Assembly (NCBI RefSeq): GCF_013376455.1
Contig: NZ_CP045504.1
Span: forward strand, 496,001-560,000
Source: Desulfolutivibrio sulfodismutans DSM 3696
Lineage (GTDB): Bacteria > Desulfobacterota > Desulfovibrionia > Desulfovibrionales > Desulfovibrionaceae
Length of the DNA stretch: 64,000 bases
Direction of reading: 5' to 3'
Numbering within the stretch: the first letter of the stretch is position 1; the number at the start of each line of letters is the position of its first letter. The notes beneath the pieces were generated by a model. The model ran no database searches. It had not been told where the DNA came from and saw only the letters and a program-made list of their open reading frames with translations. The translations under genes were made by a program, and so were the position numbers. Below, piece by piece: positions 1 to 64,000 of this stretch.

Positions 1-261
1 GTGACGGTGAAAAACCTGAACGGACAGCCGGTGGCCGCTGAAATCGCCGCCGCCGCCACGGATTTTCGCGAGACGGCCGCCGCGTTGCGCCGCTTTTCGG
101 TGGATTTCGCTAAACCCGTCCCACCTGCCGGGACGCCCGCCGCCAGGCCGGGAGGAGCCAGCGGGGCCGGACGGCCCGGCGACCTCCCGGGCGCTTCCGG
201 CCCGCGCGCGCCGAGCAGCCCGTCGGTCCCGGCCGTGAACATGGGCGGCAAGGCCCCCTGA
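1..261 (+). CDS. Hypothetical protein, possibly cut by the window edge
   Basis: An 86-codon reading frame opens with GTG at the first base, so the true start may lie upstream. The N-terminal half (about residues 1-40) looks like an amphipathic helix rich in Ala; the C-terminal half is low-complexity Pro/Gly/Ala/Ser and probably disordered. I recognise no family. Its TGA stop overlaps the ATG of the next gene (TGATG), which suggests translational coupling with the SemiSWEET-like gene. The compositional bias means coding is supported mainly by this overlap. Confidence 0.4.
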   Translation: MTVKNLNGQPVAAEIAAAATDFRETAAALRRFSVDFAKPVPPAGTPAARPGGASGAGRPGDLPGASGPRAPSSPSVPAVNMGGKAP

Positions 262-542
262 TGCCATCGTTCGACCCCTTTTTTTCCGACCTTTTCGGCT
301 ATGCGGCCGGAATCCTGACCACCGTGGCCTTTTTGCCCCAGGTGATCAAGACCTATGCCTCCAGGTCCGCCAGGGACATTTCGCTCTCCATGTACGTCAT
401 TTTCACCATCGGAATCCTCTTGTGGCTGGCTCACGGCCTGCTCGCCGGTTCCGGACCCGTGGTGGCCGCCAACAGCGTGGGGCTCGTGTTGTCCCTGTCC
501 ATGGTGGTCATGAAGGTTGTTTTCGGAAGGGGAAAGCGGTAG
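261..542 (+). CDS. SemiSWEET/PQ-loop small sugar transporter
   Basis: This 93-residue protein has the size and layout of bacterial SemiSWEETs, which work as dimers of three-helix units that move small sugars across the inner membrane. Three hydrophobic segments are visible (about residues 11-28, 43-62 and 67-87). The first carries the PQ-loop motif, here FLPQVIKTY, followed by the charged stretch SARDISLSMY typical of the family and by AANSV in the third helix. Substrate cannot be read from sequence. It is coupled to the upstream frame by a TGATG overlap. Confidence 0.8.
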   Translation: MPSFDPFFSDLFGYAAGILTTVAFLPQVIKTYASRSARDISLSMYVIFTIGILLWLAHGLLAGSGPVVAANSVGLVLSLSMVVMKVVFGRGKR

Positions 543-858
543 GGCTCGGCCGGACGCGCCAGATGCGCAGCAATGCGCCCGGCGGGCGTGAGGGATCGTT
601 TTCTCTTTGGAGCAGCATGATTTTTCTTGTTCAGTTCTTAAATATTTGTTAGTAAATTTTGCGTTTTCGGAGAGCGCCGGACGCGGGACATAGCGGGACG
701 GGCAAGCATGGCCTCCCTCCCGAGTCCTGTTTGGACGGTATGCTGGGAGCAGTGTTTCCCGGAAGAGAGGCGTACCGTTTTTTGTATTGCACAGGCTTTG
801 ATTTTCGTGTCCGTTGTATGCAGCATCCGCCTTTTTCCAATGCAGGGGGAGTTCTTTC
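543..858. other. Intergenic stretch without a convincing gene
   Basis: About 316 bases separate the SemiSWEET-like gene from the methyltransferase gene. An AT-rich patch lies near 606-662 and a short GC-rich inverted stretch near 570-590, but I see no good -35/-10 pair or terminator. Frames here are short and biased, and none has a ribosome binding site worth calling. Confidence 0.4.
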
Positions 859-1563
859 ATGTCCATTGCCGAGAAGATGCGCGAGATCGCCTCCCAGGTG
901 GGGCCGGAGCATGTTTACCGTACCGTGTACGACGAGGATCTTCACGTCCTGGTTCCGGGAAAGGAAGACATCAATGCGGAGATCCTGGACACCTTTTCCA
1001 GGATCGACTTCACGGGAAAAAGTGTTGTCGACCTGGGCTGCAACTTCGGCTTTTTCACCTTCTATGCCGCCAGGTTGGGCGCCCGCCAGGTGGTGGGGGT
1101 GGATCGCGAGGAGGGGGTGTTGCAGGGGTGCGAGGTGTTAAAGGAATACTTTAACTCTCCGGTCAGCTTCGAGGCCCACGACATCTACGATCCGGCCTGC
1201 ACCCTGCCCGAGCGGACCTTCGACATCGCCATGCTTGTGGAATTCATCGGCAAAACATTCATCGTGGAGAACCGGATCGCGCCCACCCTGGGGTTTCTGG
1301 AGAAACTCTCGGAGCGGGAATTGATCGTGTCGGTGCAAAAGATCTACTGGATCAGAAAGGAACTGGGAACCACGCCCGAGGCCCTGCGCGGCATGTATAC
1401 CGACCGGTACGTACAGGGCGGATCGTTTTATCTGCTGGACTACGTGCGGGACTTTTTCGCCCCGCGCTGGCGCATGGAGCCCATCTCGGAGTTAAACGGG
1501 GAATACGAGAAGCCCCGCAAGCTCCTGCGGTTCGTGCGGGCCCAGCCGGAGACTCCCGCGTAA
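859..1563 (+). CDS. SAM-dependent class I methyltransferase
   Basis: The 234-residue protein has a Rossmann-type methyltransferase core: motif I VVDLGCNFGFFT at about residues 56-67 and the acidic end of strand 2 (VVGVDRE, residues 78-84). The closest general type is the FkbM/UbiE-like group of small-molecule or lipid methyltransferases; the substrate is unknown. I chose ATG 859 because AGGGGGA lies 8-14 bases upstream and because the 15 residues added by the upstream in-frame start are not methyltransferase-like. It stands alone, with a convergent gene right after it. Confidence 0.82.
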   Translation: MSIAEKMREIASQVGPEHVYRTVYDEDLHVLVPGKEDINAEILDTFSRIDFTGKSVVDLGCNFGFFTFYAARLGARQVVGVDREEGVLQGCEVLKEYFNSPVSFEAHDIYDPACTLPERTFDIAMLVEFIGKTFIVENRIAPTLGFLEKLSERELIVSVQKIYWIRKELGTTPEALRGMYTDRYVQGGSFYLLDYVRDFFAPRWRMEPISELNGEYEKPRKLLRFVRAQPETPA

Positions 1564-1565
1564 GG

Positions 1566-1817
1566 CTATTCCGCCTTCCACAACGTCTGGGCCGGGGTGA
1601 ACGCCGCCTCAAGCTCGGGGCTTATGGCGATAAGCGCCGTGGTCCCCACCCGCGAGAGGCGGACGTGGTCTGCCGGATCGAGTCCGGCCCGCCGGGCCTC
1701 GCCTTCCCAGCGCTCCATCTCCCCGCGCAGCATGTCCTCGAATTCCGGGCGCGTCTCGACCGGCCCGTCAAAGCTGGACATGACCGTCCAGCCGTCTCCG
1801 TCTTGTCCGTCGTTCAT
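1566..1817 (-). CDS. Small conserved-looking hypothetical protein coupled to ubiX
   Basis: This 83-residue acidic protein (many Glu/Asp, one central ERWEGEARRAG helix) has no recognised domain. Its start overlaps the ubiX stop by four bases (ATGA type), so it is probably translated as the second gene of a ubiX operon. The coding sense is supported by the tight overlap and balanced residue use. It ends three bases from the end of the convergent methyltransferase gene. Confidence 0.55.
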   Translation of the reverse strand: MNDGQDGDGWTVMSSFDGPVETRPEFEDMLRGEMERWEGEARRAGLDPADHVRLSRVGTTALIAISPELEAAFTPAQTLWKAE

Positions 1818-2386
1818 GGCGTGTCCTCTTTCCAGCCGTGCATAAGGTCGTGGGAGATGCCCAGGCGGTCCAGGATGCGGGCCACCACGAAATGCACCAG
1901 GTCGTCGATGGTTGCGGGTTTGTGGTAGAAGCCCGGCGCGGCGGCCAGGATCTCCGCCCCGGCCTCGTGCGCCGCCAGCATGTTTTTGAGATGCGTCCGG
2001 TTATACGGCGTCTCGCGCGGCACCAGGATCAGGGGACGGCGTTCCTTGAGGCAGACGTCGGCGGCCCGGTGGATGAGATTCGAGCCCAGGCCCGTGGCGA
2101 TGGCCGCCAGGGAGGCCATGGAGCAGGGGCACACCACCATGCCCGCATGCCGCCAGGAACCGCTGGCCGGTCCGGCGTCCAGCTCGTTTTGGCGGTAGAC
2201 CGTGTGGGCCATGCCCGACAGTTCGGCGGCGGAAACCGCAGACTCCAGGGAAAGGACCAGTCGGGCCGCATCGGACAGGATGAGATGCAGCTCCACGCCG
2301 GGCGCCCGGGACAGTTCCCGGGCCAGGGACACGGCATAGGGCATGCCGCTGGCCCCGGTGACGGCCAGAACTACGCGGCGGATCAT
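1814..2386 (-). CDS. ubiX: Flavin prenyltransferase UbiX/Pad1
   Basis: UbiX makes prenylated FMN, the cofactor of UbiD-type decarboxylases, from FMN and dimethylallyl phosphate. The 190-residue length is typical. Visible family motifs are the N-terminal flavin site VTGASGMPYA (residues 9-18), VCPCSMASLAAIATG (about 86-100), and RPLILVPRETPYN with the following HLKNM (about 116-133). No ubiD partner lies in the window, so the recipient decarboxylase must be elsewhere. The small downstream gene overlaps it by four bases. Confidence 0.93.
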   Translation of the reverse strand: MIRRVVLAVTGASGMPYAVSLARELSRAPGVELHLILSDAARLVLSLESAVSAAELSGMAHTVYRQNELDAGPASGSWRHAGMVVCPCSMASLAAIATGLGSNLIHRAADVCLKERRPLILVPRETPYNRTHLKNMLAAHEAGAEILAAAPGFYHKPATIDDLVHFVVARILDRLGISHDLMHGWKEDTP

Positions 2387-2472
2387 GGGATGGCTCCCGG
2401 GTGTGTCCAGAGCGGATGACGGGTCATGGCTGCCTTTTTTTCTTCCTCTCCATGCATTTCAAGGACACGACG

Positions 2473-3930
2473 CTAGGCCACGTCCCACTCCGGCCCGGCC
2501 GGGGTGTCCTTGACCTCCACGCCAAGGGCCGAAAGCTCGTCGCGGATGGCGTCCGAGCGGGCGAAATCCTTGTTCTGGCGGGCCGTCTGCCGCTCGGCCA
2601 GAAGCGCCTCCACCTTGGCGGCGTCGATGCCCTTGCGCGACATGCGGCTGGTCTTGAGCCGGGCCGTAAACTCAGCCGGGTCCGTGCCGAAGACCCCGAG
2701 CACGGCGGCATATCCGGCCATGTCGGCCAAAAACCGGCGGCACAGGTCGGGCACGTCCTTGCATTTGGCCAGGGTCTTGTCCTCCAAAACCCGGTTGACG
2801 AGCCGGGCCATGCCGAAGACATGCCCCAGGGCGGCGGCGGTATTCAGGTCGTCGTCCATGGCCGCCGCAAAGCCGGATTCCAGCCGGGCCATCTCCGGGG
2901 CGATGTCGGCGGGCAGGGCACTGCCGGACCACTTGGTGCGGCTTACGGCCTGGGCGGCCGACTCCAGGGCGGCATAGACGCGGCGGATGCCCTTTTCGGC
3001 CTCGTCCATGGCCTCCCGGGAATAGTCCAGGGGACTGCGGTAGTGGGCCGAGACCAGGAAAAAGCGCAGCACCTCGGGGAGGTATCCGGCAAAGATGTCG
3101 CGCAGGGTGATGAAGTTGCCCAGCGACTTGGACATCTTTTCGGTATTGATGCGCACGAAGCCGTTATGCACCCAGAACCGGCAAAAGTCCCGGCCAAGGG
3201 CGGCCTCGCTCTGGGCGATCTCGTTTTCGTGGTGGGGAAAGATCAGATCCTGGCCGCCGCCGTGGATGTCCAGGGGCAGATCCAAAAGCCCCTCGCTCAT
3301 GGCCGAGCACTCCAGGTGCCAGCCCGGGCGGCCCTTGCCGAAGGGACTGTCCCACATGGGTTCGCCGGGCTTGGCCGCCTTCCACAGGGCGAAATCCAGA
3401 GGGTCTTCCTTTTCCTCGCCGGGCGCGACCCGCGCCCCGGAGCGCAGATCCTCCACGTCGCGGCCCGAGAGTTTGCCGTAGCCGGGAAAAGATCGCACCC
3501 GGAAATAGACGTCGCCCGAGGGGGTGGCGTAGGCGTGGCCCTTGTCGATCAGGCGCTGGGCCAATTCCAGCATGGGGGTGATGTAGGCCGTGGCCCGGGG
3601 CTCGGCGTCGGCGCGAAGAATTCCCAGGGCGTCCATGTCCTCGTGAAAGGCGGCGATGTATTTTTCAGCCACCTCCTCGGGCGGTATGCCCTCGGTGTTG
3701 GCCCTTTTGATGATCTTGTCGTCCACGTCCGTGAAGTTGCGCACGAAACGCACGGCAAGGCCCTGGCTGCGCAGGTGGCGCACCAGGACGTCGAAGACCA
3801 CGCAGGAACGGGCATGGCCGATGTGGCACAGGTCGTAGGCCGTGATCCCGCACACGTACATGTTGACCTGTCCGGGAATGCGCGGGGTGAAGACCTCTTT
3901 GGAGCGGGTCTGGGTATTGTAAAGCTGCAT
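2473..3930 (-). CDS. cysS: Cysteinyl-tRNA synthetase
   Basis: This 485-residue class I aminoacyl-tRNA synthetase charges tRNA-Cys in the cytosol. The HIGH-type motif is CHIGHARS (about residues 35-42), the zinc ligands include the Cys in VCGITAYD (about 27-34) and the later WHLECSAM and HHENE stretches, and the KMSKS loop is EKMSKSLGNF (about 265-274). A C-terminal DALR-like helical domain with a short basic tail follows. Length and motif order are normal. It is transcribed alone, toward ubiX. Confidence 0.97.
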   Translation of the reverse strand: MQLYNTQTRSKEVFTPRIPGQVNMYVCGITAYDLCHIGHARSCVVFDVLVRHLRSQGLAVRFVRNFTDVDDKIIKRANTEGIPPEEVAEKYIAAFHEDMDALGILRADAEPRATAYITPMLELAQRLIDKGHAYATPSGDVYFRVRSFPGYGKLSGRDVEDLRSGARVAPGEEKEDPLDFALWKAAKPGEPMWDSPFGKGRPGWHLECSAMSEGLLDLPLDIHGGGQDLIFPHHENEIAQSEAALGRDFCRFWVHNGFVRINTEKMSKSLGNFITLRDIFAGYLPEVLRFFLVSAHYRSPLDYSREAMDEAEKGIRRVYAALESAAQAVSRTKWSGSALPADIAPEMARLESGFAAAMDDDLNTAAALGHVFGMARLVNRVLEDKTLAKCKDVPDLCRRFLADMAGYAAVLGVFGTDPAEFTARLKTSRMSRKGIDAAKVEALLAERQTARQNKDFARSDAIRDELSALGVEVKDTPAGPEWDVA

Positions 3931-4041
3931 GGGCTTCTCCGGTCGAAGGGGTGGTTTGTCAAAGCAAAGGGGGCGGGCAAAGTCAAGTGCGGCCCCTGCC
4001 CCGGCCGGGAGGCGGCAGGACAGGGGCGCATCCGGCGATCC

Positions 4042-4056
4042 GGCCGTCAGACGGCC
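4042..4056 (-). terminator. Short hairpin after the symporter gene
   Basis: GGCCGTC and GACGGCC form a 7-bp perfect stem with a one-base gap, 34 bases beyond the stop of the leftward symporter gene. There is no T-tract on the transcribed strand, so it may only stabilise the 3' end. Confidence 0.3.
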
Positions 4057-4089
4057 ATTCGCTGTCGTTTTGCCAGTTTGCGGCGTGGA

Positions 4090-5550
4090 TTATCCTTTGG
4101 CGCCGAAGGCCTGGGCGATGGTCCTCTCGCTTGGCGGACGGGTAAAAAGGCTCACCAGGGGGACGACCGCAAAGGGCGCGATCATGGCCGCGCTCGAGGC
4201 GATGGGGGACTTGGCCGGGCCCAGGATGAAAAAGAGCGTGATGTTGACCACAAGCCCCGTGGCCATGCCCGCCTTGACCCCGGCCTTGGTGGCGCCTTTC
4301 CAGAACAGGCCGTAGATGTAGGGGGCCATGAAGGCCCCGGCCACCGCGCCCCAGGACAGGGACATCAGCGTGATGATGATGTCGAAGTCGTACCTGGCGA
4401 TGACGTAGGAGATGACGATGAAAAGCGCCGAAAGCAGGCGGATGAGGCGAACCGAGGCCTTGTTGGAGACCTCGGGGTTGATGTGGCCCTTGTACAGGTC
4501 GATGGCCACGGCCGAGGCCGAGACCAGGACCAGGGAGGACAGGGTGGACATGGAGGCCGAGAGCACCAGGAGCAGGATCAGCGCCATGAGGGCTTCCGGA
4601 AGGTTCGTCTTGAGCATGTCCGGGATGAAGCGGTCGAAGTCCGCCGCGCCGGAGGCGGTCAGGGGAGGGGCGTCGTAGAAAAGGTGCGTCATTGACCCGG
4701 TGAAATAGGCTGCAAACCCGATGATCAGGGCAAAGACGCAGGTGGCCCAGGCGGCCTTGACGATGACCGACTCGTCCTTGACGGCATAGAACTTCTGCAC
4801 CATCTGGGGCAGGCCCCAGGTTCCGAACGAGGTCATGAACACCAGGGCGCACAGAAGCAGCGTGCCGGGTTGTTTTTCAAGCGGCATGTGCAGGAGGTGT
4901 TTGCCCGGGATGGTGGAGAGCACCTCGGAAAGACCGCCGCCCTTTTGCACCAGCAGGTAGACCATGACGATGGACCCGAATATCATGATGATGCCCTGGA
5001 TGAAATCCGTGAAGGCGATGGCGAAATAGCCGCCGAGCACCAGGTACAGCCCGGTGATGCCGATCATGATAAGTAAGGCCGTGTCGAAGGAGATGTTGAA
5101 ATTGGCCTCGAACAGATACCCCAGGCCCTTGAAGACCGAGGCGGAATAGGGGAGCAGGAACACGAAAATGATAAGCGCGCTGATGATTTTTAAATATTTC
5201 CCGTCGTAACGCTCCTGCAGAAACTCCGGCATGGTCATCACGTCGAGGTTCTTGGTCATGCGCCGGGTGCGTTTGCCCAGAATCAGCCAGGCCATAAGCG
5301 ACCCGAACACGGCGTTGCCGGCGGCGATCCACAGGGCGTTGAGACCATAGGCCCAGCCGAGCTTTCCGGCGAATCCGATAAAGAGCACGGCGGAAAAATA
5401 CGTCGTGCCGTAGGCCACGGCCGACACCCAGGGACCGATGCTGCGTCCGCCCAGGAAAAAGTCGTTTAGGGACGAGGTGCGGCGCATGCCCCACACGCCG
5501 ACCCCGATCATGAAGGCGAAAAAGACGCATAAAAGGATGATGGAAAACAT
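4090..5550 (-). CDS. Sodium:solute symporter family transporter
   Basis: The 486-residue protein has about 12-13 hydrophobic helices and the SSS-family (PutP/ActP/PanF-like) N-terminal signature, including SLNDFFLGGRSIGPWV (about 28-43) and a Gly/Ala-rich second helix with TTYFSAV. These sodium-driven inner-membrane importers carry proline, acetate, pantothenate or sugars; the substrate here is unknown. It lies 102 bases downstream of an acyl-CoA synthetase gene on the same strand, and a carboxylate substrate for that enzyme is a reasonable guess, not shown. A GC-rich hairpin lies between the two. Confidence 0.85.
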   Translation of the reverse strand: MFSIILLCVFFAFMIGVGVWGMRRTSSLNDFFLGGRSIGPWVSAVAYGTTYFSAVLFIGFAGKLGWAYGLNALWIAAGNAVFGSLMAWLILGKRTRRMTKNLDVMTMPEFLQERYDGKYLKIISALIIFVFLLPYSASVFKGLGYLFEANFNISFDTALLIMIGITGLYLVLGGYFAIAFTDFIQGIIMIFGSIVMVYLLVQKGGGLSEVLSTIPGKHLLHMPLEKQPGTLLLCALVFMTSFGTWGLPQMVQKFYAVKDESVIVKAAWATCVFALIIGFAAYFTGSMTHLFYDAPPLTASGAADFDRFIPDMLKTNLPEALMALILLLVLSASMSTLSSLVLVSASAVAIDLYKGHINPEVSNKASVRLIRLLSALFIVISYVIARYDFDIIITLMSLSWGAVAGAFMAPYIYGLFWKGATKAGVKAGMATGLVVNITLFFILGPAKSPIASSAAMIAPFAVVPLVSLFTRPPSERTIAQAFGAKG

Positions 5551-5614
5551 GAAAGGCCACGCTCCCGGTTTTTGGGCGTCCCGGCCCGGCGGACCGGGCG
5601 GGGCGGGGGGTTGT

Positions 5615-5642
5615 CCCGGCCGCAGGCGGGCCTGCGGCCGGG
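5615..5642 (-). terminator. Strong GC hairpin between synthetase and symporter genes
   Basis: CCCGGCCGCAGGC and GCCTGCGGCCGGG form a perfect 13-bp stem with a two-base loop just past the synthetase stop. No T-run follows on the leftward transcript, so it may be an attenuating or RNA-protecting hairpin rather than a full terminator. Confidence 0.45.
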
Positions 5643-5652
5643 TCTGCGAGTG

Positions 5653-7308
5653 TTAGTTCATGGCCTCGGGGAACATCTCGCCAGCCAGTTCGCGCAGTTT
5701 GTACTTCTGGATCTTTCCGCTGGCGGTGATGGGATAGCTGTCCACGAAGGCCACGTATTTGGGGATTTTGTGCCAGGCGATCTGGCCCCGGCAGTAGTCG
5801 CGCACGTCCTCGGGGGCCATGGTCACGCCCTTTTTCAGGATGATGAAGGCCCCCACCTCCTCGCCGTACTTGCGGCTGGGCACGCCCGCCACCTGCACGT
5901 CGGAGACGCCCTCCAGGGTGTAGAGGAATTCCTCGATCTCCCGGGGGTAGATGTTCTCGCCGCCCCGGATGATCATGTCCTTGAGGCGTCCGGTGATGGC
6001 CAGGTAGCCGTTCTCGTCCATGGTTCCCAGGTCGCCGGAGCGAAGCCAGCCGTCAGGGGTGATGGCCTTGGCCGTGGCCTCGGGGTTGTTGTAGTAGCCC
6101 TTCATCAGCGAATAGCCCCGGCAGCAGACCTCGCCCTGCACCCCGTGCGGCACTTCCAGGCCGGTTTCGGGGTCGCGCACGCAGACCTCGATGTGCGGTA
6201 GGGCCTTGCCCACGGACTCCACCCGGTAGTGCAGGGGATCGTCGGGGGTGGTCTGGGTCATGACCGGGGAGTTCTCGGTCAGGCCGTAGCAGATGGTGAT
6301 TTCCTTCATGTACATGAGATCCATGACCTGGCGCATGACCTGGATGGGGCAGGGGGAACCGGCCATGATGCCCGTGCGCAGGCAGGAGAAGTCGAACTTT
6401 TTAAAGAGCTTGTGTTCGAGCATGGCGATGAACATGGTGGGCACGCCGTAGACCGCCGTACACCGCTCCTGGTCGATGGAGGACATGACCGACACCGGGT
6501 TGAACGCCTCCACGATGACCATGGTCACCCCGTGGTTGACGCAGGCCATGACCCCCAGGACGCACCCGAAGCAATGGAACAGCGGCACGGTCAGGCACAA
6601 CCGGTCCTTGGGCGAGAAGCGTTGCCGCTGCCCGATCCAGTAGCCGTTGTTGACCACGCTTTTGTGGGTGAGCATGACCCCCTTGGGAAAGCCCGTGGTG
6701 CCCGAGGTGTACTGCATATTCACCACGTCGTCGGGATGCAGGGTGGCCTGGCGCTCGGCGTACTCCTCGTCCGTGACCATGCGCGCCATGCCCAGCACCT
6801 CGGGGATGTTGTACATGCCGCGGTGTTTTTCAGGGCCCAGGAAGAAGACGCGTTTCAAGTGCGGGAAGGTGGTGCTTTTGATACGCCCGCGTTCCATGCT
6901 GCGCAGTTCCGGGGCCAGATCGTAGAGGATCTGGATGTAGTCCGAGTCGCGAAAGCCGTCGATGATGAAGATGTTCTCGCACTCGGAGTTGGTGAGCAGG
7001 TACTTGAGCTCGTTTCTTTTGTAGTTGGTGTTGACCGTGAGCAGGATGGCGCCCATCTTGGCCGTGGCGAACTGCAAGGCCACCCAGTAGGGCACGTTGG
7101 TGGCCCATACGGCCACCTTCTCGCCTTTCTGCACGCCCAGGGCCATGAGCCCCTTGGCCAGGTCGTCGGTGAGCTTGTCGAACTGGGAGTACGTCAGGCG
7201 GAAATCACGATCCACATAGACCACGGCCTCGGTGTCCGGGTTCGCCGCCGCGGTTTTGGCCAGAAGCTGGCCCATGGTCAGATCGAACAAGGGAGTGTCG
7301 TCGGACAT
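5653..7308 (-). CDS. AMP-forming acyl-CoA synthetase (fatty acyl-CoA ligase type)
   Basis: The 551-residue ANL-superfamily enzyme activates a carboxylic acid to its acyl-adenylate and then the CoA thioester. The P-loop-like A3 motif YTSGTTGFPKG is at about residues 199-209, the YGLTENSPV A5 motif near 338, SGDLGTMDENGYL with GRLKDMIIRGGENIYP (A7-A8) near 425-460, and the C-terminal catalytic lysine motif ASGKIQKYKL near 530. It resembles FadD/medium-to-long-chain ligases; chain length is not predictable. It follows an XRE-cupin regulator gene by 12 bases on the same strand, so the two are probably one operon. Confidence 0.86.
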   Translation of the reverse strand: MSDDTPLFDLTMGQLLAKTAAANPDTEAVVYVDRDFRLTYSQFDKLTDDLAKGLMALGVQKGEKVAVWATNVPYWVALQFATAKMGAILLTVNTNYKRNELKYLLTNSECENIFIIDGFRDSDYIQILYDLAPELRSMERGRIKSTTFPHLKRVFFLGPEKHRGMYNIPEVLGMARMVTDEEYAERQATLHPDDVVNMQYTSGTTGFPKGVMLTHKSVVNNGYWIGQRQRFSPKDRLCLTVPLFHCFGCVLGVMACVNHGVTMVIVEAFNPVSVMSSIDQERCTAVYGVPTMFIAMLEHKLFKKFDFSCLRTGIMAGSPCPIQVMRQVMDLMYMKEITICYGLTENSPVMTQTTPDDPLHYRVESVGKALPHIEVCVRDPETGLEVPHGVQGEVCCRGYSLMKGYYNNPEATAKAITPDGWLRSGDLGTMDENGYLAITGRLKDMIIRGGENIYPREIEEFLYTLEGVSDVQVAGVPSRKYGEEVGAFIILKKGVTMAPEDVRDYCRGQIAWHKIPKYVAFVDSYPITASGKIQKYKLRELAGEMFPEAMN

Positions 7309-7320
7309 GATCGGCGTCCT

Positions 7321-7902
7321 CTATTCCGGGAAATACAGAACGGCGTAGATCTGGGCCGGTTCCGTTCCCGCACAGCCCACATGGTGGGGCACGATGGAAT
7401 TGAAGTAGATGCTGTCGCCGGGGCTCAGGACATGGGTCTCCCTGGCCATGACCACCTCGACCTGGCCGGAAACCACCACGATGAACTCTTCGCCCTCATG
7501 GGAGGACAGGGAGGTGTCGCACCCTTCGGCCCCGGGCTGCATCTCGATGAAAAACGGCTCCATGTGGCGGTCGGACTTGCCCGCGCCCAGGGAGTGGAAG
7601 GTCAGCCCTTCGCCCTTCTTGGCCGCTCCCGTGTGCAGAACCACCTCGTCGCCTCCGCCCAGATCCGTACACCGCACCAGGCAGCAGTCGCTGCCTGCCT
7701 CGCCGTCCATGAAGGTGCCCAGACGCACGCCCAAGGCCCGGGAGACCTTGAGCAGCGGCCCCAGGGAGGGCGTGATGTCGTCCTCTTCGAGGGAGGTGAG
7801 AAATTCCAGGCTAAGGCCCGTGCGCTCGGCCATCTCCTCCCGGCTTAAGTCCTGCAACTCCCGGAAGGCCCGGATGCGTTCTCCAAGCTTTTTGTCATTC
7901 AT
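7321..7902 (-). CDS. XRE-family regulator with C-terminal cupin domain
   Basis: The 193-residue protein has an N-terminal helix-turn-helix (LGERIRAFRELQDLSREEMAERTGL, about residues 5-29, in two parts) and a C-terminal cupin (about 115-190) with the ligand-pocket pattern HEGEEFIVVVSGQVEV and PGDSIYFNSIVPH. Such proteins bind operator DNA and sense a small ligand in the cupin. I prefer ATG 7902 because GAGGTG precedes it; an upstream ATG at 7920 has no such site. It precedes an acyl-CoA synthetase gene and is divergent from a second XRE-cupin gene, so fatty or aromatic acid control is a fair inference. Confidence 0.85.
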   Translation of the reverse strand: MNDKKLGERIRAFRELQDLSREEMAERTGLSLEFLTSLEEDDITPSLGPLLKVSRALGVRLGTFMDGEAGSDCCLVRCTDLGGGDEVVLHTGAAKKGEGLTFHSLGAGKSDRHMEPFFIEMQPGAEGCDTSLSSHEGEEFIVVVSGQVEVVMARETHVLSPGDSIYFNSIVPHHVGCAGTEPAQIYAVLYFPE

Positions 7903-8114
7903 GCGGCACCTCGTGGTCATGATTGTGATGGGAACGTACGCCCGGGTTCCGGTACAGGATATTTCGCCGGGATTCCAGTCCCTTTTTGCCGCTTCCTTTC
8001 GTTTTTCGCCGATTTCCCTTTGACAAGGGAAAAATATTCAGAAAAAGAAAGAACCTCTCTTTCGCGATCATTTCGCTATTTCGCCAACCATCCAGCTTGC
8101 CACGAGGTGCGGCC
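7903..8114. promoter_or_regulatory. Divergent promoter region with repeated TTTCGC motifs
   Basis: The spacer between the two XRE-cupin genes holds five TTTCGC motifs (starting near 7962, 8004, 8060, 8071 and 8079), the last three about 8-11 bases apart and just upstream of the rightward gene. TTGACA at 8020-8025 is embedded in a TCCCTT/AAGGGA inverted repeat. These are candidate operators and a -35 box. Both flanking genes use the same CACGAGGTGC ribosome binding segment. Confidence 0.4.
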
Positions 8115-8675
8115 ATGAACGAGGAAGTGGGTCCGGTCAAGGACATCGCCATGCGACTAGGCGGCATTCGCGAGGTCATGGGGTTTTCCCCCGAGGCCCT
8201 GGCCGAAAAAACCGGTGTGGATGTCGCAGACGTCCTGGCCTACGAATCCGGAAACCGCGAGATTCCGGTCAGCTACCTCTACAAGGTCGCCCAGGTCTGC
8301 AACGTGGACCTGACCAATCTTCTGACCGGCGGCGAGGCCCACCTGCATGCCTATTCCCTGGTCCGGGCCGGACATGGCCTGTCCGTGGACCGGCGCAAGG
8401 CCTACAAGTACCTGAGCCTGGCCTACCGGTTCCGCAAACCCGCCATGGAGCCCTTTCTGGTCACGGTTCCGCCCAAGCCCGAGTCCGACCTCGAGAGCAA
8501 CCGGCACCTGGGCCAGGAATTCGTCTACATGCTGCGGGGGCGTCTGGAGATTCGGCTGGGCAGCGACGTCGTGGTCATGGAGCCGGGGGACTGTCTGTAT
8601 TTCGATTCCCGCACTCCCCACGCCATGCGCGGTCTGGACGGCCAGGAGGCCGAGTTCCTGGATGTGATCATCTAA
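8115..8675 (+). CDS. XRE-family regulator with C-terminal cupin domain
   Basis: This 186-residue protein has the same architecture as its divergent neighbour: a helix-turn-helix (about residues 8-60, with SPEALAEKTGVDVADVLAYE) and a cupin (about 115-185, with GQEFVYMLRGRLEIRLG and PGDCLYFDSRTPHAM). ATG 8115 is supported by GAGGTG upstream; earlier in-frame codons lie in the promoter region. It sits 54 bases before a second AMP-forming synthetase, so each cupin regulator is paired with its own synthetase. Sensing an acyl-CoA or carboxylate is inferred from context only. Confidence 0.85.
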   Translation: MNEEVGPVKDIAMRLGGIREVMGFSPEALAEKTGVDVADVLAYESGNREIPVSYLYKVAQVCNVDLTNLLTGGEAHLHAYSLVRAGHGLSVDRRKAYKYLSLAYRFRKPAMEPFLVTVPPKPESDLESNRHLGQEFVYMLRGRLEIRLGSDVVVMEPGDCLYFDSRTPHAMRGLDGQEAEFLDVII

Positions 8676-8729
8676 GTAAGCGGCGTGATCCGGGCCGAAG
8701 GCCCGCCCAATACCGAAACGGAGCCCGAC

Positions 8730-10385
8730 GTGAATATCCCCAAAAAACTGTCCCCGACCTCCTACAAGGAGTTCCTGGAAACGTTCTCCCTGGACGTCCC
8801 GGAAGACTACAACTTCGCCTTTGATTTCGTGGATGCCGTGGCCGCCGCCGATCCCGCCCGTGGGGCCATGATCCACATCGGCCCCAAGGGAACCCGGCGC
8901 GACTACGACATGGCCTATTTCAGCCGCGAGTCCAGCCGGATGGCCAACGCCTTCGCCACGCTCGGCATTAAAAGGGGCGACCGGATCATGGTCATCCTGT
9001 ACCGCCGGGTGGAATGGTGGGTGACCTTTCTGGCCCTGGCCAAGATCGGGGCCGTGCCCGTGCCCTCGCCCAACCTCCTGACCCCCCACGACATCGAATT
9101 CCGGGTCAATTACGCCAAGATCAAGGCGGTCATCGCCGAGGATTCCGTCGTGTCCCGGGTCGAGACCGCCCGTGGGGCCTGCCCGGGCCTTACGGTGCTC
9201 ATCCAGGTGGGCCCTGCGCCCTTGCCCGAGGGCTGGGCCTCCTATGCGGAGATCGGCAAGACGGCGGCCACGGACTTTCCGCGTACTCCCGAATCCCCGA
9301 AGCGCGACGATCCGCTGCTGATTTTTTTCTCGTCCGGCACCACGGGCATGCCCAAGATGGTGGTGCATACCAACGCCTACCCCATGGGCCATTTCGTCAC
9401 CGGCGTGTACTGGCACGATCTTTCTCCCGGGGACATCCACCTGACCCTGGCCGATACGGGCTGGGGCAAGGCCGTGTGGGGCAAGTTCTTCGGCCAGTGG
9501 ATGGCCGGGGCCGTGGTTTTCGTGTGGGATTTTCGGGGCAAGTTCGTCCCGGCCGAACTGTTGGACGTGGTGTCCGCCAACAAGGTCAGCTCCTTTTGCG
9601 CCCCTCCCACGGTCTACCGCTTCCTCATCCGCGAGGATCTGTCCAAGTGGGATCTCTCGCACCTGCGCCACTGCACCACGGCGGGCGAACTGTTAAACGA
9701 CAGCGTGTTTCACGCCTGGAAAACGGCCACGGGCATGCCCATCTATGAAGGCTACGGCCAGACCGAAACCTGTCTGCAACTGGCCACCTTCCCGTTTATG
9801 ACCCCCAAGCCCGGGTCCATCGGCCGCCCCACGCCGGGCTGGGATCTGATCCTTTTGGACGAGCACGGCGAGCCGTGCCCCCCGGGGGTGGAAGGGGAGA
9901 TCTGCCTGAAGCTGGCCCCGGGCAGGAACCTGGGCCTTTTCACCGGCTATCTGGACGAGCCGGAGAAGACGGCGAACGTCATGCACGACGGGGTGTATTA
10001 TACCGGCGACAAGGCCTGGATGGACGAGGACGGCTATTTCTGGTTCTTGGGCCGCATTGACGACCTGATCAAAAGCAGCGGCTACCGCATCGGCCCCTTC
10101 GAGGTGGAGAGCGCGCTGATCACCCATCCGGCCGTGATCGAGGCGGCGGTGACCGGCGTGCCGGACCCCGTGCGCGGCCAGGCGGTGAAGGCCACGGTGG
10201 TGTTGTCGTCGGGCTACGAGCCGTCCGACGAGCTGGCCAAGGAACTGCAAAACCATGTGAAGACCGTGACCGCGCCGTATAAATATCCGCGCATCGTGGA
10301 GTTCGTGCCCGAGCTGCCCAAGACCATCAGCGGCAAGATCAAAAGGGCCGAGATCCGCAAGATGGACCTGACCCGGGACATGTAG
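8730..10385 (+). CDS. AMP-forming acyl-CoA synthetase (acetyl/medium-chain type)
   Basis: The 551-residue ANL enzyme resembles the medium-chain acyl-CoA/acetyl-CoA synthetase branch. Motifs: A3 FFSSGTTGMPKMV near residue 195-207, a DTGWGKAVWGKFFGQW segment typical of this branch near 240-255, A5 EGYGQTETCL near 335, A7-A8 YTGDKAWMDEDGYFWFLGR and SSGYRIGPFEVE near 425-460, and the lysine motif KTISGKIKRAEIR near 530. I chose GTG 8730 (preceded by ACGGAG) over a GTG 45 bases upstream that overlaps an unlikely leader. A strong terminator follows. Confidence 0.86.
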   Translation: MNIPKKLSPTSYKEFLETFSLDVPEDYNFAFDFVDAVAAADPARGAMIHIGPKGTRRDYDMAYFSRESSRMANAFATLGIKRGDRIMVILYRRVEWWVTFLALAKIGAVPVPSPNLLTPHDIEFRVNYAKIKAVIAEDSVVSRVETARGACPGLTVLIQVGPAPLPEGWASYAEIGKTAATDFPRTPESPKRDDPLLIFFSSGTTGMPKMVVHTNAYPMGHFVTGVYWHDLSPGDIHLTLADTGWGKAVWGKFFGQWMAGAVVFVWDFRGKFVPAELLDVVSANKVSSFCAPPTVYRFLIREDLSKWDLSHLRHCTTAGELLNDSVFHAWKTATGMPIYEGYGQTETCLQLATFPFMTPKPGSIGRPTPGWDLILLDEHGEPCPPGVEGEICLKLAPGRNLGLFTGYLDEPEKTANVMHDGVYYTGDKAWMDEDGYFWFLGRIDDLIKSSGYRIGPFEVESALITHPAVIEAAVTGVPDPVRGQAVKATVVLSSGYEPSDELAKELQNHVKTVTAPYKYPRIVEFVPELPKTISGKIKRAEIRKMDLTRDM

Positions 10386-10411
10386 CCCCGTCCCGGACCG
10401 CGAAAACGCGG

Positions 10412-10461
10412 CGCCCCCCGTTCCCGGCGGCCTTTGGCCGGGCGGGGGGCGTCTTTTTTTT
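10412..10461 (+). terminator. Intrinsic terminator after the second synthetase gene
   Basis: CGCCCCCCG (10412-10420) pairs with CGGGGGGCG (10443-10451) and is followed at once by TC and eight Ts (10454-10461). A smaller GGCGGCC/GGCCG hairpin fills the loop. It also faces the convergent end of the sigma-54 activator gene. Confidence 0.9.
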
Positions 10462-10500
10462 CGTGGAGTTCCCTGGGACGGCGACCGGCGTCCGCCGGGA

Positions 10501-11874
10501 TCAGGGTTCGGTTATGCCGAAGCGTTTGATCTGGCTCCAGATGGTGGTCCTGGAGATGCCAAGCTGCCGTGCGGCCTCGGATTGGTTGCCCCCGGAGGCG
10601 CGCAGGGCCGCCACCAAGCGTTCTTTGCGGATGGCGTCCAGGTCGCCGACGGCGGAGAGGGGCGGCGTCGACGGCGCGGCCGTCTCCTGGGCGATGTCGC
10701 CCGGCAGGTCATTGGGCTCCAGGACATCGCCCCGACAGGCGATGAAGGCATATTCAAAGGCGCTCTTGAGTTCCCGAACATTCCCCGGCCAGGGATAGCG
10801 CATCAAAACGTCCATGGTCTCGCGGGCGATGCCCTGGATGTTTTTTTTCTCGTATTTCAGCTTGATGCGCCGGAAAAATGCCTCGGCCAAAAGCGGAATG
10901 TCCTCCTTGCGGGCGCGCAGGGGGGGCATTTTGATGGGGATGACGTTGATGCGGTAATAGAAATCCCGCCGAAAGGCCCCCTGGCCGACCAGCGTCGGCA
11001 GATCCCGGTTGGTGGCCGAGATGATCCTGGCCTGGACCGGGATGGGCTGGTTATCCCCCACACGTTCGATGACCCTGTCCTCCAGCACGCGCAGGAGTTT
11101 GACCTGGGTGCTCAGCGGCATGTCGCCGATCTCGTCCAGGAAGATGTCGCCATCGGCCGCCACTTCGAAGCGTCCCGTCCGATTCCGGTGCGCCCCGGTA
11201 TAAGCCCCTTTCACATGTCCGAACAGTTCGCTCTCCAAAAGCGACTCGTTGAGCGCGGCGCAATTCACCTTGATAAACGGCTTGCCGCCGCGGGCGCCTG
11301 CCTTGTGGACGGCAATGGCCGCCAGCTCCTTTCCGGTCCCGCTCTCGCCGTAGATGATGACCGGCGCATCCGATTGCGCGGCGTTGGATATCATGTCGTA
11401 GACCTGGAACATGGCGGGCGAACGGCCGATGAGGCCATGGAACGTGTCTTCCGCCAACAGTTCCCGGCGATAGGTCTCGATCTGCGTTTCCTTCTCCAGC
11501 AGATCGGTCACGTCGGTCATGGTTTCCACCGCCCCGATGACCATACCGGAAGCGTCTTTCAGCACCGATGCGTTCTTGACGATATGGATGACGGAGCCAT
11601 CTTTGCGGGAAATGGCGCATCGCTGTCGTCGCAGTTCCCCTTTTTGAAACATCACGCACCAGTGGCAGCCTTCACTGTCGCGGGCCAGTTCGCAGGAAGT
11701 GCAGTTGATGATCGTGCATGACGACCCCACAAGTTCCTGGCGCGCATAGCCCGTGATCTCCTCCAGGGCGGTGTTGACGGAAACAATCCGCCCCTGGGTG
11801 TCCACAATCATCACCCCGTCCTGGATGGTGTTCACCACCGTGCGCCAATATTCGTCGAGGCCTTGGGTGAGCAT
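10501..11874 (-). CDS. Sigma-54-dependent activator with a cysteine-rich PAS sensor
   Basis: The 457-residue protein has a PAS domain (about 8-125), an AAA+ sigma-54 interaction domain (about 145-375) with Walker A GESGTGKE (176-183), the sigma-54 contact loop GAYTGA (223-228, Tyr for Phe) and Walker B IFLDEIGD (244-251), and a Fis-type helix-turn-helix (about 425-452). The PAS domain carries six cysteines (53, 58, 61, 70, 73, 86) in a CTIINCTSC...CHWC arrangement that could hold an iron-sulfur cluster or metal. It is divergent from the TusA-Hdr operon, whose promoter is a clear sigma-54 site, so it is very probably that operon's activator. Confidence 0.92.
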   Translation of the reverse strand: MLTQGLDEYWRTVVNTIQDGVMIVDTQGRIVSVNTALEEITGYARQELVGSSCTIINCTSCELARDSEGCHWCVMFQKGELRRQRCAISRKDGSVIHIVKNASVLKDASGMVIGAVETMTDVTDLLEKETQIETYRRELLAEDTFHGLIGRSPAMFQVYDMISNAAQSDAPVIIYGESGTGKELAAIAVHKAGARGGKPFIKVNCAALNESLLESELFGHVKGAYTGAHRNRTGRFEVAADGDIFLDEIGDMPLSTQVKLLRVLEDRVIERVGDNQPIPVQARIISATNRDLPTLVGQGAFRRDFYYRINVIPIKMPPLRARKEDIPLLAEAFFRRIKLKYEKKNIQGIARETMDVLMRYPWPGNVRELKSAFEYAFIACRGDVLEPNDLPGDIAQETAAPSTPPLSAVGDLDAIRKERLVAALRASGGNQSEAARQLGISRTTIWSQIKRFGITEP

Positions 11875-11883
11875 GGCAACGTC

Positions 11884-11936
11884 CTGTTCAGTTTTTTAAC
11901 GGTCTGACTGTTCTCAAACATAACACATGAACAGTC
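11884..11936. promoter_or_regulatory. Candidate upstream activator sites for the sigma-54 regulator
   Basis: GACTGTTC (11906-11913) and GAACAGTC (11929-11936) form an 8-bp inverted repeat with a 15-base spacer; a further CTGTTC lies at 11884-11889. The sites are about 120-170 bases upstream of the -24/-12 promoter, the normal range for enhancer-like sites bound by Fis-type activators. Confidence 0.45.
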
Positions 11937-12052
11937 CCAGGACAAGGAAAAGTGGCCACGTCACTCACAGACAGATGGCACAGTCATGAAAAAGATAAGT
12001 TATTAAATGGTGTTAGCATATAAACGGCACGTCATGTCCCAAGGGTGTCAGG

Positions 12053-12069
12053 TTGGCACGCTCCTGGCT
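12053..12069 (+). promoter_or_regulatory. Sigma-54 (-24/-12) promoter of the TusA-Hdr operon
   Basis: The sequence TTGGCACGCTCCTGGCT has the invariant GG (12055-12056) and GC (12067-12068) exactly ten bases apart and matches the -24 consensus TGGCACG perfectly. Transcription would start near 12080, about 30 bases before the first ATG. The divergent activator gene strengthens the call. Confidence 0.82.
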
Positions 12070-12109
12070 ATGGGAGAGATAACTGTTGGTCCACACGAAG
12101 AGCACAAAC

Positions 12110-12619
12110 ATGGTATATGACATGATCCGGTTCGATCTTCGAAATTCCATTACCCCGCTTGTCATTCTTGAAGTCGGGTCCGTCATGGAGAAGATGTCGC
12201 CGGGAGAATCCATTGAAATCGTGTGCGAAGATCAGTCGGTTGTCGATGACTTGCGACGCATACATCATGACTTTGTGTGCATGGGCCTTGGAAATGAAAG
12301 CAGAAAATGCGGCTGTGGATATTTCATTGTCATGGAAAAGAATCCTCAAACAAGGAGCAGCATCATGTCTGATCTCGATCTTTCCTCCATCCAGATCGCC
12401 AACACCTCGGACGCCCGGGGAAGCGCCTGCCCCGGCCCCCTTCTCGAAGCCAAGAAGGGGATCGGCAAGGTCAAGGTGGGCGAGGTGCTGGAGATCTATT
12501 CCAACGACTCGGGAACCCGGACGGACATTCCGGCCTGGGCCGGGAAGGTCGGCCACGAATACCTGGGGATGGTCGCGGCGGAAGGCTACGACAAGCATTT
12601 TATTCGCAGAAAGAAGTAA
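12110..12619 (+). CDS. Double TusA-domain sulfur-carrier-like protein
   Basis: TusA proteins carry persulfide sulfur on the Cys of a CP motif. Residues about 4-75 align with TusA but have ITPLVIL where CPGPLL is expected, so this half lacks the sulfur-carrying Cys. Residues 86-169 are a standard TusA domain with ACPGPLLEAKK. The ATG at residue 86 (base 12365) has its own AAGGAG seven bases upstream, although the frame stays open through it, so both a 169-residue fusion and an 84-residue TusA may be made. I chose ATG 12110; an upstream TTG at 12086 lies almost at the transcription start. It is the first gene of the sigma-54 operon. Confidence 0.72.
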   Translation: MVYDMIRFDLRNSITPLVILEVGSVMEKMSPGESIEIVCEDQSVVDDLRRIHHDFVCMGLGNESRKCGCGYFIVMEKNPQTRSSIMSDLDLSSIQIANTSDARGSACPGPLLEAKKGIGKVKVGEVLEIYSNDSGTRTDIPAWAGKVGHEYLGMVAAEGYDKHFIRRKK

Positions 12620-12630
12620 GCGAGGCGGTC

Positions 12631-13053
12631 ATGGGGAGCCAGACATGCGCGAAGGCGCAGGACAAGATTCTTCTTCTCGCCACGGAAAGCTGCGCATACC
12701 CCGGAGCGGACTCGGTGGGACAGGCCCACGCCTCGTATCCCGCCAATGTCTACGTCCTCAAGGTAAAGGCCCCGGTGTTGTTTCCCGAGAAGTTCTACCT
12801 TGATTGCTTCAGAAAGGGGATCGGCGGCATCATCATCATGTCCTGCGGCGAGGAATGCCCCTACGAGGGGGCGTACAAGGCCATGGCCAAGCGGTTGGAC
12901 CGCGTCTACGAACTCATGAAGGAGGAAGGCCTGGATATCCGCAGGCTGCGCCTGACCGCGATCTGTACCGTGTGCAACAGGGCCTTTCTCAACGAAGTCA
13001 ATCAAATGAATCAGATCGTCCACGAATTGAACCCGCCGGTTCAGGCGCAATAG
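12631..13053 (+). CDS. MvhD-like iron-sulfur protein
   Basis: The 140-residue protein matches the MvhD/HdrA-associated [2Fe-2S] family that passes electrons to or from HdrA-type flavoproteins. Cysteine motifs are SCAYPGADS (about residues 20-28), MSCGEECPYEGAY (about 70-82) and TAICTVCNR (about 110-118). In Qmo systems this domain is fused to the C-terminus of QmoB; here it is a separate gene. It lies 11 bases after the TusA-domain gene and before the first HdrA gene, so it is probably a subunit of the same complex. Confidence 0.8.
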   Translation: MGSQTCAKAQDKILLLATESCAYPGADSVGQAHASYPANVYVLKVKAPVLFPEKFYLDCFRKGIGGIIIMSCGEECPYEGAYKAMAKRLDRVYELMKEEGLDIRRLRLTAICTVCNRAFLNEVNQMNQIVHELNPPVQAQ

Positions 13054-13124
13054 GGAATCGGACGGACATTTAAAAGACGCGCGTGGCCGCTACCGCGAGT
13101 CACGCGCGTGTTCGGGGGCAACAC

Positions 13125-14453
13125 ATGGACTCATCGAAGAACGCTGTATTTGACGCCGTGGTCATCGGCGGCGGAATCGCCGGACTGCAATCGGCCCTGG
13201 ATCTGGCCGGTCAGGGATACAAGACGGCTGTGGTAGAGAAAGACGCCTCCATCGGGGGGAAAATGATCCGTCTTTCGAAGGTTTTTCCGACACTTGACTG
13301 CGCCAGTTGCATCACCACGCCGAAGATGGCGGCGGCGGCGCACCATGATAATATCACGCTCTATACCTGTTGCGACGTGCAACGGGTTGAGAAAAACGCG
13401 GCAGGCGTGTCTGTTTCGATGATCCAGCGGCCGAGATACGTGGACATCGACAAGTGTATCGGCTGCCGGAAGTGCGAATACAACTGCCCAGTTCTGGTTC
13501 CCGATGCCGAGCAGGGGGGATTTTCCGGGCGCAAAGCCATCCGTATTCCGTTTTCCAACGCCATTCCGCAAAAGGCGCTTCTGGATGTGGAACACTGCAT
13601 GTTGTGCGGAAAATGCGCCGACGTCTGTCCCACCAAGGCCATCCGCTACGACCAAAAGCCCGAACCGCTGGCGATTCAGGCCAAAACGGCCATCCTGGCC
13701 ACTGGATACGAGTTGTCGTCTGTGACGGGCAAGCCGCAGTACGGCAATGGGGACATCCCCAACGTCATCGATTCCTTGCAGATGGAGCGCCTGCTCGCTC
13801 CCCATGGCCCCTACGGCAGGGTGCTGCGTCCCTCGGACGGCATGATCCCCGACTCCATCGCCTACGTGCAGTGCGCCGGTTCCCGGGATGCGAGCATGGG
13901 CGTCCCCTATTGCTCGCGGTTTTGCTGCATGTACGCCGTCAAGCAGGCCATGCTGCTGTCCGGATCCCTGCCCCTGGCGGATATCACCATCTATTATATG
14001 GACATCCGGGCCTTCGGGAAAAACTACGAGCAGTTTTATCAAAACGCCAAGGCCATGGGCATCGAATTCGTCAAGGCCAAGGTCGCGTCCCTGGACGCGG
14101 GCCAGGGCGGCGCGGTGACCGTGCGCTACGAGGACCAGACGGGCGAGGGCGCGACCTCCAGGGACCATGACCTGGTGGTGCTGTCCATGGGCGTGCTGCC
14201 CGGCTTTGCCCCCGGAGGGGTCTGTCCCGTGGGCCTTGGGCCGGACGGCTTCATCCAGTCCGTTCTGCCCAAGATGTCGCCTGCCGTGACCGACATGGAC
14301 GGCGTTTTCGTGGCCGGTGTGGCGGCCGGTCCCAAGGATATCGTGGACACCATCACCGAGGCCGGTGCGGCGGCGATGGAGGCCGCGAAGTATCTGACCG
14401 CGCTTTCGGGAAAGGCCCCGGGAGCGGCCAACAAGGAGTCGGCCCATGAGTGA
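13125..14453 (+). CDS. QmoA-like HdrA flavoprotein
   Basis: The 442-residue FAD protein has the dinucleotide site GGGIAG at residues 15-20, the HdrA cysteine motif PTLDCASC (55-62), an inserted two-cluster ferredoxin module (CIGCRKCEYNCP at 111-122 and CMLCGKCADVCP at 158-169) and the YCSRFCCMYA motif further on. The short form with these features resembles QmoA and the thioredoxin-reductase-like core of HdrA. It would take electrons through its clusters to or from flavin. ATG 13125 fits the family start; a GTG 42 bases upstream adds an unlikely leader. It overlaps the next gene by eight bases. Confidence 0.86.
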   Translation: MDSSKNAVFDAVVIGGGIAGLQSALDLAGQGYKTAVVEKDASIGGKMIRLSKVFPTLDCASCITTPKMAAAAHHDNITLYTCCDVQRVEKNAAGVSVSMIQRPRYVDIDKCIGCRKCEYNCPVLVPDAEQGGFSGRKAIRIPFSNAIPQKALLDVEHCMLCGKCADVCPTKAIRYDQKPEPLAIQAKTAILATGYELSSVTGKPQYGNGDIPNVIDSLQMERLLAPHGPYGRVLRPSDGMIPDSIAYVQCAGSRDASMGVPYCSRFCCMYAVKQAMLLSGSLPLADITIYYMDIRAFGKNYEQFYQNAKAMGIEFVKAKVASLDAGQGGAVTVRYEDQTGEGATSRDHDLVVLSMGVLPGFAPGGVCPVGLGPDGFIQSVLPKMSPAVTDMDGVFVAGVAAGPKDIVDTITEAGAAAMEAAKYLTALSGKAPGAANKESAHE

Positions 14454-16383
14454 GCCAGAACGCGCAAAAACCCCGGACTCCGGGGAACAGGCCAAGGTCG
14501 GGGTGTACATCTGCTACTGCGGCGGGAACATCTCTGATCATGTGGATGTGGAGAAGGTCCGGGAGCGCATGGAGAAGACGCCGGGCGTCGCCGTGGCCAG
14601 GACCAACATGTTCATGTGTTCGGACCCGGGCCAGGAACTCATCATGGAGGATCTGCGCCAGGGCCGCATCAACCGGGTGGTGGTGGCCTCCTGCGCCCCG
14701 AGCCTGCACGAATCGACCTTTCGCTCGGCCATCGCCCGGGCCGGGGGAAATCCCTACCAATACGAGCACGCCAACATCCGCGAACAGGTCAGTTGGGTGC
14801 ATCACGGCCAGGCGGCCACGGACAAGGCCAGCCGCCTGATCGCGGCGGCCACGGGCAAGGCCCGCACCCTGATCCCCCTGGAGCCCATCCGGGTTACGGC
14901 CCTGCGCCATGCCGTGGTCATCGGCGGCGGCATCGCGGGCATGCGTGCGGCCCTGGATCTGGCGGCCATGGGGGTGCGGGTGGCCCTGGTGGAAAAGACC
15001 CCCTATCTGGGCGGCGGCGTGTCCCGGCTTGTCCGGCTGGCCCCCACCGGAGAGGACGCCGCCCACCTGGTGTCCACGTTGGCCGGGCGGGTTCTGGACA
15101 ACCCGGACATCACCGTCCACGCCGGGTCCGCCGTGACGTCCTTTGGGGGGTATGTCGGCAACTTTTCCCTGGAAGTCTCACCGCTTCCCGGGGCCAGCGC
15201 ACCGGACGGCCAGACCTGGCCCGGGGGGTATGTCCCGGGCAAGGGCGTCCTGGTTCCCCCGTCCCCGGACAGGGCGCAGGTCACCCTGCAAACCGGGGTG
15301 GTCGTCCTGGCCACGGGATTCGCCTCCTACACCCCCCGGCCCGGTGAATACGGGTACGGCGAGAACACGGAAGTGGTCACCCTGCCGGATCTGATCCAAA
15401 AGATCGGCGGCCTTGAAGAACAACGCGGCGGCACGCTGGTCCTCGACGGCCGACCCATCCGCAGCATGGCGCTTATCCATTGCGTGGGCAGCCGCCAGAT
15501 TCCCGGCATTCATGAGGAGGACGAGCACGGCCACCTCAATGAGCACTGTTCCCGGGTCTGCTGCACCTCGGCCATCAACACGGCCAACGCCATCCGCGAG
15601 GCCTGTCCGCAGACCAGCGTCTACGAGCTGTATCGGGACATCCGGACCTATGGCCGGGGCCAGGAGGAGCTGTACGCCAAGGCCTCGGGCAACCGGGTGG
15701 TGTTCATGCGTTTTGGCGCCGACCAGGCGCCGGTGGTGCAGCGCGGCGCGCCGGGCAGCAGCCATCCCCTGAAGGTGACGGTCACGGACCAGTTGACCTT
15801 TGGCGAGGAGTTGGAGGTGCCCGTGGATCTGGTCGTTTTGGCCACGGGCATGGAGCCCGGGCCCGTGGCCGATCTGGTGGAGATGCTCAAGCTGCCGGTG
15901 GGGGCGGATCGGTTTCTCCTGGAAACCCATCCCAAGCTGCGCCCGGTGGAATTGCCCATCGCCGGCATCTTCCTGGCCGGAACCTGCCAGGCCCCCATGG
16001 ATGCGGGCGAGACCTGCAACGCGGCCTCGGCCGCCGCCGTCAAGGCCGTGTCGCTTTTGAGCAAGGGCTATGTGGAGCTCGACCCCTTCGTGGCCGAGGT
16101 CGATGTGCGCCGCTGCACAGGGACCGGGGCCTGCGTCGAGGCCTGCCTGAATCCGGGGGCCATCGCCCTGGAGACCATGGACCTCGACGGCAAGCCGGTC
16201 ACCCGGGCCCGGGTGACCCCGGCCCTGTGCCTGGGCTGCGGCGCGTGCGTGGCCGTGTGCCCCGAAAACGCCATCGACATCAACGGATGGACCCTCGCCC
16301 AGTACGAGGCAATGGTGGACATGATCGTCTCCGATGCCGTGTGCGAGGATTCGGGCGCGGTCCCCGAAACGGTCGGCGCATGA
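14446..16383 (+). CDS. QmoB-like HdrA flavoprotein
   Basis: This 645-residue protein has the HdrA N-terminal domain (VGVYICYCGGNISDHVDV, about residues 18-35), FAD site GGGIAGMRAALDL (about 162-174), CVGSR and CSRVCC motifs in the centre, and a C-terminal ferredoxin. It lacks the PTLDC-type cysteine motif and the inserted ferredoxin, which are present in its neighbour, so the pair divides HdrA features as QmoA and QmoB do. The first C-terminal cluster motif reads CTGTGACVEAC, with Thr where the second Cys should be; the last cluster CLGCGACVAVCP is complete. It probably forms a heteromer with the preceding flavoprotein. Confidence 0.85.
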   Translation: MSEPERAKTPDSGEQAKVGVYICYCGGNISDHVDVEKVRERMEKTPGVAVARTNMFMCSDPGQELIMEDLRQGRINRVVVASCAPSLHESTFRSAIARAGGNPYQYEHANIREQVSWVHHGQAATDKASRLIAAATGKARTLIPLEPIRVTALRHAVVIGGGIAGMRAALDLAAMGVRVALVEKTPYLGGGVSRLVRLAPTGEDAAHLVSTLAGRVLDNPDITVHAGSAVTSFGGYVGNFSLEVSPLPGASAPDGQTWPGGYVPGKGVLVPPSPDRAQVTLQTGVVVLATGFASYTPRPGEYGYGENTEVVTLPDLIQKIGGLEEQRGGTLVLDGRPIRSMALIHCVGSRQIPGIHEEDEHGHLNEHCSRVCCTSAINTANAIREACPQTSVYELYRDIRTYGRGQEELYAKASGNRVVFMRFGADQAPVVQRGAPGSSHPLKVTVTDQLTFGEELEVPVDLVVLATGMEPGPVADLVEMLKLPVGADRFLLETHPKLRPVELPIAGIFLAGTCQAPMDAGETCNAASAAAVKAVSLLSKGYVELDPFVAEVDVRRCTGTGACVEACLNPGAIALETMDLDGKPVTRARVTPALCLGCGACVAVCPENAIDINGWTLAQYEAMVDMIVSDAVCEDSGAVPETVGA

Positions 16384-16402
16384 GCGAACAAGGAGCAATC
16401 CC

Positions 16403-16720
16403 ATGAGTCACAACATATCCGATACGCCTGTTTCCAAGGAAATATTGAAGGCCCTGCGGGCCGAACGCAAGGACTGGATCGCCGGGGCCGCGGCCCTGGC
16501 CCGGGAGAACAAGAAGGCCCGAAAGGCCGTCATGGAACGTCTGGCGGCCGCAAGCGCCACGGTCCCGGAAATCGCCGAAGCCACGGGACTTGCCCCGGAC
16601 GCGGCGCTGTGGATGGTGGCCAGCCTGAAAAAGTTCGGCGAGGTCGTGGAGGCGGAGAAGGACGGCAGCTTTTACCGCTACGCGTTGGCTGCCGAGGCGG
16701 CGCAGGCCCAGGAAGCCTAA
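16403..16720 (+). CDS. Small winged-helix-like protein within the Hdr operon
   Basis: The 105-residue protein is helical and basic at its N-terminus; residues about 50-95 (ATVPEIAEATGLAPDAALWM with a following KKFGEVVEAEKDG wing) read like a winged helix-turn-helix. AAGGAG precedes ATG 16403. Its position between the QmoB-like and HdrC genes, in step with the others, argues for a role in the complex or in its control. It contains no cysteine, so it does not bind a cluster. DNA binding is inferred from the fold only. Confidence 0.55.
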   Translation: MSHNISDTPVSKEILKALRAERKDWIAGAAALARENKKARKAVMERLAAASATVPEIAEATGLAPDAALWMVASLKKFGEVVEAEKDGSFYRYALAAEAAQAQEA

Positions 16721-16774
16721 CGCGGTTTTTAGGACCTGTTCCGAGACCGAATGTGTCAGGGAAGGAGAAACGTC

Positions 16775-17077
16775 ATGACCGGAGTCAACCCGGAATTCAT
16801 CAAGCGCCTTGAACCGTTGAGCGCGGACCTCGGCTCGGCCTGCTTCAACTGCGGGACATGTGCGGCGATATGCCCACTGATTTCCGAGCATTTTCCGCGA
16901 AAAATGATTCGCTACGTGCAGATCGGCGCCCAGGATCGGATTTTGGAACAGGCCCAGGAGCTGTGGCGCTGCCTGCACTGCGGCCTGTGCACCCAGACCT
17001 GCCCGCGCGGGGCAAACCCCGGCGAGGTCATTTTGACGCTCAAGCGGTTTGTGACGGCCGCCTGGAGGAAGTCCTGA
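16775..17077 (+). CDS. hdrC: HdrC-like double [4Fe-4S] protein
   Basis: The 100-residue protein has two classic clusters, CFNCGTCAAICP (about residues 22-33) and CLHCGLCTQTCP (about 65-76), the layout of HdrC, which wires HdrA to HdrB. GGAAGGAG precedes ATG 16775. Its TGA overlaps the ATG of the HdrB-like gene by one base (TGATG), indicating coupled translation and a 1:1 partner. Confidence 0.85.
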   Translation: MTGVNPEFIKRLEPLSADLGSACFNCGTCAAICPLISEHFPRKMIRYVQIGAQDRILEQAQELWRCLHCGLCTQTCPRGANPGEVILTLKRFVTAAWRKS

Positions 17078-18018
17078 TGTACAATCCCAGAGACATTATC
17101 GAGGTTCTGGCCGGAAACGTCCGAAAGACCATGAGCCCCTTCGGCGTGCCCAAGGGTATGGTCAACGGGTGGTGGAAGACGGAAGGGCTGCGGCAGGACG
17201 AGGAGACCCTGCTTTTTACGGGCCTTATGTACCAGTTCGTCCCCTACATCGAGACCGCCACCAGGCAATTGGAACGGTACGAGGACACGAAATGGACGCC
17301 CTATCTCAAATACGCCAGGTTTTTTCCGAGCTCCCTGTCCGGACTGGGCCTGGCCATGCTCACTCCGGCGGCCGAAAAAAGCAAGGCGGACAGGCATCTG
17401 CGCAACATCGTCAAGGTCTTGCGGGCCTCCGGAACGCGTTTCGGCTATCGCCCGGACCTCGACGAATACAGCGGCATCCTGCTCTATGACCTGGGCGACC
17501 AGGAAAACTTCGTCCGCCATGCCCGCATCGTGGCCGAAAAGCTGCAAAAGGCCGGGGTGAGAAAGATCATCACCACGGACCCCCACACGACGTATGCCCT
17601 GAAGGTTCTGTACCCGAAATACGTCGGGGCGTCTTTTGAGGTCAGCACCTATTTCGAAGCCCTGCACCTTCGCGCCAGTGGCGCAGGAAAAAAACTCACC
17701 TTGCACGATCCGTGTTTCTACGGCCGCTACCTGGAACTCTCGAACGCCCCGCGCCGGATTCTGGGAGAAATCGGCTACGAATGCGTGGACGTGCGGGAAA
17801 GCGGGATGTTCACCAGTTGCTGCGGCGGGCCTGCCGAATCCATCTCCCCCAAGCTGTCCTCCCGGATCGGTTCGAAGCGCGTGCAAAAGCTCGACGCCAC
17901 TGGCGAACAGATTGTGACCATGTGCCCGATCTGCCTCAACAACCTGGCCAGGTCGGGCGCCAATGTCGTGGATTTGTCCTCCATCCTGGCTGGCGACGAA
18001 GCCTCGGCCACCAACTGA
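17077..18018 (+). CDS. HdrB-like CCG-domain protein
   Basis: HdrB-type subunits reduce disulfides on non-cubane clusters held by CCG domains. In this 313-residue protein one complete CCG motif is visible: Cys213, Cys248-Cys249, Cys283 and Cys286 (HDPCFYGRY, TSCCGGPAE, MCPICLN). The N-terminal half has the fold-like spacing but no cysteines (for example TTDPHTTYALK), whereas methanogen HdrB has two CCG motifs. It may therefore carry one active cluster and act on a different substrate, for instance a protein-bound persulfide or trisulfide; that is inference. Confidence 0.8.
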   Translation: MYNPRDIIEVLAGNVRKTMSPFGVPKGMVNGWWKTEGLRQDEETLLFTGLMYQFVPYIETATRQLERYEDTKWTPYLKYARFFPSSLSGLGLAMLTPAAEKSKADRHLRNIVKVLRASGTRFGYRPDLDEYSGILLYDLGDQENFVRHARIVAEKLQKAGVRKIITTDPHTTYALKVLYPKYVGASFEVSTYFEALHLRASGAGKKLTLHDPCFYGRYLELSNAPRRILGEIGYECVDVRESGMFTSCCGGPAESISPKLSSRIGSKRVQKLDATGEQIVTMCPICLNNLARSGANVVDLSSILAGDEASATN

Positions 18019-18040
18019 TAACCACAAGGAAGGAACGATC

Positions 18041-18415
18041 ATGTCGGAAAAGCAGGAGAAAATTCTCTACATCGGAACCCATGCCAACGATCATCCTGAA
18101 AAGGCGCATCTGCCCTTTGTCCTGGGCAATGCGGCCCTGGCCATGGACATCAAGGCCACGGTGATTCTGCAGGCCAACGGCGTCTACCTGGCCCAGAAGG
18201 GCTTCGTGAACCACATGCTCGCCGGCGGGGGATTTCCGCCGCTGAAAAAACTGATGGAGGACTTCCTCGCCCAGGGCGGCGAGATCAAGGTCTGCAAACC
18301 CTGCATCGCCGAACGCAACATCGACGAGTCCGATCTGATCGAGAAGGCGGAAGTCACGGCGGGCGGGGCCTTGAACATCGCAGCCATCGAGGCCGATGCG
18401 GTGCTGGTTTTCTAG
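18041..18415 (+). CDS. DsrE-family sulfur-transfer-like protein
   Basis: The 124-residue protein has the DsrE/YchN fold pattern: YIGTHANDHPEKAHLPFVLGN at the start (in two parts), central AVILQANGVYL-like strand (VILQANGVYLAQKG, about residues 41-54) and the conserved cysteine in KVCKPCIAER (about 85-94). DsrE-type proteins accept sulfur from TusA. A two-Cys CKPC pair is visible where the active Cys is expected. It is the last gene of the sigma-54 operon, which starts with TusA, so sulfur relay TusA-DsrE-Hdr is a natural reading. Confidence 0.78.
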   Translation: MSEKQEKILYIGTHANDHPEKAHLPFVLGNAALAMDIKATVILQANGVYLAQKGFVNHMLAGGGFPPLKKLMEDFLAQGGEIKVCKPCIAERNIDESDLIEKAEVTAGGALNIAAIEADAVLVF

Positions 18416-18647
18416 CGGGGGCTCCCTACGCAGCACGACAGCCTTGCCAAAGAGAAATGCAATCGATCAGGCAGCGTTATTGAAAGAACCGGCTGTGTGC
18501 ATCGCGAAAACGCGATTGACGGGAATTGACCAGACTGTACATCTGCGACGCAATCCGGGGGAGGTCGTGACGACTTCCTCCGGAATTTTCCCAAAGGCAT
18601 CTGTTTTGCCGCTTGAATGTTGAACCGTCGTTTGTTGGAGGTGTCTC

Positions 18648-18965
18648 ATGAGTATGACAGGGGTGGACAGGCAGGAGCAAAAGATTGATGAATTGGCCAA
18701 GGAAGTCGGGAAGCTGCATCCCGGGTTGAACCATCTTTCCGTCAAGGGGGCCTTTCGGTTCGCAGTCTCGGAGTGCGTGAAGACGCTTGGCCATGCGGAC
18801 TGGAAGGAGGTTTCCGGAAAGCCAGCCGAGGTGCGGCGGCAGTTTTTCGATTGTCTGTGCAAAAACGTCATCCCGAAGATGGTCAAGCTCGGACTGCCGC
18901 TCGGACAGTGCCCGGCGCTTGAGAAAAAACTCAAGGATGTCAACCGGAAATACCTCCAGCCATAA
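18648..18965 (+). CDS. Hypothetical 105-residue protein after the Hdr operon
   Basis: A clean coding frame preceded by GGAGGTG. The product is helical, with an N-terminal EQKIDELAKEVGKLHPGL segment and three Cys (in SECVKTL, FDCLCKN and GQCPAL positions). No family recognised. It is separated from the DsrE-like gene by 232 bases that contain a small ATCGCG-AAAA-CGCGAT hairpin (18501-18516) and a weak TTGACG/TACATC pair (18516-18543), so it may have its own promoter. A terminator follows. Confidence 0.6.
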   Translation: MSMTGVDRQEQKIDELAKEVGKLHPGLNHLSVKGAFRFAVSECVKTLGHADWKEVSGKPAEVRRQFFDCLCKNVIPKMVKLGLPLGQCPALEKKLKDVNRKYLQP

Positions 18966-19003
18966 TCCGCACGATCCCTGTTTCCTGGCCGGGATCATCG
19001 CAA

Positions 19004-19040
19004 CCGCCCCGGGTATGGCTCCCCCGGGGCGGCGTCTTTT
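19004..19040 (+). terminator. Intrinsic terminator
   Basis: CCGCCCCGGG (19004-19013) pairs with CCCGGGGCGG (19023-19032) and is followed by CGTCTTTT. It ends the transcript of the 105-residue gene and separates it from rsmG. Confidence 0.72.
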
Positions 19041-19102
19041 CAAATCGCCCGTCCCGGGGTACATCCGCCACGCGGCCACGGCCGCCAAAGGATACGCCCC
19101 CC

Positions 19103-19840
19103 ATGACCAAAACCGCCCAACCCATCACCGTCGACGCCGTCCGGACGCGGCTGGCCGCCCAGGGCCAGGCCGTCTCTGCCGATCAGGCCGCGTCCCTGGC
19201 CGCCTACCTGGAGGTGCTCACGGCCTGGAACCGCCGGGTCAATCTGGTGGGGCACATCCGTTGGACGGAGATTCTGGACGATCTGGCGATCGACAGCCTG
19301 CATCTGGCCGCCTTCCTCGAATCGCCGCCCGTGGCCGGGCTTCTCGACACGGCGGGGGGGGCGCCGCTTTGCCTGGATTTCGGGGCCGGGGCGGGACTGC
19401 CGGGAATCCCCCTGCGCATCCTGTGGCCACGCGGGGACTACGTCCTGATCGAGGTGCGGGCCAAACGCGCCGTGTTTTTGGCCGAGGCCCTGGCCCGTCT
19501 GTCCCTGCCCCGGACCACGGTCTTTTCCGGCCGGGCCGAGGAGGCCCCGGGGCGGCTTGTGTCCCCGGATCGCCCGGGCCTGGTCCTGTGCCTGTCCCGG
19601 GCCTTTCTTCCCTGGCCGAAATTTCTGGCCTTTGTCGCGACGCACCTGGGGGATCTGGGACGGCCTGTGGCGGTGCTGGCCATGACCGGCGACCGCCCGG
19701 CCGACGATCCCGTGGCCATCGCCTCGGCGGGGTGGACGCAACACGCCGGGTCCGCCTATGAGGTGCTTGGGAAAACCCGCTATTTGTCGCTGTTTGTCCT
19801 CAAAAACGCCTCCAGGGCGCTGCCCTTGAAGATGAGCTGA
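19103..19840 (+). CDS. rsmG: 16S rRNA (guanine-527-N7)-methyltransferase
   Basis: RsmG methylates G527 in the 530 loop of 16S rRNA. The 245-residue protein has the family N-terminus (LAAYLEVLTAWNRRVNLVGH, about residues 30-49), the SAM site CLDFGAGAGLPGIPLRI (about 89-105) and LIEVRAKRAVFL (about 113-124). Length is normal. Its last 61 bases overlap the end of a convergent small gene. Confidence 0.92.
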   Translation: MTKTAQPITVDAVRTRLAAQGQAVSADQAASLAAYLEVLTAWNRRVNLVGHIRWTEILDDLAIDSLHLAAFLESPPVAGLLDTAGGAPLCLDFGAGAGLPGIPLRILWPRGDYVLIEVRAKRAVFLAEALARLSLPRTTVFSGRAEEAPGRLVSPDRPGLVLCLSRAFLPWPKFLAFVATHLGDLGRPVAVLAMTGDRPADDPVAIASAGWTQHAGSAYEVLGKTRYLSLFVLKNASRALPLKMS

Positions 19841-19998
19841 GTGGCCGTTTCGTCGGCCAGTTCCGCCAGGTCCATGAGCTGTTCCAGGAAATCCAGGATC
19901 AGTCCCTTGCGGTCTTCGTCGCCGTTTTCGAAGTCGAAGGCCAGGTCGCCGCTTGTGATGTAGGCCTCGATTTTTTTCAGATAGGCCGGGTCGAGCAT
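19780..19998 (-). CDS. Small acidic hypothetical protein
   Basis: The 72-residue acidic protein (LDPAYLKKIEAYITSGD at the start, then a Leu/Glu/Asp-rich helix) looks like a real small protein, although its 3' end overlaps rsmG on the other strand. It lies 5' of rlmH's stop on the same strand order rlmH-then-this gene (33 bases apart), so it may be read from the rlmH transcript. No function recognised. Confidence 0.5.
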   Translation of the reverse strand: MLDPAYLKKIEAYITSGDLAFDFENGDEDRKGLILDFLEQLMDLAELADETATQLIFKGSALEAFLRTNSDK

Positions 19999-20031
19999 GG
20001 GAACTCCTTGGCCGGGGGGCGGCCGGTTTTT

Positions 20032-20496
20032 TCAGTGATGATAGGGCGCGCCGCGCAAAATGGCCATGGCCCGGTAGACCTGTTCCAGAAGCACCACCCG
20101 GGCCAGTTCGTGGGGCAGGGTGCCGGGCCCCAGGCTTACGACTTCCCCGGCCCGGGCCAGCACCTCATCCGGCAGGCCGTACGCCCCGCCCACGATGAAG
20201 CAGGGGGCCCGGCCGGGATCCTCCACCAGGACTCCCAGGCGCGCGGCCAGGGCCGGGGAATCGTACATTTTTCCGCGTCCGTCCAGGACCACGGGGAAAT
20301 CCCTGGCCCCCAGACGTTCCAGCACGGCCTTGCCCTCGGCCTTTTTCCGGTCGTCTGGATTTCCCGAGCGGGCGTCCTTGACCACCACCCGAACGGTGGC
20401 GATACTATGGCCGACGGCGTCGAGGTAGTGGTCCTCGGCCTGCCGGAAAAACGGGGCCTTGGCTTGGCCGACGAAAAGAAAGCGCAACGGTTTCAC
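20032..20496 (-). CDS. rlmH: 23S rRNA (pseudouridine-1915-N3)-methyltransferase
   Basis: RlmH is a SPOUT-class methyltransferase acting on helix 69 of 23S rRNA in the assembled ribosome. The knotted C-terminus shows FIVGGAYGLPDEVLARA (about residues 102-118) and LPHELARVVLLEQVYRA (about 129-145). I chose GTG 20496, which gives 154 residues, the normal length, and has GGAAAG upstream; the longer frame adds 26 atypical residues. Confidence 0.93.
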   Translation of the reverse strand: MKPLRFLFVGQAKAPFFRQAEDHYLDAVGHSIATVRVVVKDARSGNPDDRKKAEGKAVLERLGARDFPVVLDGRGKMYDSPALAARLGVLVEDPGRAPCFIVGGAYGLPDEVLARAGEVVSLGPGTLPHELARVVLLEQVYRAMAILRGAPYHH

Positions 20497-20643
20497 AGCG
20501 GTCTTTCCAGGTCCGGGTTTTGCATTTTGTGAATGGCGAGTCGTGGTGTATCCTCGGGGAAGAAGCATTGTCAAAGCGCTGTCGGCTGGCTGCGGCAGGG
20601 TGGTACGGGTTCACAGCACACGAGACAAAAGGCGGAGTCAGGG

Positions 20644-21282
20644 ATGCGGTCTTGTTTCCAGGGATTTTGGGCGGGCGTGCGCCACGCCCTGGTGGTCGGC
20701 TGCCTGTCGGCGGTCCTTGCCGTCGTGGGAGCTTCGCCCCTGGCCGCCGCCTCCCTGGATTTGAGCAACCTTGTCCTCAACAACCATGACGGAAAGATCC
20801 TGGTCCGTTTCGGCCTGGCCATCCCCGATCTGACGCCGTTGGAAGCGGTATTTGCCGAAGGCGGCATCCTGGCCCTGCGCATGGAGGCCCGGTTGTCGGA
20901 AAAAAGCGACTACCTGTGGGACCATCAGGTGACGGAGACCGGCCGCCTGGCCGTGGTGCGCAAGACCGGCGACGGCTATGTTGTGGAGCCCGCTCCGGCG
21001 CAACGCCCGGGCCGGGCCGGGTCCGCCCCGAACGAACCGGCCGCTCCGGTCGTTCCCCTGGCCTCCGGGACGAATTTGGCCGATGTGCTGCGTCAGGCCT
21101 TTGGCGAGGTGGCCATGGACCTGGGGCCCTGGGACGTGCTCAAGCGGGGCGAGTCCTATGTCCTGGTCCTTGGCATCTCGCTTTTGCGCGGCGACGTGTC
21201 GGCGTTTTGGCGCAATACACTGTTTTTTTGGTCCTTCGAGGTCATTCCCAAGGTCCGCTACCGCCTGGATTTCACCTACTGA
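20644..21282 (+). CDS. Exported DUF4390-like protein
   Basis: The 212-residue protein starts with a hydrophobic signal peptide (about residues 1-32, ending near PLAAA). The rest is beta-rich and resembles the DUF4390 family, whose role is unknown: it has LSNLVLNNHDGKILVRFGLA (about 38-57) and a C-terminal WSFEVIPKVRYRLDF. GGCGGAG supports ATG 20644. It lies alone between rlmH (divergent) and the epimerase-like gene. Confidence 0.68.
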   Translation: MRSCFQGFWAGVRHALVVGCLSAVLAVVGASPLAAASLDLSNLVLNNHDGKILVRFGLAIPDLTPLEAVFAEGGILALRMEARLSEKSDYLWDHQVTETGRLAVVRKTGDGYVVEPAPAQRPGRAGSAPNEPAAPVVPLASGTNLADVLRQAFGEVAMDLGPWDVLKRGESYVLVLGISLLRGDVSAFWRNTLFFWSFEVIPKVRYRLDFTY

Positions 21283-21404
21283 TTCCCCTTCGGCGGGTCT
21301 TCGCCGACCGATCTTTTGGGGCACGCCGCGTATGGTGGTTGCCGGAGACATCGTCTTTCCGCTATCTTCGGCATGGTCAATCCGGATTTTTCAAAGGAGC
21401 CGCC

Positions 21405-22337
21405 ATGCGCGTCATCATTGCCGGAGGAACGGGGTTTATCGGCACGGCCCTGACCCATGTCCTGACCGCTTCAGGGCATGACGTCACCATCCTCACCAGA
21501 CGCCCGCGTCCGGCCGTACCCACAACGGGTGGCGGCCGGGTGGACTATGCGGTCTGGGACGGCATGACCGCCCGGGGATGGGGGGAATTGGCCGAGGATG
21601 CGGCCATCGTCAATCTGGCCGGGGAGAACATCGCCGCCGGGCGCTGGAACGCCCAACGAAAGCGCGACATCGTGGAGAGCCGCATGGCCGCCGGGTCCGC
21701 CGTGGTCCAGGCTGTGGCCAAGGCTGTGGCCAAGGCTGCGGTCAAGCCCCGGGTGGTGGTGCAGGCCTCGGCCGTGGGGTATTATGGCGACCGGGGCGGG
21801 CAGGTGCTTGAGGAAACCTCGCTCCCGGGCACGGGTTTTCTGGCCGAGACGGCGGTCAAGTGGGAACAGAGCACCCGCGATGTGGAAGACATGGGGGTGC
21901 GCCGGGTGATTGTGCGCACGGGGGTGGTCCTGGGGGCAGGCGGCGGAGCCCTGGCCCGCATGCTGCCGCCGTTCCGTCTGGGCCTGGGGGGGCCGGTGGG
22001 CGACGGCAAGGCCTGGTTTCCCTGGATTCATCTTCACGACGAGGTCCGGGCCATCGCCTTTCTCCTCACGCGGTCCGAGGCCATGGGGCCGTTTCATCTG
22101 GTCGCGCCGGGCGTGGTCACAAACGGGGAGTTCGCCGCCGCCCTGGGCAAGGCCCTGGGGCGTCCCACGGTCCTGCGCGTTCCGGCCTTCGCCTTGCGCC
22201 TGGCCTTGGGCGAGATGGCCGACGCCGCGCTTTTGGCCAGCCTGCGGGTTGTACCGACACGTCTTTTGGCCCTTGGCTTTTCCTTTGATTTTCCGGACAT
22301 CGCTTCGGCCCTGGCCGACCTGACGACGGCGGCCTGA
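21405..22337 (+). CDS. TIGR01777-type NAD-dependent epimerase-like protein
   Basis: The 310-residue protein has the short-chain dehydrogenase/epimerase fold: nucleotide site [13 protein letters not shown] (about 4-16), [14 protein letters not shown] (about 69-82) and the YYGDRG active-site region (about 124-129), which are hallmarks of the YfcH/TIGR01777 group. Its C-terminus has the associated DUF1731-like segment. Substrate unknown. AAAGGAG precedes ATG 21405. A run of near-identical GTGGCCAAGGCT repeats near 21715-21740 encodes an Ala/Lys/Val repeat. Confidence 0.85.
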
Positions 22338-22361
22338 GCCCTGGCCGTCTGCCGATGAGGC

Positions 22362-23132
22362 CTAACGCTCGATCCAGATGAAGGATGCCTGCCGTCCCGA
22401 GGTGCGTGCTCGGCGGTAGGAAAAAAAGTGGGGCGACGTAAACGTGCAGATCTCCACGCCGAAGATGTTTTCGGGCTTAAGCCCCGCCGCCGCGAGCTGG
22501 TCCCGGGTCAGCCGCCACAGGTCCACGGTTCGGGACGCCGCATCGTAATAGGCCGCAAAACGTGGCCCGAACTCCGCCTCGAAGTTTACGAACTGCGCCG
22601 CCGCCGGGCCAAGGCTCGGGCCGCGCACGGCCAGGCAGTCGGCCGGGGACAGCCCGTAGCGGGCGCAAAAGGCCGCCACCCCGGACCCCGGGAAATCCAT
22701 CACGTTTCCCCTCCAGCCCACATGCAGCGCGGCCACATACCTCCCCGAGGCGTGGGCCACAAGGATCGGCTGGCAGTCGGCGGTCTTGACGATAAGGGCC
22801 GCCCCGGGGAGCGAGGTGGCCTGCCCGTCGGCCTCCCGGGGGCTCGGCTGGCGCAGGGTGTCGGCCTGCGGGTCAAAGACCATGTCCGCGCCATGCACCT
22901 GCTTGAGGGCATGCCAGGAAGAGAAATCCAGCAGGTCGCGAAAGGCCTGCCTGGTTTTCGTCACCCGATCCGGGTCGTCGCCCACCCGGTAGGAGATGTT
23001 GCCCCCGGCGAAGGGGTCGCCACATGCAGTGGCCGGGGCGTTGGCCGGGATCGCAGTGCGCATGCCGAAGGCTACGCGCACCCCGGGAACCGAGGGAAAG
23101 CGGAAGGCGATGGCGGCTACGGGCTGATCCAT
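22362..23132 (-). CDS. pgeF: Peptidoglycan editing factor / multicopper-like purine nucleoside phosphorylase family
   Basis: The 256-residue YfiH/PgeF family protein shows the zinc/copper-ligand motifs KQVHGADMV (about 85-93), VKTADCQPILVA (about 120-131), AALHVGWRGNV (about 138-148) and the PSLGPAAAQF region. In other bacteria the family is linked to peptidoglycan quality control and to purine nucleoside phosphorolysis. ATG 23132 has AAGGAG upstream. It overlaps the preceding gene by 16 bases. Confidence 0.88.
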   Translation of the reverse strand: MDQPVAAIAFRFPSVPGVRVAFGMRTAIPANAPATACGDPFAGGNISYRVGDDPDRVTKTRQAFRDLLDFSSWHALKQVHGADMVFDPQADTLRQPSPREADGQATSLPGAALIVKTADCQPILVAHASGRYVAALHVGWRGNVMDFPGSGVAAFCARYGLSPADCLAVRGPSLGPAAAQFVNFEAEFGPRFAAYYDAASRTVDLWRLTRDQLAAAGLKPENIFGVEICTFTSPHFFSYRRARTSGRQASFIWIER

Positions 23133-23710
23133 GTCATCTCCTTGGGGGTGCACAGGGCGTGCATGGGCTTGTCCCAGGCTTCGGCGGGGAGCCGGTCCAC
23201 GACCTGGAAATCGTAGGCCAGGCCGATGCGCAGGGTCCGGGCCATCTCCGGCCGGGCAAACAGCCGGTCGTAATAGCCGCCGCCGAATCCCAGGCGGAAT
23301 CCCCGGCGGTCGAAGGCCACTCCCGGGACCACGGCCACCTCGGGCGGCATGTCGAGGGCCGGGCGGCATCGCCCGGGGTCGGGCTCCAGGATGCCGAAGC
23401 GGCCGGGGCAGACCTGGGCCAGATCATCCACGCCGTACAGGTCCAGTTCCCCAGCTTCGCCGTCGCGGCAGCGGGGCAGAAGGACCGTGGTTCCCCGGCG
23501 GGAAAGCTCCGCAAACATGTCCCGGGTGTCGGGTTCGTTTTTTACCGGCAGATACAACAGCACGCAATGCGGCGCACCCAGTCGGGGATCGTCCAGAAGG
23601 CGGCGCGCGGCCATGGCCGAGTCCTGGCGCACGGTGGCTGGGTCCAGGCTGCCGCGTTGCGACAGGAGCCGGGCGCGCAGGGCTTTTTTTTGAGACGCGG
23701 CGGGATTCAT
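23117..23710 (-). CDS. 5-formyltetrahydrofolate cyclo-ligase
   Basis: This enzyme converts 5-formyl-THF to 5,10-methenyl-THF with ATP. The 197-residue protein has the N-terminal basic KKALRARLLSQR, and the C-terminal signature FDRRGFRLGFGGGYYDRLF (about residues 133-151), which binds phosphate and folate. It is cotranscribed with pgeF (16-base overlap). Confidence 0.9.
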   Translation of the reverse strand: MNPAASQKKALRARLLSQRGSLDPATVRQDSAMAARRLLDDPRLGAPHCVLLYLPVKNEPDTRDMFAELSRRGTTVLLPRCRDGEAGELDLYGVDDLAQVCPGRFGILEPDPGRCRPALDMPPEVAVVPGVAFDRRGFRLGFGGGYYDRLFARPEMARTLRIGLAYDFQVVDRLPAEAWDKPMHALCTPKEMTWISP

Positions 23711-23826
23711 GACTTGAAAAGTTTGTGCAAGGGTTTCATAGTCGGTGCGACGCGACGGTTTTCATCCATGATCACAGCACGACGCGGCGTGGGAGGTTTT
23801 CTCCCCAGCCGGATTCGGAGGCGCGC

Positions 23827-24507
23827 ATGCCGGACGGGGAGCGGTTTTTCATCGCCGTTGGCGATATTCATGGCGACGTGGCCAACCTGGCCCATATCCC
23901 GGACATCTCCCGGGCCGACGGGGTCATCGTCACCGGCGACCTGACCATACGGGGGGATCGGCCGGAAGGGAAGCGGGTCATCGAGGCCGTGCTCGCCGTC
24001 AATCCATGCGTCCACGCCCAGATCGGCAACATGGATTATCAGGAAATCGACGACTGGCTCACGGCCGAAGGTATAAACATCCATCGCCGGGTGGTGGAAC
24101 TGGCCCCGGGCCTCGGGCTCATGGGCATCGGCTGGTCCACCCCCACGCCCTTTGGCACCCCCAGCGAGATTTCCGAGGACGGGCTTTCCCGCTGGATCGA
24201 GGAGACCCACACCCTGGCCCGGGGCTATGATCGGCTGGTGGCGGTGGTGCATACCCCCCCCTACGGCACGGCCACGGACCTTTTGCCCTCGGGCGTCCAC
24301 GTCGGCAGCCCGGCCGTGCGCGAATTTCTCGTCCGGGTGCAGCCCGCGCTGTGCGTCACCGGGCATATCCACGAATCCCGGGGCATGGACCTCATCGGGA
24401 AAACCGTGGTCGTCAACCCGGGGCCGTTGTCCCTGGGGGGATACGTCCGCATCCAGGTGAAACCGGACTGTCACGATGGCGTGATAGCGACCCTTGAGAC
24501 GCTCTGA
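23827..24507 (+). CDS. Metallophosphoesterase
   Basis: The 226-residue protein has the calcineurin-like metal ligands GDIHGD (about residues 12-17), VTGDLTIRGD (about 36-45), GNMD (about 70-73), a VVHTPPYG motif (about 141-148) and GHIHESRG (about 180-187). Substrate not clear; the YfcE-like or Icc-like small phosphodiesterases are closest. GGAGG lies seven bases before ATG 23827. A 63-base gap separates it from the HD-GYP gene. Confidence 0.78.
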   Translation: MPDGERFFIAVGDIHGDVANLAHIPDISRADGVIVTGDLTIRGDRPEGKRVIEAVLAVNPCVHAQIGNMDYQEIDDWLTAEGINIHRRVVELAPGLGLMGIGWSTPTPFGTPSEISEDGLSRWIEETHTLARGYDRLVAVVHTPPYGTATDLLPSGVHVGSPAVREFLVRVQPALCVTGHIHESRGMDLIGKTVVVNPGPLSLGGYVRIQVKPDCHDGVIATLETL

Positions 24508-24570
24508 CCCGACACGAGGTTGTCGGTGCATGGCTTTGGCCGCGGAACCGTTTCACATCCGGCGGACGGC

Positions 24571-26331
24571 ATGAAAATTCTCAACGTTATCGACATCCTG
24601 CTGTACCGAACCTTTCTTTCCAAGTTCTATTTTCCGCGTGGCCTGGACTACCGGTTTGTCGAGCCGGATCGGGAGGGCGTGGTCGAGGCCATGACCTCCT
24701 TCGAGCCGGATGTCGTGTTGCTCCAGGACGAGTATCACCAGCATTCCCAGGCTGAGGTGGCCGCCTATGTCCGGGCCCAGGCCGCGCGACAGGGGCTTTC
24801 CCCGGCCGTCCTGGTGCTGCGCACCTCGCCCCGGGAGCCGACCGAGAGGAGTTCCAGCGGGGATTCGGTCTTCGTGCGCCGGGAGAACCTGGGAGATGTC
24901 CTCGAGAGCCTGGCCGAGTCTGTCCGGACCGGGTCTGCGGCCGACGGCGTCACGAAAAGTCGCCGGGGACAGATTCTCTTTGTCGATCCCGGCAAGACCC
25001 TGTTCCATGTGGTCCGGGCCGCCCTGGCCCCCGGCGGCTATGAGTTGCGCCACGCCCTGGACGCCGCCGAGGCCCTGTCCCTGTGCGCGGGGGCGGCCTT
25101 CGAACTGGTGCTGACCAGCGTCCAGCTCCCGGGTATGGACGGCCTGGAACTGTGCCGCCGCCTGAAGGAATCCAGCGCCGGCGGCTACATGCCGGTGATC
25201 ATTCTTTCCAGCAGCGACGACCCCCTGGACGTGGACACGGCCTTCAACAGCGGCGCGGACGACTATCTGCTCAAGTCCTTCACCCCGCGCATGCTGGCCG
25301 ACAAGATTTCCGACCACCTGGACGCCGTGCACCGCAAGCGCCAGAACAAGATCCTGGTGGTGGACGACAGCAAGCTCATCCGCGAGCTTTTACGCCACAG
25401 TTTCATCAAAAGCGGCCTGAACGTGCTGGTGGCCGAGAACGGCCGACAGGCCCTGGACCTGGCCATGGCCGAAAAGCCCGACGTGGTGGTCACGGATGTG
25501 GATATGCCGGTCATGAACGGCTACGGCCTGTGCGAGGCCATGCGCCAGACCCCGGAATTGCAAAACGTCTTCGTGGTCATGATGAGCGCCCGGGACCGCA
25601 CCTGCGACATCAAGCGCGGGGAGCGGCTGGGGGTGAGCCGCTATTTCGTCAAGCCCTTCGACGTGGAGAAGATGCTCCTGGTGGTGGAGCAGCTTTTGGC
25701 CGAGAGCTATCGCCACTACAAACGCGAATACGAACACGTCCTGTGGAGCATGAAGTCCCTGGTCACGGCCCTGGAGGCCCGCGACGAATACACCAAGGGC
25801 CACACCGCCCGGGTGTCGGCCATGTCCCTGCGTCTGGCCAGGTACATGGGACTCTCCGACGATTCCCTGCGCGACCTGGAGATCGCGGCCAACCTGCACG
25901 ACATCGGTAAGATCGGGGTGCGCGATGCGGTGCTGCTCAAGCCCGGCGCCCTGACCGACGAGGAATACGCCAAGATCCAGGAGCATGCGGTCATCGGCGC
26001 GGAGATCCTGCGGCCCATCGCCTCCCTGAAAGCCGTGGTGCCGCTGATCATGTATCATCATGAGCGCTGGGACGGGGAGGGCTATCCCACCTGCCTGGGC
26101 GGCGAGGACATTCCCCTGGGGGCGCGGATCATCGCCGTAGCCGACGCCTTCGACGCCATGACCTCGGATCGGCCCTACCGCAAGGGCATGGCCCAGCAAA
26201 AGGCCCTGGACATCATTGCCCGGGAGATGGATAAACAGTTCTGCCCCACCTGCGCCCGGGCCTTCCTGGAGATGAAACGTAGCGACGTGAGGGCCGGAAT
26301 CGGCCGCCGTACGGCCGACAAAGCGGGCTGA
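24571..26331 (+). CDS. Multi-receiver HD-GYP response regulator
   Basis: The 586-residue protein contains an N-terminal receiver-like region (about 1-120), a second receiver (about 134-250) with Ser183 in place of the phospho-Asp, a third complete receiver (about 258-375, Asp309 in VVTDVDMPVMNG) and an HD-GYP domain (about 395-565) with NLHDIGK (H443, D444) and HHERWDGEGYP (496-506). HD-GYP domains hydrolyse cyclic-di-GMP. Phosphorylation at Asp309 probably controls the output. ATG 24571 lacks a strong binding site; an upstream in-frame start at 24520 is possible. It abuts the exonuclease gene by one base. Confidence 0.88.
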   Translation: MKILNVIDILLYRTFLSKFYFPRGLDYRFVEPDREGVVEAMTSFEPDVVLLQDEYHQHSQAEVAAYVRAQAARQGLSPAVLVLRTSPREPTERSSSGDSVFVRRENLGDVLESLAESVRTGSAADGVTKSRRGQILFVDPGKTLFHVVRAALAPGGYELRHALDAAEALSLCAGAAFELVLTSVQLPGMDGLELCRRLKESSAGGYMPVIILSSSDDPLDVDTAFNSGADDYLLKSFTPRMLADKISDHLDAVHRKRQNKILVVDDSKLIRELLRHSFIKSGLNVLVAENGRQALDLAMAEKPDVVVTDVDMPVMNGYGLCEAMRQTPELQNVFVVMMSARDRTCDIKRGERLGVSRYFVKPFDVEKMLLVVEQLLAESYRHYKREYEHVLWSMKSLVTALEARDEYTKGHTARVSAMSLRLARYMGLSDDSLRDLEIAANLHDIGKIGVRDAVLLKPGALTDEEYAKIQEHAVIGAEILRPIASLKAVVPLIMYHHERWDGEGYPTCLGGEDIPLGARIIAVADAFDAMTSDRPYRKGMAQQKALDIIAREMDKQFCPTCARAFLEMKRSDVRAGIGRRTADKAG

Positions 26332-26332
26332 C

Positions 26333-27094
26333 ATGATTCTGTATTCCTGGAACGTCAACGGACTGCGGGCCGTGGTCCAGAAGGGCTTTTGGGACTGGCT
26401 GGCCGCCAGCGGCGCGGATGTGGCGGGGCTTCAGGAGACCAAGATCCAGCCCGGGCACGAGGCCGATTTCGGCCATACCGAGGCCTACCGCGCCGTATGG
26501 CTGAGCGCTACGGCGAAAAAGGGCTATTCCGGCGTGGGTTGCTTCTACAAGGCCGACCCCCTGGCTATTAACCGGGAGTTGCCTGACGCGGGATTTCACG
26601 GCGAGGGGCGGCTTTTGCACCTGGAATATCCGGACTTCCATTTCCTGAACGTCTATTTTCCAAACGGCGGCCGGGGCCCCGAGCGCCTGGACTACAAGCT
26701 GCGCTTTTACGACGCCTTCCTCACCCACGCCGAGACGCTGCGCCAGACCAAGCCCATCGTGGCCTGCGGCGACTTCAACACCGCCCACACCGCCCTGGAC
26801 CTGAAAAACGCCAAGGCCAACGAAAAAACCAGCGGGTTTCTGCCCGTGGAACGGGCCTGGCTGGACCGGTTCATCGCGGCCGGATATGTGGACACCTTCC
26901 GGATGTTCGTCACCGAGGGCGGCCACTATTCCTGGTGGGACTACCGATTCAAGGCCAGGGACCGCAACGTGGGCTGGCGCATCGACTATTTTTTCGTGTC
27001 CAAGGAACTGGTCCCCAGGGTCAGGCGGGCCTGGATCGCAAGCGACGTGTATGGGTCGGACCACTGCCCGGTGGGGCTGGAGCTGGATGTTTAG
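26333..27094 (+). CDS. xthA: Exodeoxyribonuclease III / AP endonuclease
   Basis: The 253-residue enzyme cuts abasic sites and degrades double-stranded DNA 3'-5'. Catalytic motifs: SWNVNGLRA (5-13), LQETKIQ (34-40), YFPNGGRGPERLDYKLRFYD (about 104-123), CGDFNTAH (143-150), and C-terminal GWRIDYFF and GSDHCPVGLEL. Standard length. The first codon is one base after the preceding stop, so it is probably read from the same mRNA. Confidence 0.93.
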   Translation: MILYSWNVNGLRAVVQKGFWDWLAASGADVAGLQETKIQPGHEADFGHTEAYRAVWLSATAKKGYSGVGCFYKADPLAINRELPDAGFHGEGRLLHLEYPDFHFLNVYFPNGGRGPERLDYKLRFYDAFLTHAETLRQTKPIVACGDFNTAHTALDLKNAKANEKTSGFLPVERAWLDRFIAAGYVDTFRMFVTEGGHYSWWDYRFKARDRNVGWRIDYFFVSKELVPRVRRAWIASDVYGSDHCPVGLELDV

Positions 27095-27155
27095 GGGGAA
27101 AGAATTCGGGGCTTCCGGGCGTCCGGTTGAACGGGGCTGCCGCCCCGAACCCCGC

Positions 27156-27179
27156 CCGGGGGAAATGATTTCCCCCCGG
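27156..27179. repeat. GC-rich hairpin element after xthA
   Basis: CCGGGGGAAAT and ATTTCCCCCCGG form a near-perfect stem around a single G, within a larger run of GGGGCTGCCGCCCC and CCCCCTCGGTTTTTTGGGGG stem-loops (27132-27200). It may serve as a terminator or be one copy of a dispersed intergenic repeat. Confidence 0.45.
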
Positions 27180-27218
27180 ACCCCCTCGGTTTTTTGGGGG
27201 GATGGGCATTGACCCGTG

Positions 27219-27256
27219 GTGTTATGCGACTTAGTATGCATTGATGTGCATAACAC
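27219..27256. promoter_or_regulatory. Palindromic operator before the toxin-antitoxin pair
   Basis: GTGTTATGC (27219-27227) and GCATAACAC (27248-27256) form a perfect 9-bp inverted repeat 20 bases apart, ending 12 bases before the antitoxin ATG. It is a natural binding site for the ribbon-helix-helix antitoxin and suggests autoregulation. A GGGAGG ribosome site follows. Confidence 0.5.
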
Positions 27257-27268
27257 AGGGAGGAAGCC

Positions 27269-27523
27269 ATGCGACTGACCGTGAACCTGGAGGACGATCT
27301 GGGGCGCGATGTACGCCGGTTGGCCGAGGCGCAGGGAATTTCCATGTCGCGACTGGCTGGAGAAGCCTTTTCCGAATACGTACGCCAACTTCGCCGCCGA
27401 GAATTCGGGCAGCGGGTGTTGGACATGGCCGGGCGGGTTGTCGTGGCTGAGAATGCGGATGCGATGCTTGAAGAGGGCCGTTGCGATGACGCCGAGAGAG
27501 GCGGCGACGATGCTCGGATTTGA
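27269..27523 (+). CDS. VapB-like ribbon-helix-helix antitoxin
   Basis: The 84-residue protein starts with MRLTVNLEDDLGRDVRRLAE, a typical ribbon-helix-helix strand and first helix, followed by a second helix (SMSRLAGEAFSEYVRQL) and a flexible acidic tail that would neutralise the toxin. Its end overlaps the start of the PIN-domain gene by 14 bases, the usual order for VapBC pairs. The GGGAGG site lies six bases upstream. Confidence 0.68.
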   Translation: MRLTVNLEDDLGRDVRRLAEAQGISMSRLAGEAFSEYVRQLRRREFGQRVLDMAGRVVVAENADAMLEEGRCDDAERGGDDARI

Positions 27524-27920
27524 TACAGGCTTTTTCTTGCAATTATTGAAGGGTGATCATCTACCTGTGGAGACATGGCGCAATGTCATGCAAAACAGTG
27601 TTTCTGCAGTTTGTTCCTGCCTGACGATTTTTGAACTCGAACGGCTCAGCATCAAAGGGGTCATTGAAGACCACTTTACGCTCTGTGAAGGCATATATGC
27701 GGTCTGCGAGGTGATCTGGCTCGACAGGGCGATGCTTTCGCGGGGGGCCAGGCTGTGTCGTGGTCTGGGAATTCCAGCTATGGATGGCCTTATTCTTGCA
27801 GGACTTTTGCTGTCTGGGGCGCGAACCATCTACACGACGGATCGTCATTTCACCCGGTACGAAGCCCCGGGCGTGCGAATTGTGAATCTTAAGGGACCAA
27901 CCCCTACCACCACGCCGTAA
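27510..27920 (+). CDS. PIN-domain VapC-like toxin
   Basis: The 136-residue protein has the PIN fold: GFDTGFFLQLLKG (about residues 3-15) gives the first acidic residue, TIFELERLSIKG (about 39-50) a central Glu, and AMDGLILAGLLLSGARTIYTTDRHF (in two parts, about 88-112) the last Asp residues. VapC toxins are RNases, commonly cutting tRNA or rRNA. I chose ATG 27510 because homologues start MLGFDT-like; an ATG 24 bases upstream is possible. Its last 17 bases overlap the convergent gene. Confidence 0.72.
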   Translation: MLGFDTGFFLQLLKGDHLPVETWRNVMQNSVSAVCSCLTIFELERLSIKGVIEDHFTLCEGIYAVCEVIWLDRAMLSRGARLCRGLGIPAMDGLILAGLLLSGARTIYTTDRHFTRYEAPGVRIVNLKGPTPTTTP

Positions 27921-29376
27921 CGTAACGCTCGACCGGCGCGAATTCGTCCGTGAGGACCGGCACGTCGTTCGCCAGGGGCGCGGCAAGCTTGCGGGAGACG
28001 AACTGGGCCAGCTCCGGGTCGGCCGGGAGGGCGTCCGGCAGCGGCCCGTTTTTTTTCGCCACCAGCATCACGTTTTGCATGCCCTCGGCATCGTTCGGAC
28101 TGCCCAGGGGAAAAAGCGCCACCGTGGGAAAGACGTCCGCATAGGTGGCCCGCACCGCCCGCAAAAACCGTCCCTTCTTTCCGGAAATCGCCGTGATGAT
28201 GTTCACGATGACCACGCCGTCGTTGGAGAGGGCGGCGAAGACGCGCTGCACCGCCTCCCGGGTGACCACATGGAAGGGCACGGCGTAGTGGGCGTTGAAG
28301 ATATCCCCGAAGATGACGTCGTATGTGTGCGTGTTGCGGTTGAGGAAGGTCCGGGCATCCTCATGGAAGATGCGCAGCCTGTCGTCCGGGACAAGTCCGA
28401 AATGCTCCTCGGCCAGCCGCGTCACGCCGGGGTCGAGTTCCACCACGTCGATTTCGGCCTCGGGGTTCGTGGCCAGAAGGTGGCGGGGAAAGCTGTAGGC
28501 CCCGCCGCCCAAAAGCAGCATGCGCCTGGCCCCGGGCGAGAAATAATCGGCCAGGGTGAAAAAACGGGCGAAGGTCAGGGCCAGGTCCGTGGGCCTCTCC
28601 AGGTACATGGCCGACTGCACATGCCGGGGATGGGTGAGCATGACCCGGGTGGGCTCGTTCGTTGCGGGATCGCGGCTCTCGAAAACCAGGATGCGGTTGT
28701 AGCGGGTGTCCACATCGTAAAACCCCGAGTCGGCCAGCCAATGGTCGTAGGACGCCGAGCCCGCGCCGCAAAGAACCACCAGGACCAGGGCCGCCGCCTT
28801 GCCCGCCGCGTCGGCCCGGCAGGCCAGAAACGAGGCCACGGCTAAAATCCCGGCCACCAGGCACAGGATGGTCGTGGAGCCCAGATAGGCGATGAGTACG
28901 AATCCGGCCGCAAAGGTGCCCAGGATGCTGCCCGCCGTGGACAGGGCGTAGAGGTTGCCCGAGGTGCGCCCGGCCTGCCCCACGCTGGCCAGCTTCAGGC
29001 GCATGGCGTAGGGCGAGACCATGCCTAAAAAGATGCTGGGCGGCGCAAAAAGCAGCAGATTGGCCGCAATCACCGCCAGATGCGGCCGGGCCGCGTAGGT
29101 GGACAAAAAATCCAGAAGCAGGGTCTTGGACAGGGCCGTGGCCAGGGTGCTCAGGGCGGCCAGAAGGATGATGCCGCCAAGGGCCCGGGGGGAGGGCCGC
29201 CTGTCCGCCAGGCGGCCGCCCAGCCAGTAGCCCAGAGACAGGCTGGCCAGGACGATGCCGATAAGGCCGGTCCAGACCACGGTGGAGGTGCCCAGAAACG
29301 GGGCCAGCACCCGGGCCCCGGCGATCTCCAGGATCATCACCGCCGCGCCGCAGAAAAAAACCACGGTTTCGAGCAT
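27904..29376 (-). CDS. Membrane protein with C-terminal spermidine-synthase-like domain
   Basis: The 490-residue protein has about seven to eight N-terminal membrane helices (about residues 1-215) followed by a spermidine-synthase-like methyltransferase fold (about 225-480) with LLLGGGAYSFPRHLL (about 290-304), IDVVELDPGVT (about 311-321) and FGDIFNAHYAVPFH (about 360-373). Such fused proteins are common in deltaproteobacteria and their role is unclear. The active-site Asp for aminopropyl transfer, in GDIFN, is present. AGGAG supports ATG 29376. Confidence 0.8.
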   Translation of the reverse strand: MLETVVFFCGAAVMILEIAGARVLAPFLGTSTVVWTGLIGIVLASLSLGYWLGGRLADRRPSPRALGGIILLAALSTLATALSKTLLLDFLSTYAARPHLAVIAANLLLFAPPSIFLGMVSPYAMRLKLASVGQAGRTSGNLYALSTAGSILGTFAAGFVLIAYLGSTTILCLVAGILAVASFLACRADAAGKAAALVLVVLCGAGSASYDHWLADSGFYDVDTRYNRILVFESRDPATNEPTRVMLTHPRHVQSAMYLERPTDLALTFARFFTLADYFSPGARRMLLLGGGAYSFPRHLLATNPEAEIDVVELDPGVTRLAEEHFGLVPDDRLRIFHEDARTFLNRNTHTYDVIFGDIFNAHYAVPFHVVTREAVQRVFAALSNDGVVIVNIITAISGKKGRFLRAVRATYADVFPTVALFPLGSPNDAEGMQNVMLVAKKNGPLPDALPADPELAQFVSRKLAAPLANDVPVLTDEFAPVERYVTAWW

Positions 29377-29530
29377 GGGGCCGCTCCTGTGGCGTCTGAA
29401 GGCATGGTGGCGCAGCGAACACATGTCCCGGTCCAGCCTGCACCGTTATCAGAATGTAACTGCGCCAACCCCCCGTTGTCCATGGTAATATGCAGTGTGG
29501 GGAAGGCCGTGACGAAAACTGGACTGCGCT

Positions 29531-29559
29531 TTGACGCAAATGAGAAGCATCTGTATGAC
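29531..29559 (+). promoter_or_regulatory. Sigma-70-type promoter before carbonic anhydrase
   Basis: TTGACG (29531-29536) and TATGAC (29554-29559) are 17 bases apart, 34 bases before the ATG. GGGAGG (29581-29586) is the ribosome site. Confidence 0.45.
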
Positions 29560-29592
29560 ATTGGCATAACCCTTTTTCCAGGGAGGCATGTC

Positions 29593-30315
29593 ATGGACAG
29601 AAAGATTGTGGGTATCGTGGCCGTGGTGGGGATGATCCTCAGCGCCGTTTTGGCCCTGGCTACCGTGGACGGGGCCGGGGTGGCCCCGGAGGCGGCCCTG
29701 GCCAGGCTCAAGGAGGGCAACGCCCATTTCCTGGCCGAGGCCCCGACCCACCGCAACCGGGACATGGCCCGGCGGGAGGTCACGGCCCGGCAGGGACAGT
29801 TTCCCTTCGCCATGATCCTGTCCTGCTCCGATTCCCGCGTCCCGGTGGAGATTCTCTTTGACCAGGGCGTGGGCGACATCTTCTCCGTGCGCACCGCGGG
29901 CAACGTCTCCGGCGTCATGCAGCTTGGCTCGCTGGAATACGGGGCTGAACACCTGGGGGCGCGCCTTTTGGTGGTCCTTGGCCATTCCAAATGCGGCGCG
30001 GTGACCGCCGTGGCCAAAAACGCCCAGGAGCCTGGCAATATCCCGGCCGCCGTGGCCCCTATCGTTCCGGCCGTGAAGGCCGTACGCGACGCCCATCCGG
30101 GCGCGTCCGAGATGGAGGTGGCGGACAAGGCCATGGTCGAAAACGTCTTTCAGGTCATCGCCGACATCTATGCCGACAGCCCTCTGTTGCGGGGCATGGC
30201 CCGCTCGGGCCGCATCAAGGTGGTGGGGGCGTTCTACCATGTGGAGACGGGCAAGGTGGACTGGCTTGGCGCCCACCCCGGGGAGGCCCGGATTTTGGCG
30301 GATACGCCATCGTAA
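29593..30315 (+). CDS. Exported beta-type carbonic anhydrase
   Basis: The enzyme interconverts CO2 and bicarbonate. The 240-residue protein starts with a signal peptide (about residues 1-25), so it acts in the periplasm. The beta-class zinc and catalytic residues are all visible: SCSDSRVP (about 76-83), and VVLGHSKCGAV (about 130-140) for the His and second Cys, with TAGN between. A periplasmic beta enzyme may capture CO2 at the membrane. It is followed after 63 bases by the permease gene. Confidence 0.92.
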   Translation: MDRKIVGIVAVVGMILSAVLALATVDGAGVAPEAALARLKEGNAHFLAEAPTHRNRDMARREVTARQGQFPFAMILSCSDSRVPVEILFDQGVGDIFSVRTAGNVSGVMQLGSLEYGAEHLGARLLVVLGHSKCGAVTAVAKNAQEPGNIPAAVAPIVPAVKAVRDAHPGASEMEVADKAMVENVFQVIADIYADSPLLRGMARSGRIKVVGAFYHVETGKVDWLGAHPGEARILADTPS

Positions 30316-30378
30316 ACCCTTGCCGGGAGCGTCGCCCGCGCGTAAAAGCCCGGGCGGCGCAAAGCCCGGAGGGGTGGG

Positions 30379-31611
30379 GTGAGCGAATACGTCCTGGCCG
30401 TGTTCGTTGTGGTCTATGTCGGCATGATCCTGGGCGGCCTGCCCGGGCTGGCCCTGGACCGGGCCGGCGTCGCCCTTCTTGGGGCCATCGCCCTTTTGGC
30501 CGGGGGCGCGCTCACTACGGCCGAGGCCTGGGCTGCCGTGGACGTGCCCACCATCGCCCTTTTATTCGGTCTCATGGTCATCTCGGCCCAATTCCGTCTG
30601 GGCGGGTTCTACACCTTCGTCACCAAAAAATTGGCCCAGGCCGACGGTTCCCCGGCCAGGCTCCTTTTTCTGGTCATCCTGGCCGCCGCCGGACTCTCGG
30701 CGCTTTTGGCCAACGACATCGTATGTTTGGCCATGACCCCGGTTTTGATCGAGATCTGCCGGGGCCGCGACCTCGACCCCATGCCGTATCTTTTGGGGCT
30801 GGCCTGCGCCGCGAACATCGGTTCGGCGGCCACGCTCATCGGCAACCCGCAAAACATGCTCATCGGACAGGTCTCGGGCATCCCCTTCGGCTGGTATTTT
30901 CTGGAAGCCGCCCCCCCGGTCGCGGCCGGGCTCGTGGCCGCCTGGGGGGTCATCGCCTGGATGTGGCGCGGCCGTTGGCGCATGGTGGCCCCGGCCGTGG
31001 ACGCCCATGCCCCGGCGTTCAATTCCTGGCAGTCGCTGAAGGGGGGAGCGGCGCTGTTCGTTTTGGTGGCGGCCTTTCTCGTCGGGGACTGGCCGCGCGA
31101 GGTCGCGGCCCTTTTTTGCGCCGGGGCGCTTTTGACCAGCCGCCGGTTGACCTCGGCCCGTTTTTTTTCCCTGGTGGACTGGCCGCTTTTGGTGCTGTTC
31201 ATGGGCCTTTTCGTGGTCAACCAGGCCGTGGCCTCCTCCGGGCTCCTCGAACAACTGCACGGCCTTTTGGCCCGGTGCGGGGCGGACCTGAAAAACGGGG
31301 CGTGGCTTTTTACCATCACCGTGGTGTTGTCCAACGTCGTCTCCAACGTCCCGGCGGTGATGCTGCTTCTACCCGCCGAGACCTCCCAAAGATCCGCCGT
31401 GCTCCTGGCCCTGGCCAGCACCCTGGCCGGAAATCTCTTTTTGCTCGGTTCCATCGCCAATCTCATTGTGGCCGATCAGGCGGGCCGCCTGGGGGTGTCC
31501 GTCACCTGGAAGGCGCATCTTCGGGTAGGATTGCCGGTGACCATTTTGACCTTGATATTGGCGGGGATATGGCTTTTTGTACGCTGGTCGGCCCTGGTTG
31601 GGCCTGGATAA
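30379..31611 (+). CDS. ArsB/NhaD/SLC13-type anion permease
   Basis: The 410-residue inner-membrane protein has about 11 helices and two inverted halves with the ion-transporter superfamily motifs LLANDIVCLAMTPVL (about residues 110-124), AANIGSAATLIGNPQN (about 143-158), VVLSNVVSNVPAVMLLLP (about 313-330) and LLGSIANLIV (about 354-363). Transport of dicarboxylates, sulfate or arsenite is possible; the following fumarate operon makes a C4-dicarboxylate plausible but unproven. GTG 30379 has GGAGGGG upstream. Confidence 0.76.
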   Translation: MSEYVLAVFVVVYVGMILGGLPGLALDRAGVALLGAIALLAGGALTTAEAWAAVDVPTIALLFGLMVISAQFRLGGFYTFVTKKLAQADGSPARLLFLVILAAAGLSALLANDIVCLAMTPVLIEICRGRDLDPMPYLLGLACAANIGSAATLIGNPQNMLIGQVSGIPFGWYFLEAAPPVAAGLVAAWGVIAWMWRGRWRMVAPAVDAHAPAFNSWQSLKGGAALFVLVAAFLVGDWPREVAALFCAGALLTSRRLTSARFFSLVDWPLLVLFMGLFVVNQAVASSGLLEQLHGLLARCGADLKNGAWLFTITVVLSNVVSNVPAVMLLLPAETSQRSAVLLALASTLAGNLFLLGSIANLIVADQAGRLGVSVTWKAHLRVGLPVTILTLILAGIWLFVRWSALVGPG

Positions 31612-31625
31612 AACGGGTAATCGCG

Positions 31626-31655
31626 TTGACAAAGGAACGCGGAAATATCTAAAAA
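31626..31655 (+). promoter_or_regulatory. Possible promoter of the frd operon
   Basis: TTGACA at 31626-31631 is followed, 16-18 bases on, by the TCTAAAAA run (31648-31655), which could serve as a poor -10. It is about 50 bases before frdC. The -35 is perfect but the -10 is uncertain. Confidence 0.35.
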
Positions 31656-31706
31656 ACACCGGTTTCGGTTTTTGTTCGCCATTTCAACGCGTCACGGGAG
31701 GAAACC

Positions 31707-32357
31707 ATGTCCCTGTCACTGGCCACCCAAGCCCAGCCCATCGGAAAGTGTTCCGCCTGGCTGGACTGGCTCCAGATGCTCACCGGAGCCTGTCTGATCC
31801 TTTTTATGTGGAGTCACATGATCCTGGTCTCCAGCGTCATTTTCGGCGCGGGGGCCATGAACGCCCTGGCAGAGTTTTTTGAGGCCACGGGCATGGCCCA
31901 GGTGGGTGGACCGCTGATCGGCTTGGTGTTTCTGTTCCACTTCGTCCTGGCCGCCCGCAAGGTGCCGTTTCGAAGCGAACAGCAGACCGTGATGGCGGCC
32001 CATGCCCGCCGCCTGCGCCACACCGACACCTGGCTGTGGGTCATCCAGGCCGCCACGGCCATGGTCATCCTGATCATGGGCGCCATCCACATGTGGGTGG
32101 TCCTGACCGACCTGCCCATCACCGCCGCCAAGAGCGCCGCCCGCATCCAGGGCGGCTGGTGGATGATCTTTTATCTGGTCCTTTTGCCCATGGTCGAGCT
32201 GCATGTGGGCATTGGCTATTACCGCATCGGCGTGAAGTGGGGATTTATCCGCCGCGACAATCGCAAAAACGCCAAGAAATTCGAAAACATCCTCACCGTG
32301 TTCTTCATCGTGATCGGGCTCATCACCCTGATCCGTTTCCTCACCCTTACCGTGTAA
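31707..32357 (+). CDS. frdC: Fumarate reductase cytochrome b subunit
   Basis: The 216-residue diheme membrane anchor exchanges electrons with menaquinone. Five helices are visible, and four His candidates for the two hemes: FMWSHMILV (about residue 37), LFHFVLAARK (about 79), GAIHMWVVL (about 129) and VELHVGIGYYR (about 170). This is the Wolinella-type single-anchor arrangement, slightly short compared with the 250-residue prototype. GGGAGG precedes the ATG. It leads the frdCAB cluster. Confidence 0.9.
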   Translation: MSLSLATQAQPIGKCSAWLDWLQMLTGACLILFMWSHMILVSSVIFGAGAMNALAEFFEATGMAQVGGPLIGLVFLFHFVLAARKVPFRSEQQTVMAAHARRLRHTDTWLWVIQAATAMVILIMGAIHMWVVLTDLPITAAKSAARIQGGWWMIFYLVLLPMVELHVGIGYYRIGVKWGFIRRDNRKNAKKFENILTVFFIVIGLITLIRFLTLTV

Positions 32358-32370
32358 CAAGGACCGAACC

Positions 32371-34188
32371 ATGCAGACGATTTATTCCGATCTGTTGTGC
32401 ATCGGCGCGGGCCTGGCCGGGGAACGCGTGGCCATCGAGGCGGCTTCGGCCGGATTCGACGCCGTGTGCTTAAGCATTGTCCCCGCCCGGCGCTCCCACT
32501 CCTCGGCCGCCCAGGGCGGCATGCAGGCCGCCCTCGGCAACTGCGCCATGGGCGAAGGCGACGGTCCCGACGTCCATTTCGCCGATACCGTCAAGGGCTC
32601 CGACTGGGGCTGCGACCAGGAAGTGGCCCGGCTTTTCGTGGACACCGCGCCCATCGTCATGCGCGAACTGGCCGCCTGGGGCGTGCCCTGGAACCGCGTG
32701 GTGCCCGGCGAATCCAAATACTTCAAGGGCGGCAAGGAATTCACCAAGGTCGAGAAGAAGGAAAAAGAGGGCCTGATCACGGCCCGGGCCTTCGGCGGCA
32801 CCGCCAAGTGGCGCACCTGCTACACCTCCGACGGCACCGGCCACACCGTGCTCTACACCATGGACAACCGGGCCGCCCAACTCGGCGTGGTGGTCCACGA
32901 CCGGGTGGAGGCCATCTCGCTCATCCATGACGGAACCCGGTGCATGGGCGCGGTGGTGCGCTGCCTCAAAACCGGCGATCTGCGCGTGTACCTCGCCAAG
33001 GCCACGCTCATCGCCTCGGGCGGGTTCGGCCGCATCTACCGCGAGTCCACCAACGCCGTGATCAACGACGGCGGCGGCCACGTCATCGCCCTGGATACCG
33101 GCGTGGTGCCGCTTGGCAACATGGAGGCCGTGCAGTTCCATCCCACGGGCATCGTGCCCACGGACATCCTGGTCACCGAGGGCTGTCGCGGCGACGGCGG
33201 CACCCTGCTCGACGTCAATGAGAACCGGTTCATGCCCGAATACGAGCCGGACAAGGCCGAGTTGGCCTCGCGCGACGTGGTGTCGCGCTGGATGACCGTG
33301 CACATGCAAAAAGGGTTCGGCGTCAAGAGCCCCTACGGCGACCATCTGTGGCTGGACATCCGCCACCTGGGCATCGACCACATCCGCACCAAGCTGCGCG
33401 AGGTGGACGAGATCTGTAAAAGCTTCCTGGGAATCGATCCGGCCTACCAGCTCATTCCCGTGCGTCCCACCCAGCACTACAGCATGGGCGGCGTGCGCAC
33501 CAACAAGGACGGCGCGGCCTACGGACTGGCCGGGCTTTTCTCGGCCGGCGAATCCGCTTGCTGGGACATGCACGGCTTCAACCGCCTGGGCGGCAACTCC
33601 CTGGCCGAGACCGTGGTGGCCGGGAACATCATCGGCAAAAAGGTCGTGGACTACCTCAAGGGCTGCGAGGCGATATTCAATTCCAAGGTGGTGGACGCCG
33701 CCGTGGCCAAGCAGGCCGCCCGCATCACGGCCCTGCGCAACCGGAGCAACGGTTCCGAGAGCGCCTACGCCGTGCGGGAGGCCATGTTCGACGCCATCAT
33801 GAAGGGCGCCGGGATCTTCCGGAACGAAAAAGACCTCACGGAATGCGTCGAGACCCTGCAGGCCCTCCATGAGCGGGCCGGACGGGTGGGACTCAAGTCC
33901 AACGGCGTCGGCCCCAACCCCGAACTGACCCTGGCGCTCAAAATCCAGGGCATGGTCAAGCTGGCCCTGTGCGTGGCCTACGGAGCCCTCAAACGCACCG
34001 AAAGCCGGGGCAGCCACACCCGCGAGGACTTCCCGGAGCGCAACGACCGCGACTGGCTCAACCGGACCCTGGCCACCTGGCCCGAAGGCGCTTCCCTGCC
34101 GGAGCTTTCTTACGAAGCGGCGACCAAGGTTTTCGAGATTCCCCCCGGCGACCGTGGCTACGGCGGCGGAAAAATCATCAGCGCCTAA
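32371..34188 (+). CDS. frdA: Fumarate reductase/succinate dehydrogenase flavoprotein
   Basis: The 605-residue catalytic subunit carries covalent FAD and reduces fumarate or oxidises succinate. Visible motifs: GAGLAGERVAIEAA (about residues 11-24), SHSSAAQGGMQAALG (about 43-57) with the FAD-linking His in this stretch, QFHPTGIVPTD (about 254-264), TEGCRGDGG (about 270-278), and RPTQHYSMGG (about 367-376). The order C-A-B and 14- and 13-base gaps show one operon. Confidence 0.95.
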   Translation: MQTIYSDLLCIGAGLAGERVAIEAASAGFDAVCLSIVPARRSHSSAAQGGMQAALGNCAMGEGDGPDVHFADTVKGSDWGCDQEVARLFVDTAPIVMRELAAWGVPWNRVVPGESKYFKGGKEFTKVEKKEKEGLITARAFGGTAKWRTCYTSDGTGHTVLYTMDNRAAQLGVVVHDRVEAISLIHDGTRCMGAVVRCLKTGDLRVYLAKATLIASGGFGRIYRESTNAVINDGGGHVIALDTGVVPLGNMEAVQFHPTGIVPTDILVTEGCRGDGGTLLDVNENRFMPEYEPDKAELASRDVVSRWMTVHMQKGFGVKSPYGDHLWLDIRHLGIDHIRTKLREVDEICKSFLGIDPAYQLIPVRPTQHYSMGGVRTNKDGAAYGLAGLFSAGESACWDMHGFNRLGGNSLAETVVAGNIIGKKVVDYLKGCEAIFNSKVVDAAVAKQAARITALRNRSNGSESAYAVREAMFDAIMKGAGIFRNEKDLTECVETLQALHERAGRVGLKSNGVGPNPELTLALKIQGMVKLALCVAYGALKRTESRGSHTREDFPERNDRDWLNRTLATWPEGASLPELSYEAATKVFEIPPGDRGYGGGKIISA

Positions 34189-34200
34189 AGGATATATGCC

Positions 34201-34956
34201 ATGTCCAGAATACTGACGTTCAACATCTTCCGGTACAATCCCCAGGATCCCGGCACGCCGCCGCGCATGGACCGCTTCATGCTCGACGAAACCGACCGCA
34301 TGACCCTTTTTATCGCCTTAAACCGCATCCGCGAGGAGCAAGACCCCTCGCTGATGTTCGACTTCTGCTGCCGGGCCGGCATCTGCGGGGCCTGCGGCAT
34401 GGTCATCAACGGCCGCCCGGGTCTGGCCTGCCACACCAAGACCAAGGATCTCCCCGAAACCATCACGCTCATGCCCCTGCCTGCCTTCAAGCTGGTGGGC
34501 GACCTCTCGGTGGACACCGGAACCTGGTTCCGCGAGATGTACCAGAAGGTCGAGTCCTGGGTGCATACCTCCAAGGAATTCGATCCGGCGGCCCTGGAAG
34601 AGCGCATGGACAACGGCCTGGCCGAGGAAATCTACGAGCTTGAGCGGTGCATCGAATGCGGCTGCTGCGTGGCCGCCTGCGGCACCGCGCTCATCCGGCC
34701 GGATTTTCTGGGGGCCGTGGGCTTAAACCGCATCGCCCGGTTCATCCTGGACCCCCGCGACGAGCGCACGGACAAGGAATACTTCGAGATCGTGGGCAAC
34801 GACCAGGGCATCTTCGGCTGCATGGGGCTTTTGGGCTGCGAGGACGTCTGTCCCAAGGGGCTGCCGCTTCAGGACCAGCTCGGCATGCTGCGCCGCAAGA
34901 TGGCATTTACGGCGCTCAAAAGTCTCGTCGGCAAGCATAAGCATGCGCACAAGTAG
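34201..34956 (+). CDS. frdB: Fumarate reductase iron-sulfur subunit
   Basis: The 251-residue subunit links FrdA to the cytochrome. It has the [2Fe-2S] motif FCCRAGICGACGMVI (about residues 57-71) with the later LAC Cys, the [4Fe-4S] motif CIECGCCVAAC (about 151-161) and the third-cluster motif CMGLLGCEDVCP (about 207-218). Length normal. A terminator-like hairpin follows at once, before the fumarase genes. Confidence 0.95.
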   Translation: MSRILTFNIFRYNPQDPGTPPRMDRFMLDETDRMTLFIALNRIREEQDPSLMFDFCCRAGICGACGMVINGRPGLACHTKTKDLPETITLMPLPAFKLVGDLSVDTGTWFREMYQKVESWVHTSKEFDPAALEERMDNGLAEEIYELERCIECGCCVAACGTALIRPDFLGAVGLNRIARFILDPRDERTDKEYFEIVGNDQGIFGCMGLLGCEDVCPKGLPLQDQLGMLRRKMAFTALKSLVGKHKHAHK

Positions 34957-34958
34957 TT

Positions 34959-34987
34959 GGAAAAAGGCGGCAGAGCCGCCTTTTTCC
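34959..34987 (+). terminator. Terminator or attenuator between frdB and fumarase
   Basis: GGAAAAAGGCGGC (34959-34971) and GCCGCCTTTTTCC (34975-34987) form a perfect 13-bp hairpin with AGA loop; the right arm supplies the U-run. It starts two bases after the frdB stop and may reduce read-through into the fumarase genes. Confidence 0.75.
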
Positions 34988-35011
34988 CATTGAAATCCCA
35001 AAGGGGGCATC

Positions 35012-35848
35012 ATGCGAATCATACCGGCGGCGGATGTCATCGAGGCCGTAGCCACGATGTGCATGGAATCGAACGTGGAGCTTCCGGCCGACGTATGGGC
35101 CAAGTTTCGCGAGTGCGCGGCCAGGGAGGAGTCTCCCTCGGCCAAGGAGATTTTCCGGCAACTGCTGGAAAACGCCGATCTGGCCAAGGAGACAAGGCTG
35201 CCTCTGTGTCAGGACACGGGGCTGGCCGTGTTTTTCGTGGAGCTGGGCGAGGACTGCCGGGTGGAAGGGGGCCTTCGCGAGGCCGTCAACGAAGGCGTGC
35301 GCAAGGGCTACAAGGACGGCTACCTGCGCAAGTCCGTGTGCGATCCCTTCACCCGCAAAAACACCGGCGACAACACCCCGGCGATTATTCATATCGATTT
35401 AGTGCCCGGCGACAGGCTCAAGATCTTTTTCATGGCCAAGGGCGGCGGTAGCGAGAACATGTCCCGGGTGACGTTTTTGAGCCCCGCCCAGGGCTGGCCG
35501 GGCATCAAGGAGTTCGTGGTGCGCCGGGTGGCCGAGGCCGGTCCCAACCCCTGTCCGCCCACGGTCATCGGCGTGGGCATCGGCGGCAATGCCGAGCTGT
35601 CGGCGATCATCGCCAAAAAGGCGCTCATGCGCGACTTGGACGACGTGCATCCCGATCCGGACATCGCGGCCAAGGAAAAAGAGCTTCTGGACGCCATCAA
35701 CGAACTGGGCATCGGCCCCATGGGCCTGGGCGGCAAGACCACCTCGCTTGGGGTCAAGATCGCCGTGGCTCCCTGTCATCTGGCCAGCCTGCCCCTGGCG
35801 GTCAACGTGCAGTGCCATTCCGCCCGGCACCGGGAGGTGATCCTCTAA
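35012..35848 (+). CDS. Class I fumarase, alpha subunit
   Basis: The two-subunit class I fumarase (iron-sulfur, oxygen-sensitive) hydrates fumarate to malate. The 278-residue alpha subunit shows LPLCQDTGLAVFFVELG (about residues 62-78, Cys cluster ligand), VCDPFTRKNTGDNTPA (about 109-124) and GGKTTSLGVKIAVAPCHLASLPLAV (in two parts, about 241-265). Its TAA overlaps the ATG of the beta subunit by one base. AGGGGG precedes ATG 35012. Confidence 0.93.
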   Translation: MRIIPAADVIEAVATMCMESNVELPADVWAKFRECAAREESPSAKEIFRQLLENADLAKETRLPLCQDTGLAVFFVELGEDCRVEGGLREAVNEGVRKGYKDGYLRKSVCDPFTRKNTGDNTPAIIHIDLVPGDRLKIFFMAKGGGSENMSRVTFLSPAQGWPGIKEFVVRRVAEAGPNPCPPTVIGVGIGGNAELSAIIAKKALMRDLDDVHPDPDIAAKEKELLDAINELGIGPMGLGGKTTSLGVKIAVAPCHLASLPLAVNVQCHSARHREVIL

Positions 35849-36390
35849 TGTCCACCTACAAACTGACCACGCCGCTTACGGACGAGGATGTCTGCAAACT
35901 GGCCATCGGCGATGTCGTGCTTCTGACCGGCACCATCTACACCGCCCGGGACGCGGCCCACAAACGCCTTGTGGAGTCGTTGGACAAGGGCGAGGCGCTT
36001 CCCTTCGACCTCAAAGGGGCGCTTGTTTATTACGTCGGCCCGTCTCCCGCGCCTCCGGGACGCCCCATCGGAGCGGCCGGTCCCACCACCAGCTACCGCA
36101 TGGACAGCTACGCCCCGAGGCTGCATTCCCTGGGACTCAAAGCCACCATCGGCAAGGGCAAGCGCAGCGACGAGGTCAAGGCGGCCCTGACGGCGTACAA
36201 GGCCGTCTATTTCGGGGCCACGGGCGGCGCGGGGGCGCTTTTGTCCCAGTGCATCAAGGCCGCCAGGGTCATCGCCTATGAGGACTTGGGCCCCGAGGCC
36301 ATTCGCGAACTTACGGTGGTGGATTTCCCGCTTCTGGTCATAAACGACACCAAGGGCGGCGAACTGTACGTCAAGCCCAAGATCGACTGA
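35848..36390 (+). CDS. Class I fumarase, beta subunit
   Basis: The 180-residue swivel domain has the family motifs GDVVLLTGTIYTARDAAHKRL (in two parts, about residues 18-38), VYYVGPSPAPPGRPIGAAGPTT (in two parts, about 58-79) with the following YAPRL, and MIGKG-like TIGKGKRS. It completes the active site on the alpha subunit. It is translationally coupled to alpha by TAATG and followed by a strong terminator. Together with frdCAB it gives the fumarate-to-malate branch of the cycle. Confidence 0.93.
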   Translation: MSTYKLTTPLTDEDVCKLAIGDVVLLTGTIYTARDAAHKRLVESLDKGEALPFDLKGALVYYVGPSPAPPGRPIGAAGPTTSYRMDSYAPRLHSLGLKATIGKGKRSDEVKAALTAYKAVYFGATGGAGALLSQCIKAARVIAYEDLGPEAIRELTVVDFPLLVINDTKGGELYVKPKID

Positions 36391-36425
36391 TTTCCGGCCG
36401 GTTTTGGCGGTTCACAGGCCATGAC

Positions 36426-36461
36426 GCGGCCCGGGCGGGAAACCGTCCGGGCCGCTTTTTT
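36426..36461 (+). terminator. Intrinsic terminator of the frd-fumarase region
   Basis: GCGGCCCGGGCGG (36426-36438) pairs with CCGTCCGGGCCGC (36443-36455) with one G-U pair, around a GAAA tetraloop, followed by six Ts (36456-36461). Confidence 0.92.
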
Positions 36462-36536
36462 GCACGGTGCACATGCCCCGATCAGGAGTCGGGAACCGTT
36501 TTGGGGCCGGATGCGGGAAAAGCCGTGAGGGGATGG

Positions 36537-37001
36537 TCAGCAGGGCCGGGAGCAGGCCAGTTCGTTCAAGAAGGAACGCTCCTCCTGGGAGAGGACATCG
36601 CGGGTATAGGGCAGGGGCAGGCTGGTCTGCTGCCGGTGCAGTTCCAGGGCGGCGCGGATCTTGCGGATGACCTTGGTCGGGGGCGCGGACTTGCAGAAAA
36701 ATCCGAAGATGGTGTTGTTGTTGATGACGTTCATGATGGTTTCCGGGGTCGGGTTGTCGGCCAGGACGATATGCACGATGTCCGGACAAAGACGCCGTAC
36801 CTTGGACAGAAAGGAGCGGCCGTCGGGGGAGGGCAGAAAGAGGTCGGACACGACAACGGAAAAGGGGCCGTTTTGCCGGAGACGGTTCAAGGCCTCGGCG
36901 GCGTTTTGCGCGGTAGCCACGCAAAAATGCCGGGAGAGGATGTGGGTGTGGTAGGCGAGAGCCAAGGGGTCGCTGTCGACGATAAGCACTTTTTGTTCCA
37001 T
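36537..37001 (-). CDS. Single-domain response regulator
   Basis: The 154-residue protein is a receiver domain (about residues 4-120) with acidic pair IVDSDP (7-12), phospho-acceptor Asp53 in VVSDLFLPSPDG, and the Lys of FFCKSAPP. The usual Thr/Ser after strand 4 appears to be replaced (VLADNPTP). After the receiver is a short tail with no output domain. ATG 37001 was preferred over an upstream TTG. It is not next to a histidine kinase. Confidence 0.78.
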   Translation of the reverse strand: MEQKVLIVDSDPLALAYHTHILSRHFCVATAQNAAEALNRLRQNGPFSVVVSDLFLPSPDGRSFLSKVRRLCPDIVHIVLADNPTPETIMNVINNNTIFGFFCKSAPPTKVIRKIRAALELHRQQTSLPLPYTRDVLSQEERSFLNELACSRPC

Positions 37002-37129
37002 GCGCAAAAAGGGTCTTCGGGGTGCCCGGCCGGACGGAGATGTCCCGGCCGTGGCGCATCACGAAAACCAGCCTCCTGCACATGCTATGCAAAACTCGAA
37101 CCATCTGGCGTGGAAAAATCGGCCCTCCC

Positions 37130-37980
37130 TTATTTTGGGCACCGCCCCTCTTTCTTGAAGCTATCGAAAAAATTGCAATCACCCAGGTCGCAGGCCGCGC
37201 GATAGTCCCGGCAGGCCGCTACGTCATCCCCCATGCGCTCATGGGCCAGCCCCCGGTTGGACAGGGCGGCGGCGTCGCCCGGGCGCAGGGAAACGGCCAT
37301 GTTGTAATCCGCCAGGGCCTTTTGCTGGTCGCCCAGATTATTGTAGGCGTTGCCCCGGTTGTTGAAGATATCCGGGTCCATGGGGTTGAGCGCGGCAGCC
37401 TTGTCCAGGAGTTCCAGGGCTTTTTTATGATTGCCTTTTTTGGAGGCGGCGAGGGCCTGCCGGAAAAACTCCATGGCCTGGGCGCGCTGTGCCGGGTCGA
37501 TCTGCTGCGGTGGCGCGACCGGGACGGAAGACGCCGGGGCTTGGGCAATGGCTGGGGCGGTGTGCGGGGGAGAGGCCTGGACGGCCGATGTCGCCGGTGC
37601 ATTCGGTGCATTCGGTGCAAGGTGTGCAGCCGGTGCAGTCTGTGAATCGCCGCCGTGAACCTCGGAAGCTACGGGGATGATGACCGCCTCATCCGTTTTG
37701 CGTTCCGCAGCGCGGCCCTGTTGTCCCGCATGGGATTGCCGGGGGGGGGCGGCGCAGCCGGTTCGGTCGGCGGGCGCCCGGGGGCCGGGAAGGATCTGCC
37801 CAGGCTGACGCCGGAGGGATCCTCCCCGGGAGGCAGGGTTTTGACGTTATCGCTGACACGCTCCAGGCGTTTGAGGGATCGCTCCCGCATCTCTTCCTTG
37901 GTCAGGGCCGTTCCCGGCAGGGGGAGGGCCAGACAAACCAGAAAAACAACTGCACCGGCGACAAGATGTTTCATGCTCAT
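37130..37980 (-). pseudogene. Exported TPR protein, apparently frameshifted in a 9-base C run
   Basis: Two overlapping leftward frames seem to be one gene. The 5' part starts at ATG 37980 with a signal peptide (about residues 1-26) and reads through a Pro-rich segment to 37669. The 3' part, open from 37847, encodes a Pro/Ala-rich linker and then two to three TPR units (about 37450-37170), with NNRGNAYNNLGDQQKALADY, ending at 37130. They meet at nine Gs on the plus strand (37741-37749); one extra base there would join them into about 283 residues. The 3' frame after the run (TDEAVIIPVASEV) looks coding, whereas the continuation of the 5' frame does not. Sequencing error, phase variation or real inactivation cannot be told apart. 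Confidence 0.62.
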
Positions 37981-38008
37981 GGGGTATATGCTGTGGGGAC
38001 GTCCCCGG

Positions 38009-38593
38009 TTATCTGCCCGGGATGGTGATGACCTGGCCGTCGCGGATGCTGTCCGCCGACAGACCGTCGTTGGCTCTGAGAATCTCGTCCACGGAAAGGC
38101 CGTGTTTTTTGGCGATCTTGGTCAGGTTGTCCCCGCGCTGGATGGTGTAGGAGCCGGCAGCCTGCTTTTCCGGCGCTTTGGCGGCAGTCGCCGGGGTCTT
38201 TTTGGCCGCAGCCTGGGGCTCGGCTGACTTGGCCGGGGCCTTCTCCGGCTCCAGGGTCACGGTGATGTCGGGTTGCACGGCCGCAGTCGGCGTCTGGGCC
38301 GAGGGTCTGGTCGGAGTCGGGGCCAGCCGGGCCACCTGCGGCGTCTTTTTGTCCACGACCACGTCCGTATAAAAAGTCTTGTATTCGGGCTGGTCGAGGA
38401 TGCCATTTTGATCCGCGTCGTAGGCCGCGAAATTTTCCACCACGGTGTCCGGGTAGACGAACACCAGTTCCTCGAAGATGATGCCGCCGTCCTTGTCGTG
38501 ATCCACGTTGGCGAAGGACTGTTTGTCTTCCTTGGAGCAGGACATGGAGGCGAAAAGCAGGCACAGGGCGAGCAGCAGGGATGATTTTTTCAT
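38009..38593 (-). CDS. Lipoprotein with EF-hands and LysM domain
   Basis: The 194-residue protein has a lipoprotein signal with lipobox LFASMSC (Cys19), two EF-hand-like calcium loops (DHDKDGGIIFEE, about residues 31-42, and DADQNGILDQPE, about 58-69), a Pro/Ala/Lys linker, and a C-terminal LysM (YTIQRGDNLTKIAKKHGLS, about 149-167) that binds peptidoglycan. It would bridge the outer or inner membrane to the cell wall in the periplasm. Confidence 0.82.
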   Translation of the reverse strand: MKKSSLLLALCLLFASMSCSKEDKQSFANVDHDKDGGIIFEELVFVYPDTVVENFAAYDADQNGILDQPEYKTFYTDVVVDKKTPQVARLAPTPTRPSAQTPTAAVQPDITVTLEPEKAPAKSAEPQAAAKKTPATAAKAPEKQAAGSYTIQRGDNLTKIAKKHGLSVDEILRANDGLSADSIRDGQVITIPGR

Positions 38594-38791
38594 GGGGTGT
38601 CCTTTCTTGCGCTCTTAGAAAAAAGGGCTGGGTAAGGGCCGGGCGCGGGCCGCACAAGGACGGCGGGCGGAAACAAAAACGCGCCGAACGAGGATCGTGT
38701 AACCCATCGCGCCACGAAATTCCAGGAATCCCCATGGGGAGAATCCGGGGGGAGGGAGAGCCCGGGAATGCTTTCCCCAGGGCCTCTTGCC

Positions 38792-38820
38792 TTGAAACCC
38801 TCGAAAAAAGCTGATAGCTA
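38792..38820 (+). promoter_or_regulatory. Promoter of tRNA-Sec
   Basis: TTGAAA (38792-38797) and TAGCTA (38815-38820) are 17 bases apart, 18 bases upstream of the tRNA 5' end. The rest of the 245-base gap before it (38594-38791) holds no gene that I can support. Confidence 0.6.
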
Positions 38821-38838
38821 GCCCGGACGCGTCCGTGC

Positions 38839-38932
38839 GGGAGCGTATCGTCACCGGTGTGGCGCCCGGACTTCAAATCCGGTGTGCGGTCGAGAGGTCG
38901 CAGGTAGGTTCGACTCCTATACGCTTCCGCCA
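38839..38932 (+). tRNA. selC: tRNA-Sec (anticodon TCA)
   Basis: The 94-base sequence folds as a selenocysteine tRNA: an extended acceptor stem (GGGAGCGT with ACGCTTCC), an anticodon stem CCGGA/TCCGG around loop CTTCAAA (anticodon 38873-38875), a long variable arm and the GGTTCGACTCC T-loop, with CCA encoded at 38930-38932. It reads UGA as selenocysteine. The prophage begins directly after it, as seen at selC in other bacteria. Confidence 0.96.
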
Positions 38933-39237
38933 TCATTGATTTTTCTTGCTACGAATTGTTTATTTCAGCCGTTTTCCTACGTTACACACACTGATTTGCC
39001 CCACATTTGCCCCACATATTTTCCGTGGTTAGCATCGTTTCGTGCGGCCGCACAAGCGGCAGCGACCGATGAGAGGGCCACGTCTGCCCTCTCCACCTCT
39101 CCCCCAATCAAAAATACAACCCAATGGTCGATTGATCGCGGCGGCGTTCGGCCGTCCTCGCGGAGGCAACCGCGACATCGCGGGTCCTTCCTGGGTCACT
39201 CCCGACAGGGGTCAAAAACACCCCGGGGGGTGGCGCT
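38933..39237. other. Gene-free attL-proximal stretch
   Basis: About 300 bases between tRNA-Sec and the first small phage frame. It is AT-rich up to 39035, contains a tandem direct repeat (listed separately) and later GC-rich short inverted stretches (39140-39180). No integrase, repressor or convincing gene is present. Confidence 0.5.
38994..39015. repeat. Two tandem 11-base repeats next to the attachment site
   Basis: ATTTGCCCCAC occurs twice in a row, followed by AT, about 60 bases from the tRNA 3' end. Short direct repeats here are typical of arm-type integrase binding sites. Confidence 0.45.
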
Positions 39238-39351
39238 ATGAAGCGGAAAAGCTGGCGCGGAAAAACGGAAAAATTGCGTTGTGAAACGCCAGGTTCGCTG
39301 AACGTGCCACCTCAAATCCTACCTGTGTTACCGGCGGCCGCCCATGCCTGA
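39238..39351 (+). CDS. Possible 37-residue leader peptide of the primase gene
   Basis: A small basic frame (MKRKSWRGKTEKLRCE at the start) overlaps the ATG of the D5-type helicase gene by eight bases. That gene has no clear ribosome site of its own, so translational coupling through this frame is plausible. A weak GGGGTGG lies before its ATG. Coding is not otherwise supported. Confidence 0.3.
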   Translation: MKRKSWRGKTEKLRCETPGSLNVPPQILPVLPAAAHA

Positions 39352-40966
39352 TTACAACGATCCCGACCATATCAGGGCCGAGGTCGAGGCCGCAGCGGAC
39401 GCCGAGCGCGCCGCCATGCCGGAGCCCAAGGCTCCACCGGCCGTGGCTACTCCCCAGGGCGTGGCGGGCACGGACATCACCGAGGACGAGATCGAGTCCG
39501 CGAGCTGGCTCAACCAGGTCGGCGACGCCCAGCTCCTGGTCCGGCTGCTGGGCGGGAAATTCGTTTTCGACAACCGCCTGGAGCGCACCTACCGTTTCAA
39601 TTCCTCGCACTGGCACCCGGACGCAAACTGCGATTTCCGCCGGGCAATGTTTGGCCTGGCCGACCTCTACGCCGCCATCGGCGCGAAATACGCCAAACTG
39701 TTCACCGAGACCGACGACAAAAATTTCCAGACCCGCCGCGACCGCTACAACGAACGGGCCAGCAAGTGCCGCTCGCTCCAGCGGATGAATTCCGTATGGC
39801 GCATCGCCACCAGCGGCGACGGCTCCCTGGGCATCTCCGGCGACGAATGGGATCAGCACCCGACGCTGTTGCCGTGCGCCAACGGGGTCATCGACCTGGA
39901 GACCGGCAAACTCCATCCGGGCGACCCGAATCAATATTTTCAGTCCGCCTCTCCCTACGAGTACCACGGCCTGCACGCCGAGGCCCCGCTGTGGGACGAC
40001 ATCCTGGACAAGGCCCTGTGCAAAAACCGCGACCTGCGCGACTACTTCGACTATTTCGCCGGGTTCGCCGCCACCGGCATCCAGACCAAGCAATTTTTCT
40101 GCGCCCTGGGCCCGGGCGGCAACAACGGCAAAAGCGTGATTTTCGAGACCATGACCACCGCCCTCGGGAATTTTGCGGGCACGGTCAAGGTGGACATGCT
40201 CCTGGAGCAGAAATGGACAAAATCCGCTGATGGTCCGAGCCCGTCCATCCTCAAGTTGCGGGGAAAACGTCTGGTCGTGACCTCCGAGGCCCAGCGCAAC
40301 CACCGATTTTCCCTCTCTGCCGTCAAACAATTCACCGGCGGCGATATCCTGGAAGCTCGTGGAATGTATGTCCATGATCCAATCGAGTTTTCACAGAGCC
40401 ATTCATTTGTGCTGCATTCGAACTCCATGCCCATGGCCGCCGGGAACGACGCCGCGTTCTACACCCGGCTGCGCGTCCTCAAATTCGCGGCCCAGTTCAT
40501 CCCGTCGGCCGAGGGCGACGAAGATCCGGCACGCAACATCTGGCACCAGATCCCGCGCGCCCGATTGAACGCCGATCTGAAAAAGTGCGGCCCGGGAATC
40601 CTGGCCTGGTACGTCCGCTGCGCGATCCGGGCCCTCAAGCTGGGCGACATGCCCACGGCCCCGGCATGCGTCATGGAGGAGACCGGCGAATACCGCGAGG
40701 AGCAGGATCTGATCGGGCAGTGGATGGCGCAATGCACCGTGCCCGACGAGCACAACCAGGAGCAGATGAAAGACCTCCATGCCGCGTTTTCGCGCTGGTG
40801 CGTGGAGGAGATGAACACCCCCAAGGACAAGGTCATGTCCATGAAATCCATGGCCGCCGACTTCAAGACGCGGCCGGGACTGGAAAAAATCGTCTCCCGG
40901 GTCATCTACTACCGGGGCATTCGCATCACCGACGAGTGGCGCGATGCCACCCAACACAATTTTTAG
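39344..40966 (+). CDS. Phage D5/P4-type superfamily 3 helicase-primase
   Basis: The 540-residue protein has an N-terminal D5_N-like region (about 170-250), the SF3 helicase core with Walker A GPGGNNGKS (256-264), Walker B and the C motif in LVVTSEAQRNH and FVLHSNSMPM (about 310-365), and a C-terminal small helical domain (about 475-530: KDLHAAFSRWCVEE...SRVIYYRGIRI). Such proteins unwind DNA and start phage replication. The C-terminal module also occurs in both antirepressors of this prophage. Confidence 0.88.
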   Translation: MPDYNDPDHIRAEVEAAADAERAAMPEPKAPPAVATPQGVAGTDITEDEIESASWLNQVGDAQLLVRLLGGKFVFDNRLERTYRFNSSHWHPDANCDFRRAMFGLADLYAAIGAKYAKLFTETDDKNFQTRRDRYNERASKCRSLQRMNSVWRIATSGDGSLGISGDEWDQHPTLLPCANGVIDLETGKLHPGDPNQYFQSASPYEYHGLHAEAPLWDDILDKALCKNRDLRDYFDYFAGFAATGIQTKQFFCALGPGGNNGKSVIFETMTTALGNFAGTVKVDMLLEQKWTKSADGPSPSILKLRGKRLVVTSEAQRNHRFSLSAVKQFTGGDILEARGMYVHDPIEFSQSHSFVLHSNSMPMAAGNDAAFYTRLRVLKFAAQFIPSAEGDEDPARNIWHQIPRARLNADLKKCGPGILAWYVRCAIRALKLGDMPTAPACVMEETGEYREEQDLIGQWMAQCTVPDEHNQEQMKDLHAAFSRWCVEEMNTPKDKVMSMKSMAADFKTRPGLEKIVSRVIYYRGIRITDEWRDATQHNF

Positions 40967-40977
40967 AGGTTTCGACG

Positions 40978-41091
40978 ATGGCGACCATGGTTCGAGGATT
41001 CCAGAAAAAGGGCGCGGCGGGTTCCAGCCAGTCAGGGCGGGGCTTTGCGGCCGTCTCTTCGACCATGCGAGGATTTTCCGGAAGACTCTGA
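40978..41091 (+). CDS. Possible 37-residue basic protein
   Basis: A Gly/Ser/Arg-rich short frame (RGFQKKGAAGSSQSGRGF) preceded by AGAGGT nine bases upstream and lying between the helicase and primase genes. The internal near-repeat MVRGFQ/TMRGFSG is notable. Coding is tentative. Confidence 0.32.
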   Translation: MATMVRGFQKKGAAGSSQSGRGFAAVSSTMRGFSGRL

Positions 41092-41163
41092 CGTAATCCA
41101 GAGAGTCTCTCCAGCGGCCAGCCAGGGGGAAAGCGATGCGAGGTTGTACCTACAATCCTCGCA

Positions 41164-41254
41164 AGGTCGAAGTGCATCAAAAAACCCCCTATAATCTTTA
41201 AAGATTCTTCTTAAGAATAGTCGAAAAAAAGATCGAAAAAAGGTCGAAGGATCA
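41164..41254. promoter_or_regulatory. AT-rich palindromes and TCGAAAA repeats before the primase gene
   Basis: Two adjacent perfect palindromes, AATCTTTAAAGATT (41193-41206) and TTCTTAAGAA (41208-41217), are followed by tandem TCGAAAAAAAGA, TCGAAAAAAGG and TCGAAGG (from 41221) and preceded by another GGTCGAAG (41165-41172). The cluster is the most AT-rich stretch of this prophage arm and could be an operator or a replication origin for the flanking helicase and primase genes. Confidence 0.45.
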
Positions 41255-41289
41255 TCGCACAGCTTTCGACCATGGCGGGAGGGGATTTC

Positions 41290-42894
41290 ATGGGAGCGGC
41301 ACAGGAATGGCTGGGCGCGGCGGAGCGGGCGGACATCGCCCGGGGGCTGCTCACGAATCCGGAGGAGCGCGGCGGCGAGGTCTGGGCCCATTGCCCGTTC
41401 CACCAGGAAAACACCCCGGGCGGAGCGTTCTCCTACGACCCGGCCGGGGACGTCGCACATTGTTGTTCCTGCGGCGAGACCACGGATCTGATCGGCGTTT
41501 TCAACGCCGTCCACGGCCGCGACGCCGGGGACGCCGACGGCTTCCGCGACTTCAAGGCCCGCTACGCCCCGGACGCGCAAAGCGTCGCGCCGCGCCGCGA
41601 CCCGGCCGCGCCCCGCAAACCCCAGGGCCCGCCGCCCTGGACGCCGAAAATCGTGGAGATGCCGAACGAGACCTGGCGGGCCAAGGCCACCGCGTTCGTG
41701 ACGCACGCCGCCGAGCGCCTGCAATCCTCCCCGGACGTGCTGGCCCAGCTCGCGGCCTGGGGCATCACGGCCGACACCGCCAAAAAGTGCCGCATCGGCT
41801 GGAATCAACAGGACAAGTATCCGCCGCGTTCCGCCTGGGGCCTGCCCAAAGAGCTCAAGCCCGACGGCACAGAGCGCAAGATCTGGCTACCCGAGGGGCT
41901 GGTGCTGCCGTTTTTCGTGGGCGGCGAGGTGGTCAAGATCAAAATCCGGCGGCCGCACCCGGAGCTCGGGCCGGAGTCCCTGCGCGACAAGAAATACTGG
42001 GAGGTCAATCCCGGCGGGGCGCAGGGGCTCTATTTCGTCTACGGCCGTCCGGAGTGGACCGTCTGGGTGATCATCGAGACCGAGCGCGACGCGGCCATGG
42101 TCTGGCAGCACACCCACCCGCTGCACGTCGGGGTCATGGGCACGGGCTCGGCCACGGCCTGGCCCGACGCCACGGCGGCGGCGATCCTGTCCCGGGCCGC
42201 GCTGATCCTTTTGGCCCTGGATTCCGACCAGGCCGGGGCCAAGGCCCGGGGCTGGTGGGAGGACCATTTCCCGGCCTCGCGGCGTTGGCCTGCGCCGCCC
42301 TCGGCGGGCAAAGACCCGGGCGAGGCCATTGGGTGCGGCCTGGACATCCGGGCCTGGGTGCTGGCCGGAATCCCGTCGCATGTCCGCCGCGAGATGGAGC
42401 GCCGCCGCGACCTGCCGTCCGTGCCCGCCCCGGCCGTTCATGCCGAGCCGACGCCCGCACCCGCGCCGCCTGCCCCGGCCTTGACCGCGCCGGACCAGTC
42501 CGTCCCGTCCCCGGCAACGCCAGCCACGCCCGCCCCGGCCGCCACGGCTGTCGCGCCTGCCTTCCCGGACATTCCGGGCATCGACTGGAGCGACCCGGAG
42601 ATGGTGGAGTTGTGGGAGGGCTGGCCCGAGAGCTACCCGGGCCGGGCGCGGTATTTCGAGTATTTGGGTTTCGTGGCGAGGTATCCCGTGGGGGGTGTGC
42701 GGATGCGGCGGCCGGGCGGCGATCCGGCCCGCGACGGCCTGGCGTTCCGGGCGGACCCGTCGTGGGAGCGCGGCAACCGCCAGACGTCGCGCCGGGCCCG
42801 GGAACTGTTCTGGGCCGACGACGTGCAAAAGGCGTGGCTGGCCCGGGATTGGCCGGACGCGCCGGTGGTGGTGGAGGTGGCGGGTGATGCTTGA
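41290..42894 (+). CDS. CHC2 zinc-finger DNA primase
   Basis: The 534-residue phage primase has an N-terminal zinc finger (AHCPFHQENTPGG, about residues 34-46, and HCCSCG, 57-62) and a TOPRIM-like core with VIIETERDAAMVW (about 258-270) and LILLALDSDQAGAKA (about 303-317), then a long Pro/Ala linker and a C-terminal domain. It makes RNA primers. ATG 41290 has GGAGGGG upstream, unlike the ATG six codons earlier. It overlaps the methyltransferase start by eight bases. Confidence 0.83.
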   Translation: MGAAQEWLGAAERADIARGLLTNPEERGGEVWAHCPFHQENTPGGAFSYDPAGDVAHCCSCGETTDLIGVFNAVHGRDAGDADGFRDFKARYAPDAQSVAPRRDPAAPRKPQGPPPWTPKIVEMPNETWRAKATAFVTHAAERLQSSPDVLAQLAAWGITADTAKKCRIGWNQQDKYPPRSAWGLPKELKPDGTERKIWLPEGLVLPFFVGGEVVKIKIRRPHPELGPESLRDKKYWEVNPGGAQGLYFVYGRPEWTVWVIIETERDAAMVWQHTHPLHVGVMGTGSATAWPDATAAAILSRAALILLALDSDQAGAKARGWWEDHFPASRRWPAPPSAGKDPGEAIGCGLDIRAWVLAGIPSHVRREMERRRDLPSVPAPAVHAEPTPAPAPPAPALTAPDQSVPSPATPATPAPAATAVAPAFPDIPGIDWSDPEMVELWEGWPESYPGRARYFEYLGFVARYPVGGVRMRRPGGDPARDGLAFRADPSWERGNRQTSRRARELFWADDVQKAWLARDWPDAPVVVEVAGDA

Positions 42895-44761
42895 TCTTTT
42901 CGGCGGACAATACGGCGGCTCGAACTCTGGTCGTGAACTGGTCATTGATTCGTTTGCCGGAGGCGGCGGGGCGTCCTCCGGGATTCGTCAGGCTATTGGG
43001 CGTGATCCTGACGTGGCGCTCAACCATGATCCCATCGCCCTGGCCATCCACCGTGCCAACCACTCGGGCAGTCGCCACTACTGCCAGGATATTTTTTCCG
43101 TCGAGCCGAACCATGTCACCCGGGGCCTGCCCGTCGGACTTTTGTGGGCCAGCCCGGACTGCACCCATTTTTCCAAGGCCAAGGGTGGCGCACCAAAACG
43201 TGACTCCAAAATCCGTGACCTCGCATGGGCCGTCGTCAAATGGGCCAAGCAGGCCAGGCCCCGGGTCATCATCCTGGAAAACGTCGAGGAGTTCACGACC
43301 TGGGGGCCGCTTACCGACCGGGGCGAGATCATCAAGGATCGGGCGGGCGAGACGTTCCGGGCTTGGCTGCGGCAGTTGCGCCGTCTCGGATACCGGGTCG
43401 AGCACCGGGAGCTTCGGGCCTGCGACTACGGCGCGCCGACGATCCGGAAGCGGTTTTTCCTCATTGCCCGTTGCGACGGACGCCCCATCGTCTGGCCGGA
43501 GCCGACGCACGGCCCTGGCCGGGAGCATGCTTACCGCACGGCGGCGGACATCATTGACTGGTCCATCCCGTGTCCGTCGATTTTCGAGCGCAAGCGGCCG
43601 TTGGCCGAAAACACCCTGCGGCGCATCGCAGAGGGCATCCGGAGGTACGTCCTCAATGCGGCTGAACCGTTCATCGTGACCTACTACGGGCCGAAGCGCC
43701 CCGGGGACTTTCGGGGCAACGGCATCGGCGAGATGCTGGGAACGCAGACCACGGAAAACCGGCATGCTGTGGTGGCACCATACATCGTCAAGCCGAACCA
43801 CGCATACCCACATTTTCGGGGAAACTCGGTTGATGAGCCGCTGCGCACCGTGACCGCGAGCGAACCGGGCTTTGCCCTTGCGGCTCCGGTACTAGTCAGC
43901 CCTGCGCACAGCACAACCACCGGCCGCAGCAAATATGTTTGGGCCCCCCGGGAGCCCCTGCGCACGATCACCACAAGCCCGGATTTTGCGCTGGCCGTCC
44001 CTACTTTGATTCAGACCGGATATGGAGAGCGCCCGGGCCAATCGCCGCGCGCGCTGGATATCGGGAAACCGCTGGGCACCGTAGTGGCCGGTGGCGGCAA
44101 ACACGCCGTGGTGTCCGCCTTCCTGGCCCAGCATAACGGCGGCGCTCATAACGACCGGCTGGCCGGACGTCCTGCGGATGCGCCCCTGTCCACGGTCATG
44201 GGCACAGGCAGCCAGCAGGGTCTGGTGGCGGTCCATGTGCAACGTGATTTCGGAAACAGCGTCGGGCACCCGGTGTCCGCCCCGTGCGGCACGGTGACAT
44301 CCGGCGGAGGCGGCAAGTCCGGGCTGGTCGCCTCGCACCTGGTCAAGCTGCGCGGCACCTGCCGACACGGCCAGGCTGCAACCGAGTCCCTGTCAACGGT
44401 CACGGCCGGAGGGCTGCATATCGGGGAGGTCCGGGCTTTCCTGGTCAAGTATTTTGGGTGCGGCATCGGGCAGGATGCACGCGATCCGCTCCACACGGTC
44501 ACCACCAAGGACCGCTTCGGGCTCGTGACCGTCCAGGGCGAGGACTACGTCATCGCGGACATCGGCCTGCGCATGCTTTCGCCCCGGGAACTGTTTCTGG
44601 CTCAAGGGTTCCCGCCGGATTACGTCATCGATCCCGTCTACAACGGCAAGCCGCTTCCGAAGTCCAAGCAGGTCCGGGCCTGCGGCAACAGCGTGTGTCC
44701 GCCGCTGGCGGAAGCCCTGGTGCGCGCAAATTGCCACGACATGGCGGAGGTTGCGCCGTGA
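42887..44761 (+). CDS. C5-cytosine DNA methyltransferase with repetitive central region
   Basis: The 624-residue enzyme has C5-MTase motif I (DSFAGGGGASSG, 21-32), catalytic Cys92 in ASPDCTHFS (the PC dipeptide is DC), the ENVEEF motif (131-136), and C-terminal LSPRELFLAQGFPPDYVI and GNSVCPP motifs (about 564-605). Between about residues 281 and 548, eight imperfect repeats of 32-40 residues share the core P(L)xTVT followed by a hydrophobic VxxFL segment. Phage enzymes of this type protect DNA from host restriction. Its stop overlaps the next start (GTGA). Confidence 0.88.
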   Translation: MLDLFGGQYGGSNSGRELVIDSFAGGGGASSGIRQAIGRDPDVALNHDPIALAIHRANHSGSRHYCQDIFSVEPNHVTRGLPVGLLWASPDCTHFSKAKGGAPKRDSKIRDLAWAVVKWAKQARPRVIILENVEEFTTWGPLTDRGEIIKDRAGETFRAWLRQLRRLGYRVEHRELRACDYGAPTIRKRFFLIARCDGRPIVWPEPTHGPGREHAYRTAADIIDWSIPCPSIFERKRPLAENTLRRIAEGIRRYVLNAAEPFIVTYYGPKRPGDFRGNGIGEMLGTQTTENRHAVVAPYIVKPNHAYPHFRGNSVDEPLRTVTASEPGFALAAPVLVSPAHSTTTGRSKYVWAPREPLRTITTSPDFALAVPTLIQTGYGERPGQSPRALDIGKPLGTVVAGGGKHAVVSAFLAQHNGGAHNDRLAGRPADAPLSTVMGTGSQQGLVAVHVQRDFGNSVGHPVSAPCGTVTSGGGGKSGLVASHLVKLRGTCRHGQAATESLSTVTAGGLHIGEVRAFLVKYFGCGIGQDARDPLHTVTTKDRFGLVTVQGEDYVIADIGLRMLSPRELFLAQGFPPDYVIDPVYNGKPLPKSKQVRACGNSVCPPLAEALVRANCHDMAEVAP

Positions 44762-45045
44762 AACTCTTCCCCCACCGCGAACTCCGTTCCGCCCTGGCCC
44801 ATGCGGCCGCAGGCGGTCAGGCCCTTCTGGTCCACGCCTGGGGCGGCCCGAGCCGGTACGCCTGTTTCGACGGCGCGGCCGAGATCGGGAAACTCTTCGA
44901 TCAAAACCGGGCGAGACTCGCGGCCACGGCCCAGCGGCTCGGGGTGCGGCGCATCAAAGTGGATCGGCCCGGGCAGCCGGGCCAGCATGTGGATCTGGTC
45001 GGCGGGCCGCTGGCCAAAGCGAAACAGGAGGCGACAGCGTCATGA
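44758..45045 (+). CDS. Hypothetical phage protein
   Basis: A 95-residue basic frame whose GTG overlaps the methyltransferase stop and whose stop overlaps the next gene by four bases. It has a compact N-terminal fold-like stretch (ALLVHAWGGPSRYACFDG) and Arg-rich C-terminus. No family recognised; the overlaps on both sides support coding. Confidence 0.55.
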   Translation: MKLFPHRELRSALAHAAAGGQALLVHAWGGPSRYACFDGAAEIGKLFDQNRARLAATAQRLGVRRIKVDRPGQPGQHVDLVGGPLAKAKQEATAS

Positions 45046-45509
45046 CCACCCAACTCACCCTCTTCACCCCGCCCCCGGCCGCGCCCGTCGCCCCGGCCGT
45101 CCCGTCCGGCCGCTATTTCCGCGACGGCCGGTTCGTGCTGCCCGAGGGCGAACGGCAGCCGTCGAAAGGCCTGTTTTGCATCATGGACCCGGCGGGCGCG
45201 CCCCAGGACGCCCTGCGCATCCTGGTGGTCTACGACTATGACCGTCGCACCCAGCGGACGGTGGCCCTGGAATGTCCGGCGCTCAATCGTCGCTGGGAGG
45301 CTGGCGACGACTGGTGCGGCAACGCCTTTGATCCGTGCCACGCGGCCATCCTGGCCTGGGCCGCCGCCGAGCTGGGCCTGTCGCCCGATGTGCTGGGGCC
45401 GCTGTGCTACACCACCAGCGCCTGGGCTGGCGAGGATCGGGCCGTCATCCGCGACGAGCCGCACCTGGGGCCGATCCGCGAGCGCGTGGAGAGGAGGGGC
45501 CGGAGATGA
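45042..45509 (+). CDS. Hypothetical phage protein
   Basis: The 155-residue frame is tightly overlapped on both sides (four bases each). It has a Pro/Ala-rich start, then a domain with LFCIMDPAGAPQDALRIL and a WAGEDRAVIRDE segment. No family recognised. Confidence 0.55.
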   Translation: MTTQLTLFTPPPAAPVAPAVPSGRYFRDGRFVLPEGERQPSKGLFCIMDPAGAPQDALRILVVYDYDRRTQRTVALECPALNRRWEAGDDWCGNAFDPCHAAILAWAAAELGLSPDVLGPLCYTTSAWAGEDRAVIRDEPHLGPIRERVERRGRR

Positions 45510-46135
45510 GAGATGAATGGAGACAGATCCCGGATTTCCCGGCCTACGAGGTCAACCGGCGGGGCATCGTGCGCAAGGTGGGATCGGGCTATCGGCCCAG
45601 CCGCAACGGCCGCAAATATCAACTGTGGGATGGGTCGCTGACAAATGTGTACTACCCGCACGAGCTGGTGGCCCTGGCGTTTGGTGACGACGCCGCTGCG
45701 CCGCCAGCCTCGGCCGTCCCGGCCGAACCTCCGGCGTGCGAAATCCAGCCGTCGACCCCGTGGCCCAGGCCCGAAAAACCGCAGTCAGGCAACTCCCTGG
45801 CCGAAGAAAACGCGGACCTGAAACGTGTGCTCGAGGCTGCGAAAAACGAGACCGAGACCCTGAAACGTGTGCTCGAGGCTGCGAAAATCGAGACCGAGGC
45901 CCTGCAGCGCGAGATCGAGGCGGTGAAAGACGAGAACTACGAGCTGAAAAGCGAGGTCGAGCGGCTGCAAAAAATGCGAGACGTCACCGATTTTCGCGCC
46001 CAGAGAGTGCGCCGCTCGACAACCGTCACGGCCTTTGCCGACGAAAACGCGGCCCTGCAGCGCGAAAACGAGCGGTTGCGGCGCCTGGTCGACGAATACG
46101 AGGCCGAGCGGGCCGTGTACGCCGTGGCCCTGTGA
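45506..46135 (+). CDS. NUMOD4-like domain fused to coiled coil
   Basis: The 209-residue protein begins with EWRQIPDFPAYEVNRRGIVR (residues 4-23), a good match to the NUMOD4 DNA-binding motif of homing HNH nucleases, but no HNH motif follows. Instead a Pro-rich linker and a long coiled coil (about 95-205) occur, with two copies of the unit LKRVLEAAKNETET (about 105-132). At the DNA level the unit is a 42-base tandem duplication (45818-45901). GGAG lies directly before the ATG. Confidence 0.62.
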   Translation: MRDEWRQIPDFPAYEVNRRGIVRKVGSGYRPSRNGRKYQLWDGSLTNVYYPHELVALAFGDDAAAPPASAVPAEPPACEIQPSTPWPRPEKPQSGNSLAEENADLKRVLEAAKNETETLKRVLEAAKIETEALQREIEAVKDENYELKSEVERLQKMRDVTDFRAQRVRRSTTVTAFADENAALQRENERLRRLVDEYEAERAVYAVAL

Positions 46136-46217
46136 GGTGGTGATGACCAACGACCTGGGACAGACAGCCGAGCTGGAGGCGCGCCCCCGCCTCCCCAATT
46201 TTGGGGCGGCCACCCCC

Positions 46218-46246
46218 TTGACTTCCGGCCGCGTTTCGGGTTTGGC
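46218..46246 (+). promoter_or_regulatory. Possible promoter of antirepressor module A
   Basis: TTGACT (46218-46223) and TTTGGC (46241-46246) are 17 bases apart; module B has TTGACA (61715-61720) and TTTGGC at the same spacing although the sequence between differs. Transcription would start at about 46253, the first base of the leader's pairing site. The -10 is a poor match. Confidence 0.4.
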
Positions 46247-46252
46247 TGGTGG

Positions 46253-46440
46253 CCCCAACGTAGCGTGGCCGTCCGTCGCCACGATCCGGTCCCAAGCCGG
46301 GTTGAAGAACGGATGTTTTGTTTTTGTCGCCAAGCATCTTCCTTTGGGAGAGGCAAGCAATCGGCGACAGCCTGACGTCCGGTGTTCCGCGAGGACCCGG
46401 CCGCGCTACGCGGGGGAGCGTCAGGCTGTCGCCTTTTTTC
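46253..46440 (+). ncRNA. C4-like antisense RNA leader of module A
   Basis: GGCGACAGCCTGACG (46363-46377) and CGTCAGGCTGTCGCC (46419-46433) form a perfect 15-bp hairpin followed by six Ts. Its loop holds GGCCGCGCTACGCGGGGG (46399-46416), which pairs with the 5' end of the leader (46253-46270, CCCC-AA-CGTAGCG-T-GGCC) and, more weakly, with 46452-46468, where CGTAGCG abuts and shares one base with the GAGGTG ribosome site of the next gene. This is the logic of the C4 antisense RNA of phages P1 and P7, which blocks antirepressor synthesis. Confidence 0.72.
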
Positions 46441-46472
46441 GTGCCCAAAATCCCAACGTAGCGAGGTGCCTT

Positions 46473-46745
46473 GTGAAAATCGACTTTTCCCCCCTTTCCC
46501 CGGCAGATGGCAAAGGACTGAAAACGGTGGTTCTGTCCCACTTCCTGGAAACCCTTGGCGACGTGCACCGGTACTACATGCGGTTCGAGGCGCGCTCGGC
46601 CCGGGTGTGGATTCTGGCCGAATGCCTGGGCTACGCCCTGGCCATCTGCCGGGCGCTTTTGGCCGAACGCGGGGACTGCTTCCTGAACTTGAGCGCGTCC
46701 GGCGAGACCTGCCGGGTCGTGGAACCGGAAGGGAGGGCGTCATGA
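46473..46745 (+). CDS. Hypothetical protein, first gene of antirepressor module A
   Basis: A 90-residue protein starting at GTG 46473 with GAGGTG (46463-46468) upstream, overlapped by the C4-like target site. It is helical, with VVLSHFLETLGDVHRYYMRF and WILAECLGYALAICRALL segments, and occurs again in module B with one residue changed (PADGKG to PADGNG). The position matches the small icd gene of the P1 operon, but homology to it is not visible. Overlaps the next gene by four bases. Confidence 0.7.
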   Translation: MKIDFSPLSPADGKGLKTVVLSHFLETLGDVHRYYMRFEARSARVWILAECLGYALAICRALLAERGDCFLNLSASGETCRVVEPEGRAS

Positions 46746-47005
46746 AGCGCGACACCATCCAGGTTCCGGCCGCCACCCTCACGGACGCGGCCTCGGCCGT
46801 CGCCGGGCACACCTTCGCCCTGGAGGCCCTGGCCACCATGCTGGATTGCGTGGCCGACACCCGGCCCCAGGACACCCTTGTGGACTGCGCGTTCGGGGCG
46901 GGGACCATTTTGCGGAGTCTGGCCCGGGACGTGCGGGGGGTCGGCGACGACCTCCACGGGCTGGCGTATCCAACGGGATTTTCCAAACTGGAGGTGGTGA
47001 AGTGA
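46742..47005 (+). CDS. Hypothetical protein, second gene of antirepressor module A
   Basis: An 87-residue protein, identical in module B. It contains ALEALATMLDCVADTRPQD and CAFGAGTILRSLARDVRG segments and no recognised domain. Overlaps by four bases at both ends, so the three genes are translationally coupled. Confidence 0.68.
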   Translation: MKRDTIQVPAATLTDAASAVAGHTFALEALATMLDCVADTRPQDTLVDCAFGAGTILRSLARDVRGVGDDLHGLAYPTGFSKLEVVK

Positions 47006-47754
47006 ACGCGGTGCAGCCTTTTTACTTCGACGGCCACGAGGTCCGGACCATCCAGGACGAACAGGGAGAGCCCTGGTTCTTGGTCAAGGACGTGTGCGCA
47101 GTCTTGGAACTTGGGAACGTAACGGAGGCTACTCGTCGTCTCGACGAGGACGAAAGGGGTTCAGTAGTCCTGAACACCTTGGGCGGACCCCAGTCAATGG
47201 CTACAGTCTCCGAGTCCGGGCTGTACTCCCTGATATTCACCAGCCGCAAGCCCGAGGCCCGGGCGTTCCGGAAGTGGGTGACCGGGACGGTGCTCCCGGC
47301 CATCCGCAAGACCGGGCGCTTCGAGGCCCGGCCGGAGGCGGCCCGGGAGATTCCGCCCCACGTCCGGACCATCCCGCCCAGCCTGCGGGCGCAGATCATG
47401 CACAGCGCCACCCAGGCGGCCCGGATGTTCAGCGGCGGCAGCGGCGACGTGTACGAGCACTTCCACCGGCTGTGCGACCTGATTTGCGCCGGACCGGCCC
47501 AGTTCAATTCCACCACCGCGTCCTACGAGGGCGTTTTTAACGAATGGGCGGACCGGTCCCTGGTCCGGGACCAGTTTGCCCGGGTGCAGTGCAAGGATCT
47601 GTACGCGTCGTTTGTGGAGTGGTGCGAGTCCCAGGGGCACATTGCGCCGAGCCTGCGGCGGTTCGGGGCCTGGATGCGCGACAACTACGCCCGCTACGAT
47701 TCGCGGGTGATCTACTATTGCGGCATCCGGCTGGCCAGCAGTCTGCCGCAATAA
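47002..47754 (+). CDS. BRO-N domain antirepressor A
   Basis: The 250-residue protein has an N-terminal BRO-N domain (about residues 8-105, with PWFLVKDVCAVLEL, DEDERGSVV and FRKWVTGTVLPAIRKTGRF), the hallmark of phage antirepressors that bind and inactivate a repressor. The C-terminal 50 residues (VQCKDLYASFVEWCES...SRVIYYCGIRL) match the end of the D5 helicase. GTG 47002 overlaps the previous stop. Confidence 0.82.
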   Translation: MNAVQPFYFDGHEVRTIQDEQGEPWFLVKDVCAVLELGNVTEATRRLDEDERGSVVLNTLGGPQSMATVSESGLYSLIFTSRKPEARAFRKWVTGTVLPAIRKTGRFEARPEAAREIPPHVRTIPPSLRAQIMHSATQAARMFSGGSGDVYEHFHRLCDLICAGPAQFNSTTASYEGVFNEWADRSLVRDQFARVQCKDLYASFVEWCESQGHIAPSLRRFGAWMRDNYARYDSRVIYYCGIRLASSLPQ

Positions 47755-47827
47755 CGACGTCCGGGGCGGGTCGGGAAACCGGTCCGCCCCGGCCCACGGA
47801 ACGGAATGCAGTCGGCGGGAGAGGACA

Positions 47828-48454
47828 ATGGAAACGGCGCAAGACAAAAAAAACGACCCGGCCCCGCCCGTGGTGGCCGATCGGATCGGCAAACTCCCGG
47901 CCGTGCTGGCCTACCTGGAGCGCAACGGCTGGAAGATCCGAAAGACCAAGTTGTACGCGGACAAAAAAAAGGGCCTGCTTCGCGTGCAGCCCGACGGCAT
48001 GGTCCTGCGCGCCGACGCCGACGCCTACGCCGCCGGAAACCTGGCCCCGGCCGACGCCGCCCCGGGCGCCGACGACGTGGACACCCTGCGCATGAAGCGT
48101 GAGCTTCTGGCCGAAGAACTGGCCCTCAAACGGGAGATCAACGAGCGCACGCGGTTCCGCAACCAGCGGGAACGCGGCGAACTGCTGTCACGGGACGAGG
48201 TGGACCAGCAGCTCGTGGGCGCGGTGACGGTTTTGCGCGCGTCGCTGCGGCAGTGGATCTACACCAACGCGAGCGAGATGGTGGCCATGGTCGGCGGCGA
48301 CCCGAAAAAAATCGACGAGGTGGTGCATTTCTTCGTGACCGCCAGCAACGATTTTTTCAATTCCTTCGCCCGCCGCCGGGATTTCGAGATCGAGATCGAC
48401 GACCCCGAGGGCCTGGACGGTCCCGGGACGGATGAGGGGGAGGACGCCGCGTGA
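47828..48454 (+). CDS. Terminase small subunit-like protein
   Basis: The 208-residue protein lies just before the terminase large subunit and overlaps it by four bases. Residues about 10-70 look like a winged-helix region (LPAVLAYLERNGWKIRKTKLY), then a long helix (LRMKRELLAEELALKREINERT, in two parts) and an acidic tail, the layout of Nu1/DUF1441-type small terminases that recognise pac or cos DNA. Confidence 0.72.
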   Translation: METAQDKKNDPAPPVVADRIGKLPAVLAYLERNGWKIRKTKLYADKKKGLLRVQPDGMVLRADADAYAAGNLAPADAAPGADDVDTLRMKRELLAEELALKREINERTRFRNQRERGELLSRDEVDQQLVGAVTVLRASLRQWIYTNASEMVAMVGGDPKKIDEVVHFFVTASNDFFNSFARRRDFEIEIDDPEGLDGPGTDEGEDAA

Positions 48455-50433
48455 CCGATCCCGCGCGCTGGCTCGTGCCGCCCCCGAAAAAAACGCCCGA
48501 GCGCGTCCAGGGCGATGCAGCGTGGTTGCGCTCCATCGGCCTGTCCGGCATCCCGCGCGGGAAATTCGCCTTCTGGTTTTCCGGGACCGTGCGCAGCGCA
48601 TTCCGGGCCCCTTCGGGCATCCTGCCGTCGCAGTGGGCCGAGCGGTATTTCGTGGTCACGGAAGGCTCGCGGCCCGGGCCATGGCGCAACGCCAACGCCC
48701 CGTACCTGGCCGGGATCATGGACGCCTGGGCCGAACCCTACGTGCGCGACGTGGCGGTCTGCGCCGCGCCGCAGCTCGGCAAATCCAAAATCGCCGAGAT
48801 CATCCTGGGCTACATCGCCGACCGCGACCCGGCCCTGGCCCAGTACATCGTCCCGGACGAGGCCACGGCCGACGATCTGGTGGAGGACCGCCTCAAGCCC
48901 ATGTTTTCGGCCTCGCCCCGGCTGGCCTCCCTGACCACGGGCAAACCCGGCGACATGACCAAAAAGCGGCTCAAGCTCAAGAATATGAGCATTCAGTTGG
49001 CCTGGGCCGGGTCCGTGACGCGGATAGCCCGGGTCGCCGCCAAGTACCAGTTCAAGGACGAGGTGGACAAATTCCCGTTCACCCCGTCAAAAAAAGAGGC
49101 ATCATCCGACGCGCTCATCAAAAAACGGCAGCGGACGTTCCGCTGGGATCGCAAGGCGCTGGATATTTCCACCCCGACAACGGAGACCGGCCCGATCTGG
49201 CTGGCTTGGCTGCGCGCCAACGCCCGGTTTTACTGGTTTGCGCGGTGCCCGGACTGCGGCTGTGAGCAACGGTTGGTGTCGGCGGACCAGGACGGTCGGC
49301 CGCGTCTGCGCTGGCCTGACGACGTCCGTGATCCGGACAAGGTCCAGGACGAAGGGTTGGCTTGGTACGAATGCGAGCGGTGCGGCGCCCGCTGGGACGA
49401 CGTCCGGCGCGACCGGGCCGTGGCCCATGGCGTGTGGCGCGAGGAGCGCACGGGGCTTGAGCTTTTCGCCCACCTGCGGCGGTATCGGCCGCCGCGCATC
49501 GCCTTCCATTTGTCGGCGCTGTACTCGCCGTTCGTCTCCCTGTCCGAGTCGGCGGCGGCGCTTCTGAAAGGCACGAAGGATAAGGTCGCGCTCAAGGACT
49601 ACTGCAACGGCTATGAGGCGACGCCCTGGCGCGACTACACGGCCGAGCGGGCCGAAAAGGCCATCCTGGCCCTGGCCGACGAACGCCCGCGCGGGCTGGT
49701 TCCGGGAGGCGGCCGGGTGGCCTGTCTGGTGGCCGGGGTGGACACCCAGCAGGACGGATTCGTCTACGTGATCCGGGCCGTGGGCTGGGGCATGGAGCGC
49801 GAGACCTGGCTGGTGCGCGAGGGCCTGGTGGACAGCTTCGAGGCCCTGGCCCGGGTGCTGTGGCAGGATACCTACCGCGACGCGGCGGGCAACGACCATC
49901 AGGTCCGGCTGGTGGTGCAGGATTCCCAGGGCGACAAGACGTCCGACGTCTACGATTTCTGCGTTGCCAACCGGGGCCGCATCCTGGCCTACAAGGGCGA
50001 GCGGCGCATGTCTCGGCCGTTTTCGTTCACGAACATCGAGTTTTACCCGGGCGACACGCGGCCGATCCCCGGCGGACTCAAGCTGCTGCGGGTGGACACC
50101 ACGTTTTTCAAGAACCGGCTGTCCGGCAAACTGGCGATCCTGCCCACGGATCCCGGGTCGTTTCATCTCCACGCCGAAGCCACGGACGATTACGCCCGGC
50201 AGATGTGCGCCGAATACTGGGACGAGGACGAGGCGGCGTGGCTGTGCCCGCCCAAGCGGGCGAACCATTTCTGGGACTGCGAGGTCATGGCCCTGGTGGC
50301 GGCCGAGGTGCTGGGCGTGCAGCACTGGTCCCCGGACGACGAGGTCGAGGACGAGCCGGAGGAGGATCCGGCCCAGGATGGCGGCGGTGGGCATTCGGGC
50401 CTGCCCGGCTGGTTCCAGAACAGGAGGCGGTGA
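48451..50433 (+). CDS. Terminase large subunit (GpA family)
   Basis: The 660-residue packaging ATPase/nuclease has a GpA-type N-terminus, a Walker-A-like VCAAPQLGKSK (about 107-117), a zinc-ribbon in the nuclease linker (CPDCGCEQ, about 266-273, and CERCGARW, about 308-315), and acidic nuclease residues in VAGVDTQQDGFVYVI (about 425-440) and NHFWDCEVMAL (about 609-619). It cuts concatemers and pumps DNA into the head. Confidence 0.93.
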   Translation: MTDPARWLVPPPKKTPERVQGDAAWLRSIGLSGIPRGKFAFWFSGTVRSAFRAPSGILPSQWAERYFVVTEGSRPGPWRNANAPYLAGIMDAWAEPYVRDVAVCAAPQLGKSKIAEIILGYIADRDPALAQYIVPDEATADDLVEDRLKPMFSASPRLASLTTGKPGDMTKKRLKLKNMSIQLAWAGSVTRIARVAAKYQFKDEVDKFPFTPSKKEASSDALIKKRQRTFRWDRKALDISTPTTETGPIWLAWLRANARFYWFARCPDCGCEQRLVSADQDGRPRLRWPDDVRDPDKVQDEGLAWYECERCGARWDDVRRDRAVAHGVWREERTGLELFAHLRRYRPPRIAFHLSALYSPFVSLSESAAALLKGTKDKVALKDYCNGYEATPWRDYTAERAEKAILALADERPRGLVPGGGRVACLVAGVDTQQDGFVYVIRAVGWGMERETWLVREGLVDSFEALARVLWQDTYRDAAGNDHQVRLVVQDSQGDKTSDVYDFCVANRGRILAYKGERRMSRPFSFTNIEFYPGDTRPIPGGLKLLRVDTTFFKNRLSGKLAILPTDPGSFHLHAEATDDYARQMCAEYWDEDEAAWLCPPKRANHFWDCEVMALVAAEVLGVQHWSPDDEVEDEPEEDPAQDGGGGHSGLPGWFQNRRR

Positions 50434-50627
50434 TGGCCGAGATGGTGGTCAACATGGCGCGGGTACGCGAGTTGCTGGGGTGCAGCCGGTCGCATGTCTA
50501 CCGGCTGGTGGAGCGCGGGGAACTCCGGGCAATAAAAGTCGGCGATTCCAGGGGGTTGCGCGTCTATCTCTCGTCTGTTGAATCCTTTAAGCGTCGTCGG
50601 GAAATCCATCCGGACGAGGCCGCCTGA
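50433..50627 (+). CDS. Small helix-turn-helix protein
   Basis: The 64-residue protein has the excisionase/AlpA-like pattern VRELLGCSRSHVYRLVERGELRAIKVG (in two parts, about residues 11-37). It overlaps the terminase stop (TGATG). Its place between terminase and the head-joining gene is unusual for an excisionase and may mean a packaging or regulatory role. Confidence 0.7.
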   Translation: MAEMVVNMARVRELLGCSRSHVYRLVERGELRAIKVGDSRGLRVYLSSVESFKRRREIHPDEAA

Positions 50628-50766
50628 AACTTTTTTTTGCCGCGTTTTGACGAGACGACGGGCCACGGGCTGAAAAGCCTTGTGGCCCGTTGCTTTTCGG
50701 GAAATTTCGGGCCAAAAAATTGTGTCTCTCATGTCGCCAAGGTGTTCTCATGTCTCTGACCGCACC

Positions 50767-51024
50767 ATGGCTTTTGTGTATCCGGGCCGCATGTTCGCCC
50801 TGTACTCCGATGCCGATCTTGCCGATCTGATCGCCGAAATTAAAGCCGCTGTGCCCAAAGTGGTGCGCGGCCAGCGGGTGACCATCGGCAATGACTCCTT
50901 TGACCGTACCACCCTCAATGATCTGTATGCATTCGGGAGCGCCCTGGCCCGGGAAAAAGCTTTTCGTGAGGGAAGATCGCGGACGACAAGCCTGATCCCG
51001 TCCCGCCCCGGGGGGTGCCTGTGA
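50767..51024 (+). CDS. gpW-like head-tail joining protein
   Basis: The 85-residue protein has the gpW pattern YSDADLADLIAEIKAAVPKV and VTIGNDSFDRTTLNDLYAFG (about residues 13-52). gpW sits at the head vertex and joins the connector to the tail. Its ribosome site is not clear; ATG 50731 is an alternative. It overlaps the portal gene by four bases. Confidence 0.7.
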   Translation: MAFVYPGRMFALYSDADLADLIAEIKAAVPKVVRGQRVTIGNDSFDRTTLNDLYAFGSALAREKAFREGRSRTTSLIPSRPGGCL

Positions 51025-52613
51025 ACGCCCGCACCGTGGCCAGACGCCGGGCCGCCTCGGCTGCCGCGCCGGGCCGCGTGCCCGGCATCGCGCTCACGGC
51101 CGGGGGCTACCACGGCACCATGTCCAACTGGTTCCCGCACCGCCAGACCGAATTTTCCGCCTCCCGCGAACGCTCCCGGGTCATGGCCCGGGCCGAGGAT
51201 CTGGCCGCCAACGATCCCAACGCCGCCAGTCTGATTGGCGGCATGACCGTCAACGTCGTGGGCCCGGGCATCCGGCCGCAGTCCACGCTGGTCGCCGAAC
51301 GCCTGGGCATCGACGAGGAGGCGGCCGCCATCCTGCGCGACGCCATCGAGCGCGAATTTGCCCGCTGGGCCATCCGTCCCGACGCCGCCGACGCCGGGAA
51401 CCGGCTCACGTTCTGGCAGATCCAGGAACTCAATATCCGCTCCACCCTGGTCAAGGGCGAATTTTTGAACCTGTGCGTGGACCGGGCCGATCCGTTTGCG
51501 CCGTATTCCCTGGCCCTGCAGGTGTTGTCGCCGCTTCGGCTGGCCTCGCCCGGCGACCTGACGCTGTCGCCCATGATCCGCGACGGCGTGCATCTCGGGT
51601 CGCGCGGCGAGCCCGTGGGCTACTACATCGCCAACCCCGAGCCGCTCACTGGCCGCCTGGACATGGGGCTGGCCATGAACGTGGCCTACTACCCGGCGCG
51701 CATCGCCTGGCGGCCGGTGGTGCTGCACGCCTTCCCGCAGATCGACGAGGAGCAGGTGCGCGGCGTGAGCGTCCTGGCCCCGGCCATGAAATTCTTCCGC
51801 GACCTGTCCGACTACCTGGACTACGAGCTGGTGGGCCAGATCATCACCGCCGCGTTCCCGGTGGTCATCGAATCCGACCAACCCGTGGCCGCCGGGATCG
51901 GCATGGACCCCCGGGGCAAATCCAGGACACGCCCGGCCGGACGCAACGTCCGCGAGATATCCCCGGGTTCCGTGTTGCACCTGTATCCCGGCGAGCGGGG
52001 CAAGACCCTGGACGCCCCCCGCCCCAACTCCAATTTCGACGCCTTCGTGGCCCGCATCCTGCGCGCCGCCGGGGCCGCCGCCGGGATGCCCTACGAGGTG
52101 GTGGCCAAGGATTTTTCCAAAACAAATTATTCGTCGGCCCGGGCCGCCCTGCTCGAGGCCTGGCGGGTATTCCAGCGGTACCAGTCGTGGCTGGAGAGCG
52201 CCTTTTGCCGTCCGGTCTGGGAGGCCGTGGTCGAGGAGGCGTTCGCGCGCGGCTACATCGAGACCCCGCCAAACGCACCTTCGTTTTTGGACGCCCGCGA
52301 GGACTACCTGGCCTCCCGCTGGGTGCCGCCGCGCCGGGGCCACGTGGACCCGGTGAAGGAGATCGAGGCCGACATCATGGCTTTGGGAGCCGGGATCAAA
52401 ACCTACGCCGATGTCGTCGAGGCCCATTCCGGCAACTTTGAGACCTTGCTCCCCCAGCGGGCACGTGAGGAGCGCGATATCGCCAAACATGGCCTGTCGT
52501 TCAGTTTGTCCGGCCGCTCCACCGGCAAGGCCGAAGCCCCGGTCGGAGAAGAAAAGGACGTCCCGGCCGCCGCTGGCGGTGAAAACGAGGAGGAGCCGGA
52601 TGCCGAAAAATGA
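51021..52613 (+). CDS. Portal protein (lambda gpB family)
   Basis: The 530-residue protein forms the dodecameric portal. Lambda-type features: N-terminal YHGTMSNWFPHR segment, LTFWQIQELNIRSTLVKGEF (about residues 134-153), GEPVGYYI and the NYSSARAALLEAWR helix (about 372-385), plus an acidic C-terminal tail. GTG 51021 was chosen because it overlaps the previous stop. Confidence 0.9.
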   Translation: MNARTVARRRAASAAAPGRVPGIALTAGGYHGTMSNWFPHRQTEFSASRERSRVMARAEDLAANDPNAASLIGGMTVNVVGPGIRPQSTLVAERLGIDEEAAAILRDAIEREFARWAIRPDAADAGNRLTFWQIQELNIRSTLVKGEFLNLCVDRADPFAPYSLALQVLSPLRLASPGDLTLSPMIRDGVHLGSRGEPVGYYIANPEPLTGRLDMGLAMNVAYYPARIAWRPVVLHAFPQIDEEQVRGVSVLAPAMKFFRDLSDYLDYELVGQIITAAFPVVIESDQPVAAGIGMDPRGKSRTRPAGRNVREISPGSVLHLYPGERGKTLDAPRPNSNFDAFVARILRAAGAAAGMPYEVVAKDFSKTNYSSARAALLEAWRVFQRYQSWLESAFCRPVWEAVVEEAFARGYIETPPNAPSFLDAREDYLASRWVPPRRGHVDPVKEIEADIMALGAGIKTYADVVEAHSGNFETLLPQRAREERDIAKHGLSFSLSGRSTGKAEAPVGEEKDVPAAAGGENEEEPDAEK

Positions 52614-53931
52614 TGCCCGGCGCGTGCTTGCGGCCATCACCTCCGAGCCCTGGGCCATCCTGCCCGGCTACCTGGAGACCATCGTCGAGATCGCCCACCG
52701 CCACGGTGACCCCGAGGCCCTGGCCGTAAAAACGGGCCAGCCGCTGGAGAGCGCCGAACGGATCACGGTGCGCGACGGCGTGGCCGTGATCCCGGTGACC
52801 GGCCCGATCTTCCGCTATTCGAGCCTGTTCACCCGCATCTCCGGGGCCACGTCCGTGGAGCTTCTGGCCCGGGATTTCCGGGCCGCGCTGGACGATCCGT
52901 CGGTGCGGGCCGTGGCCCTGGAGATCGACAGCCCGGGCGGGCAGATCGCCGGAATCCACGAGTTCGCGGCCCAGATTTACGCGGCCCGGGGCGTCAAGCC
53001 TCTGGCCGCCTACGTCGGCGCGACCGGGGCCAGTGCGGCCTACTGGATCGCCGCCGCCGCCGGGCGGATCGTGGCGGACGACACGGCCGTGCTCGGCAGC
53101 ATCGGCGTGGTGATGAGCCTGCCCAGGTCCGACGGCAAGACCCTGGAAATCGTTTCCAGCCGGTCGCCGAAAAAGCGCCTCGACCCCGAGACCGACGACG
53201 GCCGCCGGGAGCTGGTGCGCCATCTGGACGAGCTGGCCGCCGTGTTCCTCGCCGACGTGGCCACGTTTCGGGGCGTGTCCGTGCAGACCGTGGAAACCGA
53301 TTTCGGCCAGGGCGGCGTCCTGGTCGGCGCCGGGGCGGTGGCGGCCGGAATGGCCGACGCCCTGGGCAGTCTGGAGGGAGTTTTGGCCGAATTGTCGGCC
53401 CCCCGGCCCCTCGCCGGGACCTTTTTCGCCATGGAGGAGACCATGCCCGCATCCACTGCGTTGCCCGGCGGGGGACAGACCGCCGCGCCCCCGGCCCAGA
53501 ATCCCGTGACCGCCGCGCCTCCCGCGCCCGTTGCCCAGACCGCCCCGGCGGCCGCTCCCCCGATCCCGGCCCAGCCGGCCGCCGCGACGCCAGCGGCCCC
53601 GGCCCAGCCGGGCGTCGCCAGCATCCTGGCCCTGGCCGCCGTGATTCTCGGCGCGGAGGCGGGACAGAAACTGACGGCCGCCATGTCGGCCGCCGCCGAG
53701 TTCGGGGTGACCGTGGATCAGTACGCCGCTCTGGCGGCCAAGCTGGCCCCGGCCCCGGCGACCGCCCAACAGCCCGCGCCCCCGGCCTCGGCGTCGCACC
53801 TGACGCTGTTGCAGGCGACCCTGGCCAAGCCTGCCGCTCCCGGCGGTCCCGCCGATCCGGACGCGGCCGAGCGTGCCCGGGTGCGCGCGTCCATGAAATC
53901 CGGCCTGACCGCCGGACAGGGGAGGAAATAG
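52600..53931 (+). CDS. S49-type head maturation protease with C-terminal scaffold
   Basis: The 443-residue protein has a signal-peptide-peptidase-like protease domain (about residues 60-270): IDSPGGQIAG (about 108-117, oxyanion region), GATGASAAYWIAAAAG (about 137-152) with the catalytic Ser, and the following basic residues. The C-terminal third is Pro/Ala-rich scaffold. An internal ATG (53443) with GGAGGAG would give the scaffold alone. GGAGGAG precedes ATG 52600. Confidence 0.88.
   Translation: MPKNDARRVLAAITSEPWAILPGYLETIVEIAHRHGDPEALAVKTGQPLESAERITVRDGVAVIPVTGPIFRYSSLFTRISGATSVELLARDFRAALDDPSVRAVALEIDSPGGQIAGIHEFAAQIYAARGVKPLAAYVGATGASAAYWIAAAAGRIVADDTAVLGSIGVVMSLPRSDGKTLEIVSSRSPKKRLDPETDDGRRELVRHLDELAAVFLADVATFRGVSVQTVETDFGQGGVLVGAGAVAAGMADALGSLEGVLAELSAPRPLAGTFFAMEETMPASTALPGGGQTAAPPAQNPVTAAPPAPVAQTAPAAAPPIPAQPAAATPAAPAQPGVASILALAAVILGAEAGQKLTAAMSAAAEFGVTVDQYAALAAKLAPAPATAQQPAPPASASHLTLLQATLAKPAAPGGPADPDAAERARVRASMKSGLTAGQGRK
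53443..53931 (+). CDS. Nested scaffolding protein (Nu3-like)
   Basis: ATG 53443 is preceded by ATGGAGGAGACC and gives a 162-residue Pro/Ala-rich protein in the same frame as the protease. This is the lambda C/Nu3 arrangement, in which the scaffold is made separately from an internal start. Confidence 0.6.
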   Translation: MPASTALPGGGQTAAPPAQNPVTAAPPAPVAQTAPAAAPPIPAQPAAATPAAPAQPGVASILALAAVILGAEAGQKLTAAMSAAAEFGVTVDQYAALAAKLAPAPATAQQPAPPASASHLTLLQATLAKPAAPGGPADPDAAERARVRASMKSGLTAGQGRK

Positions 53932-53933
53932 CC

Positions 53934-54326
53934 ATGTCGCAGGGATACCAGACTGCCGGAGCGTTCGTTCCGGACAACCTGATTGCCGGAGACGCCAAGA
54001 TCGTGACCCAGGGCATCACCGTGGCCTCGGGGCAGGGCGTGCTGCCGCGCGGCGCAGTACTCGGCAGGATCACCGACGCCGAGGACGAGGACGTGGGCAA
54101 GTACGTGCTGTCCGGGGCCACGTCCGTGACCGACGGCAGCCAGACCCCGGACTGCATCCTGGCCGAGGCCGTGGACGCCACCAGCGCCGACGTGCTCACC
54201 GTTGGCTACCTGTCCGGCCAGTTCAACCAGGCCGCCCTGACCCTCGGGAACGGCCACACCCTGGCCGCCATCCGTGACGGCCTGCGCGACAAAAACATCT
54301 ACCTGACCACCGTGGGAGGGGCCTAG
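53934..54326 (+). CDS. Head decoration protein (gpD family)
   Basis: The 130-residue protein shows the gpD pattern LPRGAVLGRITDAEDEDVGK, with GNGHTLAAIRDGLRDKNIYL near the end. gpD trimers cement the expanded capsid. It sits two bases after the protease gene and just before the capsid gene, the standard order. Confidence 0.87.
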   Translation: MSQGYQTAGAFVPDNLIAGDAKIVTQGITVASGQGVLPRGAVLGRITDAEDEDVGKYVLSGATSVTDGSQTPDCILAEAVDATSADVLTVGYLSGQFNQAALTLGNGHTLAAIRDGLRDKNIYLTTVGGA

Positions 54327-54328
54327 CC

Positions 54329-55363
54329 ATGCCCAACGAAATCGATCTGTTCTCCAGCCGCGAGATGCTGGAGGTCGTCGAGACCGTCTATCCGGTTGGT
54401 GATTTCCTGCTGGAGACCTTTTTCCACTTCTCTGATCCCGTCGTACACATATCCGAATACGTGGACGTGGACGTGGTGAAGGGCGGCCGCCGTCTGGCCG
54501 CATTCGTCAACCCCTTGAGCGAGGGCAAGCCCGTGGAACGCAAGGGCTACTCCACCAAGACCCTCATCCCTCCATACGTCAAGCCGTTTCGTATCACCAC
54601 GGCTGGCGACCTGCTCAAGCGGCTGCCGGGTGAGCACGTCTACGGCGGGAAAAGCCCACAGGAACGCGCGGCCTATCAGCTCGGGCGCGACCTGCTGGAT
54701 CTGATGACCCAGATCAACCGGCGCATCGGCTGGATGGCGGCGCAAATTCTGAACACCGGCAAGGTCGTTTGCGTTGGCGAGGACATTTCCCTCGAGGTGG
54801 ATTTCGGCTTGGCCGATACCCATAAAATCACCCTGTCCGCTGCGGACAAATGGACAGCCAGCACAGCCGATCCTGCGGGCGATATCGTGGAATGGAAGGA
54901 TTTGCTGGCCAAGGACTCGGGACACGTGCCGGACGTGGCGGTGCTGGGGCTGTCCGTGGCCCAGGCCCTCAAGAAAAACGAGCTGGTGCTTAAGCAGCTC
55001 GACAACCGCCGGGTGATTATGGGGCAGATCGTTCCCCAGGACTTGCCCAAGGGTGTGACCTACCTCGGGGAACTGGAGGGCGTGCAGCTCTATCAGTTTC
55101 TGGACTACTACGAGGACGATTCCGGCGTCTTGCAGCCCATGGTCCCGGCCAACAAGATATTGATCGGTTCCACCCGGGCCGAGGCGCGTATGCACTTCGG
55201 CGCGATCAAGGATGCCAAGGCCATGATTGAAGGCGTGTCCACGCCGTACTATCCGTCCTCGTGGATACCCGACAATCCTCCGGCGCGGCACCTGATGATC
55301 CAGTCCGCCCCATTGCCCGCCATCCACGAGATCGACGCCTTCGCCTCGATCCTGGCCGTGTAG
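54329..55363 (+). CDS. Major capsid protein (gpE family)
   Basis: The 344-residue HK97-fold protein resembles lambda gpE: YVKPFRITTAGDLLKRLPGE (about residues 83-102), GLADTHKITLSAADKWT, LVLKQLDNRRVIMGQIVPQDL and the C-terminal LMIQSAPLPAIHEIDAF. It forms the capsid lattice. Confidence 0.92.
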   Translation: MPNEIDLFSSREMLEVVETVYPVGDFLLETFFHFSDPVVHISEYVDVDVVKGGRRLAAFVNPLSEGKPVERKGYSTKTLIPPYVKPFRITTAGDLLKRLPGEHVYGGKSPQERAAYQLGRDLLDLMTQINRRIGWMAAQILNTGKVVCVGEDISLEVDFGLADTHKITLSAADKWTASTADPAGDIVEWKDLLAKDSGHVPDVAVLGLSVAQALKKNELVLKQLDNRRVIMGQIVPQDLPKGVTYLGELEGVQLYQFLDYYEDDSGVLQPMVPANKILIGSTRAEARMHFGAIKDAKAMIEGVSTPYYPSSWIPDNPPARHLMIQSAPLPAIHEIDAFASILAV

Positions 55364-55374
55364 GGGGTGACGCT

Positions 55375-55662
55375 ATGAAAATCGTCACCACTGGCACGTT
55401 TCGTTACATGGGCAAAACCTATCCCCGGGACACCGTCCTGGATCTGCCCGACGTCGTGGCCGCCGAGGCCATTGACGACGGCGTGGCCGATCCGGCCGAG
55501 GAAACCGCCCCGTCCGTCGGCGGTGAGTCTGTCTCGGCCGAACCGGCTCCGGACCCGACGCCGCAGGATGCGGCCGTGCCCGAGTCGTCCGAATCGGCCG
55601 TCGGCGGTGAGTCTGTCCCGGCCGAGTCCGATACGTCCGCCAAAAAAGGCAGGCGCGGCTAA
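55375..55662 (+). CDS. Hypothetical phage protein with short repeats
   Basis: The 95-residue protein has a small beta N-terminus (VTTGTFRYMGKTYPRDTVLDLP, in two parts) followed by an acidic, disordered tail with a duplicated unit VGGESVSAEPAPD / VGGESVPAESDT. The DNA repeat (about 55516-55541 and 55600-55625) is nearly identical. It follows the capsid gene and may be a head-associated protein. Confidence 0.6.
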   Translation: MKIVTTGTFRYMGKTYPRDTVLDLPDVVAAEAIDDGVADPAEETAPSVGGESVSAEPAPDPTPQDAAVPESSESAVGGESVPAESDTSAKKGRRG

Positions 55663-55663
55663 C

Positions 55664-56239
55664 ATGACCACCCCAGCGCGCCCCCTCCACAACGTGACCC
55701 CGGTTTTTCGGGCCGGGGTCGCCGTCGAGCGCTTCCACGCGGACGTTCTGGTCATCGCGGGCACGGCCCCGGGCTGGCTGGCGGACGTGGACATCACCCT
55801 GGACCGGCTGTCCGCCCTGGGCCTGCGCGTCCACCTCCTGGCCGTCAACCGGGCCATCGCGGAAATCAGCACGACAATCGACCACGCGGCTACGGTGCAT
55901 CCCGGCCACCTGCGCGGCTGGCTGGAGGCGGGCGGGTGCGTCGGCGACCAGCGGCCGCTCACCCACGGCCCGGCCCTGTCCGGATCGGTGGACGTGGCCT
56001 GGCCGAGTCCGGTGTCGCTGGGCGGCTCGTCGCACCTGGCCGTTTTGGCCGGGCTGGGCCTGGGCTATCCGCGCCTGATCCTGGCCGGGGTGTGCCTCGA
56101 CACCGGCACGCCCTACGAACCGATGCAAAAACTGTGGTGGCGCGACTGCAACGCGTTCGCCGACCGGGTGCGCTGCGCCTCTCGCGGCTGGCTGCGCACC
56201 ATGCTCGGCGCGCCCGACGCCGAATGGCTGGAGGTCTGA
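55664..56239 (+). CDS. Hypothetical Rossmann-like phage protein
   Basis: The 191-residue protein reads like an alpha/beta fold (DVLVIAGTAPGWLADV, LGLRVHLLAVNRAI, RLILAGVCLDTGTPYEP) of the kind seen in DUF115-like proteins. Substrate and role unknown. It is overlapped at its 3' end region with the endolysin start within two bases. Confidence 0.55.
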   Translation: MTTPARPLHNVTPVFRAGVAVERFHADVLVIAGTAPGWLADVDITLDRLSALGLRVHLLAVNRAIAEISTTIDHAATVHPGHLRGWLEAGGCVGDQRPLTHGPALSGSVDVAWPSPVSLGGSSHLAVLAGLGLGYPRLILAGVCLDTGTPYEPMQKLWWRDCNAFADRVRCASRGWLRTMLGAPDAEWLEV

Positions 56240-56240
56240 C

Positions 56241-56882
56241 ATGGATCTGCTCCCCGTTGTTGACGCCCTGGCCCCCCAGGCCCTGCCCGTGGTGCGGCAG
56301 GCGTTCGCCACGTCCTGGCCGGTGTTCGAGCGCTGGCGCATGACCTCGTTTTTGGTGCTGGCGCATTTTTTGGCCCACGCCGCACACGAGACGCGGCTTT
56401 TCCGCGCGCTCACCGAGAACCTGCGCTACAGCGCCAAACGTCTCACCGAGGTCTGGGAAAAACGGTTCCCGACCCTGGAGGCGGCCCGGCCCTACGCCTG
56501 GGACCCGTCGGACCCGGACCCCGAGGACGTGGCCCTGGCCAACCTGGCCTACGGCTCGCGCATGGGCAACGAGGAGAACGGCACCGACGACGACGACGGC
56601 TGGCGGTACCGGGGCCAGGGGATTTTCCACCTGACCGGGCGCGGCGCGTACCGCCAGATCGGGCAGATGGTCGGCGTGGACATCGAGGCCGACCCGTCGC
56701 TGGTTTTGTCCGAGCATTTGCTGATCCCGTGCGCCTGCGCATTTTGGACGTGGAAGGGCATGACGCCCTACGCCGAGTCCGACGACCTGCGCAGCACCAC
56801 GCGGCTGATCAACGGCGGCGACAACGGTCTGGCGGATCGCGCGATCCGGCTGGCCCAGGCCAAGAGGCTGCTCGGTGTCTGA
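56241..56882 (+). CDS. GH19-family endolysin
   Basis: The 213-residue lysozyme/chitinase-like enzyme cleaves peptidoglycan. GH19 features: FLAHAAHETRLFRALTENL (about residues 42-60) with catalytic Glu, YSAKRLTEVW (about 62-71), YRGQGIFHLTGRGAYRQIG (about 126-144), and a C-terminal INGGDNGL (about 191-198). No signal peptide, so it depends on a holin. Confidence 0.87.
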   Translation: MDLLPVVDALAPQALPVVRQAFATSWPVFERWRMTSFLVLAHFLAHAAHETRLFRALTENLRYSAKRLTEVWEKRFPTLEAARPYAWDPSDPDPEDVALANLAYGSRMGNEENGTDDDDGWRYRGQGIFHLTGRGAYRQIGQMVGVDIEADPSLVLSEHLLIPCACAFWTWKGMTPYAESDDLRSTTRLINGGDNGLADRAIRLAQAKRLLGV

Positions 56883-57021
56883 CCAGCAGCAGCACGCCGT
56901 CAATGGCTTGCACGTCTACTGCCGGTTGCGGGACGTGTGCGTCCCGAAAATCCTGGCCCGGCCCTTGGCCCGGTGCTGGGAACGGCTGATCCACCGGCTG
57001 CTGTACCGGGGGCGTTCGTGA
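56875..57021 (+). CDS. Possible 48-residue lysis-region protein
   Basis: A GTG-started frame overlapping the endolysin by eight bases and the next GTG by four. It is basic and Cys/Arg/Leu-rich (CWERLIHRLLYRGRS at the end). Coding is supported only by the overlaps. Confidence 0.4.
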   Translation: MSDQQQHAVNGLHVYCRLRDVCVPKILARPLARCWERLIHRLLYRGRS

Positions 57022-57335
57022 ACGTCTTCCGCGACATTTTTTCCGATGAAACCGGGCGGTTGTCGTCCATGCGGCTGTTGGTCGGGCTGGTGATTCTCAA
57101 TGAGCTGGTGATGCGCTGGTACGTGGTGCTCACGTTCCGCCAGCCGACCATCTCCACCTGGAACGATATCGCGGCGCTGGCCGTGCCGTTTTTCGCCAAG
57201 GCCATGCAGAGCGCGTTCGAACGCCCCTGGGGCATGCCGGGCTACGGCGGCCTGCCCTGCCCACCCCTGCCGGGCGGCGTGCCCGGCCCCACCACGCCGG
57301 ACGACGGCGGCAACCTCGGAGGCGGCGACCTGTGA
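57018..57335 (+). CDS. Small membrane protein, possible holin
   Basis: The 105-residue protein has two hydrophobic segments (about residues 20-40 and 58-72) and a Pro/Gly-rich C-terminus. In a lysis cassette, before Rz, this suggests a holin or phage membrane pinhole protein. GTG 57018 overlaps the previous frame. Confidence 0.55.
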   Translation: MNVFRDIFSDETGRLSSMRLLVGLVILNELVMRWYVVLTFRQPTISTWNDIAALAVPFFAKAMQSAFERPWGMPGYGGLPCPPLPGGVPGPTTPDDGGNLGGGDL

Positions 57336-57907
57336 ACGGAAAACTGATCGGCGCGCTGGTGGTGGCTGCGATCCTCGCGGGGCTTTACGGCTACATCCTG
57401 ATGCTCAAGGCGGATGTTTCGGCGCTGGAGGCCGAAAGATCTGATTTGCGGGCCGAGGTCGCCCGGCAGGAGGAACTGGTGCGCAACCGCGAGGCGCGCA
57501 TCGCGGGGCTTACGCAGGTGGTGGCCGTTCGTGACCAGGAGCTGGCGGCCGTCAACGGCCAGGTGGCGGCCACGCAAAAAGCCATGGACGATTTTCAAAC
57601 CGGCATTCGCCGGATGCAACGGACCCTGGCCACGGCCGTGAGTGAGACCCCGAAACCCGGGAGTGTGGTCGATGAAAAGACAAGCCTTGAAATCATTCGC
57701 AATCTTAATGCTGCTGTGCTCGCTTACGGCGTGCGCGGCCAAACCGAAACCGGCGGAGATCGTGGTGCCGCAGGTGGTGAAGCAGAGCCCGTGCCCGCGC
57801 ACCTATGGGCAGGATCTGCCGCTCGATCTGTGGGTGGAGGGGCCGCACCTCGGGAGCATGGAGAACGGGACGGTGTCGAACTACAACGTCCTGGAACTCC
57901 TCAATGA
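57332..57907 (+). CDS. Inner-membrane spanin (Rz-like)
   Basis: The 191-residue protein has one N-terminal membrane helix (about 5-24) and a long coiled coil (about 26-100), the i-spanin layout that fuses inner and outer membranes at lysis. An o-spanin gene is embedded in its 3' half in another frame. Overlaps the preceding gene by four bases. Confidence 0.75.
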   Translation: MNGKLIGALVVAAILAGLYGYILMLKADVSALEAERSDLRAEVARQEELVRNREARIAGLTQVVAVRDQELAAVNGQVAATQKAMDDFQTGIRRMQRTLATAVSETPKPGSVVDEKTSLEIIRNLNAAVLAYGVRGQTETGGDRGAAGGEAEPVPAHLWAGSAARSVGGGAAPREHGERDGVELQRPGTPQ

Positions 57908-57959
57908 ATTGCGGCTGCGGGATGCAGTGATCGACTGCTACGAGGCGAAAATAAAATAG
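57672..57959 (+). CDS. Outer-membrane spanin lipoprotein (Rz1-like)
   Basis: The 95-residue lipoprotein has a signal with lipobox LCSLTAC (Cys21) and a Pro-containing short periplasmic domain ending in ELRLRDAVIDCYEAKIK. It starts inside the i-spanin gene in a different frame, as Rz1 does within Rz in lambda. Confidence 0.82.
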   Translation: MKRQALKSFAILMLLCSLTACAAKPKPAEIVVPQVVKQSPCPRTYGQDLPLDLWVEGPHLGSMENGTVSNYNVLELLNELRLRDAVIDCYEAKIK

Positions 57960-57969
57960 GGGGCGGGCG

Positions 57970-58212
57970 ATGGACGGCGAGAACCAGACCGGCGGGCATG
58001 TCTGCGCCCTGCACCACGAGGTGCTCGGGCATCTGCGGGAGAAGATCGAGGCGATCCAGCAGAATGACGCCGACCAGTGGCGCGCCATCAACGCCCTGCG
58101 CCGCTCCACCTACATCGCCGTGGGCGTGGGTCTGACGGTGTCCGCCGTGGTGACGCCCGTGGTGACGGCCATCGTGGTGCATTCGATGCTCAAAATGATG
58201 GGGGGGCAATGA
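57970..58212 (+). CDS. XhlA-like small membrane protein
   Basis: The 80-residue protein has an N-terminal amphipathic helix (HHEVLGHLREKIEAIQQND) and one C-terminal membrane segment (about residues 49-73). This matches the hemolysin XhlA pattern, often part of lysis cassettes. Confidence 0.6.
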   Translation: MDGENQTGGHVCALHHEVLGHLREKIEAIQQNDADQWRAINALRRSTYIAVGVGLTVSAVVTPVVTAIVVHSMLKMMGGQ

Positions 58213-58595
58213 CCACGTACCGCGACGATTTTTTCGAGGACAGCGTGGCCGAGTTTTCGGACAGCGCGTCACCGGCCGTCTACCGGCCCCGGGCCGCTGG
58301 CGAGGCCGCCGGGTTTCCGGCTGCGCAGGGCGGCGCGGCCGTCGAGACCCTGGCCGTCGTGGAGAACCGCCAGACCGAGGCCGAGAGCCGGGCACAGATG
58401 GAGGTGGCCGAAATACGGATTCCGGCCCGTGACGTGGCGTCGCCGCAGATCGACGACGTCATCGTGGTGGATGGCGAGGAGTGGCAGCACCGGCCGTCCA
58501 CGGATCAGTCCATCCAGCGGCGCAGGCTCGGGCCGTTCTGGATTTTGCGCTGCCGCCGCGAGGTCCGGGCCACGGTGGGAGGTGGCGGGCGATGA
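58209..58595 (+). CDS. FII-like head-tail attachment protein
   Basis: The 128-residue protein's middle and C-terminus (EIRIPARDVASPQIDDVIVV, then a GEEWQHRPSTDQSIQRRR segment) resembles lambda FII/Phage_attach proteins that cap the head. It follows the lysis cassette and overlaps both neighbours by four bases. Confidence 0.65.
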   Translation: MTTYRDDFFEDSVAEFSDSASPAVYRPRAAGEAAGFPAAQGGAAVETLAVVENRQTEAESRAQMEVAEIRIPARDVASPQIDDVIVVDGEEWQHRPSTDQSIQRRRLGPFWILRCRREVRATVGGGGR

Positions 58596-59323
58596 GCTTC
58601 CTTTCGTTTGACGGCGATATGCGGAGTTTTCCTGGGCTGGATATCTATCTGGCTCGTGGAGATCAGTCGTTGGTGGACCGTGCCACTCGGTCTGCCCTGG
58701 CCTCGACCGGATACGAGATGTCCAAGTCGCATGGCAGACAGAAGAGGGGAAAAGTCCCGTCTACTCCGTATTGGGAAAAGGGATTGCTTTGGTACGAGGC
58801 CGAACGGCTTCCGAAGTTGAATCCGCATTCCCTGGTGCTGTCCCTGGCCATGACCCGGGCCGCAAACGGTCTGGGTGGCGGATGGGTCCACAAGTATGTG
58901 GGGCGTGGCAAAAAAAAGAAACGGCTCAAGCATTTTGAGCGCGTAGGCAAAAAAAGGCGCGGGACCGGAGGCGGCGACGACACCATCCCCTTCCGCCGGG
59001 TGCGAAACTCCTTGCGTTACCACGTTCACGAAAAAGACAAGATGGTTCAAATCGGTTTTTTGCAAGGCGGCTCGCTGAATTGGAACCTTTCGCAACTGAT
59101 CGCCCGGCAGGCGGACGAGACAAACATTGCCATGAGCGACGCCATGCGGCGGTTTTTCTTTGCGGCCGGATTTCCGCGCCGTAAGGGCGGCGCGGTCAAG
59201 CGACCCGCCAGACCGTGGTTTTCCCAAACCATTGAGAGAAACCGCGGCGAAATCATGGACCACTTTCGGGCCCGCTTTTTCGGGGCGCTGGAACGCTACG
59301 CCACGGGAGCGGCTAAATCATGA
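58592..59323 (+). CDS. Minor tail/head-tail protein (possible gpZ)
   Basis: The 243-residue basic protein lies between FII and the tail-terminator gene, the position of lambda gpZ. It has a Lys/Arg-rich middle (RGKKKKRLKHFERVGKKRRG) and a helical C-terminus. Assignment to gpZ is by position. Confidence 0.55.
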   Translation: MSFLSFDGDMRSFPGLDIYLARGDQSLVDRATRSALASTGYEMSKSHGRQKRGKVPSTPYWEKGLLWYEAERLPKLNPHSLVLSLAMTRAANGLGGGWVHKYVGRGKKKKRLKHFERVGKKRRGTGGGDDTIPFRRVRNSLRYHVHEKDKMVQIGFLQGGSLNWNLSQLIARQADETNIAMSDAMRRFFFAAGFPRRKGGAVKRPARPWFSQTIERNRGEIMDHFRARFFGALERYATGAAKS

Positions 59324-59754
59324 CCTCGGTGGAAATCCTGGAACGTGCCCTGGTGGCGCTGGGAAATAACGCCCCCCTGCTGGCCTGGTGCCAGGAGCAC
59401 TACCGCCGCGCGCCCTTGGTGGATTTCGATCCGGACGACGACGCGCCGAAAAACCCGGACACGTATCCGCTGATCGAGATCCGCGAACTGGCGCACGAGT
59501 CCGAGAACGCCAGCGACCAGACCCAGGTGCTCGGATGGGTGGTGGGCATGGCTATCAAAGATGACCGGAAAACAACGTTTGCCGGATGCGAGCGCCCGGC
59601 AGGCAAAATCCGAATCCGGCAGCTTCGGCTGCTGGTCGAGGCGGCGCTGAAATCGGCGGCGCTCGGAAAGGTGCAGACCGGCGGCACGGTGGAAACGGAA
59701 AACCTGCACCCGCTGTATGCCGCCGCAACAACGGTGCAAATCACGTTCAAATAG
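59320..59754 (+). CDS. Tail terminator (gpU-like)
   Basis: The 144-residue protein precedes the tail-tube gene and resembles minor tail protein U, whose hexamer ends tail assembly. It has YPLIEIRELAHES and a VVGMAIKDDRK strand pair, then a helix and a final beta segment. Confidence 0.68.
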   Translation: MTSVEILERALVALGNNAPLLAWCQEHYRRAPLVDFDPDDDAPKNPDTYPLIEIRELAHESENASDQTQVLGWVVGMAIKDDRKTTFAGCERPAGKIRIRQLRLLVEAALKSAALGKVQTGGTVETENLHPLYAAATTVQITFK

Positions 59755-59766
59755 GGAGGAGACGCC

Positions 59767-60501
59767 ATGGCTGGTTACGTTGCTTCTGGGATTCTGTACG
59801 GAGGAATCATCAATGCCCCGCTGAAAAAATTGGGCAACTGCCGCAAATTCGCCATCACCCCAAACGCGACCATCAAAAAGCGGACATCGAAAATGATCGG
59901 CACCTACGGCCAGGTGCTCGATTCGGCCAGCATGGCGGAACCGGCCAAGTTGGTGATCGAGATGGACGAATGGAACACGGACAACCTGCGCGACGCAGCC
60001 ATGGGCACGGTTATCGAGGCCACCCAGGAGGCGGGCAACGACGTCGAAAAATCGTTCGACCTGACCACCGTGGAGCACGGCGGCTACTACGACCTGGGCA
60101 AGCGCCGGGTGTCCGGCGTGTCGGTCACTGTGGCCAGCGTGACCAAAATCGAGGGCACGGACTACGAGCTGGATGCCGAGATCGGGTACATCAAATTCCT
60201 GGAGCACATCGGATCGACCGGCAGCGCCGTGGTGACCTTCGACTGCGCCGCCATCGCCGCCGGGGCCATCATCTTGGGCGGCACCGAGTCCACCATCAAG
60301 CGTCACTATTTGCTGCGGGCGCACAACGAGGTGGATGGATCGCATTGGGAAATCGAGGTCTGGGAGGCGACCCTGAAGCCGACCAGCGAAACCGACTATC
60401 TGGCCGACGATTATTCGGTCCTGGGCTTCGAGGGTGAGATGAACACCCCGACGGGGAAGACCAGCCCCTACGAGACCCGCAGATTCCCGGCCGCCGCGTA
60501 A
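59767..60501 (+). CDS. Major tail tube protein
   Basis: The 244-residue protein resembles phage tail-tube (gpV-type) proteins: LGNCRKFAITPNATIKKRTS at the N-terminus, DEWNTDNLRDAAMGTVIEAT, and beta-rich middle. It has GGAGGAGACGCC before the ATG. Confidence 0.82.
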   Translation: MAGYVASGILYGGIINAPLKKLGNCRKFAITPNATIKKRTSKMIGTYGQVLDSASMAEPAKLVIEMDEWNTDNLRDAAMGTVIEATQEAGNDVEKSFDLTTVEHGGYYDLGKRRVSGVSVTVASVTKIEGTDYELDAEIGYIKFLEHIGSTGSAVVTFDCAAIAAGAIILGGTESTIKRHYLLRAHNEVDGSHWEIEVWEATLKPTSETDYLADDYSVLGFEGEMNTPTGKTSPYETRRFPAAA

Positions 60502-60510
60502 GGAGTCCGC

Positions 60511-60876
60511 ATGCTGCGCAAGGAAAAGGACATTAAGATCAACGGGGAGCGGGTCATGGTCTTTGAACTGGACGTGACCCAGCTCCCGGACGCCATGGTC
60601 CTGATGGACGTGCTGGTCAAACATTCGGCCGAGCCGCTGCTGGAGGTAATCCGGTCGGTGTTTACCGAGGCCCGGGACACGGCCATGCGGCTTTTGTCCG
60701 GTGCGACGGACCAGGGCGCAGCCGCCTGCGGGTTCGGCGGGGTGGCCCTGGTCCGTGTGGTGGAGGCGTGGCTGGAGGTGAACACCGATTTTTTCGACCT
60801 GATGTTCGCCCAGGCCACGCAAAGCCCCGGCGAACACCCCGAAACGGAGGCCGGGACGCCTCCCCCGACCGCTTAA
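60511..60876 (+). CDS. Tail assembly chaperone (gpG-like)
   Basis: The 121-residue protein lies between tail tube and tape-measure genes, the position of lambda G. It contains VFELDVTQLPDAMVLMDVL and an acidic/Pro-rich tail. A second frame (-1) is open from before its end to 61157 and would give a GT-like fusion by frameshift; a C-run TCCCCCG (60861-60867) is a candidate slip site. Confidence 0.72.
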   Translation: MLRKEKDIKINGERVMVFELDVTQLPDAMVLMDVLVKHSAEPLLEVIRSVFTEARDTAMRLLSGATDQGAAACGFGGVALVRVVEAWLEVNTDFFDLMFAQATQSPGEHPETEAGTPPPTA

Positions 60877-60905
60877 AAAACCTGGCCGAGGCCGTGGACC
60901 GCCTG

Positions 60906-61157
60906 ATGGAGCGCGGCCACGGCCCGGCCGTCTACAGCTACGGCTATGGATGGTTTCGGCGCTGCTTGGAAGTGGCGAAAGCGGACGAGAAAATGCGTTG
61001 CAAAATGCGACGGAACGAGCGGGCAGCCTGCTTCGTGGACATGCGGATCGCCGCGCACGCGAAAACGGATGATGCGCAGTCGCACCTGCGGGAACTGACA
61101 GGGAAGGCACCGGATGGCGTCAAATATCTTGGATATCAAGATCAAGGCGGAGACTGA
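60906..61157 (+). CDS. Tail chaperone second frame (gpT-like)
   Basis: An 83-residue frame in -1 relative to the upstream gene, with a DUF1799-like YSYGYGWFRR segment and a Lys/Arg-rich middle. It could be translated from ATG 60906 or, as in lambda, only as a frameshift extension of the upstream chaperone. It overlaps the start of the tape-measure remnant by 44 bases. Confidence 0.6.
   Translation: MERGHGPAVYSYGYGWFRRCLEVAKADEKMRCKMRRNERAACFVDMRIAAHAKTDDAQSHLRELTGKAPDGVKYLGYQDQGGD
61114..61157 (+). repeat. Left copy of the tape-measure 5' duplication
   Basis: Bases 61123-61157 are identical to 63296-63330 (35 bases), and the first nine differ at two silent positions. The pair flanks the inserted 2.1-kb cassette. 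Confidence 0.9.
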
Positions 61158-61179
61158 AGCACGGCGGCGGATCGGATGA
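61114..61179 (+). pseudogene. Tape-measure gene 5' remnant left of the insertion
   Basis: ATG 61114 starts MASNILDIKIKAET followed by a short random tail and stop (21 codons). The same 14 codons start the intact gene at 63287, with two silent differences. AGGGAAGG lies before this ATG. Confidence 0.82.
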
Positions 61180-61192
61180 CACTATGCGACAG

Positions 61193-61636
61193 CTAGAAAC
61201 CGGCGGGAAGCTCTTTTTCGACGAGATCGGCGATTGGTGCGGCGCTGTCGAAATCGCCGATTTTCACCAGGGCTTCAAGCATACGGACAGACCTGGACAT
61301 GTCGTCTTTGCCTTTGCACAGGTGTTCATGCTGCGCATCTATTTCGTTGAATTCTTTTCTGTTTTTGCTCAATTTTTCGTCACTTTGAGGGCTAAAGCCG
61401 TATCTCTGCAAGTCTTGTATGACGGCAAGCGCGGCAGCGGACAAGGCAGCTTTCTTTGCGGAAAGATTGAGGCAGTGGTCCACGAGGATAAAATAACGCT
61501 TCAAAACACGCTTCGCTTTGACCTCGTTGCTTTCCTGAAAAGAAAGCATGCCGGGATTCTGGGATACGTAAAAAAAAGCGGTGGCGCACACGATGCAGAC
61601 AATGCCGGTGATCAGAAGGATTTCCAGCCTGCTCAT
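61193..61636 (-). CDS. Single-pass membrane protein, candidate moron
   Basis: The 147-residue leftward gene has one N-terminal membrane helix (about residues 3-24), then a soluble helical domain with HCLNLSAKKAAL and KLSKNRKEFNEIDAQHEHL segments. It is the only leftward gene in the visible prophage, has lower GC than its neighbours, and lies in the cassette inserted into the tape-measure gene. GGGGGCAGGAC precedes its ATG. A superinfection-exclusion or lysogenic-conversion role is possible, unproven. Confidence 0.7.
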   Translation of the reverse strand: MSRLEILLITGIVCIVCATAFFYVSQNPGMLSFQESNEVKAKRVLKRYFILVDHCLNLSAKKAALSAAALAVIQDLQRYGFSPQSDEKLSKNRKEFNEIDAQHEHLCKGKDDMSRSVRMLEALVKIGDFDSAAPIADLVEKELPAGF

Positions 61637-61714
61637 GTCCTGCCCCCTGGGTTGCGGTTTTGCCCGGGACGCTACGAAGCTGGAAAAATCTTTGCAAGAA
61701 GTATTTCCGCCATC

Positions 61715-61743
61715 TTGACATTTTTTTCCTTTTCGGGTTTGGC
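61715..61743 (+). promoter_or_regulatory. Possible promoter of antirepressor module B
   Basis: TTGACA (61715-61720) and TTTGGC (61738-61743) with 17 bases between, matching the arrangement in module A. The -35 is perfect, the -10 poor. Confidence 0.42.
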
Positions 61744-61749
61744 TGGTGG

Positions 61750-61932
61750 CCCCAACTACACGTGGCCGTCCGTCGCCACGATCCGGTCCCAAGCCGGGTT
61801 GAAGAACGGATGTTTTGTTTTTGTCGCCAAGCACCTTCCTTTGGGAGGGGCAAGCAATTGGCGGCATGACGTCCGGGTGTCCGCGAGGCCCCGGCCGCGT
61901 GTAGCGGGGGAACGTCATGCCGCCTTTTTTTG
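61750..61932 (+). ncRNA. C4-like antisense RNA leader of module B
   Basis: Here the hairpin is GGCGGCATGACG (61860-61871) with CGTCATGCCGCC (61913-61924), followed by seven Ts. The loop segment GGCCGCGTGTAGCGGGGG (61893-61910) pairs with 61750-61767 (CCCC-AA-CTACACG-T-GGCC) and with 61941-61958, where CTACACG abuts the GAGGTG site. Arm sequences CCCC/GGGG and GGCC match copy A while the 7-nt core is different in all three places. Confidence 0.75.
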
Positions 61933-61962
61933 TGCCCAAACCCCAACTACACGAGGTGCCTT

Positions 61963-62235
61963 GTGAAAATCGACTTTTCCCCCCTTTCCCCGGCCGATGG
62001 CAACGGACTGAAAACCGTGGTTCTGTCCCACTTCCTGGAAACCCTTGGCGACGTGCACCGGTATTACATGCGGTTCGAGGCGCGCTCGGCCCGGGTGTGG
62101 ATTCTGGCCGAATGCCTGGGCTACGCCCTGGCCATCTGCCGGGCGCTTTTGGCCGAACGCGGGGACTGCTTCCTGAACTTGAGCGCGTCCGGCGAGACCT
62201 GCCGGGTCGTGGAACCGGAAGGGAGGGCGTCATGA
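61963..62235 (+). CDS. Hypothetical protein, first gene of antirepressor module B
   Basis: The 90-residue duplicate of the module A first gene, with one changed residue. GTG 61963 follows GAGGTG (61953-61958). In this copy the frame is closed by a stop upstream, which confirms the GTG start and shows that the longer frame in copy A is not the gene. Confidence 0.7.
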   Translation: MKIDFSPLSPADGNGLKTVVLSHFLETLGDVHRYYMRFEARSARVWILAECLGYALAICRALLAERGDCFLNLSASGETCRVVEPEGRAS

Positions 62236-62495
62236 AGCGCGACACCATCCAGGTTCCGGCCGCCACCCTCACGGACGCGGCCTCGGCCGTCGCCGGGCAC
62301 ACCTTCGCCCTGGAGGCCCTGGCCACCATGCTGGATTGCGTGGCCGACACCCGGCCCCAGGACACCCTTGTGGACTGCGCGTTCGGGGCGGGGACCATTT
62401 TGCGGAGTCTGGCCCGGGACGTGCGGGGGGTCGGCGACGACCTCCACGGGCTGGCGTATCCAACGGGATTTTCAAAACTGGAGGTGGTGAAGTGA
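62232..62495 (+). CDS. Hypothetical protein, second gene of antirepressor module B
   Basis: The 87-residue protein is identical to the one in module A, with one silent base change seen near its end. It overlaps both neighbours by four bases. Confidence 0.68.
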   Translation: MKRDTIQVPAATLTDAASAVAGHTFALEALATMLDCVADTRPQDTLVDCAFGAGTILRSLARDVRGVGDDLHGLAYPTGFSKLEVVK

Positions 62496-63268
62496 ACGCG
62501 GTGCAGCCTTTTTACTTCGACGGCCACGAGGTGCGCACGGTCCTGGACGAACGGGGAGAGCCCTGGTTCGTGGCCAAGGACGTGTGCCGGGTGTTGGATT
62601 TGGGGAACGTGACCGAGTCCGCGCGTGGATTGGATGAGGACGAAAGAGGTTTCTTCAGAAATCCTGAACAAACCCCCGAGGGCGGAAACCCGAACATGCT
62701 CACCATCTCCGAGTCCGGTCTGTACGGCCTGATCTTTCGGAGCCGCAAGCCCGAGGCCCGGGCGTTCCGGAAGTGGGTGACCGGGACGGTGCTCCCGGCC
62801 ATCCGCAAGACCGGGCGCTTCATGCCCGGCGAATCCGTGGTTGTGGAACTGCCCCGGCGGGTGCGGGCCATGCGCCCCCACATCCGGGTGGCGGTCCTGT
62901 CCGGAGCGGTGCAGGCCGCCAAGATGGGCAATCTCGGGTCCGACGACATCTATTTTCATCTCCGCACGCTGTTCGAGATCATCGCTGGCCCGGACCAGAT
63001 CGAGGAACGCCTTGAAGGGGCGCAACGCGCCGTGCGCTGGGAGCGCCACTTCGAGGACTGGGCCGAGGAATGCATCGAGAAGAGCAAAGGAAGTGTCGTC
63101 GGGGCGCAAGACTTATACGAGTCTTTTTTAGGTTACTGCAAAGCACAACTTGGAGTGGAAGGCCCTTCACAACGCCGGTTCGGTTCCTGGCTGGGACAGA
63201 GGTTCTACCGGGAAAAGAAACACAACGTGCGCTACTTCGGGTTGCGGTTGCGCGACATAGATGGGTAG
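62492..63268 (+). CDS. BRO-N domain antirepressor B
   Basis: The 258-residue antirepressor shares the BRO-N start with copy A but differs in the middle of the BRO domain (FFRNPEQTPEGGNPNML) and entirely in the linker, while RKPEARAFRKWVTGTVLPA is identical. The C-terminus (VGAQDLYESFLGYCKAQ...HNVRYFGLRLRD) is again the D5-type module. It may act on a different repressor. Confidence 0.82.
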   Translation: MNAVQPFYFDGHEVRTVLDERGEPWFVAKDVCRVLDLGNVTESARGLDEDERGFFRNPEQTPEGGNPNMLTISESGLYGLIFRSRKPEARAFRKWVTGTVLPAIRKTGRFMPGESVVVELPRRVRAMRPHIRVAVLSGAVQAAKMGNLGSDDIYFHLRTLFEIIAGPDQIEERLEGAQRAVRWERHFEDWAEECIEKSKGSVVGAQDLYESFLGYCKAQLGVEGPSQRRFGSWLGQRFYREKKHNVRYFGLRLRDIDG

Positions 63269-63286
63269 CACAAAGGGAGACGGCTG

Positions 63287-63330
63287 ATGGCCTCCAATAT
63301 CTTGGATATCAAGATCAAGGCGGAGACTGA
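63287..63330 (+). repeat. Right copy of the tape-measure 5' duplication
   Basis: This copy has the ribosome site AAGGGAG and opens the intact tape-measure gene. Confidence 0.9.
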
Positions 63331-64000
63331 CGAAGCCCAGGCCAAGCTGGAGCACCTGGGACAGGTCATCAAAAAAGGCCTGGCCCAGGAGGGGCTGGCC
63401 GCGCTGGAGTCCATGTCCACCCGGGTCGAGCAGGCGTTTGCCGGGATCGAGCTGGAGGGCGTGCGGCGCGTGGGTGCGGTGCAGAAGGCCTTTTCCGAAC
63501 TGGGCGTGCTGTCCACGGACAAGGTCCGGGCCCAGATCCAGCAGATCATCGCCAGCTACCGGACCCTGTCCGAGTCCGGCGAGGTATCGGCCCGCGACCT
63601 GGAGACGGCGCACGCATCCATGGTGGCCAAGATTCAGGCTGTGAGCGCGGCCTACCGCGAGTCCGGAGCGGCCGCCAAGTCCGGCATGACCGAGGCCGGG
63701 GCGGCCACCGCCACGGGCATGGCCGAGGCCGAGGCCGCGATCCTGTCCACAGACACGGCTCTGGCCACCCTTGGGGTGCGTTCCGCCGCCCAGGTCAAGG
63801 ACAAGATCCAGGAGCTGGTTGCGGCCTACCGGGCGCTGCGGGACTCCGGGGAGCTGTCCGGCCGCGACCTGGCCGCCGCGCATGCGGCCATGGTCACCAA
63901 GATCCAGGCCGTGAGCGCGGCCTACCGGAGCACGGGCGGCGCGGCCAAGTCCGGGATGGCCGAGGCCGAGGCCGCGACCCGGGCCACGGACAAGGCCCTG
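63287..64000 (+). CDS. Tail tape-measure protein (5' part, cut by window end)
   Basis: The first 238 residues are helical and repetitive. The unit LGVLSTDKVRAQIQQIIASY...AAYRESGAAAKSGM recurs after about 90 residues (LGVRSAAQVKDKIQELVAAY). This is typical of tape-measure proteins that set tail length. The start follows the cassette; the gene runs off the right edge. Confidence 0.82.
   Translation, partial: MASNILDIKIKAETDEAQAKLEHLGQVIKKGLAQEGLAALESMSTRVEQAFAGIELEGVRRVGAVQKAFSELGVLSTDKVRAQIQQIIASYRTLSESGEVSARDLETAHASMVAKIQAVSAAYRESGAAAKSGMTEAGAATATGMAEAEAAILSTDTALATLGVRSAAQVKDKIQELVAAYRALRDSGELSGRDLAAAHAAMVTKIQAVSAAYRSTGGAAKSGMAEAEAATRATDKAL

Follow-up and report, generated by a model that had tools for sequence, protein, structure and literature searches.

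Introduction

Phages P1 and P7 provide the reference case of C4-type control. The C4 RNA of P1 is listed as trans-acting in a summary of C4 function (PMC12197685) and is described as being released by RNase P, and P1 and P7 are said to differ by four nucleotides in C4 and its targets (PMC5320573). The same source describes Acinetobacter baumannii genomes as each carrying many C4-like RNAs whose target loops vary. In P4, the antisense CI RNA lies between seqA and seqC and has one upstream and one downstream target, and IsrK of Gifsy-1 combines a terminated small RNA with a read-through antirepressor mRNA, which it activates (both PMC4825925). Further literature touched on here comprises Weinberg 2010 (PMC2864571) and PMC8040213.

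Here we describe a leader upstream of a prophage antirepressor operon, designated module A, which probably functions as a C4-type phage immunity switch, together with the family of hairpins to which it belongs.

Results

The leader and operon of module A

The window, i.e. the whole stretch of 64,000 nucleotides under analysis, corresponds to positions 496001-560000 of contig C1 of the 4.44 Mb host genome. The original prediction had assigned to the leader of module A the structure of a C4-type antisense RNA, built from a 15-bp hairpin with a following T-run, a loop segment complementary to the 5' end of the leader, and a second complementary site running into the ribosome site of the next gene. 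All three elements were recovered from the sequence: the hairpin arms lie at 46363-46377 and 46419-46433 and are followed by six T at 46434-46439; the loop segment 46399-46416 pairs with 46253-46270 through 15 Watson-Crick pairs and one G-U pair, with a 2-base mismatch; and the second site, at 46452-46463, carries CGTAGCG and runs into GAGGTG at 46463-46468. The features of module A are as follows.

46218-46223, plus strand: -35-like TTGACT; the T1 core starts 41 nt further on
46253-46265, plus strand: T1, the upstream target, near the expected transcript 5' end (sequence and family statistics), with a-site CCCC at 46253-46256 and b-site core CGTAGCG at 46259-46265
46324-46331, plus strand: TTGTCGCC, able to pair with the 5' arm of the terminator hairpin, a possible further antiterminator strand
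46363-46433, plus strand: putative C4-like antisense RNA (fold, pair counts, covariance model R1 77.0 bits)
46363-46377/46419-46433, plus strand: outer stem, 15 bp
46379-46400, plus strand: hairpin 1 with GCGA tetraloop (fold)
46401-46413, plus strand: hairpin 2, antisense core CGCTACG at 46404-46410
46412-46416, plus strand: a' strand GGGGG
46434-46439, plus strand: U-run (six T), which turns the outer stem into an intrinsic terminator (sequence)
46452-46463, plus strand: T2, the downstream target, CCCAACGTAGCG, sharing the core CGTAGCG
46463-46468, plus strand: ribosome site GAGGTG, whose first G is the last G of CCCAACGTAGCG
46473-46745, plus strand: ORF1, 90 aa, GTG start, no known family (Pfam, PHROG), in the place of icd
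46742-47005, plus strand: ORF2, 87 aa, no known family, its start overlapping the ORF1 stop (ATGA)
47002-47754, plus strand: BRO-N antirepressor, its start overlapping the ORF2 stop (GTGA)

The bipartite pairing sequence of module A, CCCC-AA-CGTAGCG, occurs in both T1 and T2, and the GTG start at 46473 follows four bases after GAGGTG. The hairpin folds with -50.6 kcal/mol (z -5.1), as good a value being found in none of 200 shuffled sequences; its 5' end is GG, and the U-run offers an alternative 3' end. The strand TTGTCGCC can form eight pairs, one of them G-U, with the 5' arm of the terminator, and across the family such strands fit their own arm modestly better than others (own 16.5 versus cross 15.1; reached in 0 of 20,000 permutations, with relatedness not removed). 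As this permutation leaves relatedness in, we give the possible antiterminator strand at 46324-46331 little weight.

Start and stop codons of ORF1, ORF2 and the BRO-N gene form 4-base overlaps. As had been anticipated, the first gene is not recognizable as icd, ORF1 being without a Pfam or PHROG family match, and the operon ends in a BRO-N antirepressor (Pfam Bro-N, E 3.6e-22; PHROG anti-repressor Ant, E 8.9e-47). A large terminase gpA gene and a lambda-type portal gene follow the BRO gene, and the region is therefore regarded as a prophage. ORF1 itself is uninformative on the spread of the module, since its relatives occur only in what is probably the same prophage: among 99 genomes it was present only in the host genome, twice, a protein search of genome_contigs yielded no relative, and the two matches in viral_contigs lie on one contig with the spacing of modules A and B, this contig probably representing the same prophage. 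A selenocysteine tRNA gene at window positions 38839-38932, close to the prophage region's left end, is a possible attachment site, and was the only result of a scan of the whole window at the Rfam gathering thresholds. Scattered weak matches in A and B at E≤10 (Twister-P5, norovirus 3'UTR, Mcr7 and others) were judged to be due to chance.

Natural exchange of the pairing code

A second copy, module B, occupies positions 61731-62830 of the window and is 91.7% identical to module A.

61715-61720, plus strand: -35-like TTGACA
61750-61762, plus strand: T1, CCCCAACTACACG
61860-61924, plus strand: C4-like hairpin (R1 92.0 bits)
61860-61871/61913-61924, plus strand: outer stem, compensated, 12 bp versus 15 in A
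61898-61904, plus strand: antisense core CGTGTAG
61925-61931, plus strand: U-run
61941-61956, plus strand: T2, CCCCAACTACACGAGG
61963-62235, plus strand: ORF1, 98% identical to that of A
62492-63268, plus strand: BRO-N antirepressor (Pfam Bro-N, E 4.6e-24)

When 15-16 bases are compared per site, the two modules differ in a four-base block only: T1, loop and T2 read GTAG/CTAC/GTAG in A versus TACA/TGTA/TACA in B, and pairing is kept exactly. The original prediction had left this second, self-consistent code of module B unmentioned. The core changes, in a coordinated manner, even between nearly identical copies such as these. Copy C, elsewhere in the host genome (C1:1340446-1340654, minus strand), carries TAAG/CTTA/TAAG and lies upstream of a Rha-type regulator gene (PHROG E 1.3e-25), and copy D, in the related genome G113, carries TCTC/GAGA/TCTC directly upstream of a gene that we read as BRO-N-like. 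When 198 relatives were searched at the DNA level with E≤1, matches occurred in 161 genomes, as expected by chance, among which the host-genome places A, B and C stand out. The two best of the remaining matches were inspected; that in G113 is the genuine copy D, and that in G140 was rejected as a copy, being only a lone arm within other sequence.

Module B and a minus-strand ORF (approximately 61193-61639) are flanked by a 45-bp direct repeat (95.6%) at 61113-61157 and 63286-63330, a layout that resembles the outcome of a cassette insertion at the start of the gene beginning at 63287.

A family of C4-like hairpins

A 20-base pattern taken from hairpin 1 was found in 13 stretches of genome_contigs, 12 of them on contigs titled Desulfovibrio, Bilophila or Mailhella; one of the 13, L042 (Planobispora), was unrelated by eye and discarded. 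A shorter hairpin 1 pattern matched 18 stretches of viral_contigs, five of which (L050, L051, L054, L057 and L059) were discarded on the same ground, and the pattern CCGGGAGTCCGNGAGGCCCNGG had no match in viral_contigs. A covariance model, R1, was built from 22 hairpins, A and B among them, in which 99.4% of the cells are paired. In the MAFFT alignment of these 22 hairpins, 12 of 24 stem pairs showed changes on both sides, a result obtained in none of 500 shuffles; pairs were also counted on 78 distinct hairpins, in an alignment fitted to the structure.

At E≤0.001, R1 matched 35 of 288 family genomes, representing 11 of 44 genera, where the filters of the search lose weak matches and three of the 35 genomes rest on 29-33 bits only. 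In a sample of the phylum, 6 of 395 genomes matched at E≤0.0001; four of the six belong to other families. The genome collections consist in part of metagenome bins. Altogether 84 distinct hairpins were reduced to 78 non-redundant ones, with 72 distinct hairpin-2 sequences.

The host genome holds six copies, two of which lie within identical stretches of 3,075 bases (L097, C1:849546-852620, and L098, C1:4213323-4216397). These are 3.4 Mb apart and suggest a duplicated prophage in one chromosome. A module identical to theirs is also borne by the phage contig stretch L044, which contains three type II hammerhead ribozymes (L044:978-1931; 74.1, 74.1 and 62.8 bits) and whose leader matched none of 50,697 phage records at E≤0.001.

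Target pairing and anatomy across the family

With thresholds of our own choice, at least 7 nt for T1 and at least 6 nt for T2, 65 of the 78 hairpins matched their own T1 (versus 8.2% of cross pairs) and 63 their own T2 (versus 13.1%). Both targets were present at threshold for 56 hairpins, and 22 lacked one or both. The summed matches to T1 and to T2 were equalled in none of 20,000 permutations, relatedness not being removed. This covariation across the family shows base pairing between the hairpin and its targets.

The surroundings of the targets are equally regular. TTGAC lies no more than 75 nt 5' of the T1 core in 63 of the 65 modules, in 61 of them at a distance of 39-48 nt, whereas the 75 nt before that contain it in 4 of 64; from this placement, transcripts should start at or just before T1. 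An SD-like sequence with a start codon follows T2 in 58 of 60 modules. The T2-like pattern CCCAACN{4,6}GAGG occurred 30 times in the host genome, versus 24 times for the reversed pattern, and the free-standing occurrences other than the module sites were dismissed as background.

Targets are bipartite, with CCC no more than 12 nt 5' of the core at 56 of 65 T1 and 52 of 60 T2 sites, and this CCC faces the GGGGA junction strand of the hairpin. A control on the a-site in 56 modules was weak (own 8.5 versus cross 8.1) because GGGGA is common to most members. More can be learned from the 7 of 78 hairpins whose junction strand is not GGGGA, where the a-site of the target mostly departs as well, as in L090 with junction TTGGTA and target TACCAA. 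For the five of these that have both targets, the own a-site sums were 12, 13, 8, 9 and 10, versus mean sums of 10.3, 7.4, 4.8, 4.8 and 5.9 against targets of the GGGGA type. Among phylum members from other families, L135, L137 and L138 have a two-part T1 by eye and lack T2, and L136 has no clear two-part T1.

A 12-13-mer present as two direct repeats and an inverted copy could also make up a protein-binding site, and we considered a feature acting at the DNA level, such as a site of recombination or repeats bound by a protein, as well as an ordinary terminator accompanied by chance repeats. The 78 members contain 72 different hairpin-2 sequences, most of them still complementary to their targets, and the structure, the position of the SD sequence and the distance to the promoter are conserved, so that explanations of this sort are extremely improbable. 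These comparative tests of structure, targets and operon support, in kind, the C4-type reading from which the analysis started.

Predicted folding of the leader

We calculated the probability of the terminator stem in the 56 modules having both targets, by an equilibrium prediction that omits pseudoknots and co-transcriptional folding. The mean was 0.32 in the native leader and 0.87 with T1 masked, compared with 0.46 when another stretch was masked and 0.86 when the leaders of other modules (eight each) were used. Probabilities above 0.5 were reached in 17 native leaders, 49 with T1 masked, 26 with the other mask and 54 with foreign leaders. Masking of T1 raised the value from 0.01 to 1.00 in module A, from 0.02 to 1.00 in B and from 0.00 to 0.99 in C; an unrelated mask restored the terminator in B (1.00, equal to the T1 mask), not in A (0.06). 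Eight modules with T1 and without T2 at threshold behaved likewise (means 0.34 and 0.88). Module F of the host genome keeps its terminator unmasked (0.82), and no effect of T1 on the fold was predicted in L135, L137 and L138 from other families or in the metagenome contig L046.

The masking result suggests that T1 can act as an antiterminator in cis, and antisense RNA bound to T1 would restore termination. A rival device is an attenuator acting in cis only, in which T1, the hairpin loop and T2 serve as alternative pairing partners inside a single leader, with no free RNA active in trans. T1 and the loop do lie in one transcript, T1 pairing dominates the predicted fold of 38 of the 56 leaders, and pairing in cis would give all of the covariation equally. 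The hairpins lacking targets of their own, considered next, speak on the other side.

Orphan and tandem hairpins and separate codes

Hairpins without a matching T1 or T2 nearby were observed in L031, L060, L117:1937-2011, L128 (two) and L130:2255-2330. The L031 core is identical to CCTTACGAG, the sequence that forms the target in L049 and in module F of the host genome. A 9-nt foreign match among 124 targets was found for 2 of 8 orphans versus 1 of 56 cognate hairpins (Fisher p 0.04), a comparison whose grouping was picked after looking and which serves as a lead only.

C4-like hairpins also occur in tandem, in L034:362-514, L113:1445-1599 and L167:6418-6518, the last as two pattern matches only. 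In both L034 and L113, it is the first hairpin that fits the local T1 and, judged by eye, the T2 lying past the second hairpin; the second hairpin has a foreign core that fits neither neighbouring site.

An attenuator confined to cis pairing does not account for hairpins that have no convincing neighbouring target, e.g. L031 and both of L128, or for the second hairpins of L034 and L113. Furthermore, the C4 RNA of P1, which has the same layout, is listed as trans-acting (PMC12197685), and we consider purely cis-acting control unlikely. We infer, with some help from these target-less hairpins and tandem pairs, that the RNA is produced and acts in trans.

The six modules of the host genome represent five codes. 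Duplex energies between loop and T2, which leave out internal structure, were -22.0 to -23.9 kcal/mol for cognate and -12.2 to -18.5 kcal/mol for other combinations, with one exception, the E loop with the T2 of F (-22.3 versus -22.0 kcal/mol with its own T2). Calculated in the same way, loop-T1 energies were -21.3 to -29.2 for cognate and -13.1 to -23.1 kcal/mol for other pairs, the strongest foreign pair being the C loop with the T1 of A (-23.1 versus -24.9 with its own). According to these energies, the codes in the host genome would be mostly, not wholly, separate.

Genes downstream of the modules

Pfam assignments were collected for 120 downstream ORFs, four from the window and the others hand-picked, nearly all from a list of 163, so that the set stayed small. 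Bro-N was found in 15, Toprim in 14, Rha in 8, AntA in 3, HicB-like in 3 and P22_AR_N in 2, antirepressor-type proteins being the commonest named kind. The primase-type downstream genes are reminiscent of the arrangement in P4.

Control of the P4 type, i.e. premature termination brought about through the two sites with the ribosome site being incidental, has to be weighed at this point. P4 has the same layout, seqA-CI-seqC (PMC4825925), Toprim/primase genes follow some of the modules (14 of the 120 ORFs), and the T1-masking result counts in its favour. T2 is, however, placed on the SD sequence, followed by a start codon, in 58 of 60 modules, which pure attenuation does not need, and we regard this explanation as rather unlikely.

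Discussion

A model of immunity control

For module A, returning to the C4-type switch that we favour, the following mechanism is proposed. Transcription of the leader would start from a single promoter, so that the first bases of the transcript are T1. The leader would fold into a three-way hairpin followed by a U-run, at which most transcripts would end and yield a small antisense RNA. This RNA would pair with T1 and T2 through the exposed loop of hairpin 2 (b') and the 3' strand of the junction (a'). In the read-through mRNA, pairing at T2 would cover the ribosome site of ORF1, and through translational coupling ORF1, ORF2 and the BRO-N antirepressor would all be shut off, leaving the prophage repressed. 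A free T1 would pair in cis with the emerging hairpin and prevent termination; a T1 occupied by antisense RNA would allow the terminator to form, and immunity would in this way reinforce itself. The U-run terminator and the disruption of the stem by T1, both unlike P1, suggest that antisense-controlled attenuation is combined with a translation block. The translation block appears likely; the attenuation half of the mechanism, which draws on predicted folds, has about an even chance of being correct.

Tentatively, the scheme can be extended to a self-reinforcing immunity code common to the prophages of Desulfovibrionaceae, a possibility that we hold at well below even. The antisense RNA would be the terminator of its own leader, T1-bound RNA would terminate the next transcript and T2-bound RNA would silence leakage; the blocks would diversify so that several prophages can co-reside in one cell under mostly separate codes, and orphan or second tandem hairpins would be kept against the antirepressors of rival phages.

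The same C4 logic appears to be at work here in sulphate reducers, beyond the reach of the Rfam C4 model, and the tens of natural compensatory exchanges amount to a mutate-and-restore experiment. They would provide a rule for predicting which Desulfovibrionaceae prophages share or ignore each other's immunity, and a set of small swappable RNA-RNA codes.

Comparison with known antisense systems

The Rfam C4 model, which had been proposed as a check, did not recognize the leader. RF01695 (gathering threshold 45 bits), which detected P1 with 68.8 bits as a positive control, gave no match in 46100-46600 even at E≤10 and none in B. Among 285 family genomes none exceeded the cut-off, and the host genome was not among the two with weaker matches; conversely, R1 at E≤10 did not find P1. 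The c4-2 family (RF02944), which reportedly goes back to a 2017 paper, belongs to the same clan (CL00128) and shares the topology and, within hairpin 1, a GNRA-type loop preceded by a 5' bulge. Several members came just below its 41-bit cut-off (L062 39.0, L065 32.6 and L053 31.4 bits); no match exceeded it in 247 family genomes, five of which matched at E≤0.01, and none was found in the host genome, A or B. The hairpin family is thus probably nearer to c4-2 than to C4. Since it has a C4-like topology, yet falls below the criteria of both Rfam families, we call it a new candidate subfamily of the C4 clan, occurring mainly in Desulfovibrionaceae. Titles and the beginnings of abstracts on C4, c4-2, P4 CI and IsrK do not describe this family, a search on antisense RNAs and antirepressors of Desulfovibrio prophages yielded no paper, and an earlier description is possible.

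In one family genome (G120:C1), seven sub-threshold Rfam C4 matches (27.7-36.5 bits) at five places may represent a second C4-like subfamily. The P1 leader around a1-b1 (L030:2231-2312) scores 35.1 bits against the Rfam isrK model, whose cut-off is 50, a possible link between IsrK and the C4 leader.

The group 1 C4-like sRNAs of A. baumannii are recognized by the Rfam motif search, unlike the present family, and the passages cited suggest kinds of target, with no paired target sites (PMC5320573). IsrK resembles the present proposal in its terminated small RNA and read-through mRNA and differs in activating that mRNA. P4 CI has two flanking targets as found here; the likeness is one of description, termination being predicted here by folding.

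It is P1 to which module A compares most fully. In both, an outer stem encloses two inner hairpins (here from the fold of module A and the covariation in the family), the complement of b lies in the hairpin-2 loop and that of a in the 3' junction strand, and the targets lie upstream and at the ribosome site of the antirepressor operon. The P1 order a1-b1 (RF03163), C4, a2-b2, icd, ant is the layout of module A, and the 4-base overlap of icd and ant1 recurs between the module A ORFs. The four-base block by which A and B differ may be likened to the four-nucleotide difference described for P1 and P7 (PMC5320573). On the other hand, the a-b spacer is 2 nt in A versus 7 (site 1) and 22 (site 2) in P1, and the first gene is icd in P1 and here ORF1, without Pfam or PHROG family. 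The P1 C4 RNA has no U-run, and its outer stem is predicted to be stable whether a1-b1 is masked or not (0.93 and 1.00), which speaks against the attenuation half, whereas the hairpin described here ends in a U-run and its stem is predicted to be opened by T1. An antisense RNA that is itself the terminator, with T1 as the antiterminator, would, if true, unite immunity of the P1 type and of the P4 type in a single device.
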